In this document: positions 1-64,000 of the stretch, piece by piece
Numbering within the stretch: position 1 is the first letter of the stretch
Layout of the letters: every line of letters starts with the position of its first letter
Made by a program: the position numbers and the translations under genes
The notes under the pieces: generated by a model
Database searches by the model: none
What the model saw: the letters and a program-made list of their open reading frames with translations, nothing else
Told to the model about the DNA's origin: nothing
NCBI RefSeq assembly: GCF_000814825.1
Contig: NZ_CP009302.1
Coordinates: 496,001 to 560,000 of the forward strand
DNA from: Berryella intestinalis
GTDB lineage: Bacteria; Actinomycetota; Coriobacteriia; Coriobacteriales; Eggerthellaceae
Length of the DNA: 64,000 bases
Reading direction: 5' to 3'

Positions 1-1720
1 CGACTCGCACGACGTCTCCCTGCCTCTCGAGCGCTCCGAGTGCGCGGTAGGCGAGGCTGTGGTCTTTCACTCCGGCCTGCTCGAACAGGGAGGGGATGGC
101 GGGGGGAGTGAAGCGCTCCTTTTCAAGCACGGCCAGGATCGATTCGGCCGCCTTCGATTCGGCCGCCTTGGCTCCGGCGCCTGCCTTGGGATGGCTGACC
201 GCCCCCGAGTCGATGACGACCTTCCCGCTTTGAGCGGCGATATCGAGCAGCGCGTCGAACGCCGCTTGGCTCATGGATAGGCCGCAGCGCAGCAGCAGGT
301 CGTTTTTGTGCACCCCGGGTTCGTTGGGGTTCTTTGCGTGGAATGCCAGCAGGGCGTTTTCGATGGCCCCCATCGTTTTCTGGATGGCGGCCCGGGTGAC
401 GAAGAATTCGCGGCTTCCTGATCGGAGCTGCGAGAGCGCTCCGCTTTCCACCAGGCCTTCGAGGACCGTCTTCGCGAGGGGCTCGGGAACGCTTGCGGTC
501 CTTGCGATGTCATCGAGGGAGAAGGGGAGGGTTTGGGCTTGAGCGGCCTTCGACGCCGCCTGCTGGTAGTCGCCCCTCTCCAAAGCTTCGAGGAGCGCCC
601 GATCGAGCGCCGAAAGGTTCGTGCGACGGCGGGGATGGCAGGTGAGGGCGATGCCTCCGCCGATGACGGCAACGGGGGAGTACGAACGGGCGATGTAGCG
701 GTCCCCGGACGAAAGAGGCAGGTCTTCCTCAAGGCGGATCTGAGCGTATGCGGATTCGTTCGGCTTGATTTCCTGGAGCCCGTCGGCCAGGAGGAGGCGC
801 CCGAAGGTCTCCTTGGTTCCGTGCGCGATGCGGATACGCGTTCCGGTTGCCAGAGGTTTGCCCTCTTTCAGGGGGCATAGATAGGTGAACCGGGTGTCGA
901 AGCGGTCGGTGGGCTCGATGGAGTGGGGCGTGACGAGGAAGTCCCCGGGGCGCACGTCGTCTACGGTGAACGAGCTGAGGTTCAGCGCGGTGCGCTCGCC
1001 CGGCGAAGCCTCGTTTGCCGCCTGGTCGTGATGCTGGATCGAGCGGACGCGCGATATCGCCTTGGAGGGCAGCACCTGCAGCTCGTCGTCCACTTTCACT
1101 GATCCGCTCCACAGCGTGCCGGTGACCACGGTTCCGGCTCCTTTGACGGTGAACACGCGGTCGACGGGCATGCGGGCATAGGGGTTCTCGTGGATCGAGC
1201 TGCCTTTTTCCGCTTCGGCGGCGAGCGCGCTTCTCAACCGGTCCAGCCCGTAGCCCGTGCGAGCCGAAGTGGGGACGATGGGGGCGTCGGCAAACGGGGT
1301 GTCGGCGAGGTAGGCCCTGATATCGGACGAGACCATCTCGATCCATTCCTCATCGACCCTATCGCTTTTGGTGAGGGCGACCACGCAAGAGGGGACTGCG
1401 AGCAGCTCGAGGACCGCGACGTGCTCGCGGGTCTGCGGCATGATGCCGTCGTCGGCGGCGATGCAGAGAAGCGCGATGTCGATGCCGGTCGAGCCCGAGA
1501 TCATCTGGCGCACGAACCGTTCGTGGCCGGGTACGTCGACGACCCCCATCGAAGTTCCGTCGGAAAGCTGCAGCTGGGCGAACCCGAGCTCGATGGTGAT
1601 CCCGCGCTCCTTTTCTTCGGCGAGGCGGTCGGGATCGGTTCCCGTGAGCGCCTGGATGAGGGAGGACTTGCCGTGGTCGATGTGCCCGGCGGTTCCGAGC
1701 ACCTTGCGGGTTGCGGCCAT
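1..1720 (-). CDS. selB: Selenocysteine-specific elongation factor SelB (3' end cut by window edge)
   Basis: SelB is the GTPase that brings selenocysteinyl-tRNA to the ribosome at UGA codons marked by a SECIS hairpin. Starting at ATG 1718-1720, 573 codons are visible and the frame is still open at base 2. The N-terminus carries the GTPase motifs GTAGHIDHGKSSL (P-loop), DVPGHE (G3) and TKSD (G4), as in EF-Tu-like factors. The C-terminal half resembles SelB winged-helix repeats. E. coli SelB has 614 residues, so perhaps 40-60 are missing. The Shine-Dalgarno AAGGAGCG sits in the last codons of selA, and selB starts 2 bases after the selA stop, so the two are one leftward operon. A tRNA-Sec gene and a UGA-containing fdhF lie in the same window, which strongly supports SelB over ordinary EF-Tu. 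Confidence 0.96.
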   Translation of the reverse strand, partial: MAATRKVLGTAGHIDHGKSSLIQALTGTDPDRLAEEKERGITIELGFAQLQLSDGTSMGVVDVPGHERFVRQMISGSTGIDIALLCIAADDGIMPQTREHVAVLELLAVPSCVVALTKSDRVDEEWIEMVSSDIRAYLADTPFADAPIVPTSARTGYGLDRLRSALAAEAEKGSSIHENPYARMPVDRVFTVKGAGTVVTGTLWSGSVKVDDELQVLPSKAISRVRSIQHHDQAANEASPGERTALNLSSFTVDDVRPGDFLVTPHSIEPTDRFDTRFTYLCPLKEGKPLATGTRIRIAHGTKETFGRLLLADGLQEIKPNESAYAQIRLEEDLPLSSGDRYIARSYSPVAVIGGGIALTCHPRRRTNLSALDRALLEALERGDYQQAASKAAQAQTLPFSLDDIARTASVPEPLAKTVLEGLVESGALSQLRSGSREFFVTRAAIQKTMGAIENALLAFHAKNPNEPGVHKNDLLLRCGLSMSQAAFDALLDIAAQSGKVVIDSGAVSHPKAGAGAKAAESKAAESILAVLEKERFTPPAIPSLFEQAGVKDHSLAYRALGALERQGDVVRV

Positions 1721-1722
1721 GG

Positions 1723-3177
1723 TTATCGCTCCTTTCCGTCGAGCTGGGAGAAGTAGGACGCGACGCCCTCGGCGACCTCGAGCGCCTCGTCGTCGGATAG
1801 AAGCGTGCGGGCATCGAACAGCAGCCGTTCGTTTTTGATGCGCGCGACGATGGGGGGCTCGTGCTCGGAGACGAGGTAGCGTTCGCAGTCCAGGGCGCTC
1901 GATCGTGCGAGGTCGAGCGCGACGACGGTGGTGGGGATGTCGCACATCGGCAAGGCCCCGCCTCCCGCGCGCGATATCTCGGGTTCGACGGACACGGTCG
2001 CGTCGTTGGAAGGGATCCGCTTTCGCAGGGCTTCGGCGAGGACGTCCGCGCGCGCGGAGACGTCTTCGGCGCTTGCCGAGAGCATGGCCAGCGTGGGAAT
2101 GCGCTTGCGGGCGTCGTTTTCGTCGAGGTACAGGCGCAGCGTCGCTTCGAGCGCGGCGATGGTCAGCTTGTCCAGGCGCAGCACGCGCGCAAGGGGGTTT
2201 TTCTTCAGTCGCCCGATCGCCTCGGCGGTGCCGACGACGATGCCGGCCTGAGGGCCTCCGAGCAGTTTGTCGCACGAGAAGGAAACGAGGTCGGCCCCTT
2301 CGGCGATGGCCTCGCTCACCGTGGTTTCGCGCAGGTCGGCCGCTTGGATATCGACCAGCGCCCCGGAGCCGAGGTCTTCGTAGACCAGCACTTCGGGCGA
2401 CTCGGGCGCTCGATGCTCGTTTGCGGCATCGGCGAGGCCCCTCAGCTCCTTGACGGATACGTCTTCCACGAAACCGGTCAGGCGGTAGTTCGACGGATGG
2501 ACCTTCAGCAGCATGGCGGTGCGTTCGCCGATGGCCCGCTCGTAGTCGAAAGGATGGGTTTTGTTGGTGGTTCCCACCTCGACCATGGTCGCACCCGAGG
2601 CCTCCATGATGTCGGGCACGCGGAAGCTCCCCCCGATCTCCACCAGCTCGCCGCGCGAGATGACCGTTTCGTGGCCGCGCGCGAATTCCTGGAGCACCAT
2701 CATCACCGCGGCGGCGTTGTTGTTGACGGCGATGGCCGCCTCAGCGCCGGTGATCGTGCAGATCAGCGACTCGTAATGATCGTGGCGGCTCCCCCTTTTC
2801 ATTTCCCGCACGTTGTATTCGAGGGTGGAATAGCCCCGTGCGACGTCGTTCACGGCGGCCACGGCGGTCTCGGCAAGCGGGCTGCGGCCCAGGTTGGTAT
2901 GGACGATCACGCCCGACGCGTTGACGACGCGGCGCAGGGAGGGTTTTTCCAGCTTGACGAAACGCTTGAGGATGACGGTGGCAACCGCGTCGAGGTCGAC
3001 CTCGACCTCGCAGCCCGACAGGATCTGGCCCCTGATATCGTCGATGCCCTCGCGCGTCTGATCGACGACGATCCCGCGCGGGAAGATGTTGAGCAGGGCT
3101 TCGATGGCCGGATGATGCAGCGCTTCTTCTACCTGGGGGAGTTTTCTGAGGAGCTGTTGCTGTTCGGAGGTGGGCAT
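1723..3177 (-). CDS. selA: L-seryl-tRNA(Sec) selenium transferase SelA
   Basis: SelA is a PLP enzyme that converts seryl-tRNA(Sec) to selenocysteinyl-tRNA(Sec) using selenophosphate. The 484-residue product has full family length. It shows the N-terminal tRNA-recognition segment (LLRKLPQVEEAL near residue 10), the RRVVNASGVIVHTNLGRSPL signature at residues 82-101, and the PLP-binding lysine in SFSCDKLLGGPQ (K304). It is the promoter-proximal gene of the leftward selA-selB operon. The 214 bases between it and the rightward YedF-like gene form a shared divergent control region. Selenophosphate synthetase (selD) is not in the window. Confidence 0.97.
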   Translation of the reverse strand: MPTSEQQQLLRKLPQVEEALHHPAIEALLNIFPRGIVVDQTREGIDDIRGQILSGCEVEVDLDAVATVILKRFVKLEKPSLRRVVNASGVIVHTNLGRSPLAETAVAAVNDVARGYSTLEYNVREMKRGSRHDHYESLICTITGAEAAIAVNNNAAAVMMVLQEFARGHETVISRGELVEIGGSFRVPDIMEASGATMVEVGTTNKTHPFDYERAIGERTAMLLKVHPSNYRLTGFVEDVSVKELRGLADAANEHRAPESPEVLVYEDLGSGALVDIQAADLRETTVSEAIAEGADLVSFSCDKLLGGPQAGIVVGTAEAIGRLKKNPLARVLRLDKLTIAALEATLRLYLDENDARKRIPTLAMLSASAEDVSARADVLAEALRKRIPSNDATVSVEPEISRAGGGALPMCDIPTTVVALDLARSSALDCERYLVSEHEPPIVARIKNERLLFDARTLLSDDEALEVAEGVASYFSQLDGKER

Positions 3178-3339
3178 GTGCGCTCGGGCTTTCTGTCGGG
3201 AACGTTCACGATCGAAGTATACCCCTTCGCTTCAGACGGTTTTCCAACGAGAGTGCGGCGGATCCCCACCGGTAATAAACGGAAAACCTTGCCGCGTTCC
3301 ATCAACCGCGATCGGCGGGGAAACCTTGGGCCGCACCGG

Positions 3340-3348
3340 TGCTAGAAT
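3340..3348 (+). promoter_or_regulatory. Candidate extended -10 promoter for the YedF-like/DUF3343 pair
   Basis: TGCTAGAAT is a TGn extension followed by a good -10 hexamer (TAGAAT, 3343-3348). It lies 44 bases before the ATG of the YedF-like gene. No convincing -35 is seen at 16-18 bases, which fits an extended -10 promoter. Confidence 0.5.
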
Positions 3349-3391
3349 CGGGTCGGAGAGTTCCGTCGCATCGTTCGAATGGAGGGCTGAA

Positions 3392-3745
3392 ATGGCGCAG
3401 GTTGGCAACTACGTGCTGTTCGTGGGGAAGGATCATGTTGGCGAGGGGGATCCCGTTTTGGGTGCGAACCTGTTGAAGATGGCTCTGAACGCGTTCGCCG
3501 ACGCCGACGAGCTTCCCTCGGCGGTGCTGCTCATGAACTCGGGCGTGAAGGCGGTGGCCGACCCCGACAACGACGATGTTCCCGCGAGCCTCGGGCGCAT
3601 GGCCGAAGCGGGGTGCGAGGTGCTTTCGTGCGGAACCTGCCTTGATTTCTACGGTGTGAAAGACGCGCTGAGGGTGGGCGAGGTCAGCAACATGGTGGCC
3701 ATCATGGAGCGGATGCGCGCGGCGTCGAAGGTCATCGCGCTCTGA
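3392..3745 (+). CDS. yedF: YedF-like selenium-metabolism protein (DsrE-type domain only)
   Basis: This 117-residue protein matches the C-terminal DsrE/F-like half of the YedF family, a group of putative sulfurtransferase-like proteins that co-occurs with selenium-utilisation genes. The diagnostic segment is AGCEVLSCGTCLDFYGVKD followed by GEVSNM, with paired cysteines that could carry sulfur or selenium. The N-terminal TusA-like domain of full-length YedF is absent. I placed the start at ATG 3392 because GGAGG lies at 3381-3385; an upstream in-frame start would run into the selA control region. Its stop overlaps the next ATG (TGATG), implying translational coupling. Position next to selAB supports a selenium role; the reaction is unknown. 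Confidence 0.85.
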   Translation: MAQVGNYVLFVGKDHVGEGDPVLGANLLKMALNAFADADELPSAVLLMNSGVKAVADPDNDDVPASLGRMAEAGCEVLSCGTCLDFYGVKDALRVGEVSNMVAIMERMRAASKVIAL

Positions 3746-4041
3746 TGGCGTCTTTCGTCATCGCATTCGATTCCACTCACGCGGCCATCGCCGCGCAGGA
3801 GGTTCTGAAGAAGCCGCCCAACGGCGCGGATCCCGTGCGCTTTTCGGTCGTATCGACCCCGGCCGAGATAAGCGCGGGATGCGGGATATCGTTGTCGTTT
3901 GAAGCCGAAACGCGAATTAACGCGCTTGAAACGCTTGTTCTGCTTCATGAGTTTTACCAGGTAGCTAGCTTGTACGAGCGTGTTAGCGGCGCCTGCGGAA
4001 GCCGCTTCGAGCTTCTCGATGGCGGTTTAATCGGCTGGTAA
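3745..4041 (+). CDS. DUF3343 family putative selenium/sulfur carrier protein
   Basis: A 98-residue protein of the DUF3343 type. The recognisable parts are an N-terminal strand/helix (FVIAFDSTHAAIAAQEVL) and the AEISAGCGISLSF segment with the conserved Cys-Gly pair. Family members are small proteins found beside selenium genes and are proposed Se/S carriers. The ATG shares one base with the stop of the YedF-like gene, so the two are co-translated. The remaining cysteine in SGACGSRF is not a recognised motif. The assignment rests on motif and neighbourhood; the biochemical function is not established. Confidence 0.78.
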   Translation: MASFVIAFDSTHAAIAAQEVLKKPPNGADPVRFSVVSTPAEISAGCGISLSFEAETRINALETLVLLHEFYQVASLYERVSGACGSRFELLDGGLIGW

Positions 4042-4082
4042 CAAACTCGTTGTTTTCAGTCTTTTAGAATCGTCTGCGTTAG

Positions 4083-5471
<1,389 letters not shown>

Positions 5472-5533
5472 TCCAGGCGCACGTCAACCTCATCTGATCC
5501 CGAAGGTTCTGAAATCTCGGGATCTGTAACGGC

Positions 5534-5588
5534 GGGCCGTCCTTCGGGCTCCGAACGCGAAACGATGTTCGGGCCGGAGGGACGGCCC
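5534..5588. terminator. Convergent hairpin between gdhA and the membrane protein gene
   Basis: Outer arms GGGCCGTCC (5534-5542) and GGACGGCCC (5580-5588) pair perfectly, with inner pairing CCGAAC/GTTCGG. There is no T-run. Its position between convergent genes suggests a bidirectional terminator. Confidence 0.6.
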
Positions 5589-5626
5589 CGCTGCGTAGAG
5601 GGCCGCCCGCTTCGCGCAGCGCGGCT

Positions 5627-6490
5627 CTAGGCGATCTTTCGCTTCTTCTTCCTGCGCTCGACCGTGCGCTTCGCCAGCAGAGCCACGTAGGCGACCAGCA
5701 GCAGCGCGTAAACGGCGGCCTGCGAGAAATGCTGGATGGTTTCGGTGGTCTTGTCGGCGACGGGGACGCCTCCCATCGACATCATGCCCATACCCGCTCC
5801 GTTCAGGTCGTAGAATCCGTGCCCCAGCCCGAAGAACAGGCCCTGGAGGATCATGAGGATCATGAAGGGGTAGGCGAGCTTTTGGGAGCGCTTCCATGCG
5901 CGAGCGCTCATGGCGCTGCGGATGGACTTGAACGAAGTGACCCAGGGGACGAGGAAGCAGATCAGAAGAGGAATAGCCACAACGGCGCCCGCGAGGGCCA
6001 TGAAATATACGCCGGGGATTCCCCAGACGGCGCGGAACTGCGGAACCAGGAAGTACAGCGGGAAGAAGATGACGCGCAGGACGTGTCCGAACACGATGAT
6101 GCCGCCGAGTATGGAAAGCTCGGAGCGCACCGTGTAGAGGCGCTTGACCAAGGGGGTTTTGGGAAGCACGCCGATGAACATGACCACGAGGTAGAACCAT
6201 ACGCCCGTGCAGGCCCCGGTGGTAAGGTCGAACAGGTCGCCAACCAGGGGAATAGACGTCTTCAGGGATTCGAAGGCGGATACGTAGGCTTGCAGCGCGG
6301 CGGGCGGTCGGCCGCCGAACACGAACGAGCCGAAGTCGGGCGCCGTCTGCAGAGCCACCATGATCCCGAATGCGAGGTAGAACAGGGCGGGCCGGCGGCG
6401 CAGCGGCTGGATACAGCCGATGATGAACGCGAGGACGAACGGCGCGGCCTGGACGATGTCGGGTATGAATCCGGGCAGGAAGCTGAGCAT
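5627..6490 (-). CDS. Ferric reductase-like / haem-binding transmembrane protein
   Basis: A 287-residue integral membrane protein with about seven hydrophobic segments. The core VRSELSILGGIIVFGHVL and a later LFFGLGHGF resemble the histidine-bearing helices of the ferric-reductase-like transmembrane domain (YedZ/MsrQ and NADPH-oxidase relatives), which bind two b-type haems. No flavin or NAD domain is fused, so it would need an external electron donor such as menaquinol. I chose ATG 6490 (MLSFLPG) because CAAGGAGA precedes it; an open frame continues upstream but has a basic, non-membrane composition. It ends in RRKKKRKIA, a cytosolic positive tail. Function beyond membrane electron transfer is uncertain. 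Confidence 0.6.
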   Translation of the reverse strand: MLSFLPGFIPDIVQAAPFVLAFIIGCIQPLRRRPALFYLAFGIMVALQTAPDFGSFVFGGRPPAALQAYVSAFESLKTSIPLVGDLFDLTTGACTGVWFYLVVMFIGVLPKTPLVKRLYTVRSELSILGGIIVFGHVLRVIFFPLYFLVPQFRAVWGIPGVYFMALAGAVVAIPLLICFLVPWVTSFKSIRSAMSARAWKRSQKLAYPFMILMILQGLFFGLGHGFYDLNGAGMGMMSMGGVPVADKTTETIQHFSQAAVYALLLVAYVALLAKRTVERRKKKRKIA

Positions 6491-6746
6491 GCGTTCTCCT
6501 TGGAATCCGGGGATGTGCCTTGAAATCCCTTCCAGCCTAGCGGACCCGCGAGGCGGTTTCCGTTGTTTCCACAACGCGAAGCGACGATTCGGCTTTCCTG
6601 CGCGCACTCGGTTTTTCACCTGCGCATCGCGCTCCCCGCCTCGAGCCGCTCCCTTTCGCCACCCGGTCTTTGGTGCCTTTCGGTTGATTCGGACCCATCG
6701 GCAGCTTTTCGCGAAACGATCGGCCGACAATGGTATCATTCCTCAC

Positions 6747-6844
6747 GGAGATGGACGGCCTCCTGGTGGAGCCCGCGGCCTTCAAAGCCGTTGTGAGGCG
6801 CGCAGAACGTCTTGGGTGTGTTCGATTCGCACGCATCTCCGCCA
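6747..6844 (+). tRNA. selC: tRNA-Sec, anticodon UCA
   Basis: A 98-nt selenocysteine tRNA with genome-encoded CCA. The acceptor arm GGAGATG (6747-6753) pairs with CATCTCC (6834-6840), followed by G and CCA (6841-6844). The eighth position, normally paired in bacterial tRNA-Sec, is G opposite G. The T arm GTGTG/CGCAC (6816-6820/6828-6832) encloses TTCGATT. The anticodon loop CTTCAAA (6780-6786) holds TCA, identical to the E. coli tRNA-Sec loop, on stem GCGGC/GCCGT. The long variable arm pairs AGGCG (6796-6800) with CGTCT (6808-6812). A -10-like TATCAT (6734-6739) lies just upstream and a strong terminator just downstream. The gene can be mistaken for the 5' end of mfd because an open frame crosses it. 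Confidence 0.96.
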
Positions 6845-6855
6845 TAGATCCTGAT

Positions 6856-6884
6856 GCCCGCAGTTGTCTGCTGCGGGCTTTTTT
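6856..6884 (+). terminator. Intrinsic terminator of tRNA-Sec
   Basis: GCCCGCAG (6856-6863) pairs with CTGCGGGC (6871-6878) around a 7-nt loop, followed by six T (6879-6884). It lies 11 bases after the tRNA CCA and ends transcription before mfd. Confidence 0.93.
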
Positions 6885-6906
6885 GCATGGGAAGGAACGT
6901 TGCGCC

Positions 6907-9900
6907 GTGCTTATCGACTCGCTTGTCTACACGCTCGAACGGTCGGATTGCCTGGGGAAGTTCTGGGGGAAGCTCGATGCGGGAGACGATGCGACGCTGG
7001 GTATCGCTTCGTCCGCCCGCCCGTTTGCGGTGGCGTCACGTTTCGTCTGCGCGCCGCAGACCACGCTGGTTCTCGTTGCCGGGGAAGAGGCTGCGGTGGC
7101 GTTCGCGCGCAGCGTCGCGGCCTACGTGGGCGACGAGCGCGTTTTGCGCTTCCCCGAGCGGGCGGACTACCCGTTTTCCCCCAAGAGGCCCGACGCGCGC
7201 GTCGTCGCGCAGCGCATGGAGGCCGCTTATGCGCTGAAGAGCGGCCGCAAGGTCGTCGTGGTGGCCTCGGCGCGCGCCCTGGTGCGCATGCTGGCGCCGT
7301 CTAAGTCCGACGTGTGCCATCCGCTGAGCTTTTCCGCCTCCACCGAGCTGGCCGACATGGGTTGCGGTCTGTCCGAGTTCGACGACGTCGCGCGGGCGCT
7401 CGAAGATCGGGGTTTCGCCAACACCGGCGAGCTCGACGGTCCGGGGACCTTCTGCGTGCGCGGCGGCGTGATCGACGTCTATCCCGGCAACCTGGTGTAT
7501 CCCGTGCGCCTCGACTTCTTCGGAGACGAGCTTGACGAGATCCGCCGCATAGTCCCTACGACCGGGCAGACCATCTCGGCGCTTTCCTCGGTGGACATCT
7601 ATCCGGTGCGCGAGTTCTCGTGCTCCGATAAGCAGCGCGTTCGGGCGATCGGCGAGCTGAAACGCCCCGCGCGCACCAATCCGCATTTGCGCGACCTGCT
7701 CGAACGGCTTGAAGGCGGTCTCGGTTTCGACGGCGCCGACGCGTTGCTTCCCTATCTGTACGACACGACCGTCACGTTGGGTTCGTATGCGAAAGAAGGG
7801 GTCCTCACCGCGCTTGTCGAGCCCCGATCGCTGTTCGACGATGCCCAGCATGCGATCGACGAGATATACGGCAAGGCGAAGGGCAGCGGGGTGTCGCTCG
7901 AAGGGCTGTTCGCCGAACCGGGGGAGCTTGACTTCGGCGGGGGGCAGCGCGCGACCTACCTTTCGATCATGCGCGTGGGATCTTCGATCGACGACGAGCT
8001 GCCCGTCAAGCGGGTCGAGGTCGCGGGGCATCCCGACCGGCTGTTCGGACGCTTGCGGCAGTTGGTGGACGACAACTACACGGTGGTGTTCTCCGCACCG
8101 AACTTCCGGGCCCGCCAGGATATGAAACTTGCGTTCGTAGAGAACGGATTGCCCATACAGGAGCGCCTCGACGTGCTGGACGACGGCGCCGACGCGCTCG
8201 CCGAGGATGGTTCCGGCTCCGGTTCGCCCCGGTCGACCGGGGCTTTCGAAGACGTCTCTTCCTCATCGCCCTCGTCGGGCAAGAAAACGGCCCTGTCGCG
8301 CGAATCCGACGCGCGCGTTTCCGACGAAGGGGAGATCGAGGGGCTGCGCCGGCGGCGACTGCGGCGCGGCGTGGTGAACGTGGTCGACGTCGATATCCCC
8401 TTGGGCATGATCATCCCCAAGGCGAAGCTCGCCATGATCAGCATCTCGGACACCCAGGGCGCCTCTTCGCGCCGGCCCGCGCGCCGCGTCGATATCACCG
8501 AGATCACGTTTCCGTACAAACCCGGCGACTACGTGGTGCATGCCGCGCATGGCATCGGGCATTTCGTCGGCCTCGTTCGCCAGGAGGTGGGCGGTACCGC
8601 CCGCGATTACCTGCATATCGACTATGCAGAGGGAGATCGCCTGTTCGTTCCGGTCGAGCAGCTCGACCGTGTGACGCGCTACGTTGGGCCCGAGGGCTCC
8701 GATCCGCGCCTGACCCGCCTGAATACCAGCGACTGGTCCCGCGCGCTGAACAAGGCGCGCAAGGCGACGAAGAAGCTGGCGTTCGACCTGGTCGATGTGT
8801 ATGCTCGCCGCGCTGCGGTGCAGGGCTTCAGGTTCGGGCCCGACACGCCTTGGCAGCGCGAGATGGAAGAGTCGTTCCCATACCAGGAAACCCCCGATCA
8901 GCTGGCCGCTATCGCAGATGTGAAGGCCGACATGCAAAGCGCCCGTCCGATGGACCGCCTCGTGTGCGGCGACGTGGGGTTCGGTAAAACCGAGGTCGCG
9001 CTGCGGGCGGCTTTCAAGGCGACGCAGGACGGCAAGCAGGTCATGGTGCTCTGTCCGACCACCATCTTGGCCCAGCAGCACTTCACCAACTTCAAAGACC
9101 GGTTCGAGCCCTTCGGCGTGAAGGTGGAGGTGCTGTCGCGCTTCCGCACGCCGGCCCAGCAGAAAAAGGCGCTCGAGGGGTTCGCCGAGGGAACCGTCGA
9201 CGTGATGGTGGGCACCCATCGCCTGCTGTCGCGCGATGTGAACCCGCATGACCTGGGTCTTGTCATCATCGACGAGGAGCAGCGCTTCGGCGTGGGTCAC
9301 AAGGAGCAGATGAAGAACCTGCGCGAGTACATCGACGTGATGACGCTGTCTGCGACGCCCATCCCGCGCACCATGCAGATGTCTCTGTCGGGGGTGCGCG
9401 ACATGAGCCTGATCCTCACGCCTCCCGACGAGCGCCGCCCGGTTTCGGTCCATGTGGGCGAATGGGATCCCGACCTGGTGGCAGCGGCCATCGCACGCGA
9501 GCTCGACCGGAAGGGCCAGGTGTACTACGTGTCCAACCGCGTGCGCTCGATCGAGGAAGCGGTAGCGCGCGTCCAGTCCGCGGCGGGGGAGGCCCGCATC
9601 GGGGTGGCGCACGGGCAGATGGACAAAGACGCGCTCGAGCGCGTGATGGAGGAGTTTTCGGCCGGTCGGCTCGACGTGCTGGTCGCCACGACCATCATTG
9701 AAAGCGGGATCGACAACCCCCATACGAACACCCTTATCATCGAAGATGCTCAGCGTCTCGGCCTGGCTCAGATGTACCAGCTCAAGGGGCGCGTAGGGCG
9801 CTCGTCGACTCAGGCGTACGCGCTGTTCATGTTCCCCGACAACGTTCCTTTGACCGAGGAGGCGCTTGCGCGCCTGACCGCGCTAAACGAGCATCAGGAG

Positions 9901-10524
9901 CTGGGGAGCGGCATGCGCATCGCCATGCGCGACCTGGAGATCCGTGGAGCGGGCAGCATGCTGGGAGCCGAGCAGAGCGGCAATATGTCGGCGGTGGGCT
10001 TCGATCTGTTCGCCCAGATGCTGGCCACGGCGGTGAACGCGACGCGCGAGGGCGACCTGAAAGCCGACGTGCTGCCCCCGGCGCTGTCCGATATCACCGT
10101 GAACGTTCCAGGGGATGCGTTCCTACCCGAAGATTACATTCCCGATGTGGATGAGCGCGTGCTGTGGTATCGCAAGATCGCGTCGGCGTCGACCCTGTCC
10201 GCGGTGGAAGACGTGTTCGGCGATTTGGCGGAGAAGCGCCCGGACATGCCCGACGAGGCGCGCAACCTCCTGATGAAAGCGCGCATCAAGGCGTTTGCCT
10301 TCGAGCACCGCATCGATCTGGTATCGGTGGTGGAGGGGCGCCTGGTGCTCGACCCGGTCGACATTCCCCAGGATATGATGCTGGGCATCCGCCGGGCGGG
10401 CGGCCGCTACGTTGCGGACAAGAGAAAGCTCAGGTTGCCGCTGCGGTATTTCGATCAGGACGATCTGCTGGAGTCGGTGTTCGGGTTTATGGAGAAGCTA
10501 GCGGGCGGAGGGTCTTCGCGGTAG
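6907..10524 (+). CDS. mfd: Transcription-repair coupling factor Mfd
   Basis: Mfd removes RNA polymerase stalled at DNA lesions and recruits UvrA. The product has 1205 residues. Domains in order: UvrB-like N-terminus (about 1-400, with [15 protein letters not shown] and the [10 protein letters not shown] segment), a polymerase-binding RID domain ([20 protein letters not shown] near residue 535), a superfamily 2 translocase with P-loop [14 protein letters not shown] (near 690) and [12 protein letters not shown] (near 785), and a C-terminal TRCF domain. A Ser/Gly/acidic low-complexity insert lies near residues 425-485. I start it at GTG 6907, with GGAAGGA at 6890-6896, because anything further upstream runs through tRNA-Sec and its terminator. 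Confidence 0.95.
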
Positions 10525-11067
10525 GCGAGGTTCGCCCGGTTCCGGGGGCCTTGGCTTGCGCTTGCTTCCGCAGGATTACGTCGTCGGTTTTCGCGTCTCG
10601 GCGGTGTGCCGGCCCTTGCGGGACTTGATCCGCCCTGGCACCGAGCCGGTCTCCGCGAGACTCGATCCGCCCGTTCTCCGTGGGTGATGTGCGCGCGGAC
10701 GTTTGTGTCAAAAAAGGCGCGGTTTGCATCGGCGTGCGTGAAAAAGGCCGTTGTCTGTCAAGAATTAAGGGGTTTGCATTGGCTTGCTCGTGGGTGTGTG
10801 AAGTGAGTACCGCTTTCACCTGGAGTTTCTATCGAAGGATTCGATGCTGGCGGTTTGAGAGAGCTTATAGAGGGCTTATACCGAATACAAACCTCCCGTT
10901 TTTTGGCGCAAAGCAGTCTCTTTGGCACACGCCGATGCAAACCGCGCTTTTTTTGACGCCGGTTGTGATTCCCACGTGAGTTTCGACTGCCTGCTCGGAG
11001 GTTTTGCGGCGGAGCCGGACAGCCTTTTGTTGGTTGGCGGTTGAATTCATCGAGTAGCCTGGTTCGC
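10525..11067. other. 543-base gap without a gene
   Basis: No coding frame here has a plausible start, length and codon use. The central part (10707-10957) holds two inverted pairs of a degenerate 30-nt repeat, listed separately. The flanks show no clear RNA gene. Confidence 0.7.
10707..10957. repeat. Cluster of four 30-nt repeats in two inverted, 50-nt-spaced pairs
   Basis: Copies at 10707-10736 and 10757-10786 read on the + strand; copies near 10878-10907 and at 10928-10957 read on the - strand. The outer two match at 29 of 30 positions once one is reverse-complemented. All four share GGTTTG(C/T)AT, and three are preceded by a run of six or seven A. In both pairs the copies are offset by exactly 50 bases. 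The two inner copies are more diverged (about 22 of 30). This could be a small non-autonomous mobile element, a regulator-binding array or an RNA structure; no transposase is nearby. Confidence 0.75.
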
Positions 11068-11997
11068 ATGAAGGTTTTCGTATGCGACATATCGGCATTG
11101 ACATATTGGAGGAGCGTCTCTGAACCTCCCGGGAAAAAGACGCGTATCAGAAGGCCGTTCGATACTCCGCGCACGAGATCGGACCTCGGCGCGATTCCTG
11201 GCCTCGAGGGCTTTCTTCGGTTAGGGAGCGCCGGGCGAAACAAGCCGTTGCATCTGATGGTTTCGCGGTCTGATCAGCGATTGATATCGCATGATTTCGT
11301 ATTTCACGTGCATTCGTCTGATTTGCCGGTCAACTCTTTCATGGAAGTGGGCCCTGATGTATACGTCGTCTCACCTGAGCTGGCTTTTATCCAAGTATGC
11401 AGAACCCTCTCGTTGATCGAATCCGTGGCACTTGGGTATGAGCTATGCGGTACCTACAGGGTTCGTTCCGAAGGAATGGTTTCTGCGAGGAAGTTTATGA
11501 CGAAGGAGAGCCTCGGGGCACTCGCCCAGCAGCGCTGCCGTCCGTTCGGGGCGGTGAAGGCGAGGGGTTTCTCTCGATTCATCGTGGAGGATTCGGCATC
11601 TCCCATGGAGTCGAGGGTTGCGATGAGGCTTTCCCTCCCGCGCCGTCTGGGCGGGTTCGGATTGCCCGCTCCTCAGATGAATCGCAGCATCGATCTGCCT
11701 GGGGAATTGGCGGATTCCTTGGGTCGCCGCTATCTGAAATGCGATCTTATGTGGCCCGACCGGATGGTTGCGGTGGAATACGATTCGGATAGATTTCACA
11801 CAGGATCCGACAGGATCGCATTCGATGCTCAGCGTCGAAACGCCCTTTCTCGGGCAGGGGTGCAACTTCTGACGCTGACCCGCGAGCAGTATCGTTCATC
11901 GCAAGGTTTCTCTGCGTTCGTGCGTACCCTCTGCTCAAAGCTGGGTTTGAGGTTTCGAGAGCCCGCGGTTGCTTTCGACCGAACGAAATTCGGGTGA
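11068..11997 (+). CDS. Putative nuclease-fold protein (Vsr/DUF559-like C-terminus), function unknown
   Basis: A 309-residue soluble protein starting at ATG 11068 (MKVFVCDISALTYW). The N-terminal half resembles AbiEi-type antitoxin or regulator proteins: a short helix-rich start, then PDVYVVSPELAFIQV. The C-terminal third contains LKCDLMWPDRMVAVEYDSDRF followed by DAQRRNALSRAG and LLTLTREQ. This arrangement (D...E-Y-D, then D..R...L...G) is typical of the Vsr/DUF559 branch of the PD-(D/E)XK nuclease fold. No toxin or restriction partner is adjacent. It follows the repeat cluster directly, and codon use is more AT-rich than its neighbours, hinting at later acquisition. Start at TTG 11041 is possible but less likely. 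Confidence 0.5.
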   Translation: MKVFVCDISALTYWRSVSEPPGKKTRIRRPFDTPRTRSDLGAIPGLEGFLRLGSAGRNKPLHLMVSRSDQRLISHDFVFHVHSSDLPVNSFMEVGPDVYVVSPELAFIQVCRTLSLIESVALGYELCGTYRVRSEGMVSARKFMTKESLGALAQQRCRPFGAVKARGFSRFIVEDSASPMESRVAMRLSLPRRLGGFGLPAPQMNRSIDLPGELADSLGRRYLKCDLMWPDRMVAVEYDSDRFHTGSDRIAFDAQRRNALSRAGVQLLTLTREQYRSSQGFSAFVRTLCSKLGLRFREPAVAFDRTKFG

Positions 11998-12150
11998 TGG
12001 CGTTGGGTATTCTCTGCCGAGTTTGCTGATCAGGACGATTCAGACGGGGTTTGCGCGGCATGAAGTCTTGGTGATTTGCAAGGGATCCTTGCTTGCAGGA
12101 TCCAAGCGCGTATAATCTCGAAGGTTCGGATAAGGTGATTGCGAGGTTGG

Positions 12151-13644
12151 ATGAACGAGAGCGAAGCGGTTGGCGGGGACGGGCTCGATCGAGAAGCCGC
12201 GTTGCAGGGACGGCCTTCCGGAGGCTCCGACGACCGCATCACGCGCATGGGAACGGACTCCATTCCGCGGCTGATCACCGAGTTCGCCATCCCGTCGATC
12301 ATCGGGATGTTGGTGAACGGGGCCTACAACGTCATCGATTCGATGTTCCTCGGGCAGGCCATGGGCTCGATCGGCCTGTCGGCCACGACCGTGGCCCAAC
12401 CGATCATGATCGTGTTCCTCTCGCTGTGCATGCTCATCGGAAACGGCGGAAACGCCCTGGCGGCCCTGCGGCTGGGAGAGGGAAAGCACGCCGATGCCGA
12501 GCGCTCGCTGGGAAACACCATGTTTCTGGCCATCGTGCTGTGGGTCGTCATCGCGATAGGGGTTTCCGTTCCCTCGGTGATGGATGCGATCCTCGACATT
12601 TCCAGCGCGACCGACGAGGTGCGCGGTTACGCCGCCGATTTCATCCGCATCCTCGGCTTCGGCGTCCTCTTCCAGATCGTCGGCATGGGGCTCAACAACT
12701 TCATCCGCACGGCCGGGGCCCCCAACCGGGCGCTCCTCACCATGGTCCTCGGGGCGCTTGTCTGCATCGTGTTCAACTACCTGTTCGTCATGCGCCTCGG
12801 CTGGGGCGTGCACGGCAGCGCCTTGGCGACGGTGGTCGGCCAGGCGGCCTCCTGCGCCTCGGTTCTGTGGTTCTTCGTGGTGTCGAAGAGCTCTCCGCTG
12901 AAGCTGCGGCTTCGGGCTATCAGGCCCGATAAGGCCATCATTCCCTCCATCCTCACCCTGGGCGTGCCCAGCAGCCTCGTGCAGGTGGGGATGGCCGTCG
13001 TGTCGTTCGTCGTCAACATGCTCCTCGTGGTCTACGGAGCCCAGAGCGCTATCGGTGAGACCGCCGCTTTGGCGTCGATCGGCGTGGTCCAGCGCATCGC
13101 GATGTTCACGGTGCTGCCGCTTGTCGGCGTCGCCGTGGCCATCCAGCCGCTCCTGGGCTTCAACTACGGAGCGCGCCTGTTCGGCCGCGTGCGCGCGACG
13201 CTGGGCTACGGGATCCTCGGCGCTACGTCCATCGCCCTGCTCATGTGGGTGTCCGTGCACGTCTGGCCCGTTCAGATCGTCAGCGCGTTCGGCATCAGCG
13301 ACGAATCGCTGCGCGAGTTCACCATCTTCGCGTTGAAGGTCCAGCTGCTGATGCTTCCCGTTGTCGGATTCCAGATCATCGGGGCGAACTACTTCCAGGC
13401 GACCGGCCAGCCCGTGCGCTCAATCATCCTGTCCATGTCGCGCCAGATCCTGTTCCTGATCCCGCTTCTTTTCCTGCTCCCGCCGTGGTTGCCCGTCGCG
13501 CTCCCCCAGTTCACGGGACTCGATGCGATCTACTTCGCTGCCCCGATGGCCGATGCTCTCTCCATCGTCCTCACCGGTATCCTGATCTGCGTCGAGCTGC
13601 GAAAGCTTAAAAGGAAGGAAACAGAGCTGCGGCCGATCTCGTAG
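12151..13644 (+). CDS. MATE family multidrug/cation efflux transporter
   Basis: A polytopic membrane antiporter of about 497 residues and 12 predicted helices, the expected MATE architecture of two six-helix bundles. Typical segments are FAIPSIIGMLVNGAYNVIDSMFLG in the first helix pair and LGFNYGAR after the seventh helix, both hallmarks of the NorM/DinF group. An N-terminal hydrophilic stretch of about 35 residues precedes the first helix. The ATG at 12151 was chosen over a TTG four codons earlier, although neither has a strong ribosome-binding site. The substrate cannot be inferred from sequence. It may share a transcript with bioY 117 bases downstream, but nothing shows this. Confidence 0.9.
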   Translation: MNESEAVGGDGLDREAALQGRPSGGSDDRITRMGTDSIPRLITEFAIPSIIGMLVNGAYNVIDSMFLGQAMGSIGLSATTVAQPIMIVFLSLCMLIGNGGNALAALRLGEGKHADAERSLGNTMFLAIVLWVVIAIGVSVPSVMDAILDISSATDEVRGYAADFIRILGFGVLFQIVGMGLNNFIRTAGAPNRALLTMVLGALVCIVFNYLFVMRLGWGVHGSALATVVGQAASCASVLWFFVVSKSSPLKLRLRAIRPDKAIIPSILTLGVPSSLVQVGMAVVSFVVNMLLVVYGAQSAIGETAALASIGVVQRIAMFTVLPLVGVAVAIQPLLGFNYGARLFGRVRATLGYGILGATSIALLMWVSVHVWPVQIVSAFGISDESLREFTIFALKVQLLMLPVVGFQIIGANYFQATGQPVRSIILSMSRQILFLIPLLFLLPPWLPVALPQFTGLDAIYFAAPMADALSIVLTGILICVELRKLKRKETELRPIS

Positions 13645-13761
13645 TAAGATAGTCAAGCATATCGGAAAAAACGGTTCAGGCGCCTCGCGCCGATGCCGGG
13701 CGACTGGGCGCGGATGGGCCGCGTCCGATGTCGTTGCGAGTTCAGTCGAAAGGGAAGGTTC

Positions 13762-14325
13762 ATGACCAAGGCAGCAGCTCTGACCGCGTCGGCCGGCCGC
13801 ACGCGCTCTATCGCATTCGTCGCTCTGACCATCGCCATCATGGCGGTATCCGCTTGGATCACGGTTCCGTTCGGGCCGGTTCCGTTCACGCTCCAGACGT
13901 TCGCCATCATGTTCGCCATCCTGGTGCTCGAGCCCAAGCAGAGCATCGCCGCCGTTGCGGGGTACCTGATCCTGGGCGGCTTCGGCGCGCCGGTGTTCTC
14001 GGGCATGCGCGGGGGCCTCGGCGTCCTGGTCGGTCCGACCGGCGGCTTCATTTGGGGATTTCTGATCGGCGCCGTGCTGGCGGCCGGTCTTCTGCACCTG
14101 CTGCGCTCCCGCGGCATCGACAACTTCGCGGGAAGCATCGCGGCCGGCGTCGTGTTCATGGTGGTGGTGCACGTATGCGGTTGCGCCCAGTTCATGGCGG
14201 TTGCCCATACCGATCTCGCGGGCGCGCTCGCGGTCACGGTGGCGCCGTTCGTGATCATCGACATCGCGAAGCTGGCGGCCGCCACGGTGGTGGCGCGCTC
14301 TGTGGCCCGGGTGGTTCGGCGCTAG
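13762..14325 (+). CDS. bioY: Biotin ECF transporter substrate-binding protein BioY
   Basis: BioY is the membrane S-component that captures biotin for an energy-coupling-factor transporter. The 187-residue product has six hydrophobic helices and the family landmarks TVPFGPVPFTLQTFAIM near the start and PTGGFIWGFLIGA in the middle, with a C-terminal Arg-rich end. AGGGAAGG (13751-13758) supports ATG 13762 over upstream starts. No EcfA or EcfT gene is adjacent, so it must use shared ECF modules or act alone. No biotin-synthesis genes are in the window. A strong terminator follows. Confidence 0.94.
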   Translation: MTKAAALTASAGRTRSIAFVALTIAIMAVSAWITVPFGPVPFTLQTFAIMFAILVLEPKQSIAAVAGYLILGGFGAPVFSGMRGGLGVLVGPTGGFIWGFLIGAVLAAGLLHLLRSRGIDNFAGSIAAGVVFMVVVHVCGCAQFMAVAHTDLAGALAVTVAPFVIIDIAKLAAATVVARSVARVVRR

Positions 14326-14351
14326 GCTCCAACCGCGCATCATCGTTTATC

Positions 14352-14396
14352 GAGGCCGGCTCTCCGCTCGTTCGGGCGGGGGCCGGCCTCTCTTTG
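14352..14396 (+). terminator. Terminator downstream of bioY
   Basis: GAGGCCGGC (14352-14360) pairs with GCCGGCCTC (14382-14390), with a further internal pairing in the loop, followed by TCTTTG. It also faces the 3' end of the convergent kinase gene. Confidence 0.85.
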
Positions 14397-14458
14397 TTGT
14401 CGCTTGACGCGTCGTTCGCGGCCGCCGCGGCCGTGCTCGGGTCCTCAGGCTCCAGGTG

Positions 14459-15460
14459 CTATTCGGAGGCTTCGATGGAGGGGATGGCCATGATGAAGCA
14501 GGCCCCTCCCTCGGCGCGGTTGAACGCCTCGATCGTGCCGTCGTGCTGTTCGACGACCGTCTTCACGATGGAAAGCCCCAGTCCCGTGCCGCCCGTGGTG
14601 CGGGCGCGGGATGCGTCGGTGCGGTAGAAGCGTCCGAACAGGAGCTGGGGGTCGATGTCGCCGAAACCGGTCCCGTCGTCTTTCACCTGGACCACGGAGT
14701 TGCCGCGCAGGCCGCACAGCTCGATGTCGATGTGCCCTTCGGGCTCGATGAAGCGCGACGCGTTCTCGACGAGGTTGGTGAGGGCCTGCTTCAAGCGGTC
14801 GGCGTTTCCCAGCACGTCGGGCGCTTCCCCTATGATGTCGACGTTGGCCTGGCGGTCGTTCAGGATGGGCCGCAGCGTGTCGACCACGCCGGTGGCGACG
14901 TCGCGCAGGTTGACGCGCGACAGGGTGTAGTGCGCGTTGTCGTTTTCGAGCCGCGTGAGGGATAAAAGGTCGTTCACCAGGTCGGACAGGCGCGTGCTTT
15001 CCGCGATGATGGTGCGTTCGAACTTGTCCCGCAGCTCGTCGGGCAGGTCGGGGTCCTGCAGCATCTCCGCCGTCCCGCGGATCGCGGTCAGCGGAGTGCG
15101 CAGCTCATGGGCCGCGTCGCTGACGAACTCGGACTGGCGGCGCTCCTTTCGAACGAGGTCGGCGTTCTGGGATTCGTTGCGCTTCACCAGCGCCCCGATG
15201 GTCTGGGCCAACTCGTCCGTTTCGCGCAGGTACCCGTCGGGCTCGAAGCTCACCTCGATCCCCTGGCGATGCGCGTTCACCTTGCGCACCAGCACCGTGA
15301 GCGGCTCTGATAGGAAGTGGCCGATCATCAGGGCCAGCGCGAACGTGATGAGGCCCGAGGGAACGAGCAGCAGGATCGAGCGCAGCGGGACGCCGAAAAA
15401 CACGATGCACGCGACGACGATCAGCACTCCGGACAGCAGCGTGAGCAGCGTCGCGAGCAT
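14459..15460 (-). CDS. Two-component sensor histidine kinase
   Basis: A 333-residue membrane kinase. Two hydrophobic helices (about 4-23 and 27-47) flank almost no extracytoplasmic loop, so it probably senses the membrane or an intracellular signal. A HAMP-like linker follows (48-105), then the H-box AHELRTPLTAIR with phospho-accepting H118, the N-box LTNLVENASRF and the G boxes KDDGTGFG and TGGTGLGLSIVK. The start is uncertain: ATG 15460 lacks a clear Shine-Dalgarno, and the open frame continues upstream without a standard start codon. It lies 145 bases after its response regulator in the same operon. Confidence 0.92.
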   Translation of the reverse strand: MLATLLTLLSGVLIVVACIVFFGVPLRSILLLVPSGLITFALALMIGHFLSEPLTVLVRKVNAHRQGIEVSFEPDGYLRETDELAQTIGALVKRNESQNADLVRKERRQSEFVSDAAHELRTPLTAIRGTAEMLQDPDLPDELRDKFERTIIAESTRLSDLVNDLLSLTRLENDNAHYTLSRVNLRDVATGVVDTLRPILNDRQANVDIIGEAPDVLGNADRLKQALTNLVENASRFIEPEGHIDIELCGLRGNSVVQVKDDGTGFGDIDPQLLFGRFYRTDASRARTTGGTGLGLSIVKTVVEQHDGTIEAFNRAEGGACFIMAIPSIEASE

Positions 15461-15605
15461 GGTGAAGTATGTCTGCAGGCGTTTGATGCGAAATCCCCTC
15501 GATAGATCGCCGGCTCCGGCCGATGGACGGGGCGCGGAGCCGGCGCGGTCGCCGCCCGCGCGCGGCGGGCTGGCTAAGGACTTTGGTCAGGTGCGGGCCG
15601 AGCCC

Positions 15606-16301
15606 TTATTGACGGAAGCGGTAGCCGTAGCCGCGCACCGTCTCGACCAGGCTGGGGTCGTATCCCGCCTTCTCGATCTTGTCGCGCAGGCGCTTGATGT
15701 GCGTGTCGACGGTTTTGGTTTCGGTGAGGTATTCCCAGCCCCAGGCGTCGCGCAGCAGATCCTCGCGGGAAACGACCTTCCCGGCCTGCTTCATGAGGCT
15801 TGCCAGCAGCTCGAACTCGCGCGGCGTGAGGTCGAGCGAGCCCTTCTCGCCCGAAGCCGTGTGGGCGTCTTCGTCGAGCGTGATGCCGCTTGCGGTGATC
15901 GCGCGGCTGGCGCTGGGGAAATCCCCGCCCGAACCGCGCCGCAAAAGGGCGTGGACGCGTGCGATCAGCTCGCGCACGCCGAAGGGTTTCGCCAGGTAGT
16001 CGTCGCCGCCGATCTCGAGGCCGACCACCTTGTCGAGCTCGGTGTCGCGGGCGGACAGGAACAGCACGGGGGCTGCGGTGATCGAGCGGATGCGGCGGCA
16101 CAGCTCGTAGCCGTCCATGCCGGGGAGCATGATGTCCAAAACGAACAGGTCGTAGCTTCCCTTGCGGGCCAGGGCCAGCGCGTCTTCTCCGTTCGCGCTG
16201 GTGTCTACCTGGTAGCCCTCCTTCTTCAGGGCGTACCCCACGAATTCGGTGATGGAGGCTTCGTCGTCGACGACGAGCACGCGCTTGGGTGCATCGCTCA
16301 T
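15606..16301 (-). CDS. OmpR/PhoB-family response regulator
   Basis: A 231-residue DNA-binding regulator and the partner of the downstream kinase. The receiver domain (1-120) has the acidic pair VDDE, the phosphorylation site D56 in FVLDIMLPGMDG and the switch lysine in YLAKPFG. The winged-helix domain (about 135-231) contains LTPREFELLASLM, DTHIKRLRDKIEKAG and the terminal RGYGYRF, the signature of the OmpR/PhoB class. The target genes are not evident. The neighbours are bioY and coaX on the opposite strand. Confidence 0.95.
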   Translation of the reverse strand: MSDAPKRVLVVDDEASITEFVGYALKKEGYQVDTSANGEDALALARKGSYDLFVLDIMLPGMDGYELCRRIRSITAAPVLFLSARDTELDKVVGLEIGGDDYLAKPFGVRELIARVHALLRRGSGGDFPSASRAITASGITLDEDAHTASGEKGSLDLTPREFELLASLMKQAGKVVSREDLLRDAWGWEYLTETKTVDTHIKRLRDKIEKAGYDPSLVETVRGYGYRFRQ

Positions 16302-16366
16302 GGGATCTCCTTATATGTTCGCGTTGCGGCTCTGCGGCCCGACGGCCCAGGGCCTGGTTCTACTCT

Positions 16367-16375
16367 TGTTATAAT
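16367..16375 (+). promoter_or_regulatory. Extended -10 promoter for the coaX-tsa operon
   Basis: TGTTATAAT combines the TGn extension with a consensus -10 TATAAT (16370-16375). It is 54 bases ahead of the coaX ATG. The -35 region is poor, as expected for an extended -10 promoter. Confidence 0.7.
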
Positions 16376-16429
16376 AACCCGACAGCATCGAGTGTAGAGA
16401 CGTATTCACATTATTGAGGAGCTTATACC

Positions 16430-17212
16430 ATGCTTCTTGCCATCGACGTAGGCAATACGCAGACGGTCATCGGTTTGTACGAGAAGCGCCGTCTGCGCCA
16501 TATGTGGCGCGTTGCGACGAACAAGGTCCACACCTCCGACGAGCTGCGGCTGAAGGTGAACCCGCTGCTCGAATCCGAGCACATCACGGTTGGGGACGTG
16601 ACGGGAGCCGCGCTCGCCTCGGTGGTCCCGACGCTCACCTCCGCGTGGGTGGTCGCCCTCAAGCGCCTGATCGGCCGCGATCCGGTAGTGTGCTCGGCGA
16701 GCAGCGCGCAGGACCTGTTCGAGGCGTGCTACGCCAACCCTCTCGAGATCGGGGCCGACCGCGTGGCCGACGCGGTGGCCGCCCGCGCGCTGTACGGCGC
16801 GCCGGTCGTGGTGGTCGACTTCGGAACGGCCACCAACATCGAGGTCATCGACAAGGACGGCCGGTTCATCGGCGGTGTGATCGCCCCGGGTTTGGAGACG
16901 TCGGCATCGGCGCTGTTCTCCCATGCCACGAAGCTGGCCGCAACCGAGCTGGTCGATCCCCGCACGGCGATCGGCGGCTCGACCGTGCAGGCCATTCAGG
17001 CCGGCATCGTCTACGGCGAGGCCGACCGCGTGGACGGGCTGCTGGACAGGATCTTCGACCAGCTCGGGTACACGGCTCCCGTCGTCGCGACGGGGGGACT
17101 GGCCGGACGGCTGGTCTCGGTGATGAGGACCCCGACGCGCGTGAACAAGGAGCTGACCCTCGAGGGGCTGCGCCTCATCCACGAGGCCGCGCTCGGAGTG
17201 CAGGAGGACTGA
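16430..17212 (+). CDS. coaX: Type III pantothenate kinase CoaX
   Basis: Phosphorylates pantothenate, the first step of coenzyme A synthesis. The 260-residue product starts with the ASKHA-fold phosphate-binding motif MLLAIDVGNTQTVIGLY and continues with GADRVADAVAA, the second phosphate loop VVDFGTATNIEVID and FIGGVIAPGLETS, all diagnostic of the potassium-dependent type III enzyme. Its stop is one base before the tsaE ATG, placing it at the head of a coaX-tsaE-tsaBD operon driven by the extended -10 promoter upstream. Confidence 0.96.
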   Translation: MLLAIDVGNTQTVIGLYEKRRLRHMWRVATNKVHTSDELRLKVNPLLESEHITVGDVTGAALASVVPTLTSAWVVALKRLIGRDPVVCSASSAQDLFEACYANPLEIGADRVADAVAARALYGAPVVVVDFGTATNIEVIDKDGRFIGGVIAPGLETSASALFSHATKLAATELVDPRTAIGGSTVQAIQAGIVYGEADRVDGLLDRIFDQLGYTAPVVATGGLAGRLVSVMRTPTRVNKELTLEGLRLIHEAALGVQED

Positions 17213-17213
17213 C

Positions 17214-17729
17214 ATGGCCTGCGGTTTGACCTACATCCGCCAACTGACGTCGCCCCAGGCGACCAAGCAGCTTGCCGCGACGCTGTCGCCCTACCTGCGT
17301 CCGGGCGACATGATCCAGCTCAAAGGGGATCTCGGCGCGGGAAAGACCCAGTTCGTCCAAGGGGTGGCCGAAGGGCTGGGGGTCGCCGAGTCGGTGGTGA
17401 GCCCGACGTTCAACGTGCTGCTCTCCTACGATTCGGGAGCGCTGCCGCTGCACCACTTCGACCTGTACCGCCTCGATGGCCTCGACCAGCTGGAAGACAC
17501 CGGCTTTTACGATGTGGTCGACGCCGACGGGGTGAGCTTCGTCGAATGGGCCGAGAAGTGCCCGGGGTGCATGGGCGCCACGTTCCTGGAGATCGAGCTG
17601 ACCATCGACGAGGACGAAACCCGCCGCATACGCGTCCACGCCTACGGGCAGCGCGCCCGCTCGCTTCTCACGGTGTGGGGAAGCGATTCCAAATCCCGTC
17701 TCATGAAATTCGCAGGTGATAAGTCGTAA
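17214..17729 (+). CDS. tsaE: tRNA threonylcarbamoyladenosine synthesis ATPase TsaE
   Basis: TsaE is the ATPase that drives turnover of the TsaB-TsaD complex making t6A at position 37 of ANN-decoding tRNAs. The 171-residue protein has the Walker A motif GDLGAGKTQFVQG, the following SPTFNVLLSYD segment and the HFDLYRL motif typical of the family. The C-terminal 30 residues extend past the usual length without a recognised motif. Its TAA shares one base with the start of the tsaB-rimI-tsaD fusion, so all t6A partners except the TsaC/Sua5 step are translated together here. Confidence 0.95.
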   Translation: MACGLTYIRQLTSPQATKQLAATLSPYLRPGDMIQLKGDLGAGKTQFVQGVAEGLGVAESVVSPTFNVLLSYDSGALPLHHFDLYRLDGLDQLEDTGFYDVVDADGVSFVEWAEKCPGCMGATFLEIELTIDEDETRRIRVHAYGQRARSLLTVWGSDSKSRLMKFAGDKS

Positions 17730-20254
17730 TGCCGACAACTGAACCAAGCGGCCGCGCCGGCGCGCACGATGCGCTCGCCGGCTTCCGCAACCAAGCCGAC
17801 GGCCTTGCGCCCTCATCGGAGCGCGACCTCGTCCTCGCGTTCGACACCTCCAACGAGGTGGTTACGCTGGGGTTGGCGCGCATCGTGGCCGATGGGTGCC
17901 TCGAAGTCGTCGAGTCGCGCGTGATTCCCGCCCACCGCGCCTCGAACACCCAGCTGGTTCCCCAGATAGACCGCCTGATGGACGAAGCGGGGCAGCGGCG
18001 CGGCAGCCTCGCCTGCATCGCGGTCGGCCGCGGCCCGGGGTCGTTCACGGGCGTGCGCATCGCCATGGCCACGGCCAAGGGCATGTCCCAGGCTTTGGGG
18101 GTCGGCCTCGTCGGCCTTTCGACGCTTGATGCGATCGCGTGGGATGCCCAGCTCAAGGGCGTTCGCGGACCGATCGCGGTGGTCGCGGACGCCATGCGGG
18201 GCGAGGTGTACCCGGTCGCCTACGAGCTTTCCGACGCGGGCGTCGAGCGCCTTGGGGCCGATCGCGTGGTGAAGGCGCAGGATGCGGCCGACGGGTTCGC
18301 CGGCATGGGCGGTTTGCGGTTTACCGGCGACGCCCTGGTGAAGTACGCCGACCTGTTCGCCCGGCACGGCGAGCTGCTGGGGCAGGATCACTGGTACGCA
18401 ACCGGCACCGGCCTCATCGCCTGCCTGCAGCGCGCCTGGGAGGAGGGGCGGATCGACCCGCTCGACGCGCACCGCCACGATCCCGCGCTCGCGCTGCCGG
18501 TGTACACGCGGCTGTCCGATGCCGAGGAAAACGAGCGCGCGCGTCTTTCGTCCCTCGAACCGAAGAACCTCCGCACGGGCGTGCAGGATGCGCGGGCGAA
18601 GTCGCACTCCAGCATGCACGAGTCGTCTCCCATCGATGCGAACCAGGTGGTGAAGGGGATCCTGTACCGTCCGCTCGATGCGGCGCACGCCGCCGACGTC
18701 GCCGCGCTCGAAGCGCGGGTCATGGACGGGGAGCCCTGGAGCGAGCGCATGATCCTCGACGAGCTCGCCCAGCGCGACCGCGTATGGTGGGCGGCCTACG
18801 GGGCGCCCGATGGGGAGGGTGCGGGTATCACCGACGAGACGCTCGCGTCCGACCTGCGGTTGGCGGGGTATGCGGGCTGCCTTGTGGTCGACGGCGAGAT
18901 GCAGGTGCTGCGCATCGGGTCCGACGAGCGGCTGCGTCGCCGCGGTATCGCATCCGAGCTGATGAAGCGCATGGCCCGCGACGCGCGCGATCTGGGAGCC
19001 GATCGCTGTATGCTCGAGGTGCGCGTCGGAAACCGCGCAGCGCAGGCGTTCTACCGCTCGATGGGGCTGGCTGACGCGGGCGTGCGCCCCCGGTACTATT
19101 CCGATGGCGAGGACGCGCTGATCATGACGGGTGCGGTTCCCGCCGGCACCCACCGCGCGGGCGGCATGGAGGTGCGCGAGCAGGAGGAGAACGAGGCGGC
19201 CAGCGCCGAGCCGAAGCGACCGCTGATCTTCGCCATCGAGAGCTCGTGCGACGAGACGGCCGCGGCCATCGTGGACGGCGAGGGGAACCTGCTGGCCGAC
19301 GTGGTGGCTTCCCAGATCGATTTCCACTCGCGCTTCGGCGGGGTGGTTCCCGAGATCGCCAGCCGCAAGCATATCGAGGCGATCTGCGGGGTGTGCGAGG
19401 AGTGCTTCTCCGTCGCCGCCGGCAACCTTGGGCGCACCGGTTTGAGCTGGTCCGATATGGATGCGGTGAGCGTGACGTACGCCCCGGGCCTCGTGGGGGC
19501 GCTCGTCGTGGGCGTCGCGTTCGCCAAAGGGGCCGCCTGGGCTGCGGGAAAGCCCTTCATCGGGGTGAACCACCTCGAAGGCCACCTGTATGCGAACAAG
19601 ATCGGGGCGACCGACGTCGAGCCCCCCATGGTCGCGTCGCTTGTTTCGGGCGGCAACACGCTGCTCGTGCACGTGCGCGGTTGGGGCGATTACCGGGTGC
19701 TGGGTTCGACCATCGACGATGCGGTGGGGGAGGCGTTCGACAAGGTGGCCAAAGCTTTGGGGCTCGGGTATCCGGGCGGTCCGGTGATCTCGAAGTTCGC
19801 CGCCAAGGGCGACCCGAGCGCCATCGCCTTCCCGCGCGCCATGATGCATTCGGGCGACCTGCGCTTCTCGCTTTCCGGCCTGAAGACGGCGGTGGTGTCC
19901 CACATCAACGCCGAGCGGGCGGCCGGACGCGAGCCGAACGTGCCCGACATCGCGGCCAGCTTTCAGCAGGCGGTGATCGACGTGCAGGTGGCCAAATCGG
20001 CCGCTGCGCTGGACGAGACGGGCGCGCCCCTGTTCTGCCTGGGGGGAGGCGTGGCGGCCAACCCCGCTTTGCGGGCGGCCTACGAGAAGATGTGCTCGGA
20101 ACGCTCGGTGCGCCTGATCATGCCGCCTCTGCGCTCGTGCGGGGACAACGCCGGCATGATCGCGCTCGTGGCCCTCGACCGCTATCGGGACGGGCGGTTC
20201 TTCGGTTTGGACGCGGACGCCAGGGCCCGTACCGATTTGGAGCAGCCGTACTGA
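17729..20254 (+). CDS. tsaD: TsaB-RimI-TsaD triple fusion: t6A synthase with acetyltransferase domain
   Basis: One 841-residue polypeptide holds three usually separate proteins. Residues about 30-290 are TsaB (LVLAFDTSNEVVTLGLA and VGRGPGSFTGVRIAMATAKG). About 310-465 are a GNAT acetyltransferase like RimI, which acetylates ribosomal protein S18 (LRIGSDERLRRRGIASELM and AAQAFYRSMGL). About 490-841 are TsaD, the threonylcarbamoyl transferase (FAIESSCDETAAAIVD and the metal-binding histidines in VNHLEGHLYAN). Linkers are hydrophilic and no stop or internal start is evident. TsaB and TsaD normally form a heterodimer, so fusion fixes their ratio. The frame is uninterrupted throughout, so this is not an assembly join of separate genes. 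Confidence 0.94.
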   Translation: MPTTEPSGRAGAHDALAGFRNQADGLAPSSERDLVLAFDTSNEVVTLGLARIVADGCLEVVESRVIPAHRASNTQLVPQIDRLMDEAGQRRGSLACIAVGRGPGSFTGVRIAMATAKGMSQALGVGLVGLSTLDAIAWDAQLKGVRGPIAVVADAMRGEVYPVAYELSDAGVERLGADRVVKAQDAADGFAGMGGLRFTGDALVKYADLFARHGELLGQDHWYATGTGLIACLQRAWEEGRIDPLDAHRHDPALALPVYTRLSDAEENERARLSSLEPKNLRTGVQDARAKSHSSMHESSPIDANQVVKGILYRPLDAAHAADVAALEARVMDGEPWSERMILDELAQRDRVWWAAYGAPDGEGAGITDETLASDLRLAGYAGCLVVDGEMQVLRIGSDERLRRRGIASELMKRMARDARDLGADRCMLEVRVGNRAAQAFYRSMGLADAGVRPRYYSDGEDALIMTGAVPAGTHRAGGMEVREQEENEAASAEPKRPLIFAIESSCDETAAAIVDGEGNLLADVVASQIDFHSRFGGVVPEIASRKHIEAICGVCEECFSVAAGNLGRTGLSWSDMDAVSVTYAPGLVGALVVGVAFAKGAAWAAGKPFIGVNHLEGHLYANKIGATDVEPPMVASLVSGGNTLLVHVRGWGDYRVLGSTIDDAVGEAFDKVAKALGLGYPGGPVISKFAAKGDPSAIAFPRAMMHSGDLRFSLSGLKTAVVSHINAERAAGREPNVPDIAASFQQAVIDVQVAKSAAALDETGAPLFCLGGGVAANPALRAAYEKMCSERSVRLIMPPLRSCGDNAGMIALVALDRYRDGRFFGLDADARARTDLEQPY

Positions 20255-20260
20255 CGCTTC

Positions 20261-20296
20261 GCCCGTCGGCCCAGCGGTGCCCGAGGGCCGACGGGC
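20261..20296. terminator. Bidirectional hairpin between tsaD and menG
   Basis: GCCCGTCGGCCC (20261-20272) and GGGCCGACGGGC (20285-20296) form a perfect 12-bp stem with a 12-nt loop. No T-run follows. It lies between convergent stops. Confidence 0.75.
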
Positions 20297-20305
20297 CGAC
20301 GGGCC

Positions 20306-21049
20306 CTAGCGCTTGCGCGCCGTGTGGACCGCGGCGATGCCCCCCGTGCAGTTCGTCCACTCCACGTCGCAGAACCCCGCGTCCTCGAGCATGCGCGCGA
20401 AGGTTCGCTGGTCGGGGAAGGCCTTGATCGACTTCGAGAGGTACACGAACCCTTCCCGGTCCCCGGTTATGAGCCCTCCCCAGAAGGGGATGAGGTGCTT
20501 CAGGTAGAAGCCGTACAGGGCGCGCCAAACGGGATTGGGCGGCGTTGAGAACTCGAGGCAGGCCAGGGTGCCGCCCGGTTTCAGCACGCGGAACATCTCG
20601 GCGAGCGCGCGCTCGCGGTCGGGCATGTTGCGGATGCCGTAAGCCACGGTGACGACGTCGTAGGAGGCGTCGCTGTAGGGGATGTCCTGCGCATCGACGA
20701 CCTCGAAATCGATCGCCACGCCGTCTGCGCGTCCCTGCCCGTAGTGCTCGCGCGCCACCTCGAGCATCTCGCTCACCAGGTCGGTGCATTGGATGTGGGC
20801 GGGGCGCTTGGCGCGTGCGAGCGCGAACGAGACGTCGCCCGTCCCTCCCGCAAGGTCGAGCACCAGGCTCTGGGGGGTGACGGGGGCTCGGCGCACCAGC
20901 TCGCCCAGCCAAAGTCGATAGGCTCCGAAGCTCGATATCGCGTTGAACCGCTCGTACTTCTTCGCGATCGAGGAGAAGATCTCGCGAACGCGCTCTTTGG
21001 AGATCTCTTCGGGGGCGGTCTTGCCGGTTGCGGTATCGATGCTGCTCAT
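20306..21049 (-). CDS. menG: Demethylmenaquinone methyltransferase MenG/UbiE
   Basis: C-methylates demethylmenaquinone in the last step of menaquinone synthesis, using S-adenosylmethionine. The 247-residue product starts at ATG 21049 (MSSIDTATG). It carries the UbiE signatures: IAKKYERFNAISSFGAYRLW, the SAM-binding VLDLAGGTGDVSFALA, and VAYGIRNMPDRERALAEMFRVLKPGG. An open frame extends upstream, but its Arg-rich composition is not protein-like for this family. It supports menaquinone-based anaerobic respiration. The degenerate amidohydrolase related to futalosine-pathway deaminases is divergent from it. Confidence 0.93.
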   Translation of the reverse strand: MSSIDTATGKTAPEEISKERVREIFSSIAKKYERFNAISSFGAYRLWLGELVRRAPVTPQSLVLDLAGGTGDVSFALARAKRPAHIQCTDLVSEMLEVAREHYGQGRADGVAIDFEVVDAQDIPYSDASYDVVTVAYGIRNMPDRERALAEMFRVLKPGGTLACLEFSTPPNPVWRALYGFYLKHLIPFWGGLITGDREGFVYLSKSIKAFPDQRTFARMLEDAGFCDVEWTNCTGGIAAVHTARKR

Positions 21050-21355
21050 GTGCGTTGGCGGTCCTCGTCTTCTGGCCGGCGCGGCGCGCCGTGCGGAACA
21101 ATCCATCCAGTGTAAACGTCCCGCGCGGTTTTTGCGCCGCGCAGGCGCAATCTCCCTCAGCCCCCCATCGTGCCGCTTACCGCCCCGCCGTGCGCGCTCC
21201 CTGGATGGGCCAAGCGCGTTTCTCCTGCTCGATAGTGATTTCGGCAACGTTAAATCAAGGAGAAATAGCGACTGGTGCGGGCGCGGGAGCCGGCAATGCT
21301 AAAATGTCCCTTACGCGATTTCCCCACGTTCAACGTATGTGTAAGGCGGGTTTGT

Positions 21356-22711
21356 ATGCTTCTTTGCGCGCAGTACATCGTCCCGGTTGTCGGCACCCCG
21401 TTCCAAAACGGTGCGGTGCTGGTGCGGGATGGGAAGATTTGCGACATCGGCGACTCCGAGATGCTGAAGCTCCGGTACCCCGACGAGAAGCAGATCGACT
21501 ACGGCCGCGCGGCCCTCATGCCGGGCTTCATCGATCTGCAGACGCACCTCGAGAACTCCGTCATGCGCGGCACCATCAAAGACGGCTCGTACACCCAGTG
21601 GCTGCGGGCCATGCGCGAAACCTCCACGAAGCTCGGCGCCCGCGACTGGTACGCCTCCTCCGTTCTGGGAGGGCTCGAGGCGCTTACCAACGGCATCACC
21701 TGCGTCGCGGATATTTCCTCGACGGGCGCGTCGTGCTCGGCCATGCAGAAGCTGGGACTGCGCGGCGTGGTGTACCGCGAGGTGGGCGCTATGGATCGCC
21801 GCCTGGTGCGCCGCGCGATCTGCAACGCCGAAAACGACGTGGTCCGCTGGAGCGAGTCGGTGGATTCCGAGCGCATCAAGGTGGGCATCGCCCCCCGCGA
21901 GTCGTACATGTGCCATCCCGAGATCTACACCCTCGCCGCCAACCTGGCGCGCCGCGAGGGGATTCCGCTGTCCATCACCATCGGCGGCAGCTACGAGGAG
22001 GCGCGCTTCATCCGCTTCGGGGCGTCGAACCTTTCGGTGGCCAACATGACCGATCGGCACGGCTACGTCGAGATCCCGCCCTGGCTTCCCACGGGCGTGT
22101 CCCCGGTGCGCTACATTCTGAACTGGGGCGCGTTCGAGGCCGACAACGTGATGGCGGCCCACTGCGTGCACGTCGAGGACGAAGACATCAACAAGCTGAA
22201 GGAATACGACGTCGCCGTGGCGATGTGCCCGCGCTGCAACGCCCAGCTCGGCATGGGCATGGCGCCTTTGCGCGACTTCATCCGCTCGGGGCTGCGCGTG
22301 GGCTTGGGAACCGGCTACACGGCGGCCATCGACGCGACCGACATGATCGCCGAGACGCGCATCGCCATGCTCCTGCACCGCGCGCTGAACCCCGGCCGCT
22401 TCATCGCCGCCGACGATATGCTGCGTTTGTGCACCATCGAGGCGGCGCGCGCCCTCCATATGGAGGATCAGGTGGGATCCATCGAGGTGGGCAAGCTCGC
22501 CGACCTCGTCGCGGTCGATCTGTCGGGTTCGCATCAGGCGCCCAACGACGATCCGGCCTTCGCCATCGTGAGCACGTGCACGGGCGGCGACGTCCTGATG
22601 ACGATGGTGGGCGGGGAAATCCGCTACGAAAAGGATAAATGGCATGTCGATATCGAGGTGGCGCGCGACATCGCCCGCGTCATCGAGATTCGCGGAAAGC
22701 TCAGGGGGTAG
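21356..22711 (+). CDS. Amidohydrolase-fold protein with degraded metal site
   Basis: A 451-residue homologue of aminodeoxyfutalosine/SAH deaminases (MqnX, MtaD, TrzN type). The scaffold is clear: RAALMPGFIDLQTHLENS, AAHCVHVEDEDINKL, CPRCNAQLGMGMAPL and the C-terminal IEVGKLADLVAVDL. Several expected metal or catalytic ligands are replaced: the strand-1 HxH reads QTH, the strand-5 His-x-x-Glu region reads TIGGSYEE, and the strand-8 GTD reads GTG. Only the second His of HxH and the strand-6 His remain. It is therefore likely not a standard hydrolase. ATG 21356 follows AAGGCGGG. It is co-transcribed with the small membrane protein starting 1 base later. Confidence 0.82.
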   Translation: MLLCAQYIVPVVGTPFQNGAVLVRDGKICDIGDSEMLKLRYPDEKQIDYGRAALMPGFIDLQTHLENSVMRGTIKDGSYTQWLRAMRETSTKLGARDWYASSVLGGLEALTNGITCVADISSTGASCSAMQKLGLRGVVYREVGAMDRRLVRRAICNAENDVVRWSESVDSERIKVGIAPRESYMCHPEIYTLAANLARREGIPLSITIGGSYEEARFIRFGASNLSVANMTDRHGYVEIPPWLPTGVSPVRYILNWGAFEADNVMAAHCVHVEDEDINKLKEYDVAVAMCPRCNAQLGMGMAPLRDFIRSGLRVGLGTGYTAAIDATDMIAETRIAMLLHRALNPGRFIAADDMLRLCTIEAARALHMEDQVGSIEVGKLADLVAVDLSGSHQAPNDDPAFAIVSTCTGGDVLMTMVGGEIRYEKDKWHVDIEVARDIARVIEIRGKLRG

Positions 22712-22712
22712 C

Positions 22713-22925
22713 ATGGGCTCGAAAGAGAAGGGCAGGCAGAAGCTGTCCGCCGAACAGCGCGAGGCGCGCATCAAGGCCGCTGCGGAGCGCGAAGCGCGGG
22801 CGCGGGCGGCGCAGGAGCGCTCGGCGCGCATGAAGAAGGTCTTCACCGTGGTGGTGGCCGTCATCCTCATCCTGGGCCTCACCATACCGACCGTCGCGCT
22901 GTCGGTCCTCGGCTCCGGGGCCTAG
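22713..22925 (+). CDS. Small single-pass membrane protein
   Basis: A 70-residue protein not recognised as any family. The first 40 residues are highly charged and Ala/Arg/Glu-rich (probable helix, about 1-43). A single hydrophobic segment VFTVVVAVILILGLTIPTVAL follows, and the end is very short. This implies a cytosolic coil and one membrane anchor. The ATG lies one base after the amidohydrolase stop, with AGGGGG overlapping that stop, so the two are translationally linked. A role partnering the amidohydrolase at the membrane is only an inference. Confidence 0.7.
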   Translation: MGSKEKGRQKLSAEQREARIKAAAEREARARAAQERSARMKKVFTVVVAVILILGLTIPTVALSVLGSGA

Positions 22926-23021
22926 CTGCCGCTTGGGTATTTGACGTGATTTCTTATGCGGGGGACATGCATGGAAGCGCCCGTTTCGGGTTGTGGTAGG
23001 ATGGCGGTTCGTTAAGACGTC

Positions 23022-23044
23022 GGGCCTTCCGCGACGGAAGGCCC
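23022..23044 (+). promoter_or_regulatory. 10-bp hairpin in the tat leader
   Basis: GGGCCTTCCG (23022-23031) and CGGAAGGCCC (23035-23044) form a perfect stem with a CGA loop. It ends only about 6 bases before the Shine-Dalgarno of the tat gene. There is no T-run. It may end upstream transcription, protect the transcript or affect ribosome access. Confidence 0.5.
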
Positions 23045-23061
23045 TCTCAAAGGGGTACGCA

Positions 23062-23580
23062 GTGTTTGGCATCGGTGGTTTCGAGCTTTTCCTCATTCTG
23101 CTGTTCGGCTTCCTCATCTTCGGTCCGGACAAGCTTCCTGCAATGGCCAAGACCTTGGGCAGGTGGATCGCCAAGTTCCGCAGCGCCCAGCAGGAGATGA
23201 GCGAAGTCATCAAAAACGACGTGTTCGATCCCAATTCCGACGAGCCGTTCAAGGATCCCACCGAGGCAGTGAACAAGGTGGTCAGCAAGGTTTCCGGCGT
23301 GACGAAGGCGGCCGTCGACTCGAAGAAGGCCGCTTCCGAACCTGCGCCCGCATCCGGCGCTTCGGCTTCAGCGGGGGCTTCGTCTGCGGCATCCGACGAT
23401 AAGAAGCCGGCCGTCGCCCCGCGTCAGGAAAGCTTCACCGAGCGCAAGGCCCGCTACGAGCGGGAGAGGGCGGCGAAGAAGGCCGCCGAGGAGGCGACTG
23501 CCAAAGAGGCTTCCGCCGCTGCGCCCGCATCCGATGCGGCTGCGGCGTCCGCCGACAACAAGACCGAAGGGGGAGAATAG
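23062..23580 (+). CDS. tatB: Sec-independent translocase TatA/TatB family protein
   Basis: Component of the twin-arginine translocase that exports folded proteins. The 172-residue product starts at GTG 23062 with AAGGGG upstream. It has the short N-terminal membrane helix FELFLILLFGFLIFGPDKLP, with the family FGP hinge, and an amphipathic helix (MAKTLGRWIAKFRSAQQEM). The remaining ~110 residues are Ala/Lys/Glu/Ser-rich low complexity. Length and charged tail are more like TatB than TatA. tatC starts 2 bases later. The exported flavoprotein at 29120 carries a matching signal peptide. Confidence 0.9.
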   Translation: MFGIGGFELFLILLFGFLIFGPDKLPAMAKTLGRWIAKFRSAQQEMSEVIKNDVFDPNSDEPFKDPTEAVNKVVSKVSGVTKAAVDSKKAASEPAPASGASASAGASSAASDDKKPAVAPRQESFTERKARYERERAAKKAAEEATAKEASAAAPASDAAAASADNKTEGGE

Positions 23581-23582
23581 CC

Positions 23583-24416
23583 ATGCCCATCGGTCCCGCG
23601 CGTATGCCCTTGATGGAGCATCTGGGCGAGCTTCGCATGCGGTTGGTCCGCATCTTCGCCGTTTTGCTGGTTGCCGTCATCGTGTTCTACATGGCCACGC
23701 CGACGCTCATCCAGTTCCTCATGATCCCCATCGGGGATTCGGTGGGGATCGACCCGGCCACGGGGGCGGCGCAGCTCTACGTCCTCGACCCGTTCGAGGG
23801 TTTCTCCGTGCGCTTCCTGGTGTCGTTCTGGGCGTCCATCGTCGCGACGTCCCCGGTCATCCTCTGGCAGATCATCGCGTTTTTCCTCCCGGCCCTCAAG
23901 CCCAAGGAGCGCAAGTGGTTCATGCCCACCTTCGCGGCGGCCACGGCCCTGTTCATCTTCGGCACCATCTTCTGCTACCTGGTGATCCTGAGCCCCGCGT
24001 TCGACTGGCTGGTCGATCAGTCGGCCGGCGTCGGGCTGGTCCAGGCGCGCCTGTCGACCTACGTCGATATCATCATCAAGTTCGAGCTCGGGTTCGGCGT
24101 GGCCTTCGAGCTGCCCATCGTCATCTTCTACCTGGTCATCTTCGACGTCGTGCCGTACAAGAAGCTGCGCAACAGCTGGCGCTACGTATACGTCGGCCTG
24201 CTGACGTTCTCGGCGATCGTCACGCCGGACGCGAACCCCGTCACCATGGGGCTCATGTTCGCGGCGCTCATCGTCTTGTACGAGGCGTCTCTGATGTTCG
24301 CGCGGGTGGTCCTTGCGCGGCGCATCAAGCGGCAAAACGCCGAGCTCGCCGAAGAGGAGGCCGCCGAACGGGCGGCGGAAGGGTCCACCAAGAAAGCGGT
24401 CGTGAAGAAGAAGTAG
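23583..24416 (+). CDS. tatC: Twin-arginine translocase subunit TatC
   Basis: TatC is the signal-peptide receptor of the Tat pathway. The 277-residue protein has six predicted membrane helices. Landmarks are the N-terminal PLMEHLGELRMRLVR (cytosolic signal-recognition segment), FVSFWASIVATSPVILWQI-like helix 2, FFLPALKPKERKWF, and FELGFGVAFELPIVIF in the loop and helix 4 region. A Lys-rich C-terminus (KKAVVKKK) lies in the cytosol. It immediately follows the TatA/B-like gene. A hairpin downstream probably limits read-through into hypA. Confidence 0.95.
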   Translation: MPIGPARMPLMEHLGELRMRLVRIFAVLLVAVIVFYMATPTLIQFLMIPIGDSVGIDPATGAAQLYVLDPFEGFSVRFLVSFWASIVATSPVILWQIIAFFLPALKPKERKWFMPTFAAATALFIFGTIFCYLVILSPAFDWLVDQSAGVGLVQARLSTYVDIIIKFELGFGVAFELPIVIFYLVIFDVVPYKKLRNSWRYVYVGLLTFSAIVTPDANPVTMGLMFAALIVLYEASLMFARVVLARRIKRQNAELAEEEAAERAAEGSTKKAVVKKK

Positions 24417-24440
24417 CCGATCGCGCGATTCTGAGAACGG

Positions 24441-24466
24441 GGAGCCGCTTGGGGCGGCTCCTTCTC
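24441..24466 (+). terminator. Probable terminator between tatC and hypA
   Basis: GGAGCCGC (24441-24448) pairs with GCGGCTCC (24454-24461) around TTGGG, followed by a weak TTCTC stretch. Termination may be partial. Confidence 0.6.
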
Positions 24467-24482
24467 GTATAGAGGAGCGGAC

Positions 24483-24845
24483 ATGCACGAACTGGGGATC
24501 ATGTCGGGCGTCCTGGATGCGGTGAACGCGTCGGCGGCGTCTGCGGGCGCGTTGAAGGTCACGAGGATCGATCTGTCCATCGGCGAGATGACCGAGGCCA
24601 TCGACGATGCGCTGGAATTCGCCTTCGAGGCGCTGTCCGAAGGGACGCTGAGCGCCGGCGCCGAATTGGTGCTGCACAAAGTGTCTCCCAGAAGCGTATG
24701 CTTGGACTGTGGTGAGGAATTCGACCATGATCGCTTCCACCGGGCCTGCCCGAAGTGCGAGAGCTATTCGACCGACCTCGTGGCGGGGCGCGAGCTGCGC
24801 ATCGACTCCATCGAGGTCGATCTGCCCGACGACGGGGAAGCGTAG
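24483..24845 (+). CDS. hypA: Hydrogenase maturation nickel metallochaperone HypA
   Basis: HypA delivers nickel to [NiFe]-hydrogenase or urease precursors, together with HypB. The 120-residue product begins MHELGI, whose His2 and Glu3 bind nickel. It has the structural zinc site CLDCGEEF ... CPKCES, two CxxC motifs near residues 77 and 94. AGAGGAG precedes the ATG. The hypB gene follows after 29 bases. No hydrogenase or urease structural gene is in the window, so the client lies elsewhere. Confidence 0.94.
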   Translation: MHELGIMSGVLDAVNASAASAGALKVTRIDLSIGEMTEAIDDALEFAFEALSEGTLSAGAELVLHKVSPRSVCLDCGEEFDHDRFHRACPKCESYSTDLVAGRELRIDSIEVDLPDDGEA

Positions 24846-24874
24846 GACGCGAAGCGTTTCGCGAAGGAGGAACC

Positions 24875-25525
24875 ATGCAGATAGACCTGAAGCAACCGAT
24901 CCTCGATAAGAACGACTCGCTTGCCGCCGAGCTGCGGCAGCGTTTCGACGAACACCACGTGTACGTGCTGAACCTGCTGGCCAGCCCAGGATCGGGCAAG
25001 ACCTCGACCATCCTGGCCACTATCGACGCCCTGCGCGACGAGTTCAACATCGCGGTGATCGAGGGCGACATCGCCAGCAGCGTCGACGCCGAGAAGATCA
25101 AGAACCAGGGGATCCCCGCCGTCCAGATCAACACGGGGGGCGCCTGCCATCTGGAAAGCGCCATGCTCAAGCGCGCCATCGACGTGCTGGATCTTTCCCG
25201 CCTCGACCTCATTATCATCGAGAACGTGGGCAACCTGGTCTGTCCGACCGATTTCTACCTGGGGGAGAACAGCAAGGTCATGATCCTGTCGGTTCCCGAG
25301 GGACACGACAAGCCCTTGAAGTACCCGGGCGTGTTCCAGGCCTCCGACGCCGTGATCCTCAACAAGGTGGACACGCTTCCCGTGTTCGATTTCGACCGCG
25401 AGGCGTTCGAGGCCTCGGTGCGCGAGCTGAACCCGGCGGCCCCCATCTTCCCCATCGCCGCGACCAAGGGCGACGGGGTCGAGGAATGGGCCGAGTACCT
25501 GGCCGAGAAGATCCGCAACGTGTAG
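24875..25525 (+). CDS. hypB: Hydrogenase maturation GTPase HypB
   Basis: GTPase that powers nickel insertion with HypA. The 216-residue protein has the P-loop LASPGSGKTSTILA, the switch region VIEGDIASSVDAEKI, the conserved metal-site segment GGACHLE and the guanine-specificity motif LNKVD. The N-terminal His-rich nickel store and CXXCGC motif found in some HypB proteins are missing. GAAGGAGG supports ATG 24875. The gene lies between hypA and nadE with gaps of 29 and 25 bases, so all three probably share a transcript. Confidence 0.94.
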   Translation: MQIDLKQPILDKNDSLAAELRQRFDEHHVYVLNLLASPGSGKTSTILATIDALRDEFNIAVIEGDIASSVDAEKIKNQGIPAVQINTGGACHLESAMLKRAIDVLDLSRLDLIIIENVGNLVCPTDFYLGENSKVMILSVPEGHDKPLKYPGVFQASDAVILNKVDTLPVFDFDREAFEASVRELNPAAPIFPIAATKGDGVEEWAEYLAEKIRNV

Positions 25526-25550
25526 GTTCGAAGCGAAGGGGGCATCCGGT

Positions 25551-26372
25551 ATGGATGTGCGGGACAAGTACGAGCGCTGCGTGGCGGCCCTGAGGGACTA
25601 CGCCTGCCGGGCCGGGTTCTCCGAGGCGGTCATCGGTCTTTCCGGCGGCATCGACTCGAGCGTGGCCGCAGCCATGGCCCTCGACGCGTTCGGCGCGGAC
25701 AACGTGCACGGCGTGCTGCTTCCCGGACCGTACTCGTCCGACCATTCCGTGTCCGATGCGCTCGAGCTGGCCCGGAATGCGGGCATCGAGGCGCAGACCC
25801 TTCCGATAACGGGCCCGTTCGAAGCGTTCTCCGACCTTCTGGCCGGTGCCTGCGGGGGCTCGCTTTCGGGGCTCGCGTTCGAGAACACCCAGGCGCGCTG
25901 CCGCATGGTGGTGCTCATGGCGCTGTCGAACCGCTACGGGTGGATGCTGGTGAACACCGGCAACAGAAGCGAGGCCCTCATGGGGTACTCGACCCTGTAC
26001 GGCGACACTGCGGGGGCCTTCGCCCCTCTGGGCGGCTTGTACAAAACCGACGTGTACGCCGTCGGGCGCTACCGCAACCAGGTGGAGCTCGATTCGCGCG
26101 GTTGCCCGATCATTCCCGAGAACGTGTTTTCCAAGCCGCCGTCGGCCGAGCTTGCCGAAGGCCAGCGCGACGAGGACAGCCTGGGGCTTCCCTACGCGCA
26201 GCTCGACGCCTTCCTCGAGCGCGTCTACGAGCGCGGCGAGGCGCCCCGAAGCGCCGCCGAGGCCGAAGGAGTTGCCATCGACCAGGCAGGACAGCTGATT
26301 GAAAGGGTAGAGCGCAGCGCATTCAAGCGCGCATGCGAGCCGCCGTTTCCCGCCGATCGGTTCTACGATTAG
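25551..26372 (+). CDS. nadE: NAD(+) synthetase, ammonia-dependent (or ExsB-like PP-loop ATPase)
   Basis: Converts deamido-NAD to NAD with ATP. The 273-residue protein carries the PP-loop IGLSGGIDSSVAAAMA (about 23-38), the LLPGPYSSDHSVSDA substrate segment, NTGNRSEALMGYSTLYGD, which binds deamido-NAD in NadE enzymes, and GLYKTDVYAVGRY. It has no glutaminase domain, so it uses ammonia directly or obtains it from another protein. It is the last gene of the hypA-hypB-nadE run. With pncB at 56887 it supports NAD salvage from nicotinate. Confidence 0.92.
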   Translation: MDVRDKYERCVAALRDYACRAGFSEAVIGLSGGIDSSVAAAMALDAFGADNVHGVLLPGPYSSDHSVSDALELARNAGIEAQTLPITGPFEAFSDLLAGACGGSLSGLAFENTQARCRMVVLMALSNRYGWMLVNTGNRSEALMGYSTLYGDTAGAFAPLGGLYKTDVYAVGRYRNQVELDSRGCPIIPENVFSKPPSAELAEGQRDEDSLGLPYAQLDAFLERVYERGEAPRSAAEAEGVAIDQAGQLIERVERSAFKRACEPPFPADRFYD

Positions 26373-26402
26373 CAAACGTATCGGTAGATTGCTAAAAATC
26401 GG

Positions 26403-26430
26403 TTGCGTTCGCAAGGCGGGATGCTATAGT
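26403..26430 (+). promoter_or_regulatory. groESL promoter
   Basis: TTGCGT (26403-26408) and TATAGT (26425-26430) are separated by 16 bases. The predicted start of transcription lies a few bases before the CIRCE operator, giving a leader of about 100 bases to groES. Confidence 0.8.
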
Positions 26431-26440
26431 AGCTGTTGTC

Positions 26441-26467
26441 TTAGCACTCGATTATTTTGAGTGCTAA
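26441..26467 (+). promoter_or_regulatory. CIRCE operator (HrcA binding site)
   Basis: TTAGCACTC (26441-26449), 9 spacer bases and GAGTGCTAA (26459-26467) form the perfect CIRCE inverted repeat. HrcA repressor binding here links groESL to heat shock. The hrcA gene is not in the window. Confidence 0.97.
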
Positions 26468-26539
26468 GCCTTCGAGGCTCCGCCCTCGGGCGGGCCGCTC
26501 GGTTTTCGGTAGTACATCCATGAAAGGAAGGCGCTGAAT

Positions 26540-26827
26540 ATGAGTTTGAAGCCGCTGGGCGATCGCGTGATCGTCAAGGTAGACGAAGCTGAGGCTACCA
26601 CTGCATCCGGCCTGTATCTGGCAAGCGAGGCCAAGGAAAAGCCCCAGACCGGTACGGTCATCGCTGTGGGCGAGGGCCGTTTCGACAACGACGGCAACCT
26701 CATCAAGGTTCCCGTTTCCGTGGGCGACAAGGTCATCTACGGCAAGTTCGGCGGCACCGAGGTTCATTACGGCGGCGAGGACGTCCTGATCCTGCGCGCA
26801 GACGATATCTACGCCATCTGCGAATAG
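26540..26827 (+). CDS. groES: Co-chaperonin GroES
   Basis: Ten-kDa lid of the GroEL chaperonin. The 95-residue product has the family start [16 protein letters not shown], the mobile GroEL-binding loop (about 18-33, [16 protein letters not shown]), and the [15 protein letters not shown] and [12 protein letters not shown] segments. GAAAGGAAGG precedes the ATG. It is the first gene after the CIRCE operator, with groEL 52 bases on. Confidence 0.97.
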
Positions 26828-26855
26828 CGTTTCGTCAGAACTGCGATCCGACTGA

Positions 26856-28511
<1,656 letters not shown>

Positions 28512-28538
28512 GACACCGCAAGGCTCTTTCGCGACACG

Positions 28539-28573
28539 AAGCCGCGTCGGAAGCGATTCCGACGCGGCTTTTT
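28539..28573 (+). terminator. Intrinsic terminator of groESL
   Basis: AAGCCGCGTCGGAA (28539-28552) and TTCCGACGCGGCTT (28557-28570) form a perfect 14-bp stem with a GCGA loop. The stem ends in a run of five T. Confidence 0.95.
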
Positions 28574-28620
28574 CGCGTTCGGGCGCGCTGCGCTCAGAGC
28601 TGGATAATCGACGAGCCTCA

Positions 28621-28649
28621 TTGACCAAAGCAAACGGCTCCGCTACCAT
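28621..28649 (+). promoter_or_regulatory. Promoter of the tRNA-Lys/tRNA-Gln unit
   Basis: TTGACC (28621-28626) and TACCAT (28644-28649) are separated by 17 bases. Transcription would begin about 20 bases before tRNA-Lys. Confidence 0.7.
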
Positions 28650-28674
28650 AGCTACTTGCGCATTGCGACTTTGA

Positions 28675-28750
28675 GGGCCGTTAGCTCAGTTGGTAGAGCA
28701 GGGGACTTTTAATCCCAAGGTCGGGGGTTCGAGTCCCCCACGGCCCACCA
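28675..28750 (+). tRNA. tRNA-Lys, anticodon UUU
   Basis: A 76-nt cloverleaf with encoded CCA. The acceptor GGGCCGT (28675-28681) pairs with ACGGCCC (28740-28746), with discriminator A at 28747. The D arm holds AGCTCAGTTGGTAGAGC, the anticodon loop CTTTTAA gives UUU, and the T loop is TTCGAGT. Confidence 0.97.
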
Positions 28751-28833
28751 CCTTCCTTTCATCGGGCTGGTTTCGGTTGCACGGGGGTGTTTGCGGTCCG
28801 CAGCCGCATCGCCTGCATCCGAATGCGCGAAAC

Positions 28834-28907
28834 TGGGCCATCGTCCAGCGGCAGGACTCTGGTTTTTGGTACCAGCTACCAAGGTTCGAATCCTTGTGGC
28901 CCAGCCA
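28834..28907 (+). tRNA. tRNA-Gln, anticodon UUG
   Basis: A 74-nt cloverleaf with encoded CCA. The acceptor TGGGCCA (28834-28840) pairs with TGGCCCA (28897-28903), with discriminator G at 28904. The anticodon stem CTGGT/ACCAG encloses TTTTGGT (anticodon UUG), and the T loop is TTCGAAT. It lies 83 bases after tRNA-Lys and shares its terminator. Confidence 0.97.
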
Positions 28908-28916
28908 GAATCACCC

Positions 28917-28942
28917 ATCCGCCCTTCGGGGCGGATTTTTTT
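28917..28942 (+). terminator. Terminator of the Lys/Gln tRNA unit
   Basis: ATCCGCCC (28917-28924) and GGGCGGAT (28929-28936) enclose a TTCG tetraloop and run into seven T. Confidence 0.95.
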
Positions 28943-29119
28943 GTGCCGCCGAGCCCTTCCCTCGGATTCCGCTCGATTTGATCTTGGTTTCAGGCCTCAC
29001 CTATTTCAAGTGATCAGGCGAAACTACCAGCCTTTAGGCGATTTCATGTTCCGCTCGTTTCCGTAGAGTCTTTCCCGTCAGTGCGCTGCGAAGAAGCGGC
29101 CTCGTTGAAAGGGGAGGAA

Positions 29120-30937
29120 ATGAAAGCAGGCGAACAGAGCGGGTTCAACGGATATGTGATCGGAGGCGGAACGGGACGCGCGGCCGGTTTCGACGAATCC
29201 AGCGAGCCCCGCACCGAGGCGCCGGGCCTGAGCCGTCGCGACCTGTTCAAGTTCAGCGGAATGACCGCTGTGGGAATGATGGGGGCGGCCGCGCTTGCGG
29301 GATGCGCTCCGAAAGGCAAGGGGTCGTCGAAGGCGGATAGCGAAACCGCCCGGAACGCCGCTTCGTGGAGGGATGCACCCGACCCGATCACCGACGTCGC
29401 TTCGGAGGCCGACTACGATCTGGTGGTCGTAGGCGCGGGCAACGGCGGCCTGGTCGCCGCCATGACGGCCCAGCAGAAGGGATTCAAGGTATGCGTTCTG
29501 GAGAAGTCGAGGATGATCGCGGCTGCGCGCGAGGCTATCGGAACGATAGGCTCCCGGTACTCCAAGGGGCACGAGGTCGATGTTCCCGAGCTTATGAACT
29601 TCGCGCGGAGGGTGCAGTCGGGCGATGTGAACATGGCGCTTTACAAGACCTGGGCCGAGAAGTCGGGCGAGTTCATGGACTGGCTGGGCGATCTCGAGGA
29701 ACCGATGGGCATGACCTTTCCCTTCGAGTACCACGCACCCGATCCCTCGATCGCTCCCGAGGCGTATTACCCTCCGATGTGCGTGAACCCGGTGATGGGG
29801 GAGTTCAACCCGAACGGGCCGAACTACGGGGCCTACGTCCACCTCGAAGTGCTGCGCGATCTGTTCCTCGAAGCGGGAGGCGTCATCGAATACGAGACTC
29901 CGGCAAAGCAGTTGGTGCAGGACGAGTCGGGTAAGGTGAGCGGTGTTATCGCGCGCAACGCCGACAAGCAGCACGTTCGCTACAACGCGGCCAAAGGCGT
30001 GATCTTGTGCACGGGCGGCTACGGGGCGAACAAAGAGATGATGATGGATCTATGCCCCAATGCGTACACCTACTCCACGGCCACCGCGGCGACGACCGAG
30101 GAGGGCGACGGCATCCGCATGGCGCTTTGGGCCGGTGCGCAGCTGGAAGAGGGCGGCGGAGCGATGGTGTGGAACCGCGCCGTGGTCGGTGACGACTGCA
30201 AGCTGGGAGCCGATCTGAACAACGCGATGTTCCTTCCTGCCAGCCAGCCGTTCCTGCGCGTGAACGCCCGAGGCGAGCGCTTCATGAACGAGGATTCCAC
30301 CTATCCCGAGATATTCGCTCAGGGCCAGTACCAGCCCGGTGGATACAGCTGGCAGGTGTTCGACTCGACGTACTGGGAAGACATCGTGCGGTTCGACACA
30401 TGCGGCTGCTCGCGCCTGGCTCCCGCTCCCGACGGGTCGGCTTTCAACGCCGACGTCTACGATCTCGAGGCCCTCACGAAAGAGCATCTTGATTCGTTCT
30501 GGTTCGAACCCGTTTTGGCCGACGGCACGATGAAGAAGTGCGACACCCTCGAAGAGCTCGCCGACGCTATGGCGTTCGGAGAGCAGGAGAAGAAGACCTT
30601 CCTCGCTTCGGTGAAGCGCTACAACGAGCTGGTTTCGTCCGGCAAGGACCTTGATTTCGGGAAAGAGGCGTTTCGCTGCTCGACGGTCGACGAGGCTCCG
30701 TTCTACGCCATCCGCACGGCGGGAAACCTCCTCGTCACCATACACGGCGTGATCACGGATACGAACTCCCAACCGCTGCGCGCCGACGGGTCGGCGATCG
30801 AGGGGCTGTACGTGTGCGGAAACGACCAGGGAGGGTTCTACCCTCATAACTACCCCAGCATGTTCACGGGCATCAACGCCGGCCGGACCGCGACGTTCGC
30901 CCGCATCGCGGCGAAGCATGCGTGCGGCATCGCGTAA
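29120..30937 (+). CDS. Tat-exported FAD-dependent reductase (fumarate-reductase/flavocytochrome-like)
   Basis: A 605-residue flavoprotein related to soluble fumarate reductases and urocanate-type reductases. Residues about 43-75 form a twin-arginine signal, LSRRDLFKFSG, then a hydrophobic stretch ending LAGCAP, a lipobox. The mature protein is therefore probably a lipoprotein on the outer face of the membrane. The FAD-binding motif DLVVVGAGNGGLVAAM starts near residue 97; AAKGVILCTGGYGAN and the C-terminal GLYVCGNDQGGFYPHNY are family features. No haem-binding CxxCH is present, so an external electron donor is required. The electron acceptor is unknown. The convergent LuxR gene ending 24 bases away is a likely regulator. 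Confidence 0.88.
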   Translation: MKAGEQSGFNGYVIGGGTGRAAGFDESSEPRTEAPGLSRRDLFKFSGMTAVGMMGAAALAGCAPKGKGSSKADSETARNAASWRDAPDPITDVASEADYDLVVVGAGNGGLVAAMTAQQKGFKVCVLEKSRMIAAAREAIGTIGSRYSKGHEVDVPELMNFARRVQSGDVNMALYKTWAEKSGEFMDWLGDLEEPMGMTFPFEYHAPDPSIAPEAYYPPMCVNPVMGEFNPNGPNYGAYVHLEVLRDLFLEAGGVIEYETPAKQLVQDESGKVSGVIARNADKQHVRYNAAKGVILCTGGYGANKEMMMDLCPNAYTYSTATAATTEEGDGIRMALWAGAQLEEGGGAMVWNRAVVGDDCKLGADLNNAMFLPASQPFLRVNARGERFMNEDSTYPEIFAQGQYQPGGYSWQVFDSTYWEDIVRFDTCGCSRLAPAPDGSAFNADVYDLEALTKEHLDSFWFEPVLADGTMKKCDTLEELADAMAFGEQEKKTFLASVKRYNELVSSGKDLDFGKEAFRCSTVDEAPFYAIRTAGNLLVTIHGVITDTNSQPLRADGSAIEGLYVCGNDQGGFYPHNYPSMFTGINAGRTATFARIAAKHACGIA

Positions 30938-30960
30938 GCGCAACCGGCCGGAGCGCTTCC

Positions 30961-32460
30961 TCACATGAGGTCGAGCAATTCTTGGCGCGTGTGGACGCCG
31001 GACTTGGCGTAGATGTGCTTCACGTGAGTCGCGACGGTGTTCTTCGAGATGACGAGCTCGTCGCGGATATAAGGGACCGAACGGCCCTTCATCAGCAGCT
31101 CGAACACGGCTGTCTCGCGCTCGGTAAGCCCGAACGATCGGGCGAGCTGCAGGATCCTCTGCTCGCGCGGGTCTTCGAAGCCCTCGCGGCGGGAAGCGGC
31201 GTCTTGTTCGGAGTTTTGGCGATGCCCCTTGTCATCGGCGAGGGGCATCGCCGCGATCTGCGCAGGGGTGACGAAGCTGTCGTCCCGGCCGAGGAAGACC
31301 ATGACCCCTGCAACCAGGACGACGATGGAGGCCAGGGCGAATGAGCGGCCACCGATCGGGTCGCTTGCGCTGACGGCCTCGAACGCCAGCAAGCCGACGA
31401 GGTCGCCCACGTGGATGAGGATCCATCCCACCCCATATGCCTGGATGGGAGTGGCGAGCCCCCGCTTCGCGAACCGTGCGAAATGCATCTGGGTGACCAT
31501 GCAGAACGCGAAGCGGCACAAAAGCGCGATGGACGAGGCGATGAACAGCCCCGTCTCCGATGCGTCGAACGCGACCAGGGCAAGCGCGAGAACGACGAGC
31601 GGACTGGCCCAGCGACATAGGAAAACGATCGAGGTTTGCCGTGGACCGAACTGGGCCATAAGCCCCACCCCGATGACGAACAGCACTCCGATCGCTAAAA
31701 CGGCCTGGAAGGACGGCGAGATCGTGTCGCTGCGCTCCCAGAAGCTGCCTGCGATGCAGACGAATACGGAAAGGTAGAGAAGCCCCCAACTGCCCTTCCA
31801 CACGCGGGAAAGCGCCTCGAGCGGCTTCTCCTTGTTCGCAGCGATTGCCCGGGAGGGTGCTCCGTCGCACTTTCGCCCTGGTTCGGCTTCGCTCTGATCG
31901 AGCCATGAGAGCCTCAGCAGCCAACCCGAAACGAGGGGCAGGCTTGAAACGAGCCCCACGGCGGCCCAGCCGACCATGGCCGATACCCCCAGGGCGACGA
32001 GGATCGCCCCGGCGCAGGCGATGATCGAGGCCGACTCCGTAGTCTCCTGATCAAGATTGGCGTAGAGGGCGCCCCACGACACCCACATGAAACCGCTTCC
32101 GATCCCGCTTGCGATGCCTCCGACCAGGTACGACGCCCCATCGAGGGCCGCGTCTCCGGTCCGCAGGTACATAAGCGGGGTGAAAGCGCCGGTGACGCAG
32201 GCTGCGACGAAGGAAAGGCCCTTGCTCGATTCCATGTCGGAGCATCGGCGCTCGCCGGCGATCAGCGCGAGGATGGTGACGACGGCGAAAAGCACGGGGG
32301 CGATCGCGAAGGCCGCCCGCATCGCGAACCCTCCCAGGGGTTCGATGGCGGGCGAGGGGAGGGCGAGGGCGGTTATCCGCGTGTAGAACGTGCAGAACAG
32401 CCATGCGAGCAGCAGCCCCCATCCGATGTAGTGCAGAGGTATCCTCGTGCGCTTGCCCAT
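30961..32460 (-). CDS. Membrane-anchored LuxR-family transcriptional regulator
   Basis: A 499-residue protein with roughly 10-12 hydrophobic helices over residues 10-400, followed by a cytosolic linker and a C-terminal LuxR/GerE helix-turn-helix (about 430-499): SFGLTERETAVFELLMKGRS, then ISKNTVATHVKHIYAKSG. This membrane-LuxR layout is characteristic of Eggerthellaceae regulators sitting beside flavoprotein reductases, and here it converges on one. I use ATG 32460 because AGGAAAGG precedes it; an ATG 11 codons upstream has no such site. It may sense the reductase substrate through the membrane domain. Confidence 0.87.
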   Translation of the reverse strand: MGKRTRIPLHYIGWGLLLAWLFCTFYTRITALALPSPAIEPLGGFAMRAAFAIAPVLFAVVTILALIAGERRCSDMESSKGLSFVAACVTGAFTPLMYLRTGDAALDGASYLVGGIASGIGSGFMWVSWGALYANLDQETTESASIIACAGAILVALGVSAMVGWAAVGLVSSLPLVSGWLLRLSWLDQSEAEPGRKCDGAPSRAIAANKEKPLEALSRVWKGSWGLLYLSVFVCIAGSFWERSDTISPSFQAVLAIGVLFVIGVGLMAQFGPRQTSIVFLCRWASPLVVLALALVAFDASETGLFIASSIALLCRFAFCMVTQMHFARFAKRGLATPIQAYGVGWILIHVGDLVGLLAFEAVSASDPIGGRSFALASIVVLVAGVMVFLGRDDSFVTPAQIAAMPLADDKGHRQNSEQDAASRREGFEDPREQRILQLARSFGLTERETAVFELLMKGRSVPYIRDELVISKNTVATHVKHIYAKSGVHTRQELLDLM

Positions 32461-32599
32461 TGCGGCCTTTCCTCCCGGTTCCGTTTCCGTCATTGTACGC
32501 GAACGCGCCCGAGTCGGTGCCGTCTCCCCGCCGGATTGCCGACCCGCCTCTTCCTCGCTTGGGTTGCGGGCTTCTTTTGAGGATCGTCCGGGAACGTGA

Positions 32600-32613
32600 T
32601 GCGCATATGCGCA
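32600..32613. promoter_or_regulatory. 14-bp perfect palindrome between divergent regulator genes
   Basis: TGCGCATATGCGCA is a perfect dyad of operator size, 94 bases before the glycosyltransferase-MarR gene and 140 bases before the LuxR gene. It is a candidate site for either DNA-binding domain. Confidence 0.4.
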
Positions 32614-32706
32614 ACGGTGCGGTTAAATGGAGCGGGTCGTTTTGCGGCCCTGTGCGGCGCATCGCCGGCGCCGTGACGGGTCCCTGCCAAAGAACGCGAG
32701 GTTGAC

Positions 32707-34059
32707 ATGCCCAAAGTAAGCATCATCGTTCCGGTGTACAACGCCGCGTCGGTGCTGGAGCGCTGCATCGACAGCATCCTCTGCCAGACGCTGGCCGATT
32801 TCGAACTGCTTCTCATAGACGACGGAAGCGAGGATTCGTCGCCGTTGATCTGCGACGATTACGCGAATCGCGATGCGCGCGTCAAGGTCGTGCACAAGCG
32901 CAACGCCGGGGTTTCCATGGCGCGCAACACCGCCCTCGACCTGGCTTGCGGCGATTACCTGCAGTTCGTCGATGCGGACGACTGGATCGCTCCCGACTGC
33001 ACCCAGAATATGGTCGGGGCCATCGAGGAGAGCGGCTGCGATATGGTGATCGCCGATTTCTACCGCGTGGTGAACGAGTGGGCGGCGGTGAAGGGCAGCA
33101 TTTCCGGCCAGGGACCGCTCACGCGCGAAGAGTACGGCGACTTGCTCTTGGAGAACCCGGCCGACTACTATTTCGGCGCCCTATGGAACAAGCTGTTCAG
33201 GAGGAGCGTCGTCGAGGAGTTCTCGCTGCGCATGGATCCCCAGCTCAGCTGGTGCGAGGATTTCATCTTCAACATGGAGTACGTGCTCCACGCATCAACC
33301 GTGTTCCCCCTGCATGCGCCGGGCTATTATTACGTCAAAACCGAGGGCAGCCTGGTGAGCCAGGGCATGAACGTCGCCGACGTGGTGCGTATGAAGCTCA
33401 ACGTGGTTGAGTATTACCGCGACTTCTACCGCCGCCTCTACGACGAGCGCGACTACCGCGCCCGCAGGCTGGGCGTGTACCGGTTCCTGGTCGAATTCTC
33501 CCACGATGACGCGGCGATCCCGTTCGTGTCCGAGTCGAAGCGCCTCTCGCTGGACGAAGACGTGCCGGCCTCCGAAGGTCTGGGCAGGGCCGACTCGTTT
33601 TTCGGCCTGTGCCGCCAGCGCGTGCTGTTCGATCGGGCTCTGGAAGAGGTGGCGGGCGAGTTCGAGCTCGACGTGCGCGACGTCGAGCTGCTTTTGTACC
33701 TGCGCAACGCGGGGGAGCGGCGCAGCGTTCAGGAGGCCGCCGAGCTGCTGGGCCTGTCTCCCATAGCGATCGCAGCCTCGCTGCAGAAGCTCGTGGCGCG
33801 CAGGTTCGTCCCCATCGGGTCGGCGGAAAGCCTTTCCGATGTGGCCTCGAACCTCCAGCTGCCCTTGCGCGAGCAGATGATGACCCTGCTGGACGTGTCG
33901 CTCACCCCGCAGGCCGACGCTCTTCTGCGCAAGGTCGACCGCGTGTGCGGGCAGTTCGAGGCGATGCGCTCGTCGCGCCTGGATGCCGACGAGCGGGAGG
34001 TCTTCGAGCGGCTCGAGCGCAAAGTGTCCGAGGCGGTGGGCGAGGTGCTGGGCCGATGA
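32707..34059 (+). CDS. Family 2 glycosyltransferase with C-terminal MarR-like winged helix
   Basis: A 450-residue protein with two unrelated parts. Residues 3-240 are a GT-A glycosyltransferase: VSIIVPVYNAASVLERCIDS, nucleotide-sugar aspartates in LLIDDGSEDSS (D38-D39) and the metal-binding DADD at 89-92. Residues about 300-450 look like MarR: VELLLYLRNAG, SVQEAAELLGLSPIAIAASLQKLVAR-type recognition helices, then DVSLTPQADALL and a long C-terminal helix. No membrane helix is evident. The frame is continuous. The RNA methyltransferase gene overlaps its stop by 4 bases. The substrate is unknown. A DNA-binding glycosyltransferase, or a domain reused for dimerisation, are both possible. Confidence 0.82.
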   Translation: MPKVSIIVPVYNAASVLERCIDSILCQTLADFELLLIDDGSEDSSPLICDDYANRDARVKVVHKRNAGVSMARNTALDLACGDYLQFVDADDWIAPDCTQNMVGAIEESGCDMVIADFYRVVNEWAAVKGSISGQGPLTREEYGDLLLENPADYYFGALWNKLFRRSVVEEFSLRMDPQLSWCEDFIFNMEYVLHASTVFPLHAPGYYYVKTEGSLVSQGMNVADVVRMKLNVVEYYRDFYRRLYDERDYRARRLGVYRFLVEFSHDDAAIPFVSESKRLSLDEDVPASEGLGRADSFFGLCRQRVLFDRALEEVAGEFELDVRDVELLLYLRNAGERRSVQEAAELLGLSPIAIAASLQKLVARRFVPIGSAESLSDVASNLQLPLREQMMTLLDVSLTPQADALLRKVDRVCGQFEAMRSSRLDADEREVFERLERKVSEAVGEVLGR

Positions 34060-34895
34060 CGGTCGTGCGCATGAAAGATCTGTCCGACGGGGGTCTGCGC
34101 CTGTACTCGGGCATGACCGACGGCCAGCTCAAGCGCGGCGAGGGCCTGGGTCCCGGCTTGGGAAACGGGGCGTTCATCGCCGAGTCGCTCCGGGTGATCG
34201 AACGCGCGCTCGATGCGGGGGTGCGGCCCATCTCCCTGTTCGTGGAAGAGCATTGGTTCGAGCACGAGCGTCCCGTGATCGAGCGGGTCGAGGCCGACTA
34301 CCCCGAAGCCACCGTGTACGTTGCCAGCAACGGGCAGTTCCGCGAGCTGACCGGCTACGAGGTGACGCGCGGGGCCCTTGCGGCCTTCGAGCGTCCGCCT
34401 TTGCCCGGCCTGGGCGAGGTTCTGGATGGCGCGCGCCGCGTCGCCATTCTCGAGGACGTGACCAACTACGCGAATATGGGGTCGCTGTTCCGCTCGGCGG
34501 CGGCGCTGGGAATCGATTCGGTGCTCGTCTCGCCCTCCTGCCATGATCCGTTCTACCGACGCTGCGCGCGGGTGAGCATGGGGGCGGTGTTCCAGGTGCC
34601 CTGGACGCGCATCGACGCCCCGCGCGAATGGGCGCCTTCGACCGTGCCGCTTCTGCACGATCTGGGGTTCACGGTGATGGCGATGGCCCTGCGCGACGGC
34701 GCGGTCCCCCTCGACGCATGCGTCGGGCAGGCAGGCGGGCGCGTGGCGCTGGTGCTGGGGACGGAAGGCGACGGGCTGTTCGAAAGCACGATCGAGGCGT
34801 GCGACCGCACGGTGATCATTCCCATGGCGCACGAGGTGGACTCGCTGAACGTGGCGGTTGCAGGGGCTATCGCGTTTTGGGAGCTGCGCCGATAA
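34056..34895 (+). CDS. TrmH/SpoU-family RNA 2'-O-methyltransferase
   Basis: A 279-residue SPOUT methyltransferase. The N-terminal third resembles the SpoU substrate-binding domain (GAFIAESLRVIERAL). The catalytic knot contains VAILEDVTNYANMGSLFRSAAALG (motif 1), VALVLGTEGDGL (motif 2) and IIPMAHEVDSLNVAVAGAIAFWE (motif 3), with the expected Asn-Arg-Ser residues. The target may be rRNA or tRNA; the sequence does not say which. ATG 34056 overlaps the TGA of the glycosyltransferase-MarR gene (ATGA), implying coupled translation. Confidence 0.9.
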   Translation: MTVVRMKDLSDGGLRLYSGMTDGQLKRGEGLGPGLGNGAFIAESLRVIERALDAGVRPISLFVEEHWFEHERPVIERVEADYPEATVYVASNGQFRELTGYEVTRGALAAFERPPLPGLGEVLDGARRVAILEDVTNYANMGSLFRSAAALGIDSVLVSPSCHDPFYRRCARVSMGAVFQVPWTRIDAPREWAPSTVPLLHDLGFTVMAMALRDGAVPLDACVGQAGGRVALVLGTEGDGLFESTIEACDRTVIIPMAHEVDSLNVAVAGAIAFWELRR

Positions 34896-35060
34896 GAAGC
34901 GTTCGACGCGTTTTCCGGGTCCGCGTCGGGTTTTGTTGAGCAGACGCCCGATTGCGGGGGCGATGGCGTTTCGCCGCCCTGCTAAAATGAAGTCCTTCGT
35001 GCAGATTCCGCGGCTCGGCCGGTTTGCGGCGGCAGGGTCGCTTTTTCGGAAGGAACCCAC

Positions 35061-35942
35061 GTGCTCAACGAGATCTACCACGCCCTCGATCCTATTGCCT
35101 TCAGCATCGGCCCTTTCGCGGTGCGATGGTACGGGCTGGCCTATATCCTGGGGTTCGCGTGCGCCGGTTTGGTGATCGCGCGTACCTCGAGGCGCTGGAA
35201 GCTGCGGATCGACGAGGATGCGCTGATCACCATCGTGTTCTGCGTTATCGTCGGCGTTATCGTCGGGGCCCGTCTGGGTTACGTGCTGTTCTACGGAGAC
35301 GGCGACTATCTGAGAAACCCGCTTGAGATCCTGGCGCTCAACCACGGGGGCATGAGTTTTCACGGCGGGCTTCTGGGGGCCCTGGCGGCCGGTGCGGTGG
35401 CGGCAAGGCTTACGGGCATCCCGTACCTCACGCTGGCCGACCTCGGGGCGATCGCCGCTCCGATCGGCCTGTTCTTCGGACGTTGCGCGAACTTCATCAA
35501 CGGCGAACTGTGGGGGGCGACAACCGATGCCCCCTGGGGCGTCAGCTTCGGCGGTGCCGCGGGAGACGTCATGCGCCATCCCACCCAGCTCTACGAGGCC
35601 ACCCTCGAAGGGCTGCTGCTGTTCGCGCTGCTGTTCGCTCTGTCGCGCAAGACCCCGCCCCGTCCGCGCGGCACCTTCATCGGGGCGTTTCTCGTCGTGT
35701 ACGGCATCGCGCGGTTCCTCGTCGAGTTCGTGCGCCAGCCCGACGTGCAGCTGGGCTACCTCTACGGCGGATGGCTCACCATGGGCCAGGTGCTTTCCGT
35801 GCCGCTTATCGTGGCAGGGGCGGTGGTGCTGGCGCTTTCCCTTGCCAAGAAGCTTCCGCAACAGGGGCTGCCGGCGGTTTGCGAAGGCGGTTCTTCGGAT
35901 GCGCTCGCCGACGACGAGGCGCAGGGCGGCTCGGCGGCATAG
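35061..35942 (+). CDS. lgt: Prolipoprotein diacylglyceryl transferase Lgt
   Basis: Lgt attaches diacylglycerol to the lipobox cysteine of prolipoproteins. The 293-residue product has about seven membrane helices. Family landmarks are FAVRWYGLAYILGF, GGMSFHGGLLGALAA, the Lgt signature GRCANFINGELWGATTDAPWG and HPTQLYEA. The start is GTG 35061 with GGAAGGAA upstream. The acidic C-terminal tail (about 265-293) extends beyond the last helix. It would process lipoproteins such as the Tat flavoprotein at 29120. Confidence 0.96.
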   Translation: MLNEIYHALDPIAFSIGPFAVRWYGLAYILGFACAGLVIARTSRRWKLRIDEDALITIVFCVIVGVIVGARLGYVLFYGDGDYLRNPLEILALNHGGMSFHGGLLGALAAGAVAARLTGIPYLTLADLGAIAAPIGLFFGRCANFINGELWGATTDAPWGVSFGGAAGDVMRHPTQLYEATLEGLLLFALLFALSRKTPPRPRGTFIGAFLVVYGIARFLVEFVRQPDVQLGYLYGGWLTMGQVLSVPLIVAGAVVLALSLAKKLPQQGLPAVCEGGSSDALADDEAQGGSAA

Positions 35943-36378
35943 CGGCCCGGCGGCGACCGTGCCGGGACGGATGCCGGCGCTCCCTTCGGCCCGGAAGGCA
36001 GGCGCCGTAGCGGCCTGGGAGCCGTGCTGCGTCGGGGCGGATGCAAAGCGTCTTCCCGGTCGCGGACCGCGGGCAGCGGATGCGCCCTCGATCGGGGCTT
36101 TTCGGCCAGCTGCCGATAAGCTTGTTAACCCTGCGTTAAATGGAGGGTAAGATCAGGGGGCCTGTAATCGGTCGGATATGATGGAAGGCCGCTCCCCGTC
36201 TCGCGGCGGGTCGCCGAACCCGCTGCTCCAAGCGATGTTTCGCCGAGTTTGCCCGCATGTGGAAAACCTTCGGGCAACGTGACCCTTCTGCAACGGAACG
36301 GCCGTGATCGGCAAGCGCCTCGCCGCGCGATGAGACCATAGGCGGAATCGATCCGACACGTTTTCTTGAGGGGGGAAT
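35943..36378. other. 436-base gap upstream of the formate dehydrogenase genes
   Basis: No convincing protein or tRNA gene is visible. Several short GC-rich inverted repeats occur, one of which may terminate lgt. The right half is the likely promoter and leader of the formate dehydrogenase operon. I found no hairpin set matching a known molybdenum or tungsten cofactor riboswitch. Confidence 0.5.
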
Positions 36379-38217
36379 GTGAGCAGGTTGTCAATATCTC
36401 CGCAGTCTGCCGCCGATGCGAAGCTGGAAAGCTACCTGCTTGACTTCCAGCGCCGCGTCGAGACTGCACCGCCGGGGATGTGCCCGGTTCATCTCCATCT
36501 GACCATGCTCGAATCGAGCGGGGCCCAGACGTGCGGCAAGTGCGTCCCGTGCCGCGACGGCATCCCGGCGCTGGCGCAGAAGGTCCGCTGTGTGGCCGAG
36601 TGCCGCGCCGACGCGTCGGACCTCGACGACATCCGCGCTCTGGCCGAGATGATCCGCGACACGTCCGACTGCGCGATCGGGTACAACGCTGCCGAAGCGT
36701 TCCTTCAGGGCATGGATACGTTCGCCGACGAGTACGCTTCGCACGTCGAGCGGGGGTGCTGCGGTCCGCGCATCGAGCAGAAGGTCCCGTGCGAGGCCCT
36801 CTGTCCCGCCCATGTGAACGTTCCCGGCTACATCGCGCTGGTCGCCGAAGGCGACAACGCCGGCGCGGTGAACATGGTTCGCAAGGACAACCCGTTCCCG
36901 ACGGCATGCGCCCTGGTGTGCGAGCATCCTTGCGAGATCCGCTGCCGCAGGCGCATCATCGACGCCCCCATCAACATCCGCGGCATCAAGAAGTACGCGG
37001 TTGACAACGCCCCGTGCGACACCGTTCCCACGCCTCCGCAAAACGTTCCCACGGGCAAGCGCGTGGCCGTCATCGGCGGCGGTCCCGGTGGAATGACCTG
37101 CGCCTACTTTTCCGCGCTCATGGGGCACAGCGTGACGGTGTTCGAAGGCCGCAAGCAGCTGGGCGGCATGATGCGCTACGGGATCCCCGCGTACCGCTTC
37201 CCGCGAGAGCGCCTGGACGAAGACATCCGCGGCATTCTGGCTTTGAGGGACATCGAGGTCGAGTACGAGCATCCGGTCGACGCAGCGGAGATGCGCCGCA
37301 TCGCCGACGAGTTCGACGCCGTGTTCGTCGCCATCGGCGCCCAGGTGGGCAAAACGCTCGACCTTCCCGGCATCGACGCGCAGGGCGTTTCGTCGGCCGT
37401 CGCCATGCTGGAGCGCATCGGGGACGGCGACTACCCCGACTACACGGGCAAGCGCGTGGCCGTTATCGGCGGCGGCAACGTTGCGATGGACTGCGCGCGC
37501 ACCGCCGTGCGCTGCGGCGCCTCCGAGGTGTCGGTGGTGTACCGGCGCCGCCGGGAGGATATGACGGCGCTCGAGGCCGAGGTCGAGGCCGCGGCGAACG
37601 AGGGCGTGGAGCTCATGATGCTCGAAGCCCCGCTCGAGATCGAGGTCGACGCGCAGGGCCGCTGCACAGCACTTGTCACGCAGCCCCAGATGATAAGCCT
37701 GGTTCGCGGCGGGCGCCCCGCGCCGGTGAACGCGAACAGGCCGGCCAACCGCATCGAGGCCGACGTCATCTTGGTTGCAGTCGGACAGGATATCGTCAGC
37801 GCTCCTTTCGAGGAGTTCGGCATGACCGCCAACCGCGGCCGCCTGACGGCCGACGAGTTCCTCGTCGCAACGGGGCTCGAGGGCGTGTTCGTCGGCGGCG
37901 ACTGCCAGACCGGCCCGGCCACCATCATCAAGGCGATCGGCGCCGGCAAGGTGGCTGCGCGCAACATCGACCACTACCTGGGCTACAACCATACGCTCGA
38001 CCCGGGCGTGACGGCTCCCGAAGCCAAGCCGAACGATCGGCGCCCCACCGGCCGGGTGAACATCGCCGAGCGCCCCGCGCGCGAGCGCAAGCGCGATTTC
38101 GAGGGGGTCGAGCTGGAGATCTCGCGCGAAGAGGTGCTGCAGGAATGCGGCCGCTGCCTTCGCTGCGATCATTTCGGATGCGGGACGCAGAAGGGAGGTC
38201 GTATCCAATATGTGTAA
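36379..38217 (+). CDS. NAD(P)-binding Fe-S flavoprotein, formate dehydrogenase partner (GltD-like)
   Basis: A 612-residue electron-transfer subunit. The N-terminal ~100 residues contain GAQTCGKCVPCRDGI, the [4Fe-4S] motif of NuoF/HoxF C-terminal domains. Then comes a GltD-like core: an Fe-S region (VPCEALCPAHVNVPGYIALV, CEHPCEIRCRR), FAD-binding VAVIGGGPGGMTCAYFSA and NAD(P)-binding VAVIGGGNVAMDCARTA, ending with EVLQECGRCLRCDHFGC. It starts at GTG 36379 with GAGGGGGG upstream; the overlapping ATG at 36377 reads into a stop. It overlaps fdhF by 8 bases. It probably passes electrons from FdhF to NAD(P). Confidence 0.85.
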   Translation: MSRLSISPQSAADAKLESYLLDFQRRVETAPPGMCPVHLHLTMLESSGAQTCGKCVPCRDGIPALAQKVRCVAECRADASDLDDIRALAEMIRDTSDCAIGYNAAEAFLQGMDTFADEYASHVERGCCGPRIEQKVPCEALCPAHVNVPGYIALVAEGDNAGAVNMVRKDNPFPTACALVCEHPCEIRCRRRIIDAPINIRGIKKYAVDNAPCDTVPTPPQNVPTGKRVAVIGGGPGGMTCAYFSALMGHSVTVFEGRKQLGGMMRYGIPAYRFPRERLDEDIRGILALRDIEVEYEHPVDAAEMRRIADEFDAVFVAIGAQVGKTLDLPGIDAQGVSSAVAMLERIGDGDYPDYTGKRVAVIGGGNVAMDCARTAVRCGASEVSVVYRRRREDMTALEAEVEAAANEGVELMMLEAPLEIEVDAQGRCTALVTQPQMISLVRGGRPAPVNANRPANRIEADVILVAVGQDIVSAPFEEFGMTANRGRLTADEFLVATGLEGVFVGGDCQTGPATIIKAIGAGKVAARNIDHYLGYNHTLDPGVTAPEAKPNDRRPTGRVNIAERPARERKRDFEGVELEISREEVLQECGRCLRCDHFGCGTQKGGRIQYV

Positions 38218-40927
38218 GGTCACGATCGACGGGATCGACGTCGAGGTCGCCGAGGGCTCCACGATTCTCGAAGCCGTCCCTCTGGCGCGCGCGTTCGTTC
38301 CGACGCTGTGCTTTCTGAAGGGCCTGAACAACCTCGGTTCGTGCCGCATATGCTCGGTTGCGGTCGAGGGGCGGGCGAACCTGGTCCCCGCCTGCAACAC
38401 CAAGGTCGCAGACGGTATGGTCATCGACACGAAGTCCGAGCGCGTGCAGCGCTACCGCCGCATGGCCATGGAGCTCATCTTGGCCGAGTACCGGCCCGAC
38501 CCGCTGCGCGATCCCGATAACGTGGGTCAGACCCAGCTCGAGCGCGTGGCGAAGATGGTGGGGGCCGATACGGCGCGCATCAGCGAGCCCTATCCCCACT
38601 CCGTGCGCGAGCCTCTGGTCGACAGCAACCCGTTCCTGTCCTTCGATCCCAACATCTGCATCCGCTGCCAGCGATGCGTCGCGGCCTGCAACGAAGGTGC
38701 GCACAACCACATCCTGGGCACCGTGCATCGCGGGACCCGGGCAACCATCGACGCGCCGTTCGGGCCCGATTGGAACGTCAGCACCTGCGAATCGTGCGGC
38801 TGCTGCGCGGCTGCGTGCCCGACGGGGGCGATTTCCCAGAAGCGCACCCGCGACTACACGATGAAGGGCGCCAAGCGCGTGCGGACCACGTGCCCGCACT
38901 GCGCGGTGGGCTGCCAGTTCAACTTCATCGTGAAAGACGGCAAGATCGTCGATACCGAAGCGCTCGACGGACCTTCCAACAGAGGTTTTCTGTGCGTGAA
39001 GGGTCGTTCTGCCAGCTTCGACTTCGTCACCTCGCCCGATCGCGTGTCCACGCCTCTGATCAAGAACCGCGAAACCGGCGAGTTCGAGTCCGCCACATGG
39101 GACGAGGCGCTCGACCTGGTCGCAACCAAGATGACGCGCATCCGGGACGAGTTCGGAGGGGACGCCATCGCATCGTTTGCGTGCTCGCGCTCGACCAACG
39201 AAGACGTGTACATGCTGCAGAAGATGACGCGCACGGTGTTCAAGACGAACAACGTCGACAGTTGCGCCCGGGTTTGACACGCCCCCACCGTTGCCGGTCT
39301 GGCAACCACACTCGGTTCGGGCGCTATGACGAACTCCATTTCCGATATCACGACGAACGCCGAAGTCATCATGATGGTCGGCACCAACGTCGAAGAGGCG
39401 CATCCCGTGTTCGGCATGCAGGTGCGCGGCGCGGTCGAACGCGGTGCGCGGCTGATCGTGGTCGATCCGCGCAGCATCGAGCTGGCCTCGAAGGCCGACG
39501 TCCACCTCAAACTGCGCCCGGGCACCAATGTCGCGTTCGCCAACGGCATGACCCATCTGCTGATCCGCGAGGGATTGGCAGACGAGGCGTTCATCTCCGA
39601 GCGCACCGAGAACTTCGAAGAGCTGAAGGAGGTCGTTGCGGACTACACGCCCGAGCGCGTGGCGGAGATCTGCGGAATCGATGCGGACGACCTGGTGCAG
39701 GCGGCGCGCCTGTACGGCAGCGTCGATAGGGCCGCCATTATGTACTGCCTGGGCGTTACGGAGCATTCCACCGGCACCGCGGGCGTGGTGTCGCTGTCGA
39801 ACCTGGCCATGGCGGCCGGCAAGATCGGCCGGCCGGGGTGCGGCGTGAACCCGGTGCGCGGGCAGAACAACGTCCAGGGAGCCTGCGACATGGGCGCCAA
39901 CCCGGGCGACTTCCCGGGGTACCAGAAGTTCTCGACGCCGGGCGTGTTCGAGAAGTTCGAGGAGGCCTGGGGGGTGGAGCTCAACCGCAAGCAGGGGCGC
40001 TTCGCCACCGAAGAGTTCCCTGCGGCGATCTCGGGCGAGCTCAAGGCCATGTACATCATGGGCGAGGACCCCGTGCGAACCGACCCGGACACCCACCACG
40101 TGATCAAGGCCCTCCAGTCCCTCGATTTCCTGGTGGTGCAGGAGCTGTTCATCACCGAGACGGCCAAATACGCCGACGTCATCCTCCCCGGCCGCAGCTA
40201 TGCCGAGAAGGAGGGCACGTTCACCAACACCGAGCGCCGCATCCAGCGCGTGCGCAAGGCAGTCGAGGTCGAAGGGGACAGCCGCTTAGACACCGATATC
40301 ATCACCGACCTCATGAACCGCATGGGGTATCCTCAGCCGTATCTGACGGCGGCCGAGATCATGGACGAGATCGCTTCGGTCGACCCGCATTATGCGGGCG
40401 TGTCCCACGAGCGTCTCGACAGCCGCGCGCATCGCAACGACGGGCTGCAGTGGCCGTGCACGTCGCCCGAGCACGAGGGAACGCCGTACCTGCACAAGGG
40501 CGCATTCACGCGCGGATTGGGCCTGTTCAAGCCCGAGCGGTACCAGCCTTCGGTCGAGCTGCCCGACGACGAGTACCCGCTTGTCCTCACGACGGGGCGC
40601 GTGCTGCATCAGTACAACGCCTGCGCCATGACCGGGCGCACCGAGGGTATCGAGCAGATCGGCAACACGTCGTTTATCGAGATGAACGACGCCGACGCGG
40701 ACCGGCTGGGGATCGGCGACGGCGACCGGGTGGCCGTCTCGTCGCGTCGCGGGCGCATCGAATCGACGGCGCGCGTGTCAGGCAAGACGAATCCCGGCCA
40801 GACCTGGATGCCCTTCCACTTCCAGGACGGCAACGCCAACTGGCTGACCATCGCAGCGCTCGATTCGGTTGCCAAGGCGCCCGAATACAAGGTGTGCGCC
40901 GTCAAGGTGGAGAAGCTGGCGGTATAG
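38210..40927 (+). CDS. fdhF: Selenocysteine-containing formate dehydrogenase catalytic subunit (UGA read as Sec356)
   Basis: Oxidises formate to CO2 at a molybdenum or tungsten bis-MGD centre. The gene is one 905-residue frame when TGA 39275-39277 is read as selenocysteine: the context NVDSCARV-Sec-HAPTVAGLATTLGSGAM matches the active site of E. coli FdhF. Order of domains: [2Fe-2S] ferredoxin (C34, C45, C48, C62); two [4Fe-4S] sets (C150-C160 and C193-C203); then the MopB fold, with C228, C231, C235 and a later Cys holding a further cluster; and a C-terminal molydopterin-dinucleotide domain. The His-Cys cluster usual between the first two parts is missing. SelA, SelB and tRNA-Sec are encoded nearby. 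Confidence 0.97.
39275..39306 (+). promoter_or_regulatory. Sec UGA codon and bacterial SECIS hairpin
   Basis: The UGA (39275-39277) is followed 12 bases later by a 6-bp stem GTTGCC (39290-39295) / GGCAAC (39301-39306) with loop GGTCT. E. coli fdhF SECIS has the same GGUCU loop at nearly the same distance. This is the SelB recognition element. Confidence 0.93.
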
Positions 40928-40930
40928 ATC

Positions 40931-41836
40931 CTACGCGGGGCGGCAGTCGGGAGAATCGGCTGCCGCCCTGTTTTTCAGCAGGGTGCCCACCAGCTTCCTG
41001 TAATCCTTCGCCCAGCTGCTGCTCTTCAGGAAGACGGCCAGCAGGGGATGCGATAGCCGGAAGCCCTCGCCGCCGACTTCGCGGATGGATCCCCGGGCGA
41101 TCTGCTCGGAAACGAGGTCCCGGTACATCAGCGAAACGCCCTTCCCGCGTTCGAGCAGCCGGATGATCGTCGTTTGGTCGCCGATCTCGACGACGCGCTT
41201 GAAATCCTGTATCCGGTAGCCGTTGCCCGCAAGCCAGCTTTCCAGGATGGCCCGCGTCCCCGACCCTTTCTCGCGCACGAACAGGGGCATGCTCAGCATC
41301 TGCCGGATGCTTTCGGGCTCGTCCTCGCTCGCTCCCATCACGGTGCGAAGCTCGGCGACGCCCAGGTCTACGAATCCGAACGCCGACCGGTCGACATTGC
41401 CTTCGACCAGCGCGAAATCGATGTCGCCCGCCCCGATGCGCCGCAGCAGCGACTCGGTGTTCGACACCTGGACGGTGAAGCGCCTTTTCTCCCTCATGAG
41501 GCCGACGAGGAGGTCGGGGAGAAGGAACTGGCTGATGGAGAGCGTTGCACCGATGTGCAGAGGCGTTTCGGCCCTTTCGCGCAGACCCTCCACGAACTTG
41601 CAGCCGTCGATGGACAGGCGCGCGTAGTACCCGACGAGATCGCGGCCGGCGCGGGTGAGCTCGATCGTCCTCCCCCCGCGTTCGACCAGAGGTATTCCCA
41701 GGTCGCCTTCAAGGGACCTGATCTGCTGAGAGACGGCCGGCTGGCTGATGAACAGCTGCTGCGCCGCCGCGGTGTACGACCCGGTTCGGGCTACGTTAAG
41801 AAGCGTTTCGAGACGATAGTCGAACAGCGGGTTCAT
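40931..41836 (-). CDS. LysR-family transcriptional regulator (YeiE/CysB-like)
   Basis: A 301-residue regulator. The N-terminal winged helix-turn-helix is clear: YRLETLLNVARTGSYTAAAQ, then LFISQPAVSQQIRSLEGDLG. The C-terminal periplasmic-binding-like domain follows (about 90-300). AGGAGAG supports ATG 41836 over an upstream in-frame start. It is divergent from the YeiH-type exporter gene, with 96 AT-rich bases between. This is the same arrangement as E. coli yeiE-yeiH, so it probably controls that exporter. The fdhF terminator lies inside its 3' end. Confidence 0.9.
   Translation of the reverse strand: MNPLFDYRLETLLNVARTGSYTAAAQQLFISQPAVSQQIRSLEGDLGIPLVERGGRTIELTRAGRDLVGYYARLSIDGCKFVEGLRERAETPLHIGATLSISQFLLPDLLVGLMREKRRFTVQVSNTESLLRRIGAGDIDFALVEGNVDRSAFGFVDLGVAELRTVMGASEDEPESIRQMLSMPLFVREKGSGTRAILESWLAGNGYRIQDFKRVVEIGDQTTIIRLLERGKGVSLMYRDLVSEQIARGSIREVGGEGFRLSHPLLAVFLKSSSWAKDYRKLVGTLLKNRAAADSPDCRPA
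40938..40975 (+). terminator. fdhF terminator embedded in the end of the lysR gene
   Basis: GGGCGGCAGTCG (40938-40949) pairs with CGGCTGCCGCCC (40957-40968) with one G-T pair, followed by TGTTTTT. It serves the + strand and forms the last coding bases of the LysR gene on the - strand. Confidence 0.85.
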
Positions 41837-41932
41837 AGCTCTCCTATAAATAATAATTTGCATAACCTCGTTTATCTTAATATTAATTTATGGATTTGGC
41901 GTGCTAGGGTTGCAGGTGAAGGAGATGGTGAA
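41837..41932. promoter_or_regulatory. Divergent AT-rich control region of lysR and yeiH
   Basis: A strikingly AT-rich stretch in GC-rich DNA. It includes the perfect dyad TTAATATTAA (41877-41886) and repeated TAATAAT tracts, typical of LysR operator DNA. TGCTAGGGT (41902-41910) could serve as an extended -10 for yeiH. Confidence 0.6.
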
Positions 41933-42952
41933 GTGAAGAAGACGATTCTGTCGCCAAGGTTTCTGGCGGCATGCCTTGCAACGTTGGCCTGCTCGTGCCT
42001 GGGGGCGTTTCTTGCGGGGCTCCCGTATCTGTCCATCGTCGGAGCCCTGGTTCTGTCGCTGGTATTGGGCATGGCGTTTCAGACGTGGCGCAGGGCGGTG
42101 GATTACGCCAGCAGCGGGATCGGCTTCATTTCGAACAAGTTCCTCAGGCTCGGCATCATCCTTTTGGGCTTCAAGCTGAACCTCGCGATGCTGGCCGAGG
42201 CGGGGGTCAAATCGATGGCCCTGTCCTGCTTGGTGGTATCGCTCACCGTCCTCGTCGCCTACAACATCGCACGCCGCCTCGGCGTGGGGCGCCGATTGGC
42301 CATCCTCACCGCATCGGGTACGGGGATCTGCGGGGCTGCGGCCGTCATGGGCATCGCGTCGCAGGTGGCCGACGGGGACGAGAACACGAAGCGCTTCGCC
42401 GAGGACAAGGTGGTCGCGGTTGCCATCGTCGCGTTGCTGGGGACCCTGTTCACGCTGATCGAAGTGTTGGCGTATCCGCTGATCGGGATGAATCCGCATC
42501 AGTTCGGCGTGCTTGCCGGCGGATCCCTGCACGAGATCGCGCACGCGGTTGCGGCGGGCAGCGCGGCCGGTCCGGACGGCTTGGACGTCGCGATCGTCGC
42601 CAAGCTCTCCCGCGTGCTGCTGCTGGTTCCCGTCGCCCTCATCGTGGGCGTGTGGTACCGCAGGAAGGAAGGGGTCGGCGATGCGTCCGGGCGTCGGGTG
42701 CCCGTTCCCTGGTTCATGCTGGGCTTCGTTGCGACCAGCATCGTGGGGACGTTCGTCCCCCTGGGGCAGGAGATGCTGGATTTCCTCGTGAGGCTGAGCT
42801 ATCTGGTGCTCGGGATGGCGATGGCCGCTTTGGGCATGTCGGTGAATTTCAAGGCCCTGTTCTCGCGCGGCCGCAACGCGTTCGTTGCCGCGCTGGTCAC
42901 ATCGTTCGGGTTGTTTGCGTTCGTTCTGTTCGCTGCGAAGACCTTCTTTTAA
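41933..42952 (+). CDS. yeiH: YeiH-family putative sulfate/sulfite exporter
   Basis: A 339-residue membrane protein of the YeiH/YadS (UPF0324) family with about ten helices. Family landmarks are RLGIILLGFKLNLAMLAEAG, LAILTASGTGICGAAAVMGIA and the HEIAHAVAAGSAAG motif after the central helices. Related proteins are called putative sulfate or sulfite exporters on limited evidence. Start GTG 41933 has AAGGAG at 41919-41924. The divergent LysR gene probably responds to a sulfur-related effector. Two convergent open frames across this region are ordinary shadows. Confidence 0.88.
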   Translation: MKKTILSPRFLAACLATLACSCLGAFLAGLPYLSIVGALVLSLVLGMAFQTWRRAVDYASSGIGFISNKFLRLGIILLGFKLNLAMLAEAGVKSMALSCLVVSLTVLVAYNIARRLGVGRRLAILTASGTGICGAAAVMGIASQVADGDENTKRFAEDKVVAVAIVALLGTLFTLIEVLAYPLIGMNPHQFGVLAGGSLHEIAHAVAAGSAAGPDGLDVAIVAKLSRVLLLVPVALIVGVWYRRKEGVGDASGRRVPVPWFMLGFVATSIVGTFVPLGQEMLDFLVRLSYLVLGMAMAALGMSVNFKALFSRGRNAFVAALVTSFGLFAFVLFAAKTFF

Positions 42953-42990
42953 AACGCCCCGCCGCGTGCCGGGCGCCCATCTTCGCGAAA

Positions 42991-43494
42991 TCAGATCAGG
43001 CAGAATCCCACTGCCGACACGAGGAGCGCGAGGGCAAGGGCGGCGGCTACGTCGCGGATGAAATGGACCCCTCCTAAAACGCGCGCCGCGGCCACGGCGA
43101 CGGTTGCGGCGCAGGCGGCAGCGCCCCAGGCGGGATCGATCCACGCGATTGCGCAGGCGATGACGGCCGCGCTGAACACATGGCGGCTGGGAAGCGACTT
43201 GCCGGCCGTCTTCTTCTCGATAAGCGGCTCGACGTCGAACAGCTCGTAGGGCCTCGGCGCGTTCAGCGCGGCGCGGATCGCGGTGCAGATCGCCAACCCG
43301 GCAGCGGGGACGAGGGCGAACCGCATCCAACGGCCGTCTCCTCCCAGCAGCATGCGGCACAGCTCGAACGCATAGCCGCCGGCGATGAGGCACACGAGGC
43401 CCTTGTCCAGCAGGTTGAGGGCCCGTCCTGCGCGGGGGATGCGCCTTAGGGCGCTCGATATGTCGCGGTAGAATCGTTCGTACATAGAACCCAT
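42991..43494 (-). CDS. PAP2-superfamily membrane phosphatase
   Basis: A 167-residue membrane protein with about five helices. The three PAP2 phosphatase motifs can be traced: a Lys/Arg-Pro region around RPYELFD, the SLPSRHVFSA motif with catalytic His, and ARVLGGVHFIRDVAA with the second His and Asp. Likely substrates are lipid pyrophosphates or phosphatidic acid, such as undecaprenyl pyrophosphate recycling. The start could be ATG 43494 or ATG 43485; neither ribosome-binding site is strong. An upstream in-frame ATG at 43566 looks less likely. Confidence 0.85.
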   Translation of the reverse strand: MGSMYERFYRDISSALRRIPRAGRALNLLDKGLVCLIAGGYAFELCRMLLGGDGRWMRFALVPAAGLAICTAIRAALNAPRPYELFDVEPLIEKKTAGKSLPSRHVFSAAVIACAIAWIDPAWGAAACAATVAVAAARVLGGVHFIRDVAAALALALLVSAVGFCLI

Positions 43495-43650
43495 GATACA
43501 TGAGCGTCCCTGCGGCGCCTTCGCTGCATCCGCGAAGGTTCGTCGTATGGAGGCGCGATGCGCCATCGGCTTTCGACGGCGGATGTGTTATCATGCATGA
43601 GCTTGTCTTCGACTTGGTCGGAAACCAAGTCCTCGAAAAGGAGAACCCAT

Positions 43651-44118
43651 ATGAAACCTGATATCCATCCCGAGTACGTCGAGTGCACCGTCACGTGCAG
43701 CTGCGGCAACACGTTCAAGACTCGCGCCACCAAGCCCGAGATCCGTGTTGAGATCTGCAACGCGTGCCACCCGTTCTACACCGGTCAGCAGAAGTTCGTC
43801 GACACCGGCGGACGCGTCCAGCGCTTCGCCGACAAGTTCGGCTCTGCCAAGGACACCGTCGCCGCTCGCGAGGAAGAGCGCAAGGCCAAGCGCGCCGCCG
43901 AGGTGGCCGCTGCCGAGGAGAAGCGCAAGGCCGAGCGCGAGGCGAAGGCCGCCGAGAAGGCCAAGCGCGCCGAGGAGTTCGCTAAGAAGGCCGCTGCCGA
44001 AGCCGAGAAGGCTGCCGCTGAGGCCGAGAAGGCCGCTGCCGAGGCTCCCGCCGAGGCCGAAGCCGCCGAGGTTGCAGAGACGGTCGAGGAGACCGCTGCT
44101 CCCGAGTCCGCCGAGTAA
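43651..44118 (+). CDS. rpmE: 50S ribosomal protein L31 with a long charged C-terminal extension
   Basis: Residues 1-66 are a zinc-binding L31: [20 protein letters not shown], then [23 protein letters not shown], with Cys pairs near 16/18 and 37/40. L31 is normally about 70 residues. Here an extra ~90 residues, almost entirely Ala, Glu and Lys, follow as a predicted single long helix and acidic tail. The AAAAGGAG Shine-Dalgarno at 43637-43644 fixes the start. A perfect 15-bp terminator follows the stop. The extension has no frameshift and its codon use matches the gene body, so it is probably real. Confidence 0.93.
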
Positions 44119-44433
44119 TCCGACTCAACTCGCTTCATAGGTCGACGAGGCCCCTTCGAGAATCTCTCGAAGGGGCCTCGTGCGTTACCGCTCCTGCAGA
44201 TACTCCATGAACGAGAGCTCCTCGCTCGAAAGGGTTCTCGATTCGAGCCAAACGAATCCGATAGATTCGCGCGATGCAACCGGATCGTCGGCATAGACCC
44301 AGAGAAGCTGCTTCCCGAAGGCGCATAGCGCAGGCTGCGGCGGCGGGATCTTGGTCGCCTTCCCGCCGCTTCTTCCCGGGGGAATGGTTTATCCTTGGAC
44401 GGGTATGGTTGGGGCTTGGCGAAGGGCAAAGGC
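44119..44433. other. 315-base gap between rpmE and the NTPase gene
   Basis: The left part holds the rpmE terminator. A protein-like open frame on the - strand (44185 to about 44400) lacks a standard start codon and is not called. No RNA gene is seen. Confidence 0.5.
44147..44179 (+). terminator. rpmE terminator
   Basis: GAGGCCCCTTCGAGA (44147-44161) and TCTCGAAGGGGCCTC (44165-44179) form a perfect 15-bp stem with a 3-nt loop. There is no T-run. Confidence 0.85.
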
Positions 44434-45063
44434 GTGCTGTTCGTTCTGACGGGAAAGATCCAGATCGGAAAGACCAGGTGGATCGAGCGACTCATCCGGG
44501 ATCTCGACGATGCCGGCGTCCCCGCGTACGGGGTGGTCGCTCCCGGTATGTGGCGCGGTCTTCGGGCAGGCGCATCCCCGCAGGACGGCTCGGGCGCGCT
44601 CGAGAAGGTCGGCATCGACAACGTCTTGCTCCCCGAGCGCCAACGCGTGACGTTCGCCCTGCGCAGGGACGTCGCCGTCCGCTGCGGCGCCCTCGACCCG
44701 CAAAGCCAGGCAGAGCGAGCCGGGCTGGGATGGTCGATCGACGACGGCGCACTGGCGAGGGTGAACGCGCACTTCTCGCGCCTGTCGCTGCGGCCTCCAA
44801 CGGTTCCCGGCCTGCTCGTCGTAGACGAGCTCGGCCGTCTCGAGCTCGAGCGCGAAGAGGGGCTCGTCGAGGCGGTCCGCCTGCTCGATTCCGGCGCAAC
44901 CGCATCCTTTCCCCATGCGCTCGTCGTGGTCCGGGAGGACCTGCTGCCCCGCGCCCTCTCCCGGCTGGACGCAGGCGCATGGGGCGGCGTTCGCGTGGTG
45001 GGTCCCGATCGAAGCGGCCTTTCGCGCGATCTGCGCCTCAGCTTCGGCGCTCGCGAGGGTTAG
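44434..45063 (+). CDS. THEP1/NTPase_1-like nucleoside-triphosphatase
   Basis: A P-loop protein of about 209 residues. The N-terminus is LFVLTGKIQIGKTRWIERL, a GxxxxGKT nucleotide loop, and the Walker B strand is LLVVDELGRLELEREEGL with the DELG acidic pair. This order fits the THEP1/nucleoside-triphosphatase family, whose members hydrolyse NTPs with unclear cellular roles. I chose GTG 44434 because GAAGG lies 8 bases upstream and the frame begins just before the loop; TTG 44395 or 44416 are alternatives. It has no obvious partner nearby. Confidence 0.68.
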   Translation: MLFVLTGKIQIGKTRWIERLIRDLDDAGVPAYGVVAPGMWRGLRAGASPQDGSGALEKVGIDNVLLPERQRVTFALRRDVAVRCGALDPQSQAERAGLGWSIDDGALARVNAHFSRLSLRPPTVPGLLVVDELGRLELEREEGLVEAVRLLDSGATASFPHALVVVREDLLPRALSRLDAGAWGGVRVVGPDRSGLSRDLRLSFGAREG

Positions 45064-45105
45064 GCCGCGCGGCTCCCGCAGGGCGCGGCCCCTGAAACGG
45101 CGCCT

Positions 45106-45996
45106 CTACTTGTCCCAGGAAACGAAGGCCCACGTGACGTTGCGGGGGTTTTTGGTGCGCAGGGGCTTTTCCCCGTCGCGGTCGTTCGGGACGATGTTTT
45201 CGGACAGCCACGGTTCGAGCAGGTCGAAGGCCCGTTCGACCGATGCGTCGTCGTCTTCCCGTGCGGCGGACTCGATCATCGCGCCGAACAGCCTGCGCGC
45301 TTCGTCGATGGTTTCGAACGTATCGTGGCGCTTGCTGGGGATATAGGCGACTTCGGGGCGGATGCCGCGCGCGGCGAGGATGTTGAAGGCGTAGAGGAAG
45401 TCGCGCCCCAGCCCCCGGCCGAGCCCGACCGCATCGATGAACGCGCGGTCGATGCGCGGGGACGAGGCGCAGGGCAGGGTGATGCACACGCGCCGCCGTG
45501 CGACTGCATCAAGCTTCATCAGGGCGTCCTCGAGGTCGCTGGTCGCGATCGATCGGCTTGCGACGGCGACGTCGGCGCTTTGGGGCTTCACGCCGAAGCG
45601 CTCCCAATCGTCTTCCCAGCTCATCTTCATAACCCGAACGTCCGGTCCGAGCGACCCTTCCTCGGGTTCTGCGATGCGCGCGAGATCCCTCATCATGACG
45701 CCCAGCATGCCGGTCGAGAAGTCCGCAGCGATCACGGGGTGGCCCGCCTCGACGAGGGGAATGGCCAGCGCCCCGGTGCCGCATCCCATGTCGAACACGG
45801 TTTCGCCCTCGCGAACCCCGGCCAGCTCCAAGAACCGCTCGATGTAGCCGCTTTGCGATCCGTGCGCCGTGGGGAAGGTGGCCGCGCGCTCGTCCCAAGC
45901 CTTGGCGTCGGAGGCCTTCGCGCGGCTTTTCTGGAGCGCGCGCCACTCGTCGTTCCAGTCGGTGGTCGTCAACAGGGGTCGGGGCTGATCGGTCAT
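45106..45996 (-). CDS. SAM-dependent methyltransferase, class I
   Basis: A 296-residue soluble methyltransferase. It has the SAM-binding motif VFDMGCGTGALAIPLVEAG and the acidic residue ending the second strand (IAADFSTGML). The N-terminal ~60 residues (TTDWNDEWRALQKSR) resemble the family of SAM methyltransferases that act on small molecules or cofactors. No specific substrate motif is seen. The ATG at 45996 follows GAGGAG. A longer open frame upstream is low-complexity and rejected. It converges on the NTPase gene and diverges from thyX. Confidence 0.85.
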   Translation of the reverse strand: MTDQPRPLLTTTDWNDEWRALQKSRAKASDAKAWDERAATFPTAHGSQSGYIERFLELAGVREGETVFDMGCGTGALAIPLVEAGHPVIAADFSTGMLGVMMRDLARIAEPEEGSLGPDVRVMKMSWEDDWERFGVKPQSADVAVASRSIATSDLEDALMKLDAVARRRVCITLPCASSPRIDRAFIDAVGLGRGLGRDFLYAFNILAARGIRPEVAYIPSKRHDTFETIDEARRLFGAMIESAAREDDDASVERAFDLLEPWLSENIVPNDRDGEKPLRTKNPRNVTWAFVSWDK

Positions 45997-46050
45997 GGGG
46001 GCTCCTCGTGTGCGGTGCGGGTCGGCAGGTTCGCTTTGCCGGGTGTCGTC

Positions 46051-46104
46051 GCGCCTCGGCGGTTGCAGTTGTTTTACGGCCTTCCCGGCGCGCCTCGGCG
46101 GTTG
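46051..46104 (+). repeat. 15-bp direct repeat upstream of thyX
   Basis: GCGCCTCGGCGGTTG occurs at 46051-46065 and 46090-46104, 39 bases apart, in the divergent control region of the methyltransferase and thyX. It could be a duplicated operator or slippage product. Confidence 0.6.
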
Positions 46105-46198
46105 TCGTTGCTTGCGTACTATACTAATTGCTCTGCGCCGTCCAGGCGGGCGGAACGCCGGTTTTCTCGGTTCCGCCGAGGTTGAAAGAGAGGGACCC

Positions 46199-46879
46199 AT
46201 GCAAGTCGAGCTGCTGTACCACACCCCCGATCCCGAACGGGCCATCGCTACCGCCGCGCGCCTGTGCTATGCGCCGGTGGGGGCGTCCGAGCTCATGGAG
46301 TCGATGTCGGAAGAGCGCATGTACAGCGTGCTGAAGACTATCATGGGATCCGGGCATTTCTCGACGCTCGAGCACGCCAGCTACACCTTCGCCGTCGACG
46401 GGGTGTCGCGGGCCCTCACCCATCAGCTGGTGCGCCATCGCCTCGCCAGCTACAATCAGCAAAGCCAGCGCTACGTGAAGTTCAAAGACGGGTTCGATAC
46501 GGTCAAGCCGCCCACGATCGCCGAGCGTCCCGAGGCCTCGGCCGAGTTCGACCGGCTCATCGCCGATATCGAGAAGGCCTACCAGCGCTTCCTCGAAGCG
46601 GGCGTCCCCGCAGAGGACGCGCGCTACCTGCTTCCCAACGCGGCCGAAACGAAGATCGTCGTGACCATGAACGTGCGCGAGCTTCTGCACTTCTTCACGC
46701 ACCGCTGCTGCTCGCGCGCGCAGTGGGAGATCCGCGAGCTTGCCAACCGCATGCTCGAGCTCGCTCGGCCCACCGCGCCCTACATCTTCATGGACGCCGG
46801 TGCGAGCTGCGTGCGCGGACGCTGCTCGGAGGGCAAGATGACCTGCGGAAAGCCCTTCCCGCGCGTGAAGCGCGACTGA
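46199..46879 (+). CDS. thyX: Flavin-dependent thymidylate synthase ThyX
   Basis: Makes dTMP from dUMP with methylene-tetrahydrofolate and reduced FAD. The 226-residue product carries the ThyX motif in variant form, RHRLASYNQQSQRY, and the FAD/dUMP-binding LHFFTHRCCSRAQWEIRELA. GAGAGGG precedes ATG 46199. Two C-terminal cysteines in CVRGRCSEGKMTCG might be a metal or redox site. No thyA is seen. tmk at 53439 acts on its product. A possible -10 TATACT lies at 46120-46125. Confidence 0.95.
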   Translation: MQVELLYHTPDPERAIATAARLCYAPVGASELMESMSEERMYSVLKTIMGSGHFSTLEHASYTFAVDGVSRALTHQLVRHRLASYNQQSQRYVKFKDGFDTVKPPTIAERPEASAEFDRLIADIEKAYQRFLEAGVPAEDARYLLPNAAETKIVVTMNVRELLHFFTHRCCSRAQWEIRELANRMLELARPTAPYIFMDAGASCVRGRCSEGKMTCGKPFPRVKRD

Positions 46880-46949
46880 CAAGGGGCCGCGGCTTCCGAT
46901 CCGTTCGGTTGCGCTGCGCCCGTTTTCGAATGCACCTGAAAGGGAAACG

Positions 46950-48029
46950 ATGCCGACGGAAACCGAACCTCGGAAAAGCGACCTGTCCCGCGCGTTTGCG
47001 GAGGACGGCGCTCTGAAGACCCACGTGGGGGGGCAGGCCCTTCTCGAGGGCGTCATGATGCGCGGAAAGCTGAACTGGTCGGTTGCCGTGCGCGAACCGC
47101 AGGGCACCATCTACACCGAAGAGCACGATCTTGCCAGCGGAAAGGAGAAGAACCGGTGGCTGTACTGGCCGGTCGTGCGCGGCGTGCGCGCCTTCGCCGA
47201 ATCGATCGCCCTGGGGTACAAGGCGCTGCAGATCGCGGCCGCCCACGCGTTCATCGACGACGAGGGCGATGCGGAACCGTCTTGCGGCTTCGGTTCGGGC
47301 TCCGACGGGGCGGATGCGCGCGACCGGCCCGCCGCCGACGGGGAGCCGCGCCCTTTGCTGGGGGACCGCGAAGTGGCCCTGTCGATGATCGTCGGGCTGG
47401 TGGTGGGCATCGTGCTGTTCATGGTGGCCCCGGCGTTCCTCACGAACCTCATCGTGGGGGAGTACGACCGCAACACGCTTGCCTGGAACGTGGTCGACGG
47501 GATCCTGCGCGTCGCCGTCTTCGTGTTCTACATATGGCTGATCGGGCGCATGGAGGACACGAAGCGCATGTTCGGCTACCACGGCGCCGAGCACAAGGCC
47601 ATCCACTGCTTCGAGCACGGCCTGCCCCTCACGCCCGAAAACGCCCGGCGCTTCCCGCGCCTGCACGTGCGCTGCGGGACGGCGTTTCTCATCATGGTGA
47701 TGCTGATCGCCATCGTGGTGTACGCCGTCACGCCGATCAACTCCCTGATCGCAGCCTGGGGCGTGCCCGACGGTCCCGCGAAGCTGGCCCTGGTCGTTGC
47801 GGTCCGCATCCTGCTGATGCCGGTCATCGCCGGCATATCGTACGAGATCACGGTGAAGTGGGCGGGGTCGCGTCCCGACAACCCGCTGGTCAAGGTGATT
47901 CTGTGGCCGGGCCTGCAGATGCAGTACCTCACGACGCGCGAGCCCGACGACGGGCAGATCGAGTGCGCCATCGCGGCGATGAGGCTCGTGCTCGACCGCG
48001 AGCGGGCCGAAGGGGTCGCTTCCCGGTAG
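46950..48029 (+). CDS. DUF1385 (YqhQ-like) membrane protein
   Basis: A 359-residue membrane protein of the DUF1385 family. The family signature is at the N-terminus, GGQALLEGVMMRGKLNWSVAVR. About five hydrophobic helices follow (about 145-175, 190-210, 240-280 and 290-310), and the conserved FGYHGAEHKAIHCFEHG and FPRLHVRCGTAFLI segments lie between them. These histidines and the arginine suggest a metal or phosphate site. The function is unknown; relatives sit near release-factor and ribosomal genes. Here it lies between thyX and topA. Confidence 0.85.
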   Translation: MPTETEPRKSDLSRAFAEDGALKTHVGGQALLEGVMMRGKLNWSVAVREPQGTIYTEEHDLASGKEKNRWLYWPVVRGVRAFAESIALGYKALQIAAAHAFIDDEGDAEPSCGFGSGSDGADARDRPAADGEPRPLLGDREVALSMIVGLVVGIVLFMVAPAFLTNLIVGEYDRNTLAWNVVDGILRVAVFVFYIWLIGRMEDTKRMFGYHGAEHKAIHCFEHGLPLTPENARRFPRLHVRCGTAFLIMVMLIAIVVYAVTPINSLIAAWGVPDGPAKLALVVAVRILLMPVIAGISYEITVKWAGSRPDNPLVKVILWPGLQMQYLTTREPDDGQIECAIAAMRLVLDRERAEGVASR

Positions 48030-48255
48030 CCCGAAGCGAGCGCGGTTCGGGTGCGTTTGGATAGTCTGCGGGTTGGGTTTTGGTTGGAGTCCGGTTTGCT
48101 GCTATCGTGTATCCTATCGCAGTGCCGCCCCGCTGCCGGAGCGGTGCTGTGCGCAGGGGCCGAACCTGCGCTTGAACGCCCCGCACGTAAAAACAAAGCA
48201 AGGGCTTTCGTGCGAATAGCGGCGCTGCCGTGCGCAGCGCGAGAGAGGATGCCGC

Positions 48256-50814
48256 ATGAAACTTGTGGTCACCGAGAAAAACGACGCCGCCGAGAAGATC
48301 GCCGATCTGCTGGGCGCATCGAAGCCGACGAAGGACAAGGTGTTCTCGACGCCGGTTTACCGCTTCACCATCGACGGGGAGGAATGGGTCACCATCGGCC
48401 TTCGCGGGCACATTCTCGAGCCCGACTTCACTCCCACGCTGGTGTACAAGAAGTCCAAGGGTTGGCAGGGGGTGACGGCGGAAGGGGAAGTCGTCGCCGC
48501 ACAGCTTCCCTCCGACCTCGAAAAGCCGCCGTACAAGACGAAGCGCAAGCCATTCCTCCCCGACGGCATCGAGCTGAAGTCGTGGAAGATGGACGCCCTG
48601 CCGTACCTGGTGTACGCGCCCATCGAGAAGCTCCCCAAGGAAAAGGACATCATTCGGTCGCTTAAGAACCTGGCGAAGAAGTGCGATTCGGTCATCATCG
48701 CCACCGACTTCGACCGCGAGGGAGAGCTCATCGGCTCCGATGCCCTCAGCTGCATCCAAGAGGTCAATCCCACCGCCCCGGTCAGCCGGGCCCGCTATTC
48801 CGCGTTCACCAAAGAGGAGATAACGCATGCGTTCTCCAACCTGGTGGAGCTCGACCGCGACCTCGCTTCGGCGGGGGCGTCGCGCCAAGATATCGATCTT
48901 ATCTGGGGCGCTGTGCTCACGCGCTACCTCACGCTGGTCAAGTTCGCCGGGTACGGCAACGTGCGCTCGTCGGGGCGCGTCCAGACGCCCACGCTCGCCC
49001 TCATCGTGGCGAAGGAGCGCGAGCGCATGGCGTTCGTGCCCGAGGACTACTGGGTCATCCAGGGCTCGTTCGGGTCGGGCGAAGGCGAGTTCACGGCTCC
49101 GCACGCCACGGCGCGCTTCAAGGTCCAGGCCGAGGCCGAGGCGGTTATGGGCCGCGTGGCAAAGGCGAGCGTCGCCTCGGTGGCCGCCGTCGAGAGCAAG
49201 AAGCGCACGGTGCGCCCGCCCGCCCCGTTCAACACCACCAGCCTCATGGCCGCAGCCGCCGCCGAGGGCATCAGCCCGGCGCGCACCATGCGCATCGCCG
49301 AGAGCCTCTACATGGACGGCTACATCTCCTATCCGCGCGTCGACAACACGGTGTACCCGTCTTCCATGAGCCTCGAGGAAACGGTGCGCACCATCGCCGG
49401 CAACCCCGCCTACACCGAGTACTGCGAGGCCCTTCTGAGGAAGGGCAAGCTGGTGGCCACGCGGGGCAAGCAGGAGACCACCGACCACCCGCCCATCTAT
49501 CCCACGTCGAAGGCGACGCCCGACGACATGCCCGCGGCGAACTACAAGCTGTACAACCTCATCGCCCGCCGTTTCCTGGCGACGCTTTCCGAGGCGGCGG
49601 TCATCGAGGGCACCAAGGTGTCGCTCGATGTGGCCGGCGAGTCCTTTGCCGCGCGCGGCGACGTGCTGGTCAAGCCGGGTTTTCGCGCCATCTACCCGTA
49701 CGGGTTGAAGAAAGACGAGCAGCTGCCCGCGCTTTCGGTGGGCGATACCGTGGCGTTCAACGGCGCGACCTGCACGAAGAAGCAGACCGAGCCGCCCGCG
49801 CGCTACTCGCAGGGGCGCCTTATCCAGGAGATGGAAAAGCTCGGACTGGGAACCAAATCGACCCGCCACGCCATCATCGAGCGCCTCTACAACGTGAAGT
49901 ACATCCAAAACGATCCGATCGAGCCGTCCCAGCTGGGCATGGCGGTGTGCGATGCGCTGGACAAGTACGCGCCCCATATCACGCACCCCGAGATGACGGC
50001 CGAGCTCGAGCAGGAGATGAACAACATCGCCGAGGGCAAGACCACCAAAGGCGACGTCGTTTTGGACTCGCGCAACCGCCTGGCAAGCCAGCTGCAGGCG
50101 CTTCTTCCCAAGGCCGAGGAGGTGAAAGAGGCGCTTGCCGACGCGGTGGCGGCCGACGCGTACGTGGGCGTATGCCCGAAGTGCGGCAAGGATCTGCAGA
50201 TACGCGCATCCCAGAAAACCAAGTCGATGTTCATCGGCTGTTCGGGGTGGCCCGACTGCGACGTCACGTACCCGCTTCCCAAGGGAAAGATCGAGTCGGT
50301 GCCCGAGCTTTGCCCGACCTGCGGCATGCCCCAGGTGAAGGTGACGGCGTTCCGCTCGAAGCCGCGCGTGGTGTGCATCGACCCGAACTGCGCCACCAAC
50401 CAGGAGCCCGACGTGGTGGTGGGCGAGTGCCCGACGTGCAGGGCCGCCGGCAAGACGGGCAAGCTCATCGCCCAGCGAAACCCCCGAACCCTGAAGCGCT
50501 TCATTCGTTGTGAGAACTACGAGGAATGCGAGACGAGCTACCCCCTTCCGCAGTACGGTAACCTCACGGCAACCGAAGAGGTCTGCGAGCACTGCGGCGC
50601 GCCCATGGTGATCGTCACCACGGCGCGCGGTCCGTGGAAGCTGTGCCCGAACTTCGACTGCCCGGGCAAGGAGAAGGACGGCCAGGACGGCAAGGCCGCA
50701 AGCGGCAAGGGGCGCGCTTCCAAGAAAGCGCCCGCCAAGAAGGCGCCTGCGAAGCGCTCTGCGTCGAAGAAGGCCGCGCCGAAGGCTTCTGCCGAAAGCG
50801 AATCTGCGGAATAG
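48256..50814 (+). CDS. topA: DNA topoisomerase I (type IA), archaeal-like active-site motif
   Basis: Relaxes negative supercoils by single-strand passage. The 852-residue protein has the TOPRIM domain (MKLVVTEKNDAAEKIADLLG ... IIATDFDREGELIG) and the catalytic tyrosine in ISYPRVDNTVYP. That sequence resembles the archaeal SYPRTDNTVYP rather than the usual bacterial YMRTDS. The C-terminus carries four Cys4 zinc ribbons (CPKCGKDL, CPTCGMPQ, CPTCRAAG, CEHCGAPM) and a Lys/Ala tail of ~50 residues. It heads the run of genes to ricT and is followed 24 bases on by the malic enzyme. Confidence 0.94.
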   Translation: MKLVVTEKNDAAEKIADLLGASKPTKDKVFSTPVYRFTIDGEEWVTIGLRGHILEPDFTPTLVYKKSKGWQGVTAEGEVVAAQLPSDLEKPPYKTKRKPFLPDGIELKSWKMDALPYLVYAPIEKLPKEKDIIRSLKNLAKKCDSVIIATDFDREGELIGSDALSCIQEVNPTAPVSRARYSAFTKEEITHAFSNLVELDRDLASAGASRQDIDLIWGAVLTRYLTLVKFAGYGNVRSSGRVQTPTLALIVAKERERMAFVPEDYWVIQGSFGSGEGEFTAPHATARFKVQAEAEAVMGRVAKASVASVAAVESKKRTVRPPAPFNTTSLMAAAAAEGISPARTMRIAESLYMDGYISYPRVDNTVYPSSMSLEETVRTIAGNPAYTEYCEALLRKGKLVATRGKQETTDHPPIYPTSKATPDDMPAANYKLYNLIARRFLATLSEAAVIEGTKVSLDVAGESFAARGDVLVKPGFRAIYPYGLKKDEQLPALSVGDTVAFNGATCTKKQTEPPARYSQGRLIQEMEKLGLGTKSTRHAIIERLYNVKYIQNDPIEPSQLGMAVCDALDKYAPHITHPEMTAELEQEMNNIAEGKTTKGDVVLDSRNRLASQLQALLPKAEEVKEALADAVAADAYVGVCPKCGKDLQIRASQKTKSMFIGCSGWPDCDVTYPLPKGKIESVPELCPTCGMPQVKVTAFRSKPRVVCIDPNCATNQEPDVVVGECPTCRAAGKTGKLIAQRNPRTLKRFIRCENYEECETSYPLPQYGNLTATEEVCEHCGAPMVIVTTARGPWKLCPNFDCPGKEKDGQDGKAASGKGRASKKAPAKKAPAKRSASKKAAPKASAESESAE

Positions 50815-50838
50815 CGAACGAGAGGGACGGGAACAGCA

Positions 50839-51987
<1,149 letters not shown>

Positions 51988-52036
51988 GCGCCCTTCCGGG
52001 TGCAGGTGGGCGTTGCGACAGCGCGGAAGGAGCCCG

Positions 52037-52879
52037 ATGAGACCGATTGAGCGCGAGCTTGTCGCCCGCACCGTCCGCCAGGCCGTTTCCAGCCTGGCGT
52101 TCGATCTGCCCGACGACATCAGATGCGGGCTCGTCGAGGCCGCAAAGGCGGAGGACAGCCCGCGCGCCTCCAAGGTCCTGGAGCTGCTGGTCGAAAACGC
52201 GCGCATCGCCTCCGAGGACAGGGTCGCCATCTGCCAGGACACCGGGTCGGTATGGGTGAGCCTGGAAGTGGGGCCCGACATGTGCGTCGCCGGCGACGTC
52301 ATGGCCGACGTGGACGATGCCGTGGCCGCTGCCTACGCCGAGGGGCGCCTGCGCATGTCCATCGTGCGCGATGCGCTGTTCGACCGGACCAACACCGCGT
52401 CCAACACCCCGGCGTTCTGCGAGATCCATCCGTGCGCCCGTCCCGGTGCGCGCCTGCACGTCATGCTGAAGGGGGGCGGGTCGGATAACGCCAGCCGCGT
52501 GGTGATGCTTTCTCCCAGCGCAGGGCGCCAGGGCGTGATCGACGCCGTCGTCTCCTGCGTGCGCGATAAGGCCGCCAACGCCTGCCCCCCGCTTGTGGTG
52601 GGCGTGGGGGTGGGCTCGACCTTCGACAAGGTGGCGGGTTTGGCCAAGCGGGCGCTCATGAGGCCCCTGGACGAACCGGCCTGCGACGAGCGGACCGCCC
52701 GCTTCGAGCGCGAGCTCCTCGAAGCCGTGAACGCCACGGGGTTGGGGGCCGGGGCCCTGGGGGGCTCGACCACTGCGCTGGGCGTGCGCGTGGCCACGGC
52801 CCCCTGCCATATCGCGGCGCTTCCCGTCGCCGTCAACATGGGATGCTCGGCCATGAGGAGGGGCACCTATGAGCTCTAA
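52037..52879 (+). CDS. fumA: Class I fumarate hydratase alpha subunit
   Basis: Fe-S-dependent hydratase for fumarate/malate (two-subunit class I type; a tartrate-dehydratase relative is possible). The 280-residue product has the cluster cysteines AICQDTGSVWV, NTPAFCEIHPC and VNMGCSAMR. AAGGAG supports ATG 52037. The beta subunit overlaps its end by 11 bases, so the subunits are co-translated. Class I enzymes are oxygen-sensitive, fitting an obligate anaerobe. Confidence 0.93.
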   Translation: MRPIERELVARTVRQAVSSLAFDLPDDIRCGLVEAAKAEDSPRASKVLELLVENARIASEDRVAICQDTGSVWVSLEVGPDMCVAGDVMADVDDAVAAAYAEGRLRMSIVRDALFDRTNTASNTPAFCEIHPCARPGARLHVMLKGGGSDNASRVVMLSPSAGRQGVIDAVVSCVRDKAANACPPLVVGVGVGSTFDKVAGLAKRALMRPLDEPACDERTARFERELLEAVNATGLGAGALGGSTTALGVRVATAPCHIAALPVAVNMGCSAMRRGTYEL

Positions 52880-53411
52880 GCGCCTGCGCCTTCCCTTGAG
52901 CCGCTCCGACCTCGCGTCCTTGAACGCGGGGGACGCCTGTCTTCTGAGCGGGCCCCTGTACACGCTGCGCGACGCGGGGCACATCCGCCTTCTGTCCGAG
53001 CTCGACGCCGCCGGAAGCGATCGTTTGCCCTACGGCCTTTCCGGCCAGGCGATCTTCTACGCGGGTCCCACCCCCGCGGCTTCCGGGCGCCCGTTCGGGG
53101 CGATCGGTCCCACGACGGCGTCGCGCATGGATTTCGCCGCCCCTCGGCTCTACCGCGCCGGGGTGGCGGCGACCGTGGGCAAGGGAACCCGCTCGGCCGA
53201 GGTGCGCCGCGCGTGCATGGAAACCGGGTCGGTGTACTTCGTCGCCGTCGGGGGAGCTGCTGCTTATTTGGCGAAGTGCGTGGTCTCGGAGACGGTTGAA
53301 GCGTATGATGATCTCGGAACGGAAGCCCTCCGACGGATCGAGGTCGAGGACTTCCCCGTGTTCGTCGGGATCGATGTGCGCGGAAACGACGTTTACGACT
53401 TCGCCCTGTGA
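52869..53411 (+). CDS. fumB: Class I fumarate hydratase beta subunit
   Basis: The 180-residue C-terminal subunit pairs with the alpha chain to form the active site. It has the family segments IFYAGPTPAASGRPFGAIGPTT and YRAGVAATVGKGTRS. The overlap with the alpha gene and continuous codon pattern imply coupled expression. tmk begins 27 bases later. The gene symbol follows the class I naming convention and does not imply orthology with E. coli FumB. Confidence 0.9.
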   Translation: MSSKRLRLPLSRSDLASLNAGDACLLSGPLYTLRDAGHIRLLSELDAAGSDRLPYGLSGQAIFYAGPTPAASGRPFGAIGPTTASRMDFAAPRLYRAGVAATVGKGTRSAEVRRACMETGSVYFVAVGGAAAYLAKCVVSETVEAYDDLGTEALRRIEVEDFPVFVGIDVRGNDVYDFAL

Positions 53412-53438
53412 TCGAGGGCGTCTCAAACAGGACATCTC

Positions 53439-54173
53439 ATGAGTTTCGATTCGCATGCCGAAACGCCCGGGCGCGGGATCTTCATCACGTTCGAGGGCGG
53501 CGACGGCGCCGGTAAAACCACCCATATCAGGTTCCTCGCCCAGCACCTCCGCGAGCAGGGCCGCGAGGTCGTGTGCCTGCGCGAGCCCGGCGGAACGCCC
53601 ATCGGGGAGCGGCTGCGCGACGTGGTGCTGGATCCCGCCTGCGCCGAGATGTCCGATCGGGCCGAGCTCTTCGTGTACGAAGCCGCCCGCGCTCAGATCG
53701 TCGCCGAGGTCATCGCGCCCGCACTCGAGCGCGGGGCCGTCGTCCTGTGCGATCGGTTCTGCGACTCCACCGTTGCCTACCAGGCGTTCGGCCGGGGTTT
53801 GCCGCGCGCGTTCGTCGAGCAGGCCAACGAGTTTTCGACCCAGGGCCTCGTGCCCGATCGTACCATCCTCATGACTACCGGAGAGCGGGCCCAGGTGGGC
53901 TTGGAGCGCGCCACGCGGCATCACGAGGCCGACCGCATGGAGCTTGCGGGCCTGGAGTTCCACGAGCGCGTGATGGAGGGCTTTCGGTCCCTCGCGCAAA
54001 GCGAGAGCGACCGGGTGCGCATCGTGGTGTCCGCCGACCGCAAGTCCGAAACGTCGCGGATGATCTTCTCGGAGCTGTCGGATCTGTTCCCCTGGATGGG
54101 CGACGACGAGGTCTGCGGCGAGGACCTGTTCGCGCCGCTCGACCGCGCGCGCCATGAAGGGAGGCCTCGATGA
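53439..54173 (+). CDS. tmk: Thymidylate kinase
   Basis: Phosphorylates dTMP to dTDP. The 244-residue product has the P-loop ITFEGGDGAGKTTHIRFL, the dTMP-binding LREPGGTPIGERLRDVVL, and DRFCDSTVAYQAFGRG with the LID-region arginines. Length is slightly above the usual 210-220, with a longer C-terminus. The last four bases overlap the start of holB. Together with thyX it completes dTTP supply. Confidence 0.95.
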   Translation: MSFDSHAETPGRGIFITFEGGDGAGKTTHIRFLAQHLREQGREVVCLREPGGTPIGERLRDVVLDPACAEMSDRAELFVYEAARAQIVAEVIAPALERGAVVLCDRFCDSTVAYQAFGRGLPRAFVEQANEFSTQGLVPDRTILMTTGERAQVGLERATRHHEADRMELAGLEFHERVMEGFRSLAQSESDRVRIVVSADRKSETSRMIFSELSDLFPWMGDDEVCGEDLFAPLDRARHEGRPR

Positions 54174-55318
54174 GCGGGGGCGATCCGTTCGAGGGCGTGT
54201 TCGGGCAGCCCCAGGTGCGCGATTTTCTGCGCGCATCGGTCAGAAACGACCGCGTGACCCACGCATATCTGTTCACCGGTCCGGCCGGTTCGAACAAGAC
54301 GCTGGCCGCCTACGCGCTCGCCGAGGCCCTCGTCTGCGCGTCGGGCGGATGCGGGGAGTGCGATGCGTGCCGCAGGGTGCGCCGGCGCAAGCATCCCGAC
54401 GTGCACTACTACGCGCCCGAAGGGGCCACCGGCTACTTGGTCGACCAGGTGCGCGACATCGTGGCCGACACGTCGCTTTCCCCCATCCAGGCGGACAGGA
54501 AGGTCTACATCATCGACCGGGTCGACCTCATGAACGCGGCTTCGGCCAACGCCTTCCTCAAGACGCTCGAAGAGCCTCCCGACGACGTGGTGCTCATCTT
54601 GCTCGGTCGGACGCGCGAAAGCGTGCTGCCCACCATCGTGTCGCGCTGCTCGGTGGTGCCGTTTCGCCATATACCCGCAACCGAGGCCGCCGGCATCATA
54701 GCCCAGCAGGCCGGCGTCACCCCCGCCCGCGCACGCATCGGCCTGGCCGCCTGCGACGGGTCGATCACGAGGACCATCGAGTTCGTGAAGTCCAACGAGC
54801 GCATGGAGTTCAGGAAATCGGTGCTGGGGGTCATGGGCCGTTTGGACTCGATGGATTCCTGGGCCTGCATCGAGGCTGCCCGCGAGCTGGTGGGCCTGGC
54901 CAAGGCCCCGCTCGACGAGATCAGGGCGGCGCAGGAGGCCGAGATCAGGGAGAGCGAGGACTTCCTCGCCAAGTCGGCCATCCGCCGCATCGAAGAGCGC
55001 AACAAGAAGGCCCTGACGGCGAAGAACCTCGAGTCGCTGAACCAGGTCGCCTCGATCATCGCCTCGTTTCTCCGCGACGTCTTGGCGGTGTGCGCGGAAT
55101 CGCCCGAGGTCGTCGTGAACGTCGACGTCATGACGGCCATCGAAGAGGCCGCTGCCGCCACCGACGAGGCCCGCATAGCGCGCGCGATCGCCTCGGTGCG
55201 CACGTGCAGCGCGGCTATCTCGTATAATGTTTCCCCCGAGACGTGCTTCGACGCGTTGCTGTTTGAATTGAAAGAGGCCCTGTATGGTTCGCATAGCCCC
55301 TATCAGGCTTGCATATAA
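54170..55318 (+). CDS. holB: DNA polymerase III delta' subunit HolB
   Basis: Clamp-loader subunit of DNA polymerase III. The 382-residue AAA+ protein has HAYLFTGPAGSNKTLAAYALA (a P-loop with S-N-K in place of GxGK, common in delta'), the zinc cysteines CGECDACRRV, and VNAASANAFLKTLEEPPDDVVLILL-type sensor region. It overlaps tmk by 4 bases and ricT by 35 bases, indicating tight co-translation. Confidence 0.93.
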   Translation: MSGGDPFEGVFGQPQVRDFLRASVRNDRVTHAYLFTGPAGSNKTLAAYALAEALVCASGGCGECDACRRVRRRKHPDVHYYAPEGATGYLVDQVRDIVADTSLSPIQADRKVYIIDRVDLMNAASANAFLKTLEEPPDDVVLILLGRTRESVLPTIVSRCSVVPFRHIPATEAAGIIAQQAGVTPARARIGLAACDGSITRTIEFVKSNERMEFRKSVLGVMGRLDSMDSWACIEAARELVGLAKAPLDEIRAAQEAEIRESEDFLAKSAIRRIEERNKKALTAKNLESLNQVASIIASFLRDVLAVCAESPEVVVNVDVMTAIEEAAAATDEARIARAIASVRTCSAAISYNVSPETCFDALLFELKEALYGSHSPYQACI

Positions 55319-56810
55319 TCCGAAGACGCTGTGGTTCGACGCCCGCGACCTCGAACTGAATCCGAACGATTCGGTGGTGGTGCTCACGGCGCGCGGCTTG
55401 GAGTTCGGCGCCCTGTGCGATTCGGTGTTCGAGCCCACCCAAGAGCAGCTGGGCTCGCTGAAAAGCGCCCTCAAGCCCGTGAAGCGCCTGGCGACCGAAG
55501 AGGACGTCGCGCGTTCGGTCGAGATGGACCAGCGCGGTCGCGACGCGCTGCCGCTGTTCAAGCAGCTGGCAGCCGAGACGGTGAAGGATATGCGCCCCAT
55601 CGCCGTCGAGTTCATGTTCGAAGGCGACAAGGCCGTCTTCTACTTCGAGTCCGAAGAGCGCGTCGATTTCCGCGAGCTCGTGCGCAAGCTGGCGGCCGAG
55701 TTCCACGTGCGCGTCGACATGAAGCAGATCGGCGTGCGCGACGAGGCGCGCATGGTGGGGGGCTACGGCCATTGCGGCCAGGAGCTGTGCTGCCGCCGCC
55801 TGGGCGGCGAGTTCAGCCCGGTTTCCATCCGTATGGCCAAAGAGCAGGACCTCTCGCTGAACCCCCAGAAGATATCGGGGGTGTGCGGCCGCCTGATGTG
55901 CTGTTTGCGCTACGAATACGACGCCTACAAGGATTTCAAGGGCCGCGCGCCGAAGAAGAACGCCAAGATCGAAACGCCCGACGGCGTGGGGAAGGTCGTC
56001 GATCTGGACGTTCCCCGCGAAGTGGTTTCGGTCAAGCTCGAAGGGGAGAAGCCGGTCAAGGTTCCGCTGTCGTCGATGTGCTGCTGCGGCGATTCTTCGC
56101 GCCCCAACTGCATCAAAAAGCAGGAGTGGGAGCGCATCGGCTCGGAGGAGGCGGCTTCCACGTTCGGTCTGGGCGACCTGTCGACCTCGCAGATCACCCA
56201 GGAAGACCAGCTGGGCGATCCTACGAAGGTGAGGACCATCGGAGGCGGGAAGGCGCGCGGGAAATCCGACGCATCCGGTTCGTCCCGTTCGGGCAAAGGC
56301 GACGCCAAGCCGCGCAACCGCCGCGGCAAGCGCGCGTCGGAGGCCGCCGACGAAGCCGCCGCATCAGAGCAGACGTCGCATCGCCAGCGCCGCCGCCGGT
56401 CGGTGAAGCTGTCCGCCGACGGGTCCGAGCGCCCCGCCGAAGCATCCGAGGCGCCCCGCACCCGAGAACAGGCCCCTGATGCCCCGAGGGGCGACGCGGC
56501 TCCCAAGGGCCGCTCTTCGCGCCGATCGCGCTCCCGTTCGGGCAAGCAGGGCGCCGATGGCGCCCGAACTTCCGCGCAGCGCCCCGCCTCGTCGTCCGAG
56601 GGGGCGCAGGCGGGATCCGCCGCCCGTCCCGGCCGCCGTTCGTCGGAGCTGAGGAAGCGCCGGGACGACGCGTCCGCGCCGTCCGAAGCGCCTTCCCAGG
56701 GAGCCCGCGAGAACGGAGCGGAGCAGGCGGGGGGACAGGGGCGCCGCCGCCCGCGCAGGCGCACCCACAGGACCGACGCGTCGGGCGACTCCCCGACCCC
56801 GACCGGATAG
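55284..56810 (+). CDS. ricT: RicT/PSP1-family protein with long disordered C-terminus
   Basis: PSP1-domain protein, related to B. subtilis RicT (YaaT), part of a complex controlling mRNA maturation and biofilm. Residues about 1-290 hold the PSP1 domain, with cysteine clusters GHCGQELCCRRL, GVCGRLMCCLRYE and MCCCGDSSRPNC that suggest Fe-S binding. The next ~215 residues are Ser/Arg/Ala/Gly/Pro-rich and lack structure. Start ATG 55284 overlaps holB by 35 bases; AAAGAGG precedes it. The tail is in frame to a stop followed by a clear terminator, so it is not a read-through artefact. Confidence 0.9.
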   Translation: MVRIAPIRLAYNPKTLWFDARDLELNPNDSVVVLTARGLEFGALCDSVFEPTQEQLGSLKSALKPVKRLATEEDVARSVEMDQRGRDALPLFKQLAAETVKDMRPIAVEFMFEGDKAVFYFESEERVDFRELVRKLAAEFHVRVDMKQIGVRDEARMVGGYGHCGQELCCRRLGGEFSPVSIRMAKEQDLSLNPQKISGVCGRLMCCLRYEYDAYKDFKGRAPKKNAKIETPDGVGKVVDLDVPREVVSVKLEGEKPVKVPLSSMCCCGDSSRPNCIKKQEWERIGSEEAASTFGLGDLSTSQITQEDQLGDPTKVRTIGGGKARGKSDASGSSRSGKGDAKPRNRRGKRASEAADEAAASEQTSHRQRRRRSVKLSADGSERPAEASEAPRTREQAPDAPRGDAAPKGRSSRRSRSRSGKQGADGARTSAQRPASSSEGAQAGSAARPGRRSSELRKRRDDASAPSEAPSQGARENGAEQAGGQGRRRPRRRTHRTDASGDSPTPTG

Positions 56811-56817
56811 ACCCCAT

Positions 56818-56841
56818 CAGATGCCCCGAACGGGGCATCTG
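56818..56841 (+). terminator. Terminator downstream of ricT
   Basis: CAGATGCCCCG (56818-56828) and CGGGGCATCTG (56831-56841) form a perfect 11-bp stem around AA. There is no T-run. It lies 7 bases after the ricT stop. Confidence 0.8.
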
Positions 56842-56886
56842 TCGCATCATCGGAGGCAGGCAGGTTCCGTGCAAGGAGGATTTCCC

Positions 56887-58338
56887 GTGAAGATCGATTA
56901 CGCGATGCTCACCGATCTGTACCAGCTCACCATGGCCCAGGGGTACTGGGACCACGGGGTGGGCGGCACCGAAGCATGCTTCCATATGTACTTTCGCAGC
57001 TACCCCTTCAAAGGGGGCTACGCGATCGCATGCGGCACCGACCAGCTCGCCGAGATGGTGGAGTCCTACCGCTTCGACGACGAGGCCATCGACTACCTGT
57101 CGGAGGTGAGGTCGGCCGAAGGCAGGCCCCTGTTCGGCCGCGACTTCCTGGAATACCTCCGCGGCTTCAGGCTGGGCGTCGACATCGACGCGGTGCTCGA
57201 GGGGACGGTGGTGTTTCCCAACGAGCCGCTCGTGCGCGTGCGCGGGTCCATCCTCGAGTGCCAGCTTCTGGAGACGGCTCTTCTGAACTGCATCAACTTC
57301 GAGACGCTCATAGCCACGAAGGCCGCGCGGGTGTGCCAGGCCGCAGAGGCGCCCGTCGCCGAATTCGGACTGCGCCGCGCCCAGGGGGCGGCGGGCGGGG
57401 TGTGGGCCTCGCGCGCCGCGGTGGTGGGCGGATGTGCCTCGACGTCGAATGTGCTGGCGGGCCAGATGTTCGGCCTGCCCGTGTCGGGGACGCACGGGCA
57501 TTCGTGGGTGATGTCGTTTCCCGACGAGCTGTCGGCGTTCCGGGCGTATGCGGAGTCGTTCCCCGACAACTGCGTGCTTCTGGTCGATACCTACGACGTC
57601 GAGCAGGGCGTGCGCAACGCCATCACGGTGGGCCTCGAGATGCGCGAACGCGGCCAGCGGCTCGCGGGGATCCGCATCGATTCGGGCGACTTGGCATGGC
57701 TGGCCAAGGGCGCGCGCCGCACGCTCGATGAGGCGGGGCTTTCCGATTGCGGCATCGTCCTTTCCAACGACCTCGACGAATACGCGATCAAATCGATCCG
57801 CGACGAGGGGGCCCAGGTGGCGGGATGGGGCGTCGGGACGAAGCTGGCCTGCGCCTACGATCAGCCCACACTGGGCGGGGTGTACAAGCTGGGCGCCACG
57901 CGCGAACCCGGCGGCGCATGGAAAGACCACGTCAAGATCACGGGAAGCGCTCAGAAGCTCACGACGCCCGGCGTGCTGGACGTGCGGCGCTACTTCTACG
58001 ACAACGGCCTGATCGCGGGCGATATGGTGTTCGACGTCAACTACGGGGTGGGGGAGTGCGAGACCATCGTCGACCCCCACGATGCGCTGCGCCGAAAAAA
58101 GCTGGCCGGCATGCGGTTCGAGCCGCTGCTGGCGCCGTTCGCCCGCGGGGGCAACGTGGTGCTCGAGGCGTCCCAGCGCGATGCCCTCGCCGCACGCGAC
58201 CGCGCTCGCGCCGGATTGGCGACGCTCGACGAAACCCAGAAGCGCATGCTCAACCCGCATACGTATCCTGTGGGTTTGGAGCGCACGCTTTTCGACAGAA
58301 GGCAAGAACTGGTTGCGCGCCTGCTCGGTATCGAGTAG
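56887..58338 (+). CDS. pncB: Nicotinate phosphoribosyltransferase
   Basis: Joins nicotinate and PRPP in NAD salvage. The 483-residue product starts at GTG 56887 with AAGGAGGA upstream; an upstream in-frame ATG lies in the ricT terminator. Visible family features are LTDLYQLTMAQGYW at the start, the EFGLRRAQG and SGTHGHSWVMSF segments, and RIDSGDLAWLAKGARR with the active-site Asp-Ser-Gly. It complements nadE elsewhere in the window. Confidence 0.94.
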   Translation: MKIDYAMLTDLYQLTMAQGYWDHGVGGTEACFHMYFRSYPFKGGYAIACGTDQLAEMVESYRFDDEAIDYLSEVRSAEGRPLFGRDFLEYLRGFRLGVDIDAVLEGTVVFPNEPLVRVRGSILECQLLETALLNCINFETLIATKAARVCQAAEAPVAEFGLRRAQGAAGGVWASRAAVVGGCASTSNVLAGQMFGLPVSGTHGHSWVMSFPDELSAFRAYAESFPDNCVLLVDTYDVEQGVRNAITVGLEMRERGQRLAGIRIDSGDLAWLAKGARRTLDEAGLSDCGIVLSNDLDEYAIKSIRDEGAQVAGWGVGTKLACAYDQPTLGGVYKLGATREPGGAWKDHVKITGSAQKLTTPGVLDVRRYFYDNGLIAGDMVFDVNYGVGECETIVDPHDALRRKKLAGMRFEPLLAPFARGGNVVLEASQRDALAARDRARAGLATLDETQKRMLNPHTYPVGLERTLFDRRQELVARLLGIE

Positions 58339-58369
58339 GTTGGATGGATCCACTTTTAAGGAGGGGTGT

Positions 58370-59276
58370 ATGGTAAAGATCGTCACCGATTCGGTCACTG
58401 GCTGGCCTGTCCGTCGACGAGGCGCGCGAGCGCGATATCGCGGTCGCCTCGCTTTTCGTGAATTGGAACGGGGTCGAATACGTCGAGTCCGACCTCGATG
58501 TCGAGGAATTCTACGCAAAGATAGCCGATATGGTGGATAACACCCCCACGTCGAGCCAGCCTTCCCAGCACGAGCTCGAGGAGATCTTCGAGAAGATCGC
58601 CCAAGACGGCGACGAGCTTCTGGGCGTGTTCCTGAGCTCCGGCCTGTCGGGAACCTACGAAGGCGCTATTCGAGCCGCCCGTTCGGTGGCTGCCCGCAAC
58701 GCCGGGTTCAACTTCCGCATCATCGACGCCTGCTCGGTGTCCTACGACGAGACCTGGCCGCTTCTGCGCGCCGTCGCAGCGCGCGATGCCGGGGCCGATC
58801 TGGATACGTGCGTGTCGGAATGCTACGAGGGCATCGCCTCGTCGCGCTTCCTCTTCGTCCCCGACTCCCTCGCGTTTCTGCGCGCGGGCGGGCGCATCGG
58901 GGCGGCTGCCGCCCTCATCGGCGGGCTGGTGAAGATCATCCCGATCATCACGGTCACGGACGGCAAGGTGAACCCCTTCGTCAAGGTGCGCACGCACGGC
59001 AAGGCCATGAAGGCCATGTACGATCTGTTCAAGAAAGACGTCGAGCAGTACGGCATCAAAAACGTCGTGGTCCACTACATCGGCGACAAGACCGACGCCG
59101 TCGCGTGGGCGCGCGAGAAGATCGAACCGCTGCTGGGGCACGCCGTTGCGGTCAAGCCGGTGACTCCTGTTGTTGGTGTGCATGTTGGCCCCGCGATTGG
59201 CATCGCATACGAATGCGCGAGTAGAATTGCCGACAAGATAAACAAGCCGTTATCGGCCGTTGTCTGCTCTGCCTGA
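58370..59276 (+). pseudogene. degV family gene disrupted by a 4-bp tandem duplication
   Basis: The correct DegV start is ATG 58370 after AAGGAGGG: MVKIVTDSV, the fatty-acid-binding TDS motif. At 58398-58405 the sequence CTGGCTGG is a 4-base tandem duplication. It shifts the frame after about 10 codons. Removing one copy restores an in-frame DegV reading VTGLSVDEARERDIAVASLFVNWNG. Downstream codons stay intact for 272 residues from GTG 58458, including LSSGLSGTYEG and FLRAGGRIG. The lesion is either real inactivation, reversible slippage or a sequencing error. A second intact degV gene follows. Confidence 0.85.
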
Positions 59277-59287
59277 TATTTTCCAAA

Positions 59288-59307
59288 AAGGGGGCTTCGG
59301 CCCCCTT
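59288..59307 (+). terminator. Terminator between the two degV genes
   Basis: AAGGGGGC (59288-59295) and GCCCCCTT (59300-59307) enclose TTCG, followed only by TG. The 5' A-rich flank would also serve leftward transcription. Confidence 0.75.
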
Positions 59308-59326
59308 GCTCTGCTAGGAGGGGCGC

Positions 59327-60256
59327 ATGAAGCCTCAGTGCAATCTGATCATCGACTCGTGTTGCGACCTTCCCTTCGACGTGGTTGAAGACGAAGGCGT
59401 GACCCTTCTGGAATTCCCGTACCTCACCAGCGAGGGCGAGCGTTCCGACGACCTGTTCAAATCGATCAGCGCGCATGAGTTCTACGAGGGCATGCGCAAC
59501 GGCGAGCAGCCTTCGACGGCGCAGGTTCCCCTGGTGAGGTTCCGCGAGGTGTTCGAGCAGGCGGCCCGCGAGGGCGTCCCCACCGTGTACCTCAGCTTCA
59601 CGCGGGGGCTTTCGGGCAGCTTCGACACCGCGCTCATGGTGCGCGACCAGATCGTGGCGGAGTACCCCGGGTTCGAGCTGCACGTGGTCGAAACGTGTCT
59701 CGCGTCGATCGCCGAGGGCTTGCTGGTGTACGAGGCCCTGCGCGAACGCTCGCGCGGTCTGACGGCCTCCCAGATGGTCGAGTGGGCCAACGAGGCGAAG
59801 TACTTCATCAACGAGATGTTCATGGTCGACGACCTCGAGTCCCTGCGCCGCGGCGGGCGCATCCCCGCATCGGTGGCGCTGGCGGGAGCGAAGCTCGACG
59901 TGAAGCCCATGCTCGATATCGCCCTCGACGGGAAGCTGTCGCTGGTGGGGGTTGCCCGCGGCCGCAAGAAGGGCATCAAGCAGCTCGCCGAGTTCTACAA
60001 GAAGCGCATCGAGAGCGTGACCGACGAGCGTCGCCGCGTGATCATCGGGCATTCCGACTGCCCGAAAGACGTCGAGCGCCTCAAGGACGAACTGCGCAAG
60101 GTGGACGAGTCGATCGTGTTCCTGGAAACCTCCATCGGCCCTGTCATCGGCTCCCATGTGGGGCCCGGGATGCTGGCTCTGGCATTCTGGGGCGTCGACA
60201 GCCGCGAGATGCTGTCCATCTCCGAGCGCATCGCCTCGCGCGTCCATCGCGATTAG
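59327..60256 (+). CDS. DegV family fatty-acid-binding protein
   Basis: A 309-residue DegV protein, a family that binds fatty acids or acyl phosphates and in Firmicutes serves as FakB. It keeps the N-terminal IIDSCCDLPF (TDS-like site), SFTRGLSGSFDTA and the hallmark MVDDLESLRRGGRI. TAGGAGG precedes ATG 59327. It is more diverged from the FakB consensus than the frameshifted neighbour. No fakA kinase gene lies nearby. Confidence 0.92.
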   Translation: MKPQCNLIIDSCCDLPFDVVEDEGVTLLEFPYLTSEGERSDDLFKSISAHEFYEGMRNGEQPSTAQVPLVRFREVFEQAAREGVPTVYLSFTRGLSGSFDTALMVRDQIVAEYPGFELHVVETCLASIAEGLLVYEALRERSRGLTASQMVEWANEAKYFINEMFMVDDLESLRRGGRIPASVALAGAKLDVKPMLDIALDGKLSLVGVARGRKKGIKQLAEFYKKRIESVTDERRRVIIGHSDCPKDVERLKDELRKVDESIVFLETSIGPVIGSHVGPGMLALAFWGVDSREMLSISERIASRVHRD

Positions 60257-60303
60257 ACTATCCGTCACAATAGCGGCACATCCGCTTGCGGGAAAGGGAT
60301 CCC

Positions 60304-61419
60304 ATGTCCAACAGGTTCGCATTTCAAGGTCACGAGTCGATCGGCGCGCTGGTAAGGCGCGGTATGGAGGGCCTTGCCTGGGTCGAGGTGGACGATGTCG
60401 CATCTGCGAACGCCGTGTTCACGTACTTCGCGTCGCTGCAGGAGCTCGAGGACGCGTATTTCGGCGAGGGCGGCATCGCGCAGGCGGCGCCCGCCGAGGC
60501 GCTTCTGATCGACCTGTCTCCCTCGACTCCGGCGTTTTCCCAGGAACTGGCATCGCTCGCGACGGTTTCGGGGATGCGCCCGGTCGAGGCTCCGCTGGCC
60601 GTGGTCGATTTGGGCGCGGCCGACGCGTTCGCCGACATGTCCCGCCTGGCCTGCTTCGTCGGCGGGGACGAGGCCGACGTGGAGGCGGCGCTTCCTTTGG
60701 TGTCGGCTGTCGTGGGCACGGCAAGCCGCACGGGGGCCGCAGGGTCTGCCCAGCTCGCGCGCTGTGCGCTTACGCTGCAGACCGCTTCCCAGATCGTGGC
60801 GGCCATCGAGGCCGAGGCTCTGTACGCGGCGACTCAGCGCTCGGTGACGGCGGTCGAGGGGCTCGAGGGCTCGGTCGGGGCCGTCACCCCGCAATCGGCA
60901 AGCGTCCTCGAGCGCATCGCCGAGGGGCGCTTCGATGCGACCTACACCGTCGAGATGTTCCTTGCCGAGATCGCGGCGGCGCTGCGTGCGGCCGAAGACG
61001 TCGATCTCGTCGTTCCCCAGGCCGAGGCCGTGATGAACCTCGTCCAGCTGCTGGCCGTTCTGGGAGGCGCCGACAAGAGCCCGGCCGCCGTTTCGCTTTT
61101 GTACCGCGACGAGGACGACGGGCGCCGCGCCGGTCTTGACTGGGCGCGCGCCCGCGAGTACTACGAGGTCGATCACTCCGACGACGAGGAAGCCGATTTC
61201 GACGGCGACTTCGACGGCGACTTCGGCGAGTACGAAGGCGGCTTTGCGCCCGACCGTTCTCAGGACGGCGGCCGTGATCGCGGGCATGCGCACGGCCATG
61301 ACCACGGGTGCGGTTGCGGCCATCACCATGCAAGCGAAGCCCAGCATGAGTGCGAATGCGGTCACGATTCGCACGATTCCGGCCACCAGTGCTGCGGAAA
61401 GCGCCACGGCGAGCGCTAG
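60304..61419 (+). CDS. Rossmann-less beta-hydroxyacid-dehydrogenase-like protein with His/Cys-rich tail
   Basis: A 371-residue protein. Residues about 25-260 follow the 3-hydroxyisobutyrate dehydrogenase pattern from mid-Rossmann domain onward (IDLSPSTPAFSQELASLA, GGDEADVEAALPLVSAV, GAAGSAQLARCALTLQ). But the N-terminal GxGxxG NAD loop is absent, and the catalytic Lys is Arg in LARCALT. Residues about 300-371 form a tail: acidic repeats (DFDGDFDGDFGEYE) then a His/Cys cluster (GHAHGHDHGCGCGHHH, CECGHDSHDSGHQCC). This looks like a metal-binding module on an inactive dehydrogenase fold. The PflX-type gene begins 4 bases later. Confidence 0.72.
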   Translation: MSNRFAFQGHESIGALVRRGMEGLAWVEVDDVASANAVFTYFASLQELEDAYFGEGGIAQAAPAEALLIDLSPSTPAFSQELASLATVSGMRPVEAPLAVVDLGAADAFADMSRLACFVGGDEADVEAALPLVSAVVGTASRTGAAGSAQLARCALTLQTASQIVAAIEAEALYAATQRSVTAVEGLEGSVGAVTPQSASVLERIAEGRFDATYTVEMFLAEIAAALRAAEDVDLVVPQAEAVMNLVQLLAVLGGADKSPAAVSLLYRDEDDGRRAGLDWARAREYYEVDHSDDEEADFDGDFDGDFGEYEGGFAPDRSQDGGRDRGHAHGHDHGCGCGHHHASEAQHECECGHDSHDSGHQCCGKRHGER

Positions 61420-61423
61420 TTCC

Positions 61424-62461
61424 ATGTCCGACGCCTGCCATCTCTGCCCGCGCGATTGCGGCGCGCACCGAAGCCGTGCCGTCGGAGTATGCGGGGCGGG
61501 GGCGGGCGTCGTCGTGTCGCGCGCGGCCCTTCATTTCTGGGAGGAGCCGCCCATTTCGGGATCGTCGGGAAGCGGCACGGTGTTCTTTTCGGGCTGTCCC
61601 CTGCGCTGCGTCTACTGCCAGAACGCCGAGATCGCATACGCGGCCTCGGGTCTCGATATATCCGTCGGGCGGCTGGCCGCCATCATGTCCGAGCTCGAGG
61701 GACAAGGCGCGCTCAACATCAACTGTGTGACGGCGACTCCCTTCATCCCCCAGGTGGAGCGCGCGGTTTACCTGGCCCGATCGGCCGGAATGGCGCTTCC
61801 GATCGTATGGAACACCTCGAGCTACGAGACGACCAAGTCGGTTTCTCGCCTCGCGGGCACGGTCGATGTGTGGCTGGCCGATTTGAAGTACGCCGGTTCC
61901 GACATCGCCCGGCGCTATTCTCGGGCGGCTGACTACCCGGATGTGGCGATCGCGGCGATCGATCGCATGCTCGAGCAGGCTGGCGAGCCGTGCTATGACG
62001 AATACCGAGGCCAAACGCGCTTGGTGAGCGGAGTGTGCATTCGGCATCTCCTTCTTCCGGGGAATCTGGAGGACTCGAAGCGCGTGGTCGACATCGTTGC
62101 GGACCGCTACGGCGACCGGGCGCTGCTGTCGCTGATGAGCCAGTACACGCCGGTGGTCGCATCGGCTGCCCGATCCGGGGACAAGCGCGCGATGGATGTC
62201 GTGCGCAGCTGCCCCGAGCTTGCCCTGCGCGTAACCGACGCCGAGTACGAAGAGCTGCTCGACTATGCGGACGAGCGGGGGTTGGACGGTTATTTCTGGC
62301 AGGACGGGGAAGCGGCGGAGGAGAGCTTCGTTCCCGCATGGGACCATACCGGCGTGTTGGAGCCCGCCGGCGCGCTTCCGAGCGGCGGGATCCCGCGATC
62401 GGCAATCTCTGGAAAAAACGGGGATCTTGCCGGGAAAACCAGGCCGCTTACCGTAGAATAG
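61424..62461 (+). CDS. PflX-like radical SAM protein
   Basis: A 345-residue radical SAM protein of the PflX type (COG1313). The N-terminus has CHLCPRDCG, then HFWEEPPISGSSGSGTVFF and the radical SAM CxxxCxxC motif SGCPLRCVYCQN. Further signatures are NINCVTATPFIPQVERAV, IVWNTSSYETTK and the ADLKYAGSDIA segment. Relatives are activating-enzyme-like proteins with unidentified targets. ATG 61424 follows the previous stop by 4 bases, so it is co-expressed with the His/Cys-tailed protein. A glycyl-radical enzyme is not nearby. Confidence 0.85.
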   Translation: MSDACHLCPRDCGAHRSRAVGVCGAGAGVVVSRAALHFWEEPPISGSSGSGTVFFSGCPLRCVYCQNAEIAYAASGLDISVGRLAAIMSELEGQGALNINCVTATPFIPQVERAVYLARSAGMALPIVWNTSSYETTKSVSRLAGTVDVWLADLKYAGSDIARRYSRAADYPDVAIAAIDRMLEQAGEPCYDEYRGQTRLVSGVCIRHLLLPGNLEDSKRVVDIVADRYGDRALLSLMSQYTPVVASAARSGDKRAMDVVRSCPELALRVTDAEYEELLDYADERGLDGYFWQDGEAAEESFVPAWDHTGVLEPAGALPSGGIPRSAISGKNGDLAGKTRPLTVE

Positions 62462-62476
62462 CCGTGCGCTTCAAAT

Positions 62477-62551
62477 GCCAGCGTGGCTCAACGGTAGAGC
62501 AACTGATTTGTAATCAGTGGGTTGCGGGTTCGATTCCTGTCGCTGGCTCCA
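62477..62551 (+). tRNA. tRNA-Thr, anticodon UGU (integration site)
   Basis: A 75-nt cloverleaf with encoded CCA. The acceptor GCCAGCG (62477-62483) pairs with CGCTGGC (62541-62547), with discriminator T. The anticodon loop TTTGTAA gives UGU on stem ACTGA/TCAGT, and the T loop is TTCGATT. A tyrosine integrase gene ends 37 bases downstream, so its 3' end is the probable attachment site. Confidence 0.95.
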
Positions 62552-62559
62552 ATGTTTCA

Positions 62560-62594
62560 GCAGGTCGGATGGTGAATCCGACCTGCTTTACTTT
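62560..62594 (+). terminator. Terminator downstream of tRNA-Thr
   Basis: GCAGGTCGGAT (62560-62570) and ATCCGACCTGC (62576-62586) form an 11-bp stem with a GGTGA loop, then TTTACTTT. The integrase stop codon lies within the T-rich part. Confidence 0.9.
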
Positions 62595-63688
62595 CCAAAG
62601 TCGAAAAAAACCGGTACTTTAGCGGTACTTTGACCGCATATGTAGTCGCTCAAGCAGTCCGCTATCGCCATCATCCCCGCCTCTGTTGATGCTTGGTAAT
62701 GCGTCCCACGCGTCGTGCCGTCTGCGTGGCCCATAGCAAGCGATACGAGCGAATCGGGGCTTCCCGCCTCCCCGTGCAATGTGGCGAAGGTCGAGCGCAG
62801 GTTCTTCGGCTGGATGTACTCGACTTCGTGACGCTGACACCACAGCTTGAAGTTCCGCGTGATCGTCGCCGGCTGCGTCCTCGTGCCGTTGGTTGCCACG
62901 ATTGGGCCTTCTGCCCTCAGCTGCTCCATGAGTGATGCGAATGGATCGCCCATCACGGCTACGCGCTGAGACATCGCGGTCTTCGGCGCCTTCATCTCAG
63001 AGCCGCCTTTGACGGTAACTATCGCCTTGTCAACCCTCACGGCGCAGTACTTCCTGCCACGGTGTTCGGCGAACGCCACGTCTTCCCAATCGAGTGCGCA
63101 AGCCTCTTCGACGCGGAGTCCGGCTCCAAGCTCCGCGAGTATGGTCGGTAGGTACCTGCATCCCGAAAGCGAGTCTAGCCACGGCTTGACTTCGGCCGCT
63201 CTCAAAAGGCGCTTCTCGGTGCGCGTCAGCGTTCTGAACTCTATGTAGCGGTCGCACGGGTTGCGCGCTGCTACGCCGTCTGACACGGCGCGGTTGAGTA
63301 TCTTTCGCAGCAGCCTGAACGCCGCGCGCTGCGTCCCGGGAGCTTCTATGGCGTCTATGGCCTGCTGAACGTCTTCGCGGCATATGGTAGACACCTCGCG
63401 GTTGCCGAGAATCGGCCCCACGCGCTTCGCCCACAAGGCATCGTATCCCTGCTTCGTTCGCGTCTCCAAGCCGTCGCACGACGGCCTCACGACCAAGCAC
63501 CAGTAATCTGAAAGCGTGGTGGACGGCATTGCACCGCGCGTACCCACCTGCACGGAGGCTAAGAACCTCTCGGCGTCGTCAATGCTTCCGTGTATGCGCT
63601 TCGACCGCTTGCGGTCGTTCTCCACCCAGAACGCCTGGTAGTAATCAGGGCCTAGGCGCCTTATGTGGCCGAACCTCGATTTGGGCAT
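62588..63688 (-). CDS. Tyrosine recombinase integrase of an integrated element
   Basis: A 366-residue phage-type integrase. The N-terminal ~60 residues match the AP2-like or arm-binding start (RFGHIRRLGPDYYQAFW), then a core-binding domain (about 65-155) and the catalytic domain. Catalytic residues seen are Arg in GAGLRVEEACAL, the box II Arg in NLRSTFATLHGEAG with Lys in place of the usual His three residues before it, His in LAMGHADGTT and Tyr in THYQA. It lies at a tRNA-Thr 3' end pointing toward it, the usual integrated orientation. The element extends beyond the right edge. Confidence 0.9.
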   Translation of the reverse strand: MPKSRFGHIRRLGPDYYQAFWVENDRKRSKRIHGSIDDAERFLASVQVGTRGAMPSTTLSDYWCLVVRPSCDGLETRTKQGYDALWAKRVGPILGNREVSTICREDVQQAIDAIEAPGTQRAAFRLLRKILNRAVSDGVAARNPCDRYIEFRTLTRTEKRLLRAAEVKPWLDSLSGCRYLPTILAELGAGLRVEEACALDWEDVAFAEHRGRKYCAVRVDKAIVTVKGGSEMKAPKTAMSQRVAVMGDPFASLMEQLRAEGPIVATNGTRTQPATITRNFKLWCQRHEVEYIQPKNLRSTFATLHGEAGSPDSLVSLAMGHADGTTRGTHYQASTEAGMMAIADCLSDYICGQSTAKVPVFFDFGK

Positions 63689-63730
63689 GGTATGATGTAG
63701 CCGCCTTCCGTTCGTCGGTTGGTAATCCAG

Positions 63731-63778
63731 AGCCTCCGCGCAGGGTTGCAGCCCTTATGCGCGGGGGCTTGTTTTGTT
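63731..63778 (+). other. 12-bp hairpin with T-rich tail near the integrase start
   Basis: AGCCTCCGCGCA (63731-63742) pairs with TGCGCGGGGGCT (63758-63769) with one G-T pair, followed by TGTTTTGTTG. It resembles a rightward terminator although no rightward gene is seen, so it may end a small antisense or regulatory RNA. Confidence 0.5.
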
Positions 63779-63809
63779 GTTCGAGCTAATATTCAGCAGG
63801 GCGCGGCCC

Positions 63810-64000
63810 TTACGAGCGCGGGTTATCGCCGTTGCCCGCGCGGTCCCACACTTTGGAGATTATCTCGTAGGCGGCGGCGATGCGCTTGATGCCCATGCAC
63901 GTCGCCATAGCCATGTTCGCGACGAGGGCGATCGCCGCTGCCACGAGCGCCTTCCAGGCGCATGGCGAGAGATGGGATACGAAGTCACCGACGACGATCA
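63810..64000 (-). CDS. Partial gene, phage-like small membrane protein (5' end beyond window)
   Basis: At least 63 codons run off the right edge, ending at TAA 63810-63812. The visible part contains the hydrophobic stretch ALVAAAIALVANMAMATCMG, then a charged end with KVWDRAGNGDNPRS. It is not recognised as a family. A short hydrophobic protein beside an integrase could be a holin or other element protein, but this is only a guess from context. Confidence 0.5.
   Translation of the reverse strand, partial: IVVGDFVSHLSPCAWKALVAAAIALVANMAMATCMGIKRIAAAYEIISKVWDRAGNGDNPRS

Follow-up and report, generated by a model that had tools for sequence, protein, structure and literature searches.

The window, i.e. 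the whole stretch of 64,000 nucleotides of DNA from the gut actinobacterium Berryella intestinalis that was analysed, encodes a protein of the amidohydrolase fold that has lost its canonical metal site while the protein itself stays under selection. We consider the chances about even that this presumed former deaminase-type enzyme now works without catalysis, binding a ligand or partner or serving as a scaffold next to a quinone methyltransferase. Known pseudoenzymes usually go back to a single ancient loss. In the present family, intact, half-dismantled and fully dismantled orthologues occur in a conserved gene order among close relatives, which makes it testable when and why the need for a metal ends. 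Furthermore, the family draws attention to a quinone operon of anaerobic Actinomycetota (TIGR04190 radical-SAM protein, UbiE, amidohydrolase and polyprenyl synthase) that is uncharacterised. A search of the open-licence PMC literature found no publication on the family.

The metal site and the nearest deaminases

The reading frame contains no internal stop on translation, and its start (Table 1) is in accord with the orthologues (MLL...); an in-frame GTG is also present at 21275. The product matches Pfam Amidohydro_1 over residues 54-422 (168.6 bits, cut-off 25, E 2.8e-49), which places it in the superfamily. An AlphaFold model built from 46 orthologues reached a mean pLDDT of 91.8, with only residues 232-240 listed below 50; as modelled, the protein is a complete Amidohydro_1 barrel, the fold of which is predicted with confidence. 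The ligand positions are found in the model at or near the expected ends of the barrel strands (strands 58-63, 205-209, 265-269 and 315-317).

Table 1. Genes and metal-site residues in the window, with residue numbers referring to the amidohydrolase-fold protein
Feature	Position	Strand	Remark
UbiE/MenG-type quinone methyltransferase	20306..21049	-	divergent neighbour in the window; in other families upstream on the same strand
Amidohydrolase-fold protein with dismantled metal site, 451 aa	21356..22711	+	Q62-T-H64, T208, G211, H269, G320-Y321
QTH replacing the HxH metal motif (residues 62-64)	21539..21547	+	codons Q62 21539-21541, H64 21545-21547; H62 and H64 invariant in 19/19 outgroup rows
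T208 replacing the strand-5 His, G211 replacing the HxxE Glu	21977..21988	+	codons T208 21977-21979, G211 21986-21988; from alignment
H269, strand-6 His, kept	22160..22162	+	codon 22160-22162; from alignment
G320-Y321 replacing Asp-Ser of GTDSP	22313..22318	+	codon G320 22313-22315; from alignment
70-aa basic coil with C-terminal membrane segment	22713..22925	+	next gene 3' of the amidohydrolase gene
TatA/B-type protein	22993..23580	+	start approximate; family match
TatC	23583..24416	+	conserved gene order
HypA-like gene (presumed)	24483..24845	+	conserved gene order; named by its sequence
HypB-like gene (presumed)	24875..25525	+	conserved gene order; named by its sequence

Metal-dependent amidohydrolases are recognised by HxH, a strand-5 His and a strand-8 Asp, and the sequence-only reading had described this site as dismantled. 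The alignment bears this out: QTH is found at 62-64, the strand-5 His has become T208 and the Asp of GTD has become G320, so that only H64 and the strand-6 H269 are left of the metal ligands. Moreover, the Glu of the HxxE motif has become Gly211, a change absent from that reading. The HxH and GTD positions were set against the solved MTA/SAH deaminase 4f0r, and all five ligand positions together with HxxE were set against the same structure by way of the deep homologue L206, which aligns with 4f0r from end to end (E 7e-59) and matches it at every catalytic position.

The label "aminodeoxyfutalosine deaminase-like", which had been given to the protein from its sequence, is not the best one, because MTA/SAH-type models and structures outscore it and no match to MqnA/MqnD was found in the genome. 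The nearest solved fold is the MTA/SAH-type adenosine deaminase 4f0s (Z 52.0, rmsd 1.9, 419 residues aligned), and the aminofutalosine deaminase 7lkk follows below it (Z 44.4). Likewise, the best NCBIfam models are of the MTA/SAH/5'-deoxyadenosine deaminase type, with 187.9 bits (cut-off 540) and, for 5'-deoxyadenosine deaminase, 179.3 bits (cut-off 522). The MTA/SAH model NF012037 gives 116.6 bits, far from its equivalog cut-off of 779, and none of the 25 NCBIfam models listed for the protein reaches its cut-off. Judged from these comparisons, the nearest characterised group is that of the MTA/SAH and 5'-deoxyadenosine deaminases (TRZ/ATZ group; 4f0r/4f0s, TM0936), with a fold likeness over the full length, rather than the aminofutalosine deaminases. 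However, the window protein differs from the MTA/SAH deaminases by Q62, T208, G211 and G320 at catalytic positions, including Gly211 where these enzymes have their proton-shuttling Glu, and by scores far under the curated cut-offs. With the aminofutalosine deaminases (7lkj/7lkk) it has the common superfamily fold and a quinone context; the score for their model NF006269, 132.7 bits, is below the cut-off of 320. An assignment as MqnX was ruled out by the model scores and by the missing MqnA/MqnD, since the genome of the window has no match to PF02621, the family of both proteins. PF02621 was present in 14 of 25 further genomes from elsewhere in the class and the order, where it adjoins genes which we take from their sequences to be mqnE and mqnC, and 11 of the 25 carry the amidohydrolase gene without PF02621. 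Hence, the amidohydrolase is not tied to the futalosine pathway.

Repeated loss of ligands in a protein under selection

Some match to the protein was found in 57 of 60 genomes, a count that includes the window's own genome and paralogues. At E<=1e-60, orthologues are present in 155 of 296 genomes across the class, and at E<=1e-80 in 62 of 396 genomes of a sample that covers other classes of the phylum and includes Coriobacteriia. The alignment comprises 103 distinct orthologues from the fetched loci and not every matching genome. At positions 62/64/208/269/320 it reads HHHHD in 71 of the 103, and at least one of the positions is lost in the remaining 32. Each of the 19 rows that represent other orders of the class has intact ligands, while rows within the order are divided into 52 intact and 32 others.

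The substitutions are fixed within the genus of the window, where all three members with the gene (L001, L003 and L004) have the pattern QHTHG. The fourth genus member searched, G002, gave no amidohydrolase match, and its ubiE-coil-tat stretch (L111) lacks the gene. Two further members of the clade, L006 and L034, also have G320 and Y321, which makes this pair common to five of five, and L006 has lost H64 as well. L034, together with its near-copy L033, has neither the strand-5 His nor the Asp left and carries Glu at 211, unlike nearly all orthologues. Another clade has replaced H64 and H208 jointly by Arg and E108 by Asp in all eight rows tested (L014, L015, L019, L024, L140, L143, L176 and L180). 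Altogether, 20 distinct non-intact patterns were counted over the 32 dismantled rows.

On a tree made without the ligand columns, the intact and lost states require at least 13 changes, or 15 losses when regain is barred. Six of the changes are forced by well-supported branches, and this number is the cautious floor because weak forks are frequent in the tree (31 of 105 open). Counted column by column on this tree, the five ligand positions show 12, 10, 9, 7 and 5 changes; the median over 95 outgroup-invariant columns is 4 (p 0.003 for the ligands against the others). The signal is weaker in a simpler test, which orders 110 outgroup-invariant columns from least to best kept and puts the ligands at ranks 16, 23, 36, 37 and 52 (p 0.05). 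As read from alignment and tree, the ligands were lost many times in Eggerthellaceae and some neighbouring families.

Of 16 homologues that represent other classes of the phylum, the ligands are intact in 14, and position 211 is Glu in six, Gly in nine and Thr in one. By contrast, Glu occupies this position in a single one of the 103 orthologues (L034), and 93 have Gly. As read directly from the sampled sequences, the proton shuttle was thus lost first and the metal later.

Two genomic correlates of the metal-site loss were tried and rejected. A tie to the loss of MenD had looked strong at first within Eggerthellaceae; it fails on G119, G205, G278, G285 and G290, where the site is intact and MenD gave no match, as is likewise the case in several families of the order. 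A tie to the loss of TIGR04190 fails on G035, G007 and G023, where the radical-SAM gene is present and the site is dismantled.

The dN/dS ratio is 0.060 for the pair with the nearest relative (L001-L003) and 0.243 for L001-L004. Six dismantled pairs range from 0.056 to 0.243 and eleven intact pairs from 0.019 to 0.231; the dismantled pair L019-L180, with saturated dS, gave no ratio. The window protein retains 87 of the 110 outgroup-invariant columns and, outside the ligands, 36 of the 45 that are polar or aromatic. Dismantled rows keep a median of 94% over 88 columns that are at least 95% conserved in intact rows, a figure which is partly circular for the ligands. E66, W82, Y253, W257 and R342 are present in all 32 dismantled rows; W82 and Y253 are common to this family and paralogous deaminases, whereas E66, W257 and R342 set it apart from them. 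The open frame and the low dN/dS thus speak for a maintained protein and not for a pseudogene, and the sequences combine lost catalytic residues with purifying selection, as expected of a pseudoenzyme. Nevertheless, dismantled rows are more divergent than intact rows (0.888 versus 0.800, p 0.006), also as a ratio to TatC plus HypB (0.650 versus 0.598, p 0.015). The rows are non-independent in both comparisons, and the second includes the row L096 with a wrong HypB (29% match). The higher divergence is consistent with a mild relaxation rather than decay. The gene is missing from G002 of the same genus, G012 and G034, all of which retain ubiE and the tat genes; hence, its present role is dispensable and can be lost.

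Quinone genes and possible roles

In 18 class-level loci with the genes on one strand, TIGR04190 is located upstream of the amidohydrolase gene in 16 and UbiE precedes it in 15. A polyprenyl synthase was upstream in seven of seven deep loci tested; of the 16 deep loci retrieved, nine were examined by their gene lists, and two of these showed no polyprenyl synthase. Over 60 genomes, UbiE and the amidohydrolase were both present in 42, one of them alone in 5, the other alone in 6, and neither in 7 (p 0.002), a co-occurrence driven in part by whole families without either gene. With UbiE, TIGR04190 and polyprenyl synthase as neighbours, the gene belongs to quinone metabolism. The TIGR04190 B12 radical-SAM protein (L157:6886-8658 and similar loci) is uncharacterised and adjoins UbiE and the amidohydrolase class-wide; we infer it to be a candidate for quinone ring modification. 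Its model was not named in any paper found in the open-licence PMC literature.

The genome of the window itself has a top TIGR04190 match of 28.7 bits (cut-off 500) and for MenD only a low-scoring match of 80 bits (cut-off 244), while a UbiA-type prenyltransferase and UbiE are present. This gene set, without PF02621 or MenD, would suit the finishing of quinones from an outside precursor, i.e. a possible salvage. Methyl- and dimethylmenaquinones are reported as products of Coriobacteriia (PMC13386864).

The ancestor of the protein would have been a metal-dependent MTA/SAH-type deaminase in a quinone operon with UbiE, the B12 radical-SAM protein and polyprenyl synthase. It would have been a helper, probably with a substrate of the adenosyl type, for instance SAH or 5'-deoxyadenosine, which UbiE and radical-SAM enzymes give off. 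The proton-shuttling Glu would have been lost first, before the Coriobacteriia arose and with the metal ligands still in place, followed by repeated ligand losses in Eggerthellaceae and some neighbouring families. The descendant may have kept binding only, either of a small ligand or of a partner protein with UbiE as the prime suspect. That the window protein most likely still binds one or the other is suggested by the kept fold and family-specific residues. Dihydroorotase belongs to the amidohydrolase superfamily, and the CRMP or dihydropyrimidinase-related proteins of eukaryotes are metal-less relatives which serve as binding proteins, although their lineage and function are unrelated to the window protein. 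A precedent is the ATCase complex of P. aeruginosa, in which an inactive dihydroorotase-like chain is reported to be required by its ATCase partner (PMC7053772). It illustrates that a change from enzyme to binding subunit is possible and a way in which the window protein may work; however, the pseudo-dihydroorotase is of another subfamily and pathway, and we claim no membership. The most extended form of this proposal is that a quinone-operon enzyme became non-catalytic at least 13 times in one order, shuttle and then metal, with a fixed Arg pair in one clade, and that its present task is to support quinone methylation as a scaffold that binds a ligand or a partner; this is tentative, and we would sooner doubt than accept it.

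Some members of the amidohydrolase superfamily work without a metal, hence missing ligands are no proof of missing catalysis. A metal-independent enzyme with new chemistry in a rebuilt pocket (Q62, T208 and G320-Y321, or R64 and R208 in the other clade) would explain that these pocket changes are conserved within their clades and that the five residues from E66 to R342 are kept in every dismantled row. We nevertheless regard it as unlikely, because the replacements vary so much by lineage, unlike what selection for one new reaction would give, and no genus-wide new His or Cys occurs at an obvious ligand position. A modest chance also goes to a vestige under relaxed selection, i.e. an operon enzyme that became useless in host-associated Eggerthellaceae and decays slowly before deletion. 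The recurrence of ligand losses and gene absence within one family and the slightly higher divergence of dismantled rows would fit such a course; against it stand the low dN/dS in the genus, the open frame, the outgroup-invariant columns kept and the QHTHG pattern, which is held across a genus with 74% identity.

That H64 and H269, present in all three genus members, still hold a metal together with replacement ligands is very unlikely: acidic residues gained and shared in the genus (e.g. E182, E274 and E362) are off the ligand positions, as judged in sequence, and L006 of the same clade has no H64. Finally, the protein and the coil could serve the adjacent Tat translocon as an assembly or export factor, with the quinone genes being incidental. 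The order amidohydrolase-coil-TatA-TatC-HypA-HypB is kept in many loci, but TatC occurs in 58 of 60 genomes, those without the amidohydrolase included, and in one other genus (L164, L166-L168, L170-L172) the amidohydrolase gene stands with UbiE in stretches in which no Tat gene was found, which makes this explanation barely credible. Among these readings, a non-catalytic binding or scaffold protein is the one we prefer.

The membrane coil and other neighbouring genes

The reading frame of the coil begins one base past the amidohydrolase stop. The coupling of the two, as proposed by the sequence-only reading, holds as a matter of gene order, with relatives of the coil in 51 of the 103 loci searched, at least one match being doubtful. 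It does not extend to an obligate partnership, since the coil persists in L111 and L112, where the amidohydrolase gene is deleted. Elsewhere in the class, the amidohydrolase gene is followed by two genes, one for a TPR protein of the membrane and one for an acidic protein with a single helix (L157:3085-3768 and 3826-4221). The coil aligned over 33 columns (hhalign 93.7%) with the N-terminal anchor of this TPR protein, which occurs class-wide, and is possibly a shortened form of the membrane-anchored TPR protein in that slot, a likeness that is only suggestive because membrane segments align easily.

On the other side of the methyltransferase gene, an ORF of 841 aa (17729-20254, plus strand) matches TsaB, a RimI-like acetyltransferase and TsaD in succession, with scores over the cut-off for TIGR03725, just under it for TIGR01575 and over it for TIGR03723. 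By these matches, it is a fusion of three genes for the modification of tRNA and ribosomes.

Follow-up and report, generated by a model that had tools for sequence, protein, structure and literature searches.

Several described systems resemble parts of the locus analyzed here. N-PAC (GLYR1) holds an inactive dehydrogenase-like domain of the HIBADH (3-hydroxyisobutyrate dehydrogenase) fold within a binding protein (PMC12112590). According to two papers (PMC7840056, PMC8704837), His-rich bacterial proteins such as SlyD, HypB and Hpn-like proteins take part in nickel handling. A third (PMC10164576) describes SSB as a folded core with a disordered linker and a docking C-terminal tip. We examined an ORF in a window of 64,000 nucleotides (the whole stretch of DNA that was analyzed), which comes from a genome of 1.97 Mb in one contig. 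With moderate confidence, we propose that the ORF encodes a pseudoenzyme, a former enzyme that now serves as a non-catalytic scaffold or adaptor. Its anatomy alone, a degenerate HIBADH fold followed by a tail, we regard as very well founded. The features of the locus are:

58458-59276, + strand: second DegV-family gene of the same gene string (Pfam DegV, 196 bits)
59327-60256, + strand: DegV-family (FakB-like) gene directly upstream (Pfam DegV, 191 bits)
60304-61419, + strand: pseudo-dehydrogenase ORF of 371 residues, ATG at 60304, stop at 61417-61419
60304-61158, + strand: degenerate HIBADH-fold body, residues 1-285 (partial Pfam matches, AlphaFold2, Foldseek, motif table, dN/dS)
60328-60345, + strand: remnant of GxGxxG, reading GHESIG, residues 9-14 (alignment with intact relatives)
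60379-60399, + strand: approximate site of the missing beta2-alphaB, about 26 alignment columns (alignment, AlphaFold2 secondary structure)
60760-60762, + strand: codon of Arg153, which aligns with the catalytic Lys (motif alignment)
61159-61416, + strand: disordered tail with acidic repeats DFDGDFDGD and the Cys/His cluster HAHGHDHGCGCGHHH...HECECGHDSHDSGHQCCGKRH (pLDDT, H+C statistics)
Between the stop at 61417-61419 and the ATG at 61424: spacer of 4 bases, TTCC
61424-62461, + strand: PflX-type radical SAM protein, ATG at 61424, stop at 62459-62461, with CPLRCVYC (CxxxCxxC) and N-terminal CHLCPRDCG

The first-pass annotation of this DNA had described an inactive-looking HIBADH-like protein that ends in acidic repeats and a dense His/Cys cluster and lies 4 bases from a PflX gene. 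The spacing (TTCC; coordinates exact) and the tail (DFDGDFDGD; 19 His plus Cys in 91 residues) are as it said, and the inactive appearance is borne out at the level of motifs, where the fold is kept and the cofactor and active-site positions look degenerate. A longer N-terminus with an intact NAD loop is excluded, as an in-frame stop leaves only 10 codons upstream of the ATG. At the other end of the locus, a tRNA-Thr (TGT) directly follows pflX, and next comes a tyrosine integrase encoded on the minus strand (62477-63688 onward; C1:558477-593218). A mobile element of about 35 kb has probably integrated at this tRNA-Thr next to pflX, because 46 bp of the tRNA 3' end recur 34,665 bases downstream.

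The body of the protein keeps the overall HIBADH/TSAR fold, a Rossmann domain and an all-helical domain, as judged by AlphaFold2, Foldseek and partial Pfam matches. The AlphaFold2 model is confident throughout the body (pLDDT mostly >90) and disordered in the tail; the all-helical C-terminal domain closes with a GLDW helix specific to the order. The best Foldseek matches were 9rb2 (glxR) and 1vpd (TM-score about 0.74 on the target, 20% identity), and matches to tartronate semialdehyde reductase, HIBADH, gamma-hydroxybutyrate dehydrogenase and the human N-PAC domain (2uyy, TM-score 0.78, 16% identity) were also obtained. Pfam NAD_binding_2 matches the ORF partially, from profile position 37 only (36.5 bits against a cut-off of 21), whereas the same profile is matched over its full length, at 172 bits, by the intact relative L100. 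NAD_binding_11 stays under its cut-off (23.5 versus 30), and every HIBADH-type NCBIfam model scores far under its own; the best, TIGR01505, gives 74 versus 340.75 bits and TIGR01692 gives 38.8 versus 291.6 bits, so that neither equivalog cut-off is reached.

Alignment with intact relatives locates the losses. The cofactor loop GxGxxG reads GHESIG, with the second loop glycine gone, and about 26 columns covering beta2-alphaB (consensus ...YNRTKEKADALVARGAHWAD in intact relatives) are deleted. In the HIBADH fold, beta2-alphaB is the region that binds the adenosine side of the cofactor. The catalytic Lys column holds Arg and the Asn that follows the Lys (KLAN) is also gone, while APLAVVDLG stands in place of the SGG substrate loop and EMFLAEIA in place of the KD motif. 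The claim that the protein lacks the NAD loop and the catalytic lysine thus holds insofar as both are degenerate; the loop position, however, is still there in broken form, and the Lys column is occupied by Arg. The substrate motif DxSxxxP (DLSxSTP) is retained, and D70, P76, P97 and G147 are the same as in intact forms. The broken loop, the loss of SGG and KD and the 26-column deletion are common to all 29 Eggerthellaceae copies examined; the Lys column is mostly Arg in these copies, with Lys, His or Leu in some. The only residues whose conservation is specific to the family are F53, E81, A96, L173, F210, T215 and R282, among which no new conserved polar set stands out.

In spite of these losses the gene is maintained as a protein, with its folded body under purifying selection, because dN/dS is low (whole gene 0.116, body 0.107, tail 0.149) at a dS of about 0.65 in the one genome pair compared, G000 and G003. 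In the same pair pflX has a dN/dS of 0.091 and the two DegV genes 0.057 and 0.072, which places the pseudo-dehydrogenase at a value comparable to pflX and above both DegV genes. We find the gene in 29 of 35 Eggerthellaceae genomes, and the frame is open in nearly all copies. The gene is nevertheless dispensable, because two genomes of the window's genus (G001 and G002) lack it without a trace; in both, degV adjoins pflX and no remnant lies between them.

The tail of the window protein is strongly enriched in His and Cys (19 of the 91 residues from 281 to 371, against a background of 3.4%; binomial 1.8e-10). Its richest 40 residues contain 17 His or Cys, compared with 8 for the next best protein in the window, and AlphaFold2 pLDDT is <50 across most of it. 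Tail length varies: the window tail is 44 residues longer than that of the nearest relative (G003, locus L002), and across 58 complete Eggerthellaceae tails, taken from a named genome collection in which 61 loci from Eggerthellaceae or uncultured relatives were found, it ranges from 33 to 75 residues, of which about 31% are acidic. In these 58 tails Asn is the last residue in 56, and 49 end in [FYW][ST]xN; the proteins of the window and of G003 are without this ending, and both terminate in a Cys/His cluster. We read [FYW][ST]xN as probably a docking motif, because the linker varies in length while the last residues stay fixed. The same ending occurs in families f5, f6, f8 and f9 on proteins that include intact enzymes, and the peptide is therefore probably older than the loss of catalysis. 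AlphaFold2 did not dock the terminal peptide onto the body (pLDDT 32). A search of 13 genomes for proteins ending in G[FY]x[FY]SxN gave four matches, two of them the gene itself, with a pattern too strict to recover most known copies.

Histidine content is far less constant than the terminal peptide. Ten of the 58 Eggerthellaceae tails have no His, 39 have fewer than four and 19 have four or more, and a His-rich segment of the kind expected of a nickel metallochaperone is thus not conserved across the Eggerthellaceae orthologs. A tie between tail His content and nickel hydrogenase maturation is unsupported as well: hypB is nearly universal, yet it is absent from three f4 genomes whose tails are rich in His and Cys. 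The window itself carries hypB (nickel insertion for hydrogenase) at 24878-25513. A metal role for the tail is plausible in the window's genus and in the intact enzymes of f4 and f10. It is hardly a function that the whole family could share, and the His/Cys content of the tail does not track hypB.

A comparison of families, in which f1 denotes the Eggerthellaceae and f10 and f4 would correspond to Coriobacteriaceae and Atopobiaceae, places these changes in a history. Relatives from other orders of the class are ordinary enzymes, 285-312 aa long, that have no tail and are not adjacent to degV. Within the window's order, the gene bears the GLDW helix and a tail, and the degV neighbor is retained in nearly all families: the gene lies directly behind degV in f1, f2, f4, f5, f6, f7, f9 and f10, and the f8 copies lie behind another degV-type gene or pncB. 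Motifs are intact in f2, f4, f7, f9, f10 and one f8 copy, partly or wholly degenerate in f5, f6 and part of f8, and fully degenerate in f1. The richest Cys/His tails are found on the intact f4 and f10 enzymes, beside degV and with pflX not nearby; examples are the sequence DECGCGHDHGHDHECGCGHDHDHDHECCGGHGHGHEHGDHECTCGHHH and a tail in which 21 of 72 residues are His and 10 are Cys. One intact f10 relative (L208 in G125) has the GLDW helix and has lost the Cys/His tail entirely. On a likelihood tree a single change of state suffices for the degenerate forms, a count that scores the partly degenerate f8 copy L104 as degenerate and that comes with some forks open and bootstrap support not fully settled; the branch leading to f1 is long (1.19). 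FakA (YloV) is present in 60 of 60 genomes and is hence uninformative on a link to the gene.

The downstream neighbor scores just below the Pfam Radical_SAM cut-off (29.4 versus 29.5 bits) and above that of Fer4_12 (25.9 versus 22), and it contains the CxxxCxxC cluster motif as CPLRCVYC. We take it to be an ordinary PflX-type radical SAM protein (COG1313), a group for which we know of no substrate. The phylogenetic profile of the pair is split: gene and pflX adjoin each other in 28 of the 29 Eggerthellaceae genomes that have the gene, but in none of the 15 genomes from other families of the order that have both. In f6, f7, f8 and f9 (in f9 with gatB not resolved by a simple ORF caller) pflX follows gatC-gatA-gatB, for instance at L112:4131-8371 and L118:7367-11661, and in the other families it lies elsewhere. 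Because no other family pairs the genes and pflX has this gatCAB location there, the adjacency is most likely derived and specific to the Eggerthellaceae. PflX as a partner throughout the order is ruled out by gene order; we regard it as a family-specific neighbor rather than a dedicated partner, and where only a short gap separates the genes they are perhaps co-transcribed. pflX occurs in 55 of the 60 genomes, and in 10 of these 55 no dehydrogenase relative was detected (G028 is a doubtful case among them, since its contig ends there). PflX commonly occurring without this partner was what the first-pass annotation had named as refuting its pairing, and this is largely the case.

Where the gap between the gene and pflX could be measured (56 of the 61 named loci), its median is 52 nt and it exceeds 100 nt in 24. 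No conserved small ORF that could be a candidate substrate was seen between the two genes in the named loci, and an Rfam search of six loci gave no match. The literature collection searched held no paper on this protein, and nothing that treats PflX together with radical SAM or a HIBADH together with His-rich tails and nickel. In the Adlercreutzia/Enterorhabdus group (L169, L170, L173 and L177), gaps of 280-375 nt before pflX have conserved sequence with inverted arms of 25-26 nt about 160 nt apart and no Rfam match, and are possibly a regulatory region or a separate pflX promoter. In many Eggerthellaceae, pflX is also next to the pair TIGR03916 (putative DNA repair radical SAM) and TIGR03915 (for example, L065:6105-7580 and L082:7718-8626).

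Four other explanations of the gene have to be weighed against repurposing as a binding protein. The first-pass annotation took the gene and PflX as one system, in which a scaffold for sensing or delivering metal would act together with PflX on a radical SAM-modified protein. The 4-base spacing, the near-universal adjacency within the Eggerthellaceae and the Cys/His tail of the window copy speak for such a system, but outside the Eggerthellaceae pflX is unlinked throughout the order, with gatCAB ahead of it in four families, 10 genomes have pflX without a detected dehydrogenase relative, the gap often exceeds 100 nt, His is scarce or absent in many family tails and the intervening sequence holds no conserved substrate ORF. 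Nor does the metal tail go with PflX, considering that the richest Cys/His tails belong to intact enzymes of other families with no pflX nearby. Gene order and the His-poor tails of the family therefore leave this explanation very improbable. A general metal buffer or chaperone, with the body as carrier of a tail that stores or passes on a metal such as Zn or Ni, would act independently of PflX and is a less remote alternative, though still an unlikely one. The very Cys/His-rich tails of the intact f4 and f10 enzymes, and again of the window's genus, fit it; the scarcity of His in most Eggerthellaceae tails, the independence of His/Cys content from hypB in three f4 genomes and the f10 genome that has no His/Cys part at all do not.

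The remaining two explanations concern the body. A protein that is still an enzyme, with another cofactor or reaction, would account for the strong conservation of the body, including D70, P76, P97 and G147, and an altered activity may be compatible with a sequence that keeps DxSxxxP and has Arg or Lys in the Lys column. However, the loop, beta2-alphaB, SGG, the post-Lys Asn and KD are all gone together and no new polar set has taken their place, and we consider continued enzyme activity improbable; on the motifs, catalysis would be absent. Decay as a pseudogene would explain both the loss of all catalytic motifs and the clean loss of the gene from two genomes of the window's genus, but the dN/dS of 0.116, the open frame in nearly all copies and the presence of the gene in most genomes of the family largely refute it for the Eggerthellaceae, and its probability is negligible.

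Based on these data, we propose that the gene began as an ordinary, tail-less NAD(P)-dependent beta-hydroxyacid dehydrogenase of the type present in other orders of the class. In the window's order it would have gained its position behind degV, the GLDW helix and a flexible tail, acidic or rich in Cys and His, and on the lineage to the Eggerthellaceae the cofactor pocket and active site were then lost, as sequence comparison shows. The protein most likely works by binding, with the body as its core, because purifying selection continues to act on this folded part. The body is probably oligomeric like its enzyme relatives, and the tail may be a tether for reaching a partner or for holding metal ions. 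In most Eggerthellaceae the tip [FYW][ST]xN would probably dock, and in the window's genus a Cys/His extension, a probable binder of Zn, Ni or a similar metal, takes the place of the terminal peptide. More tentatively, the Eggerthellaceae proteins could form a bacterial family of repurposed dehydrogenases that gave up catalysis for an adaptor role and whose flexible acidic tail presents [FYW][ST]xN to a partner, in which one genus swapped the peptide for a metal-binding cluster and so obtained a metal-gated scaffold. The conserved C-terminal peptide points to a partner in gut genera, Eggerthella, Gordonibacter and Adlercreutzia among them, and a dehydrogenase label drawn from the weak family matches would mislead metabolic models. 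Because related gut bacteria carry intact, intermediate and fully degenerate forms at one and the same position in the genome, the transition from enzyme to non-catalytic protein is directly testable.

The window protein is a member of none of the N-PAC/GLYR1, SSB or His-rich nickel protein families. With N-PAC/GLYR1 it has the fold alone in common: GLYR1/N-PAC/NDF carries a PWWP domain at its N-terminus and has chromatin partners, whereas the window protein is bacterial, has a C-terminal tail and gives no Pfam match to PWWP, and the two would have arisen independently. Like SlyD, HypB and the Hpn-like proteins, it carries a flexible low-complexity segment rich in Cys and His; unlike them, its body is a pseudo-dehydrogenase, its tail is not conserved as His-rich and it has no link to hypB. 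The PflX-type radical SAM proteins (COG1313) are neighbors linked to the pseudo-dehydrogenase only in the Eggerthellaceae. The likeness to SSB is one of architecture only, since the folds are unrelated, the tip differs ([FYW][ST]xN) and the window's genus has no such tip. Its closest described relatives are tartronate semialdehyde reductase/GlxR and 3-hydroxyisobutyrate dehydrogenase, with which it shares fold and ancestry, and from which it differs by the loss of the cofactor loop, beta2-alphaB, SGG, Lys and KD and by the addition of the GLDW helix and a disordered tail.
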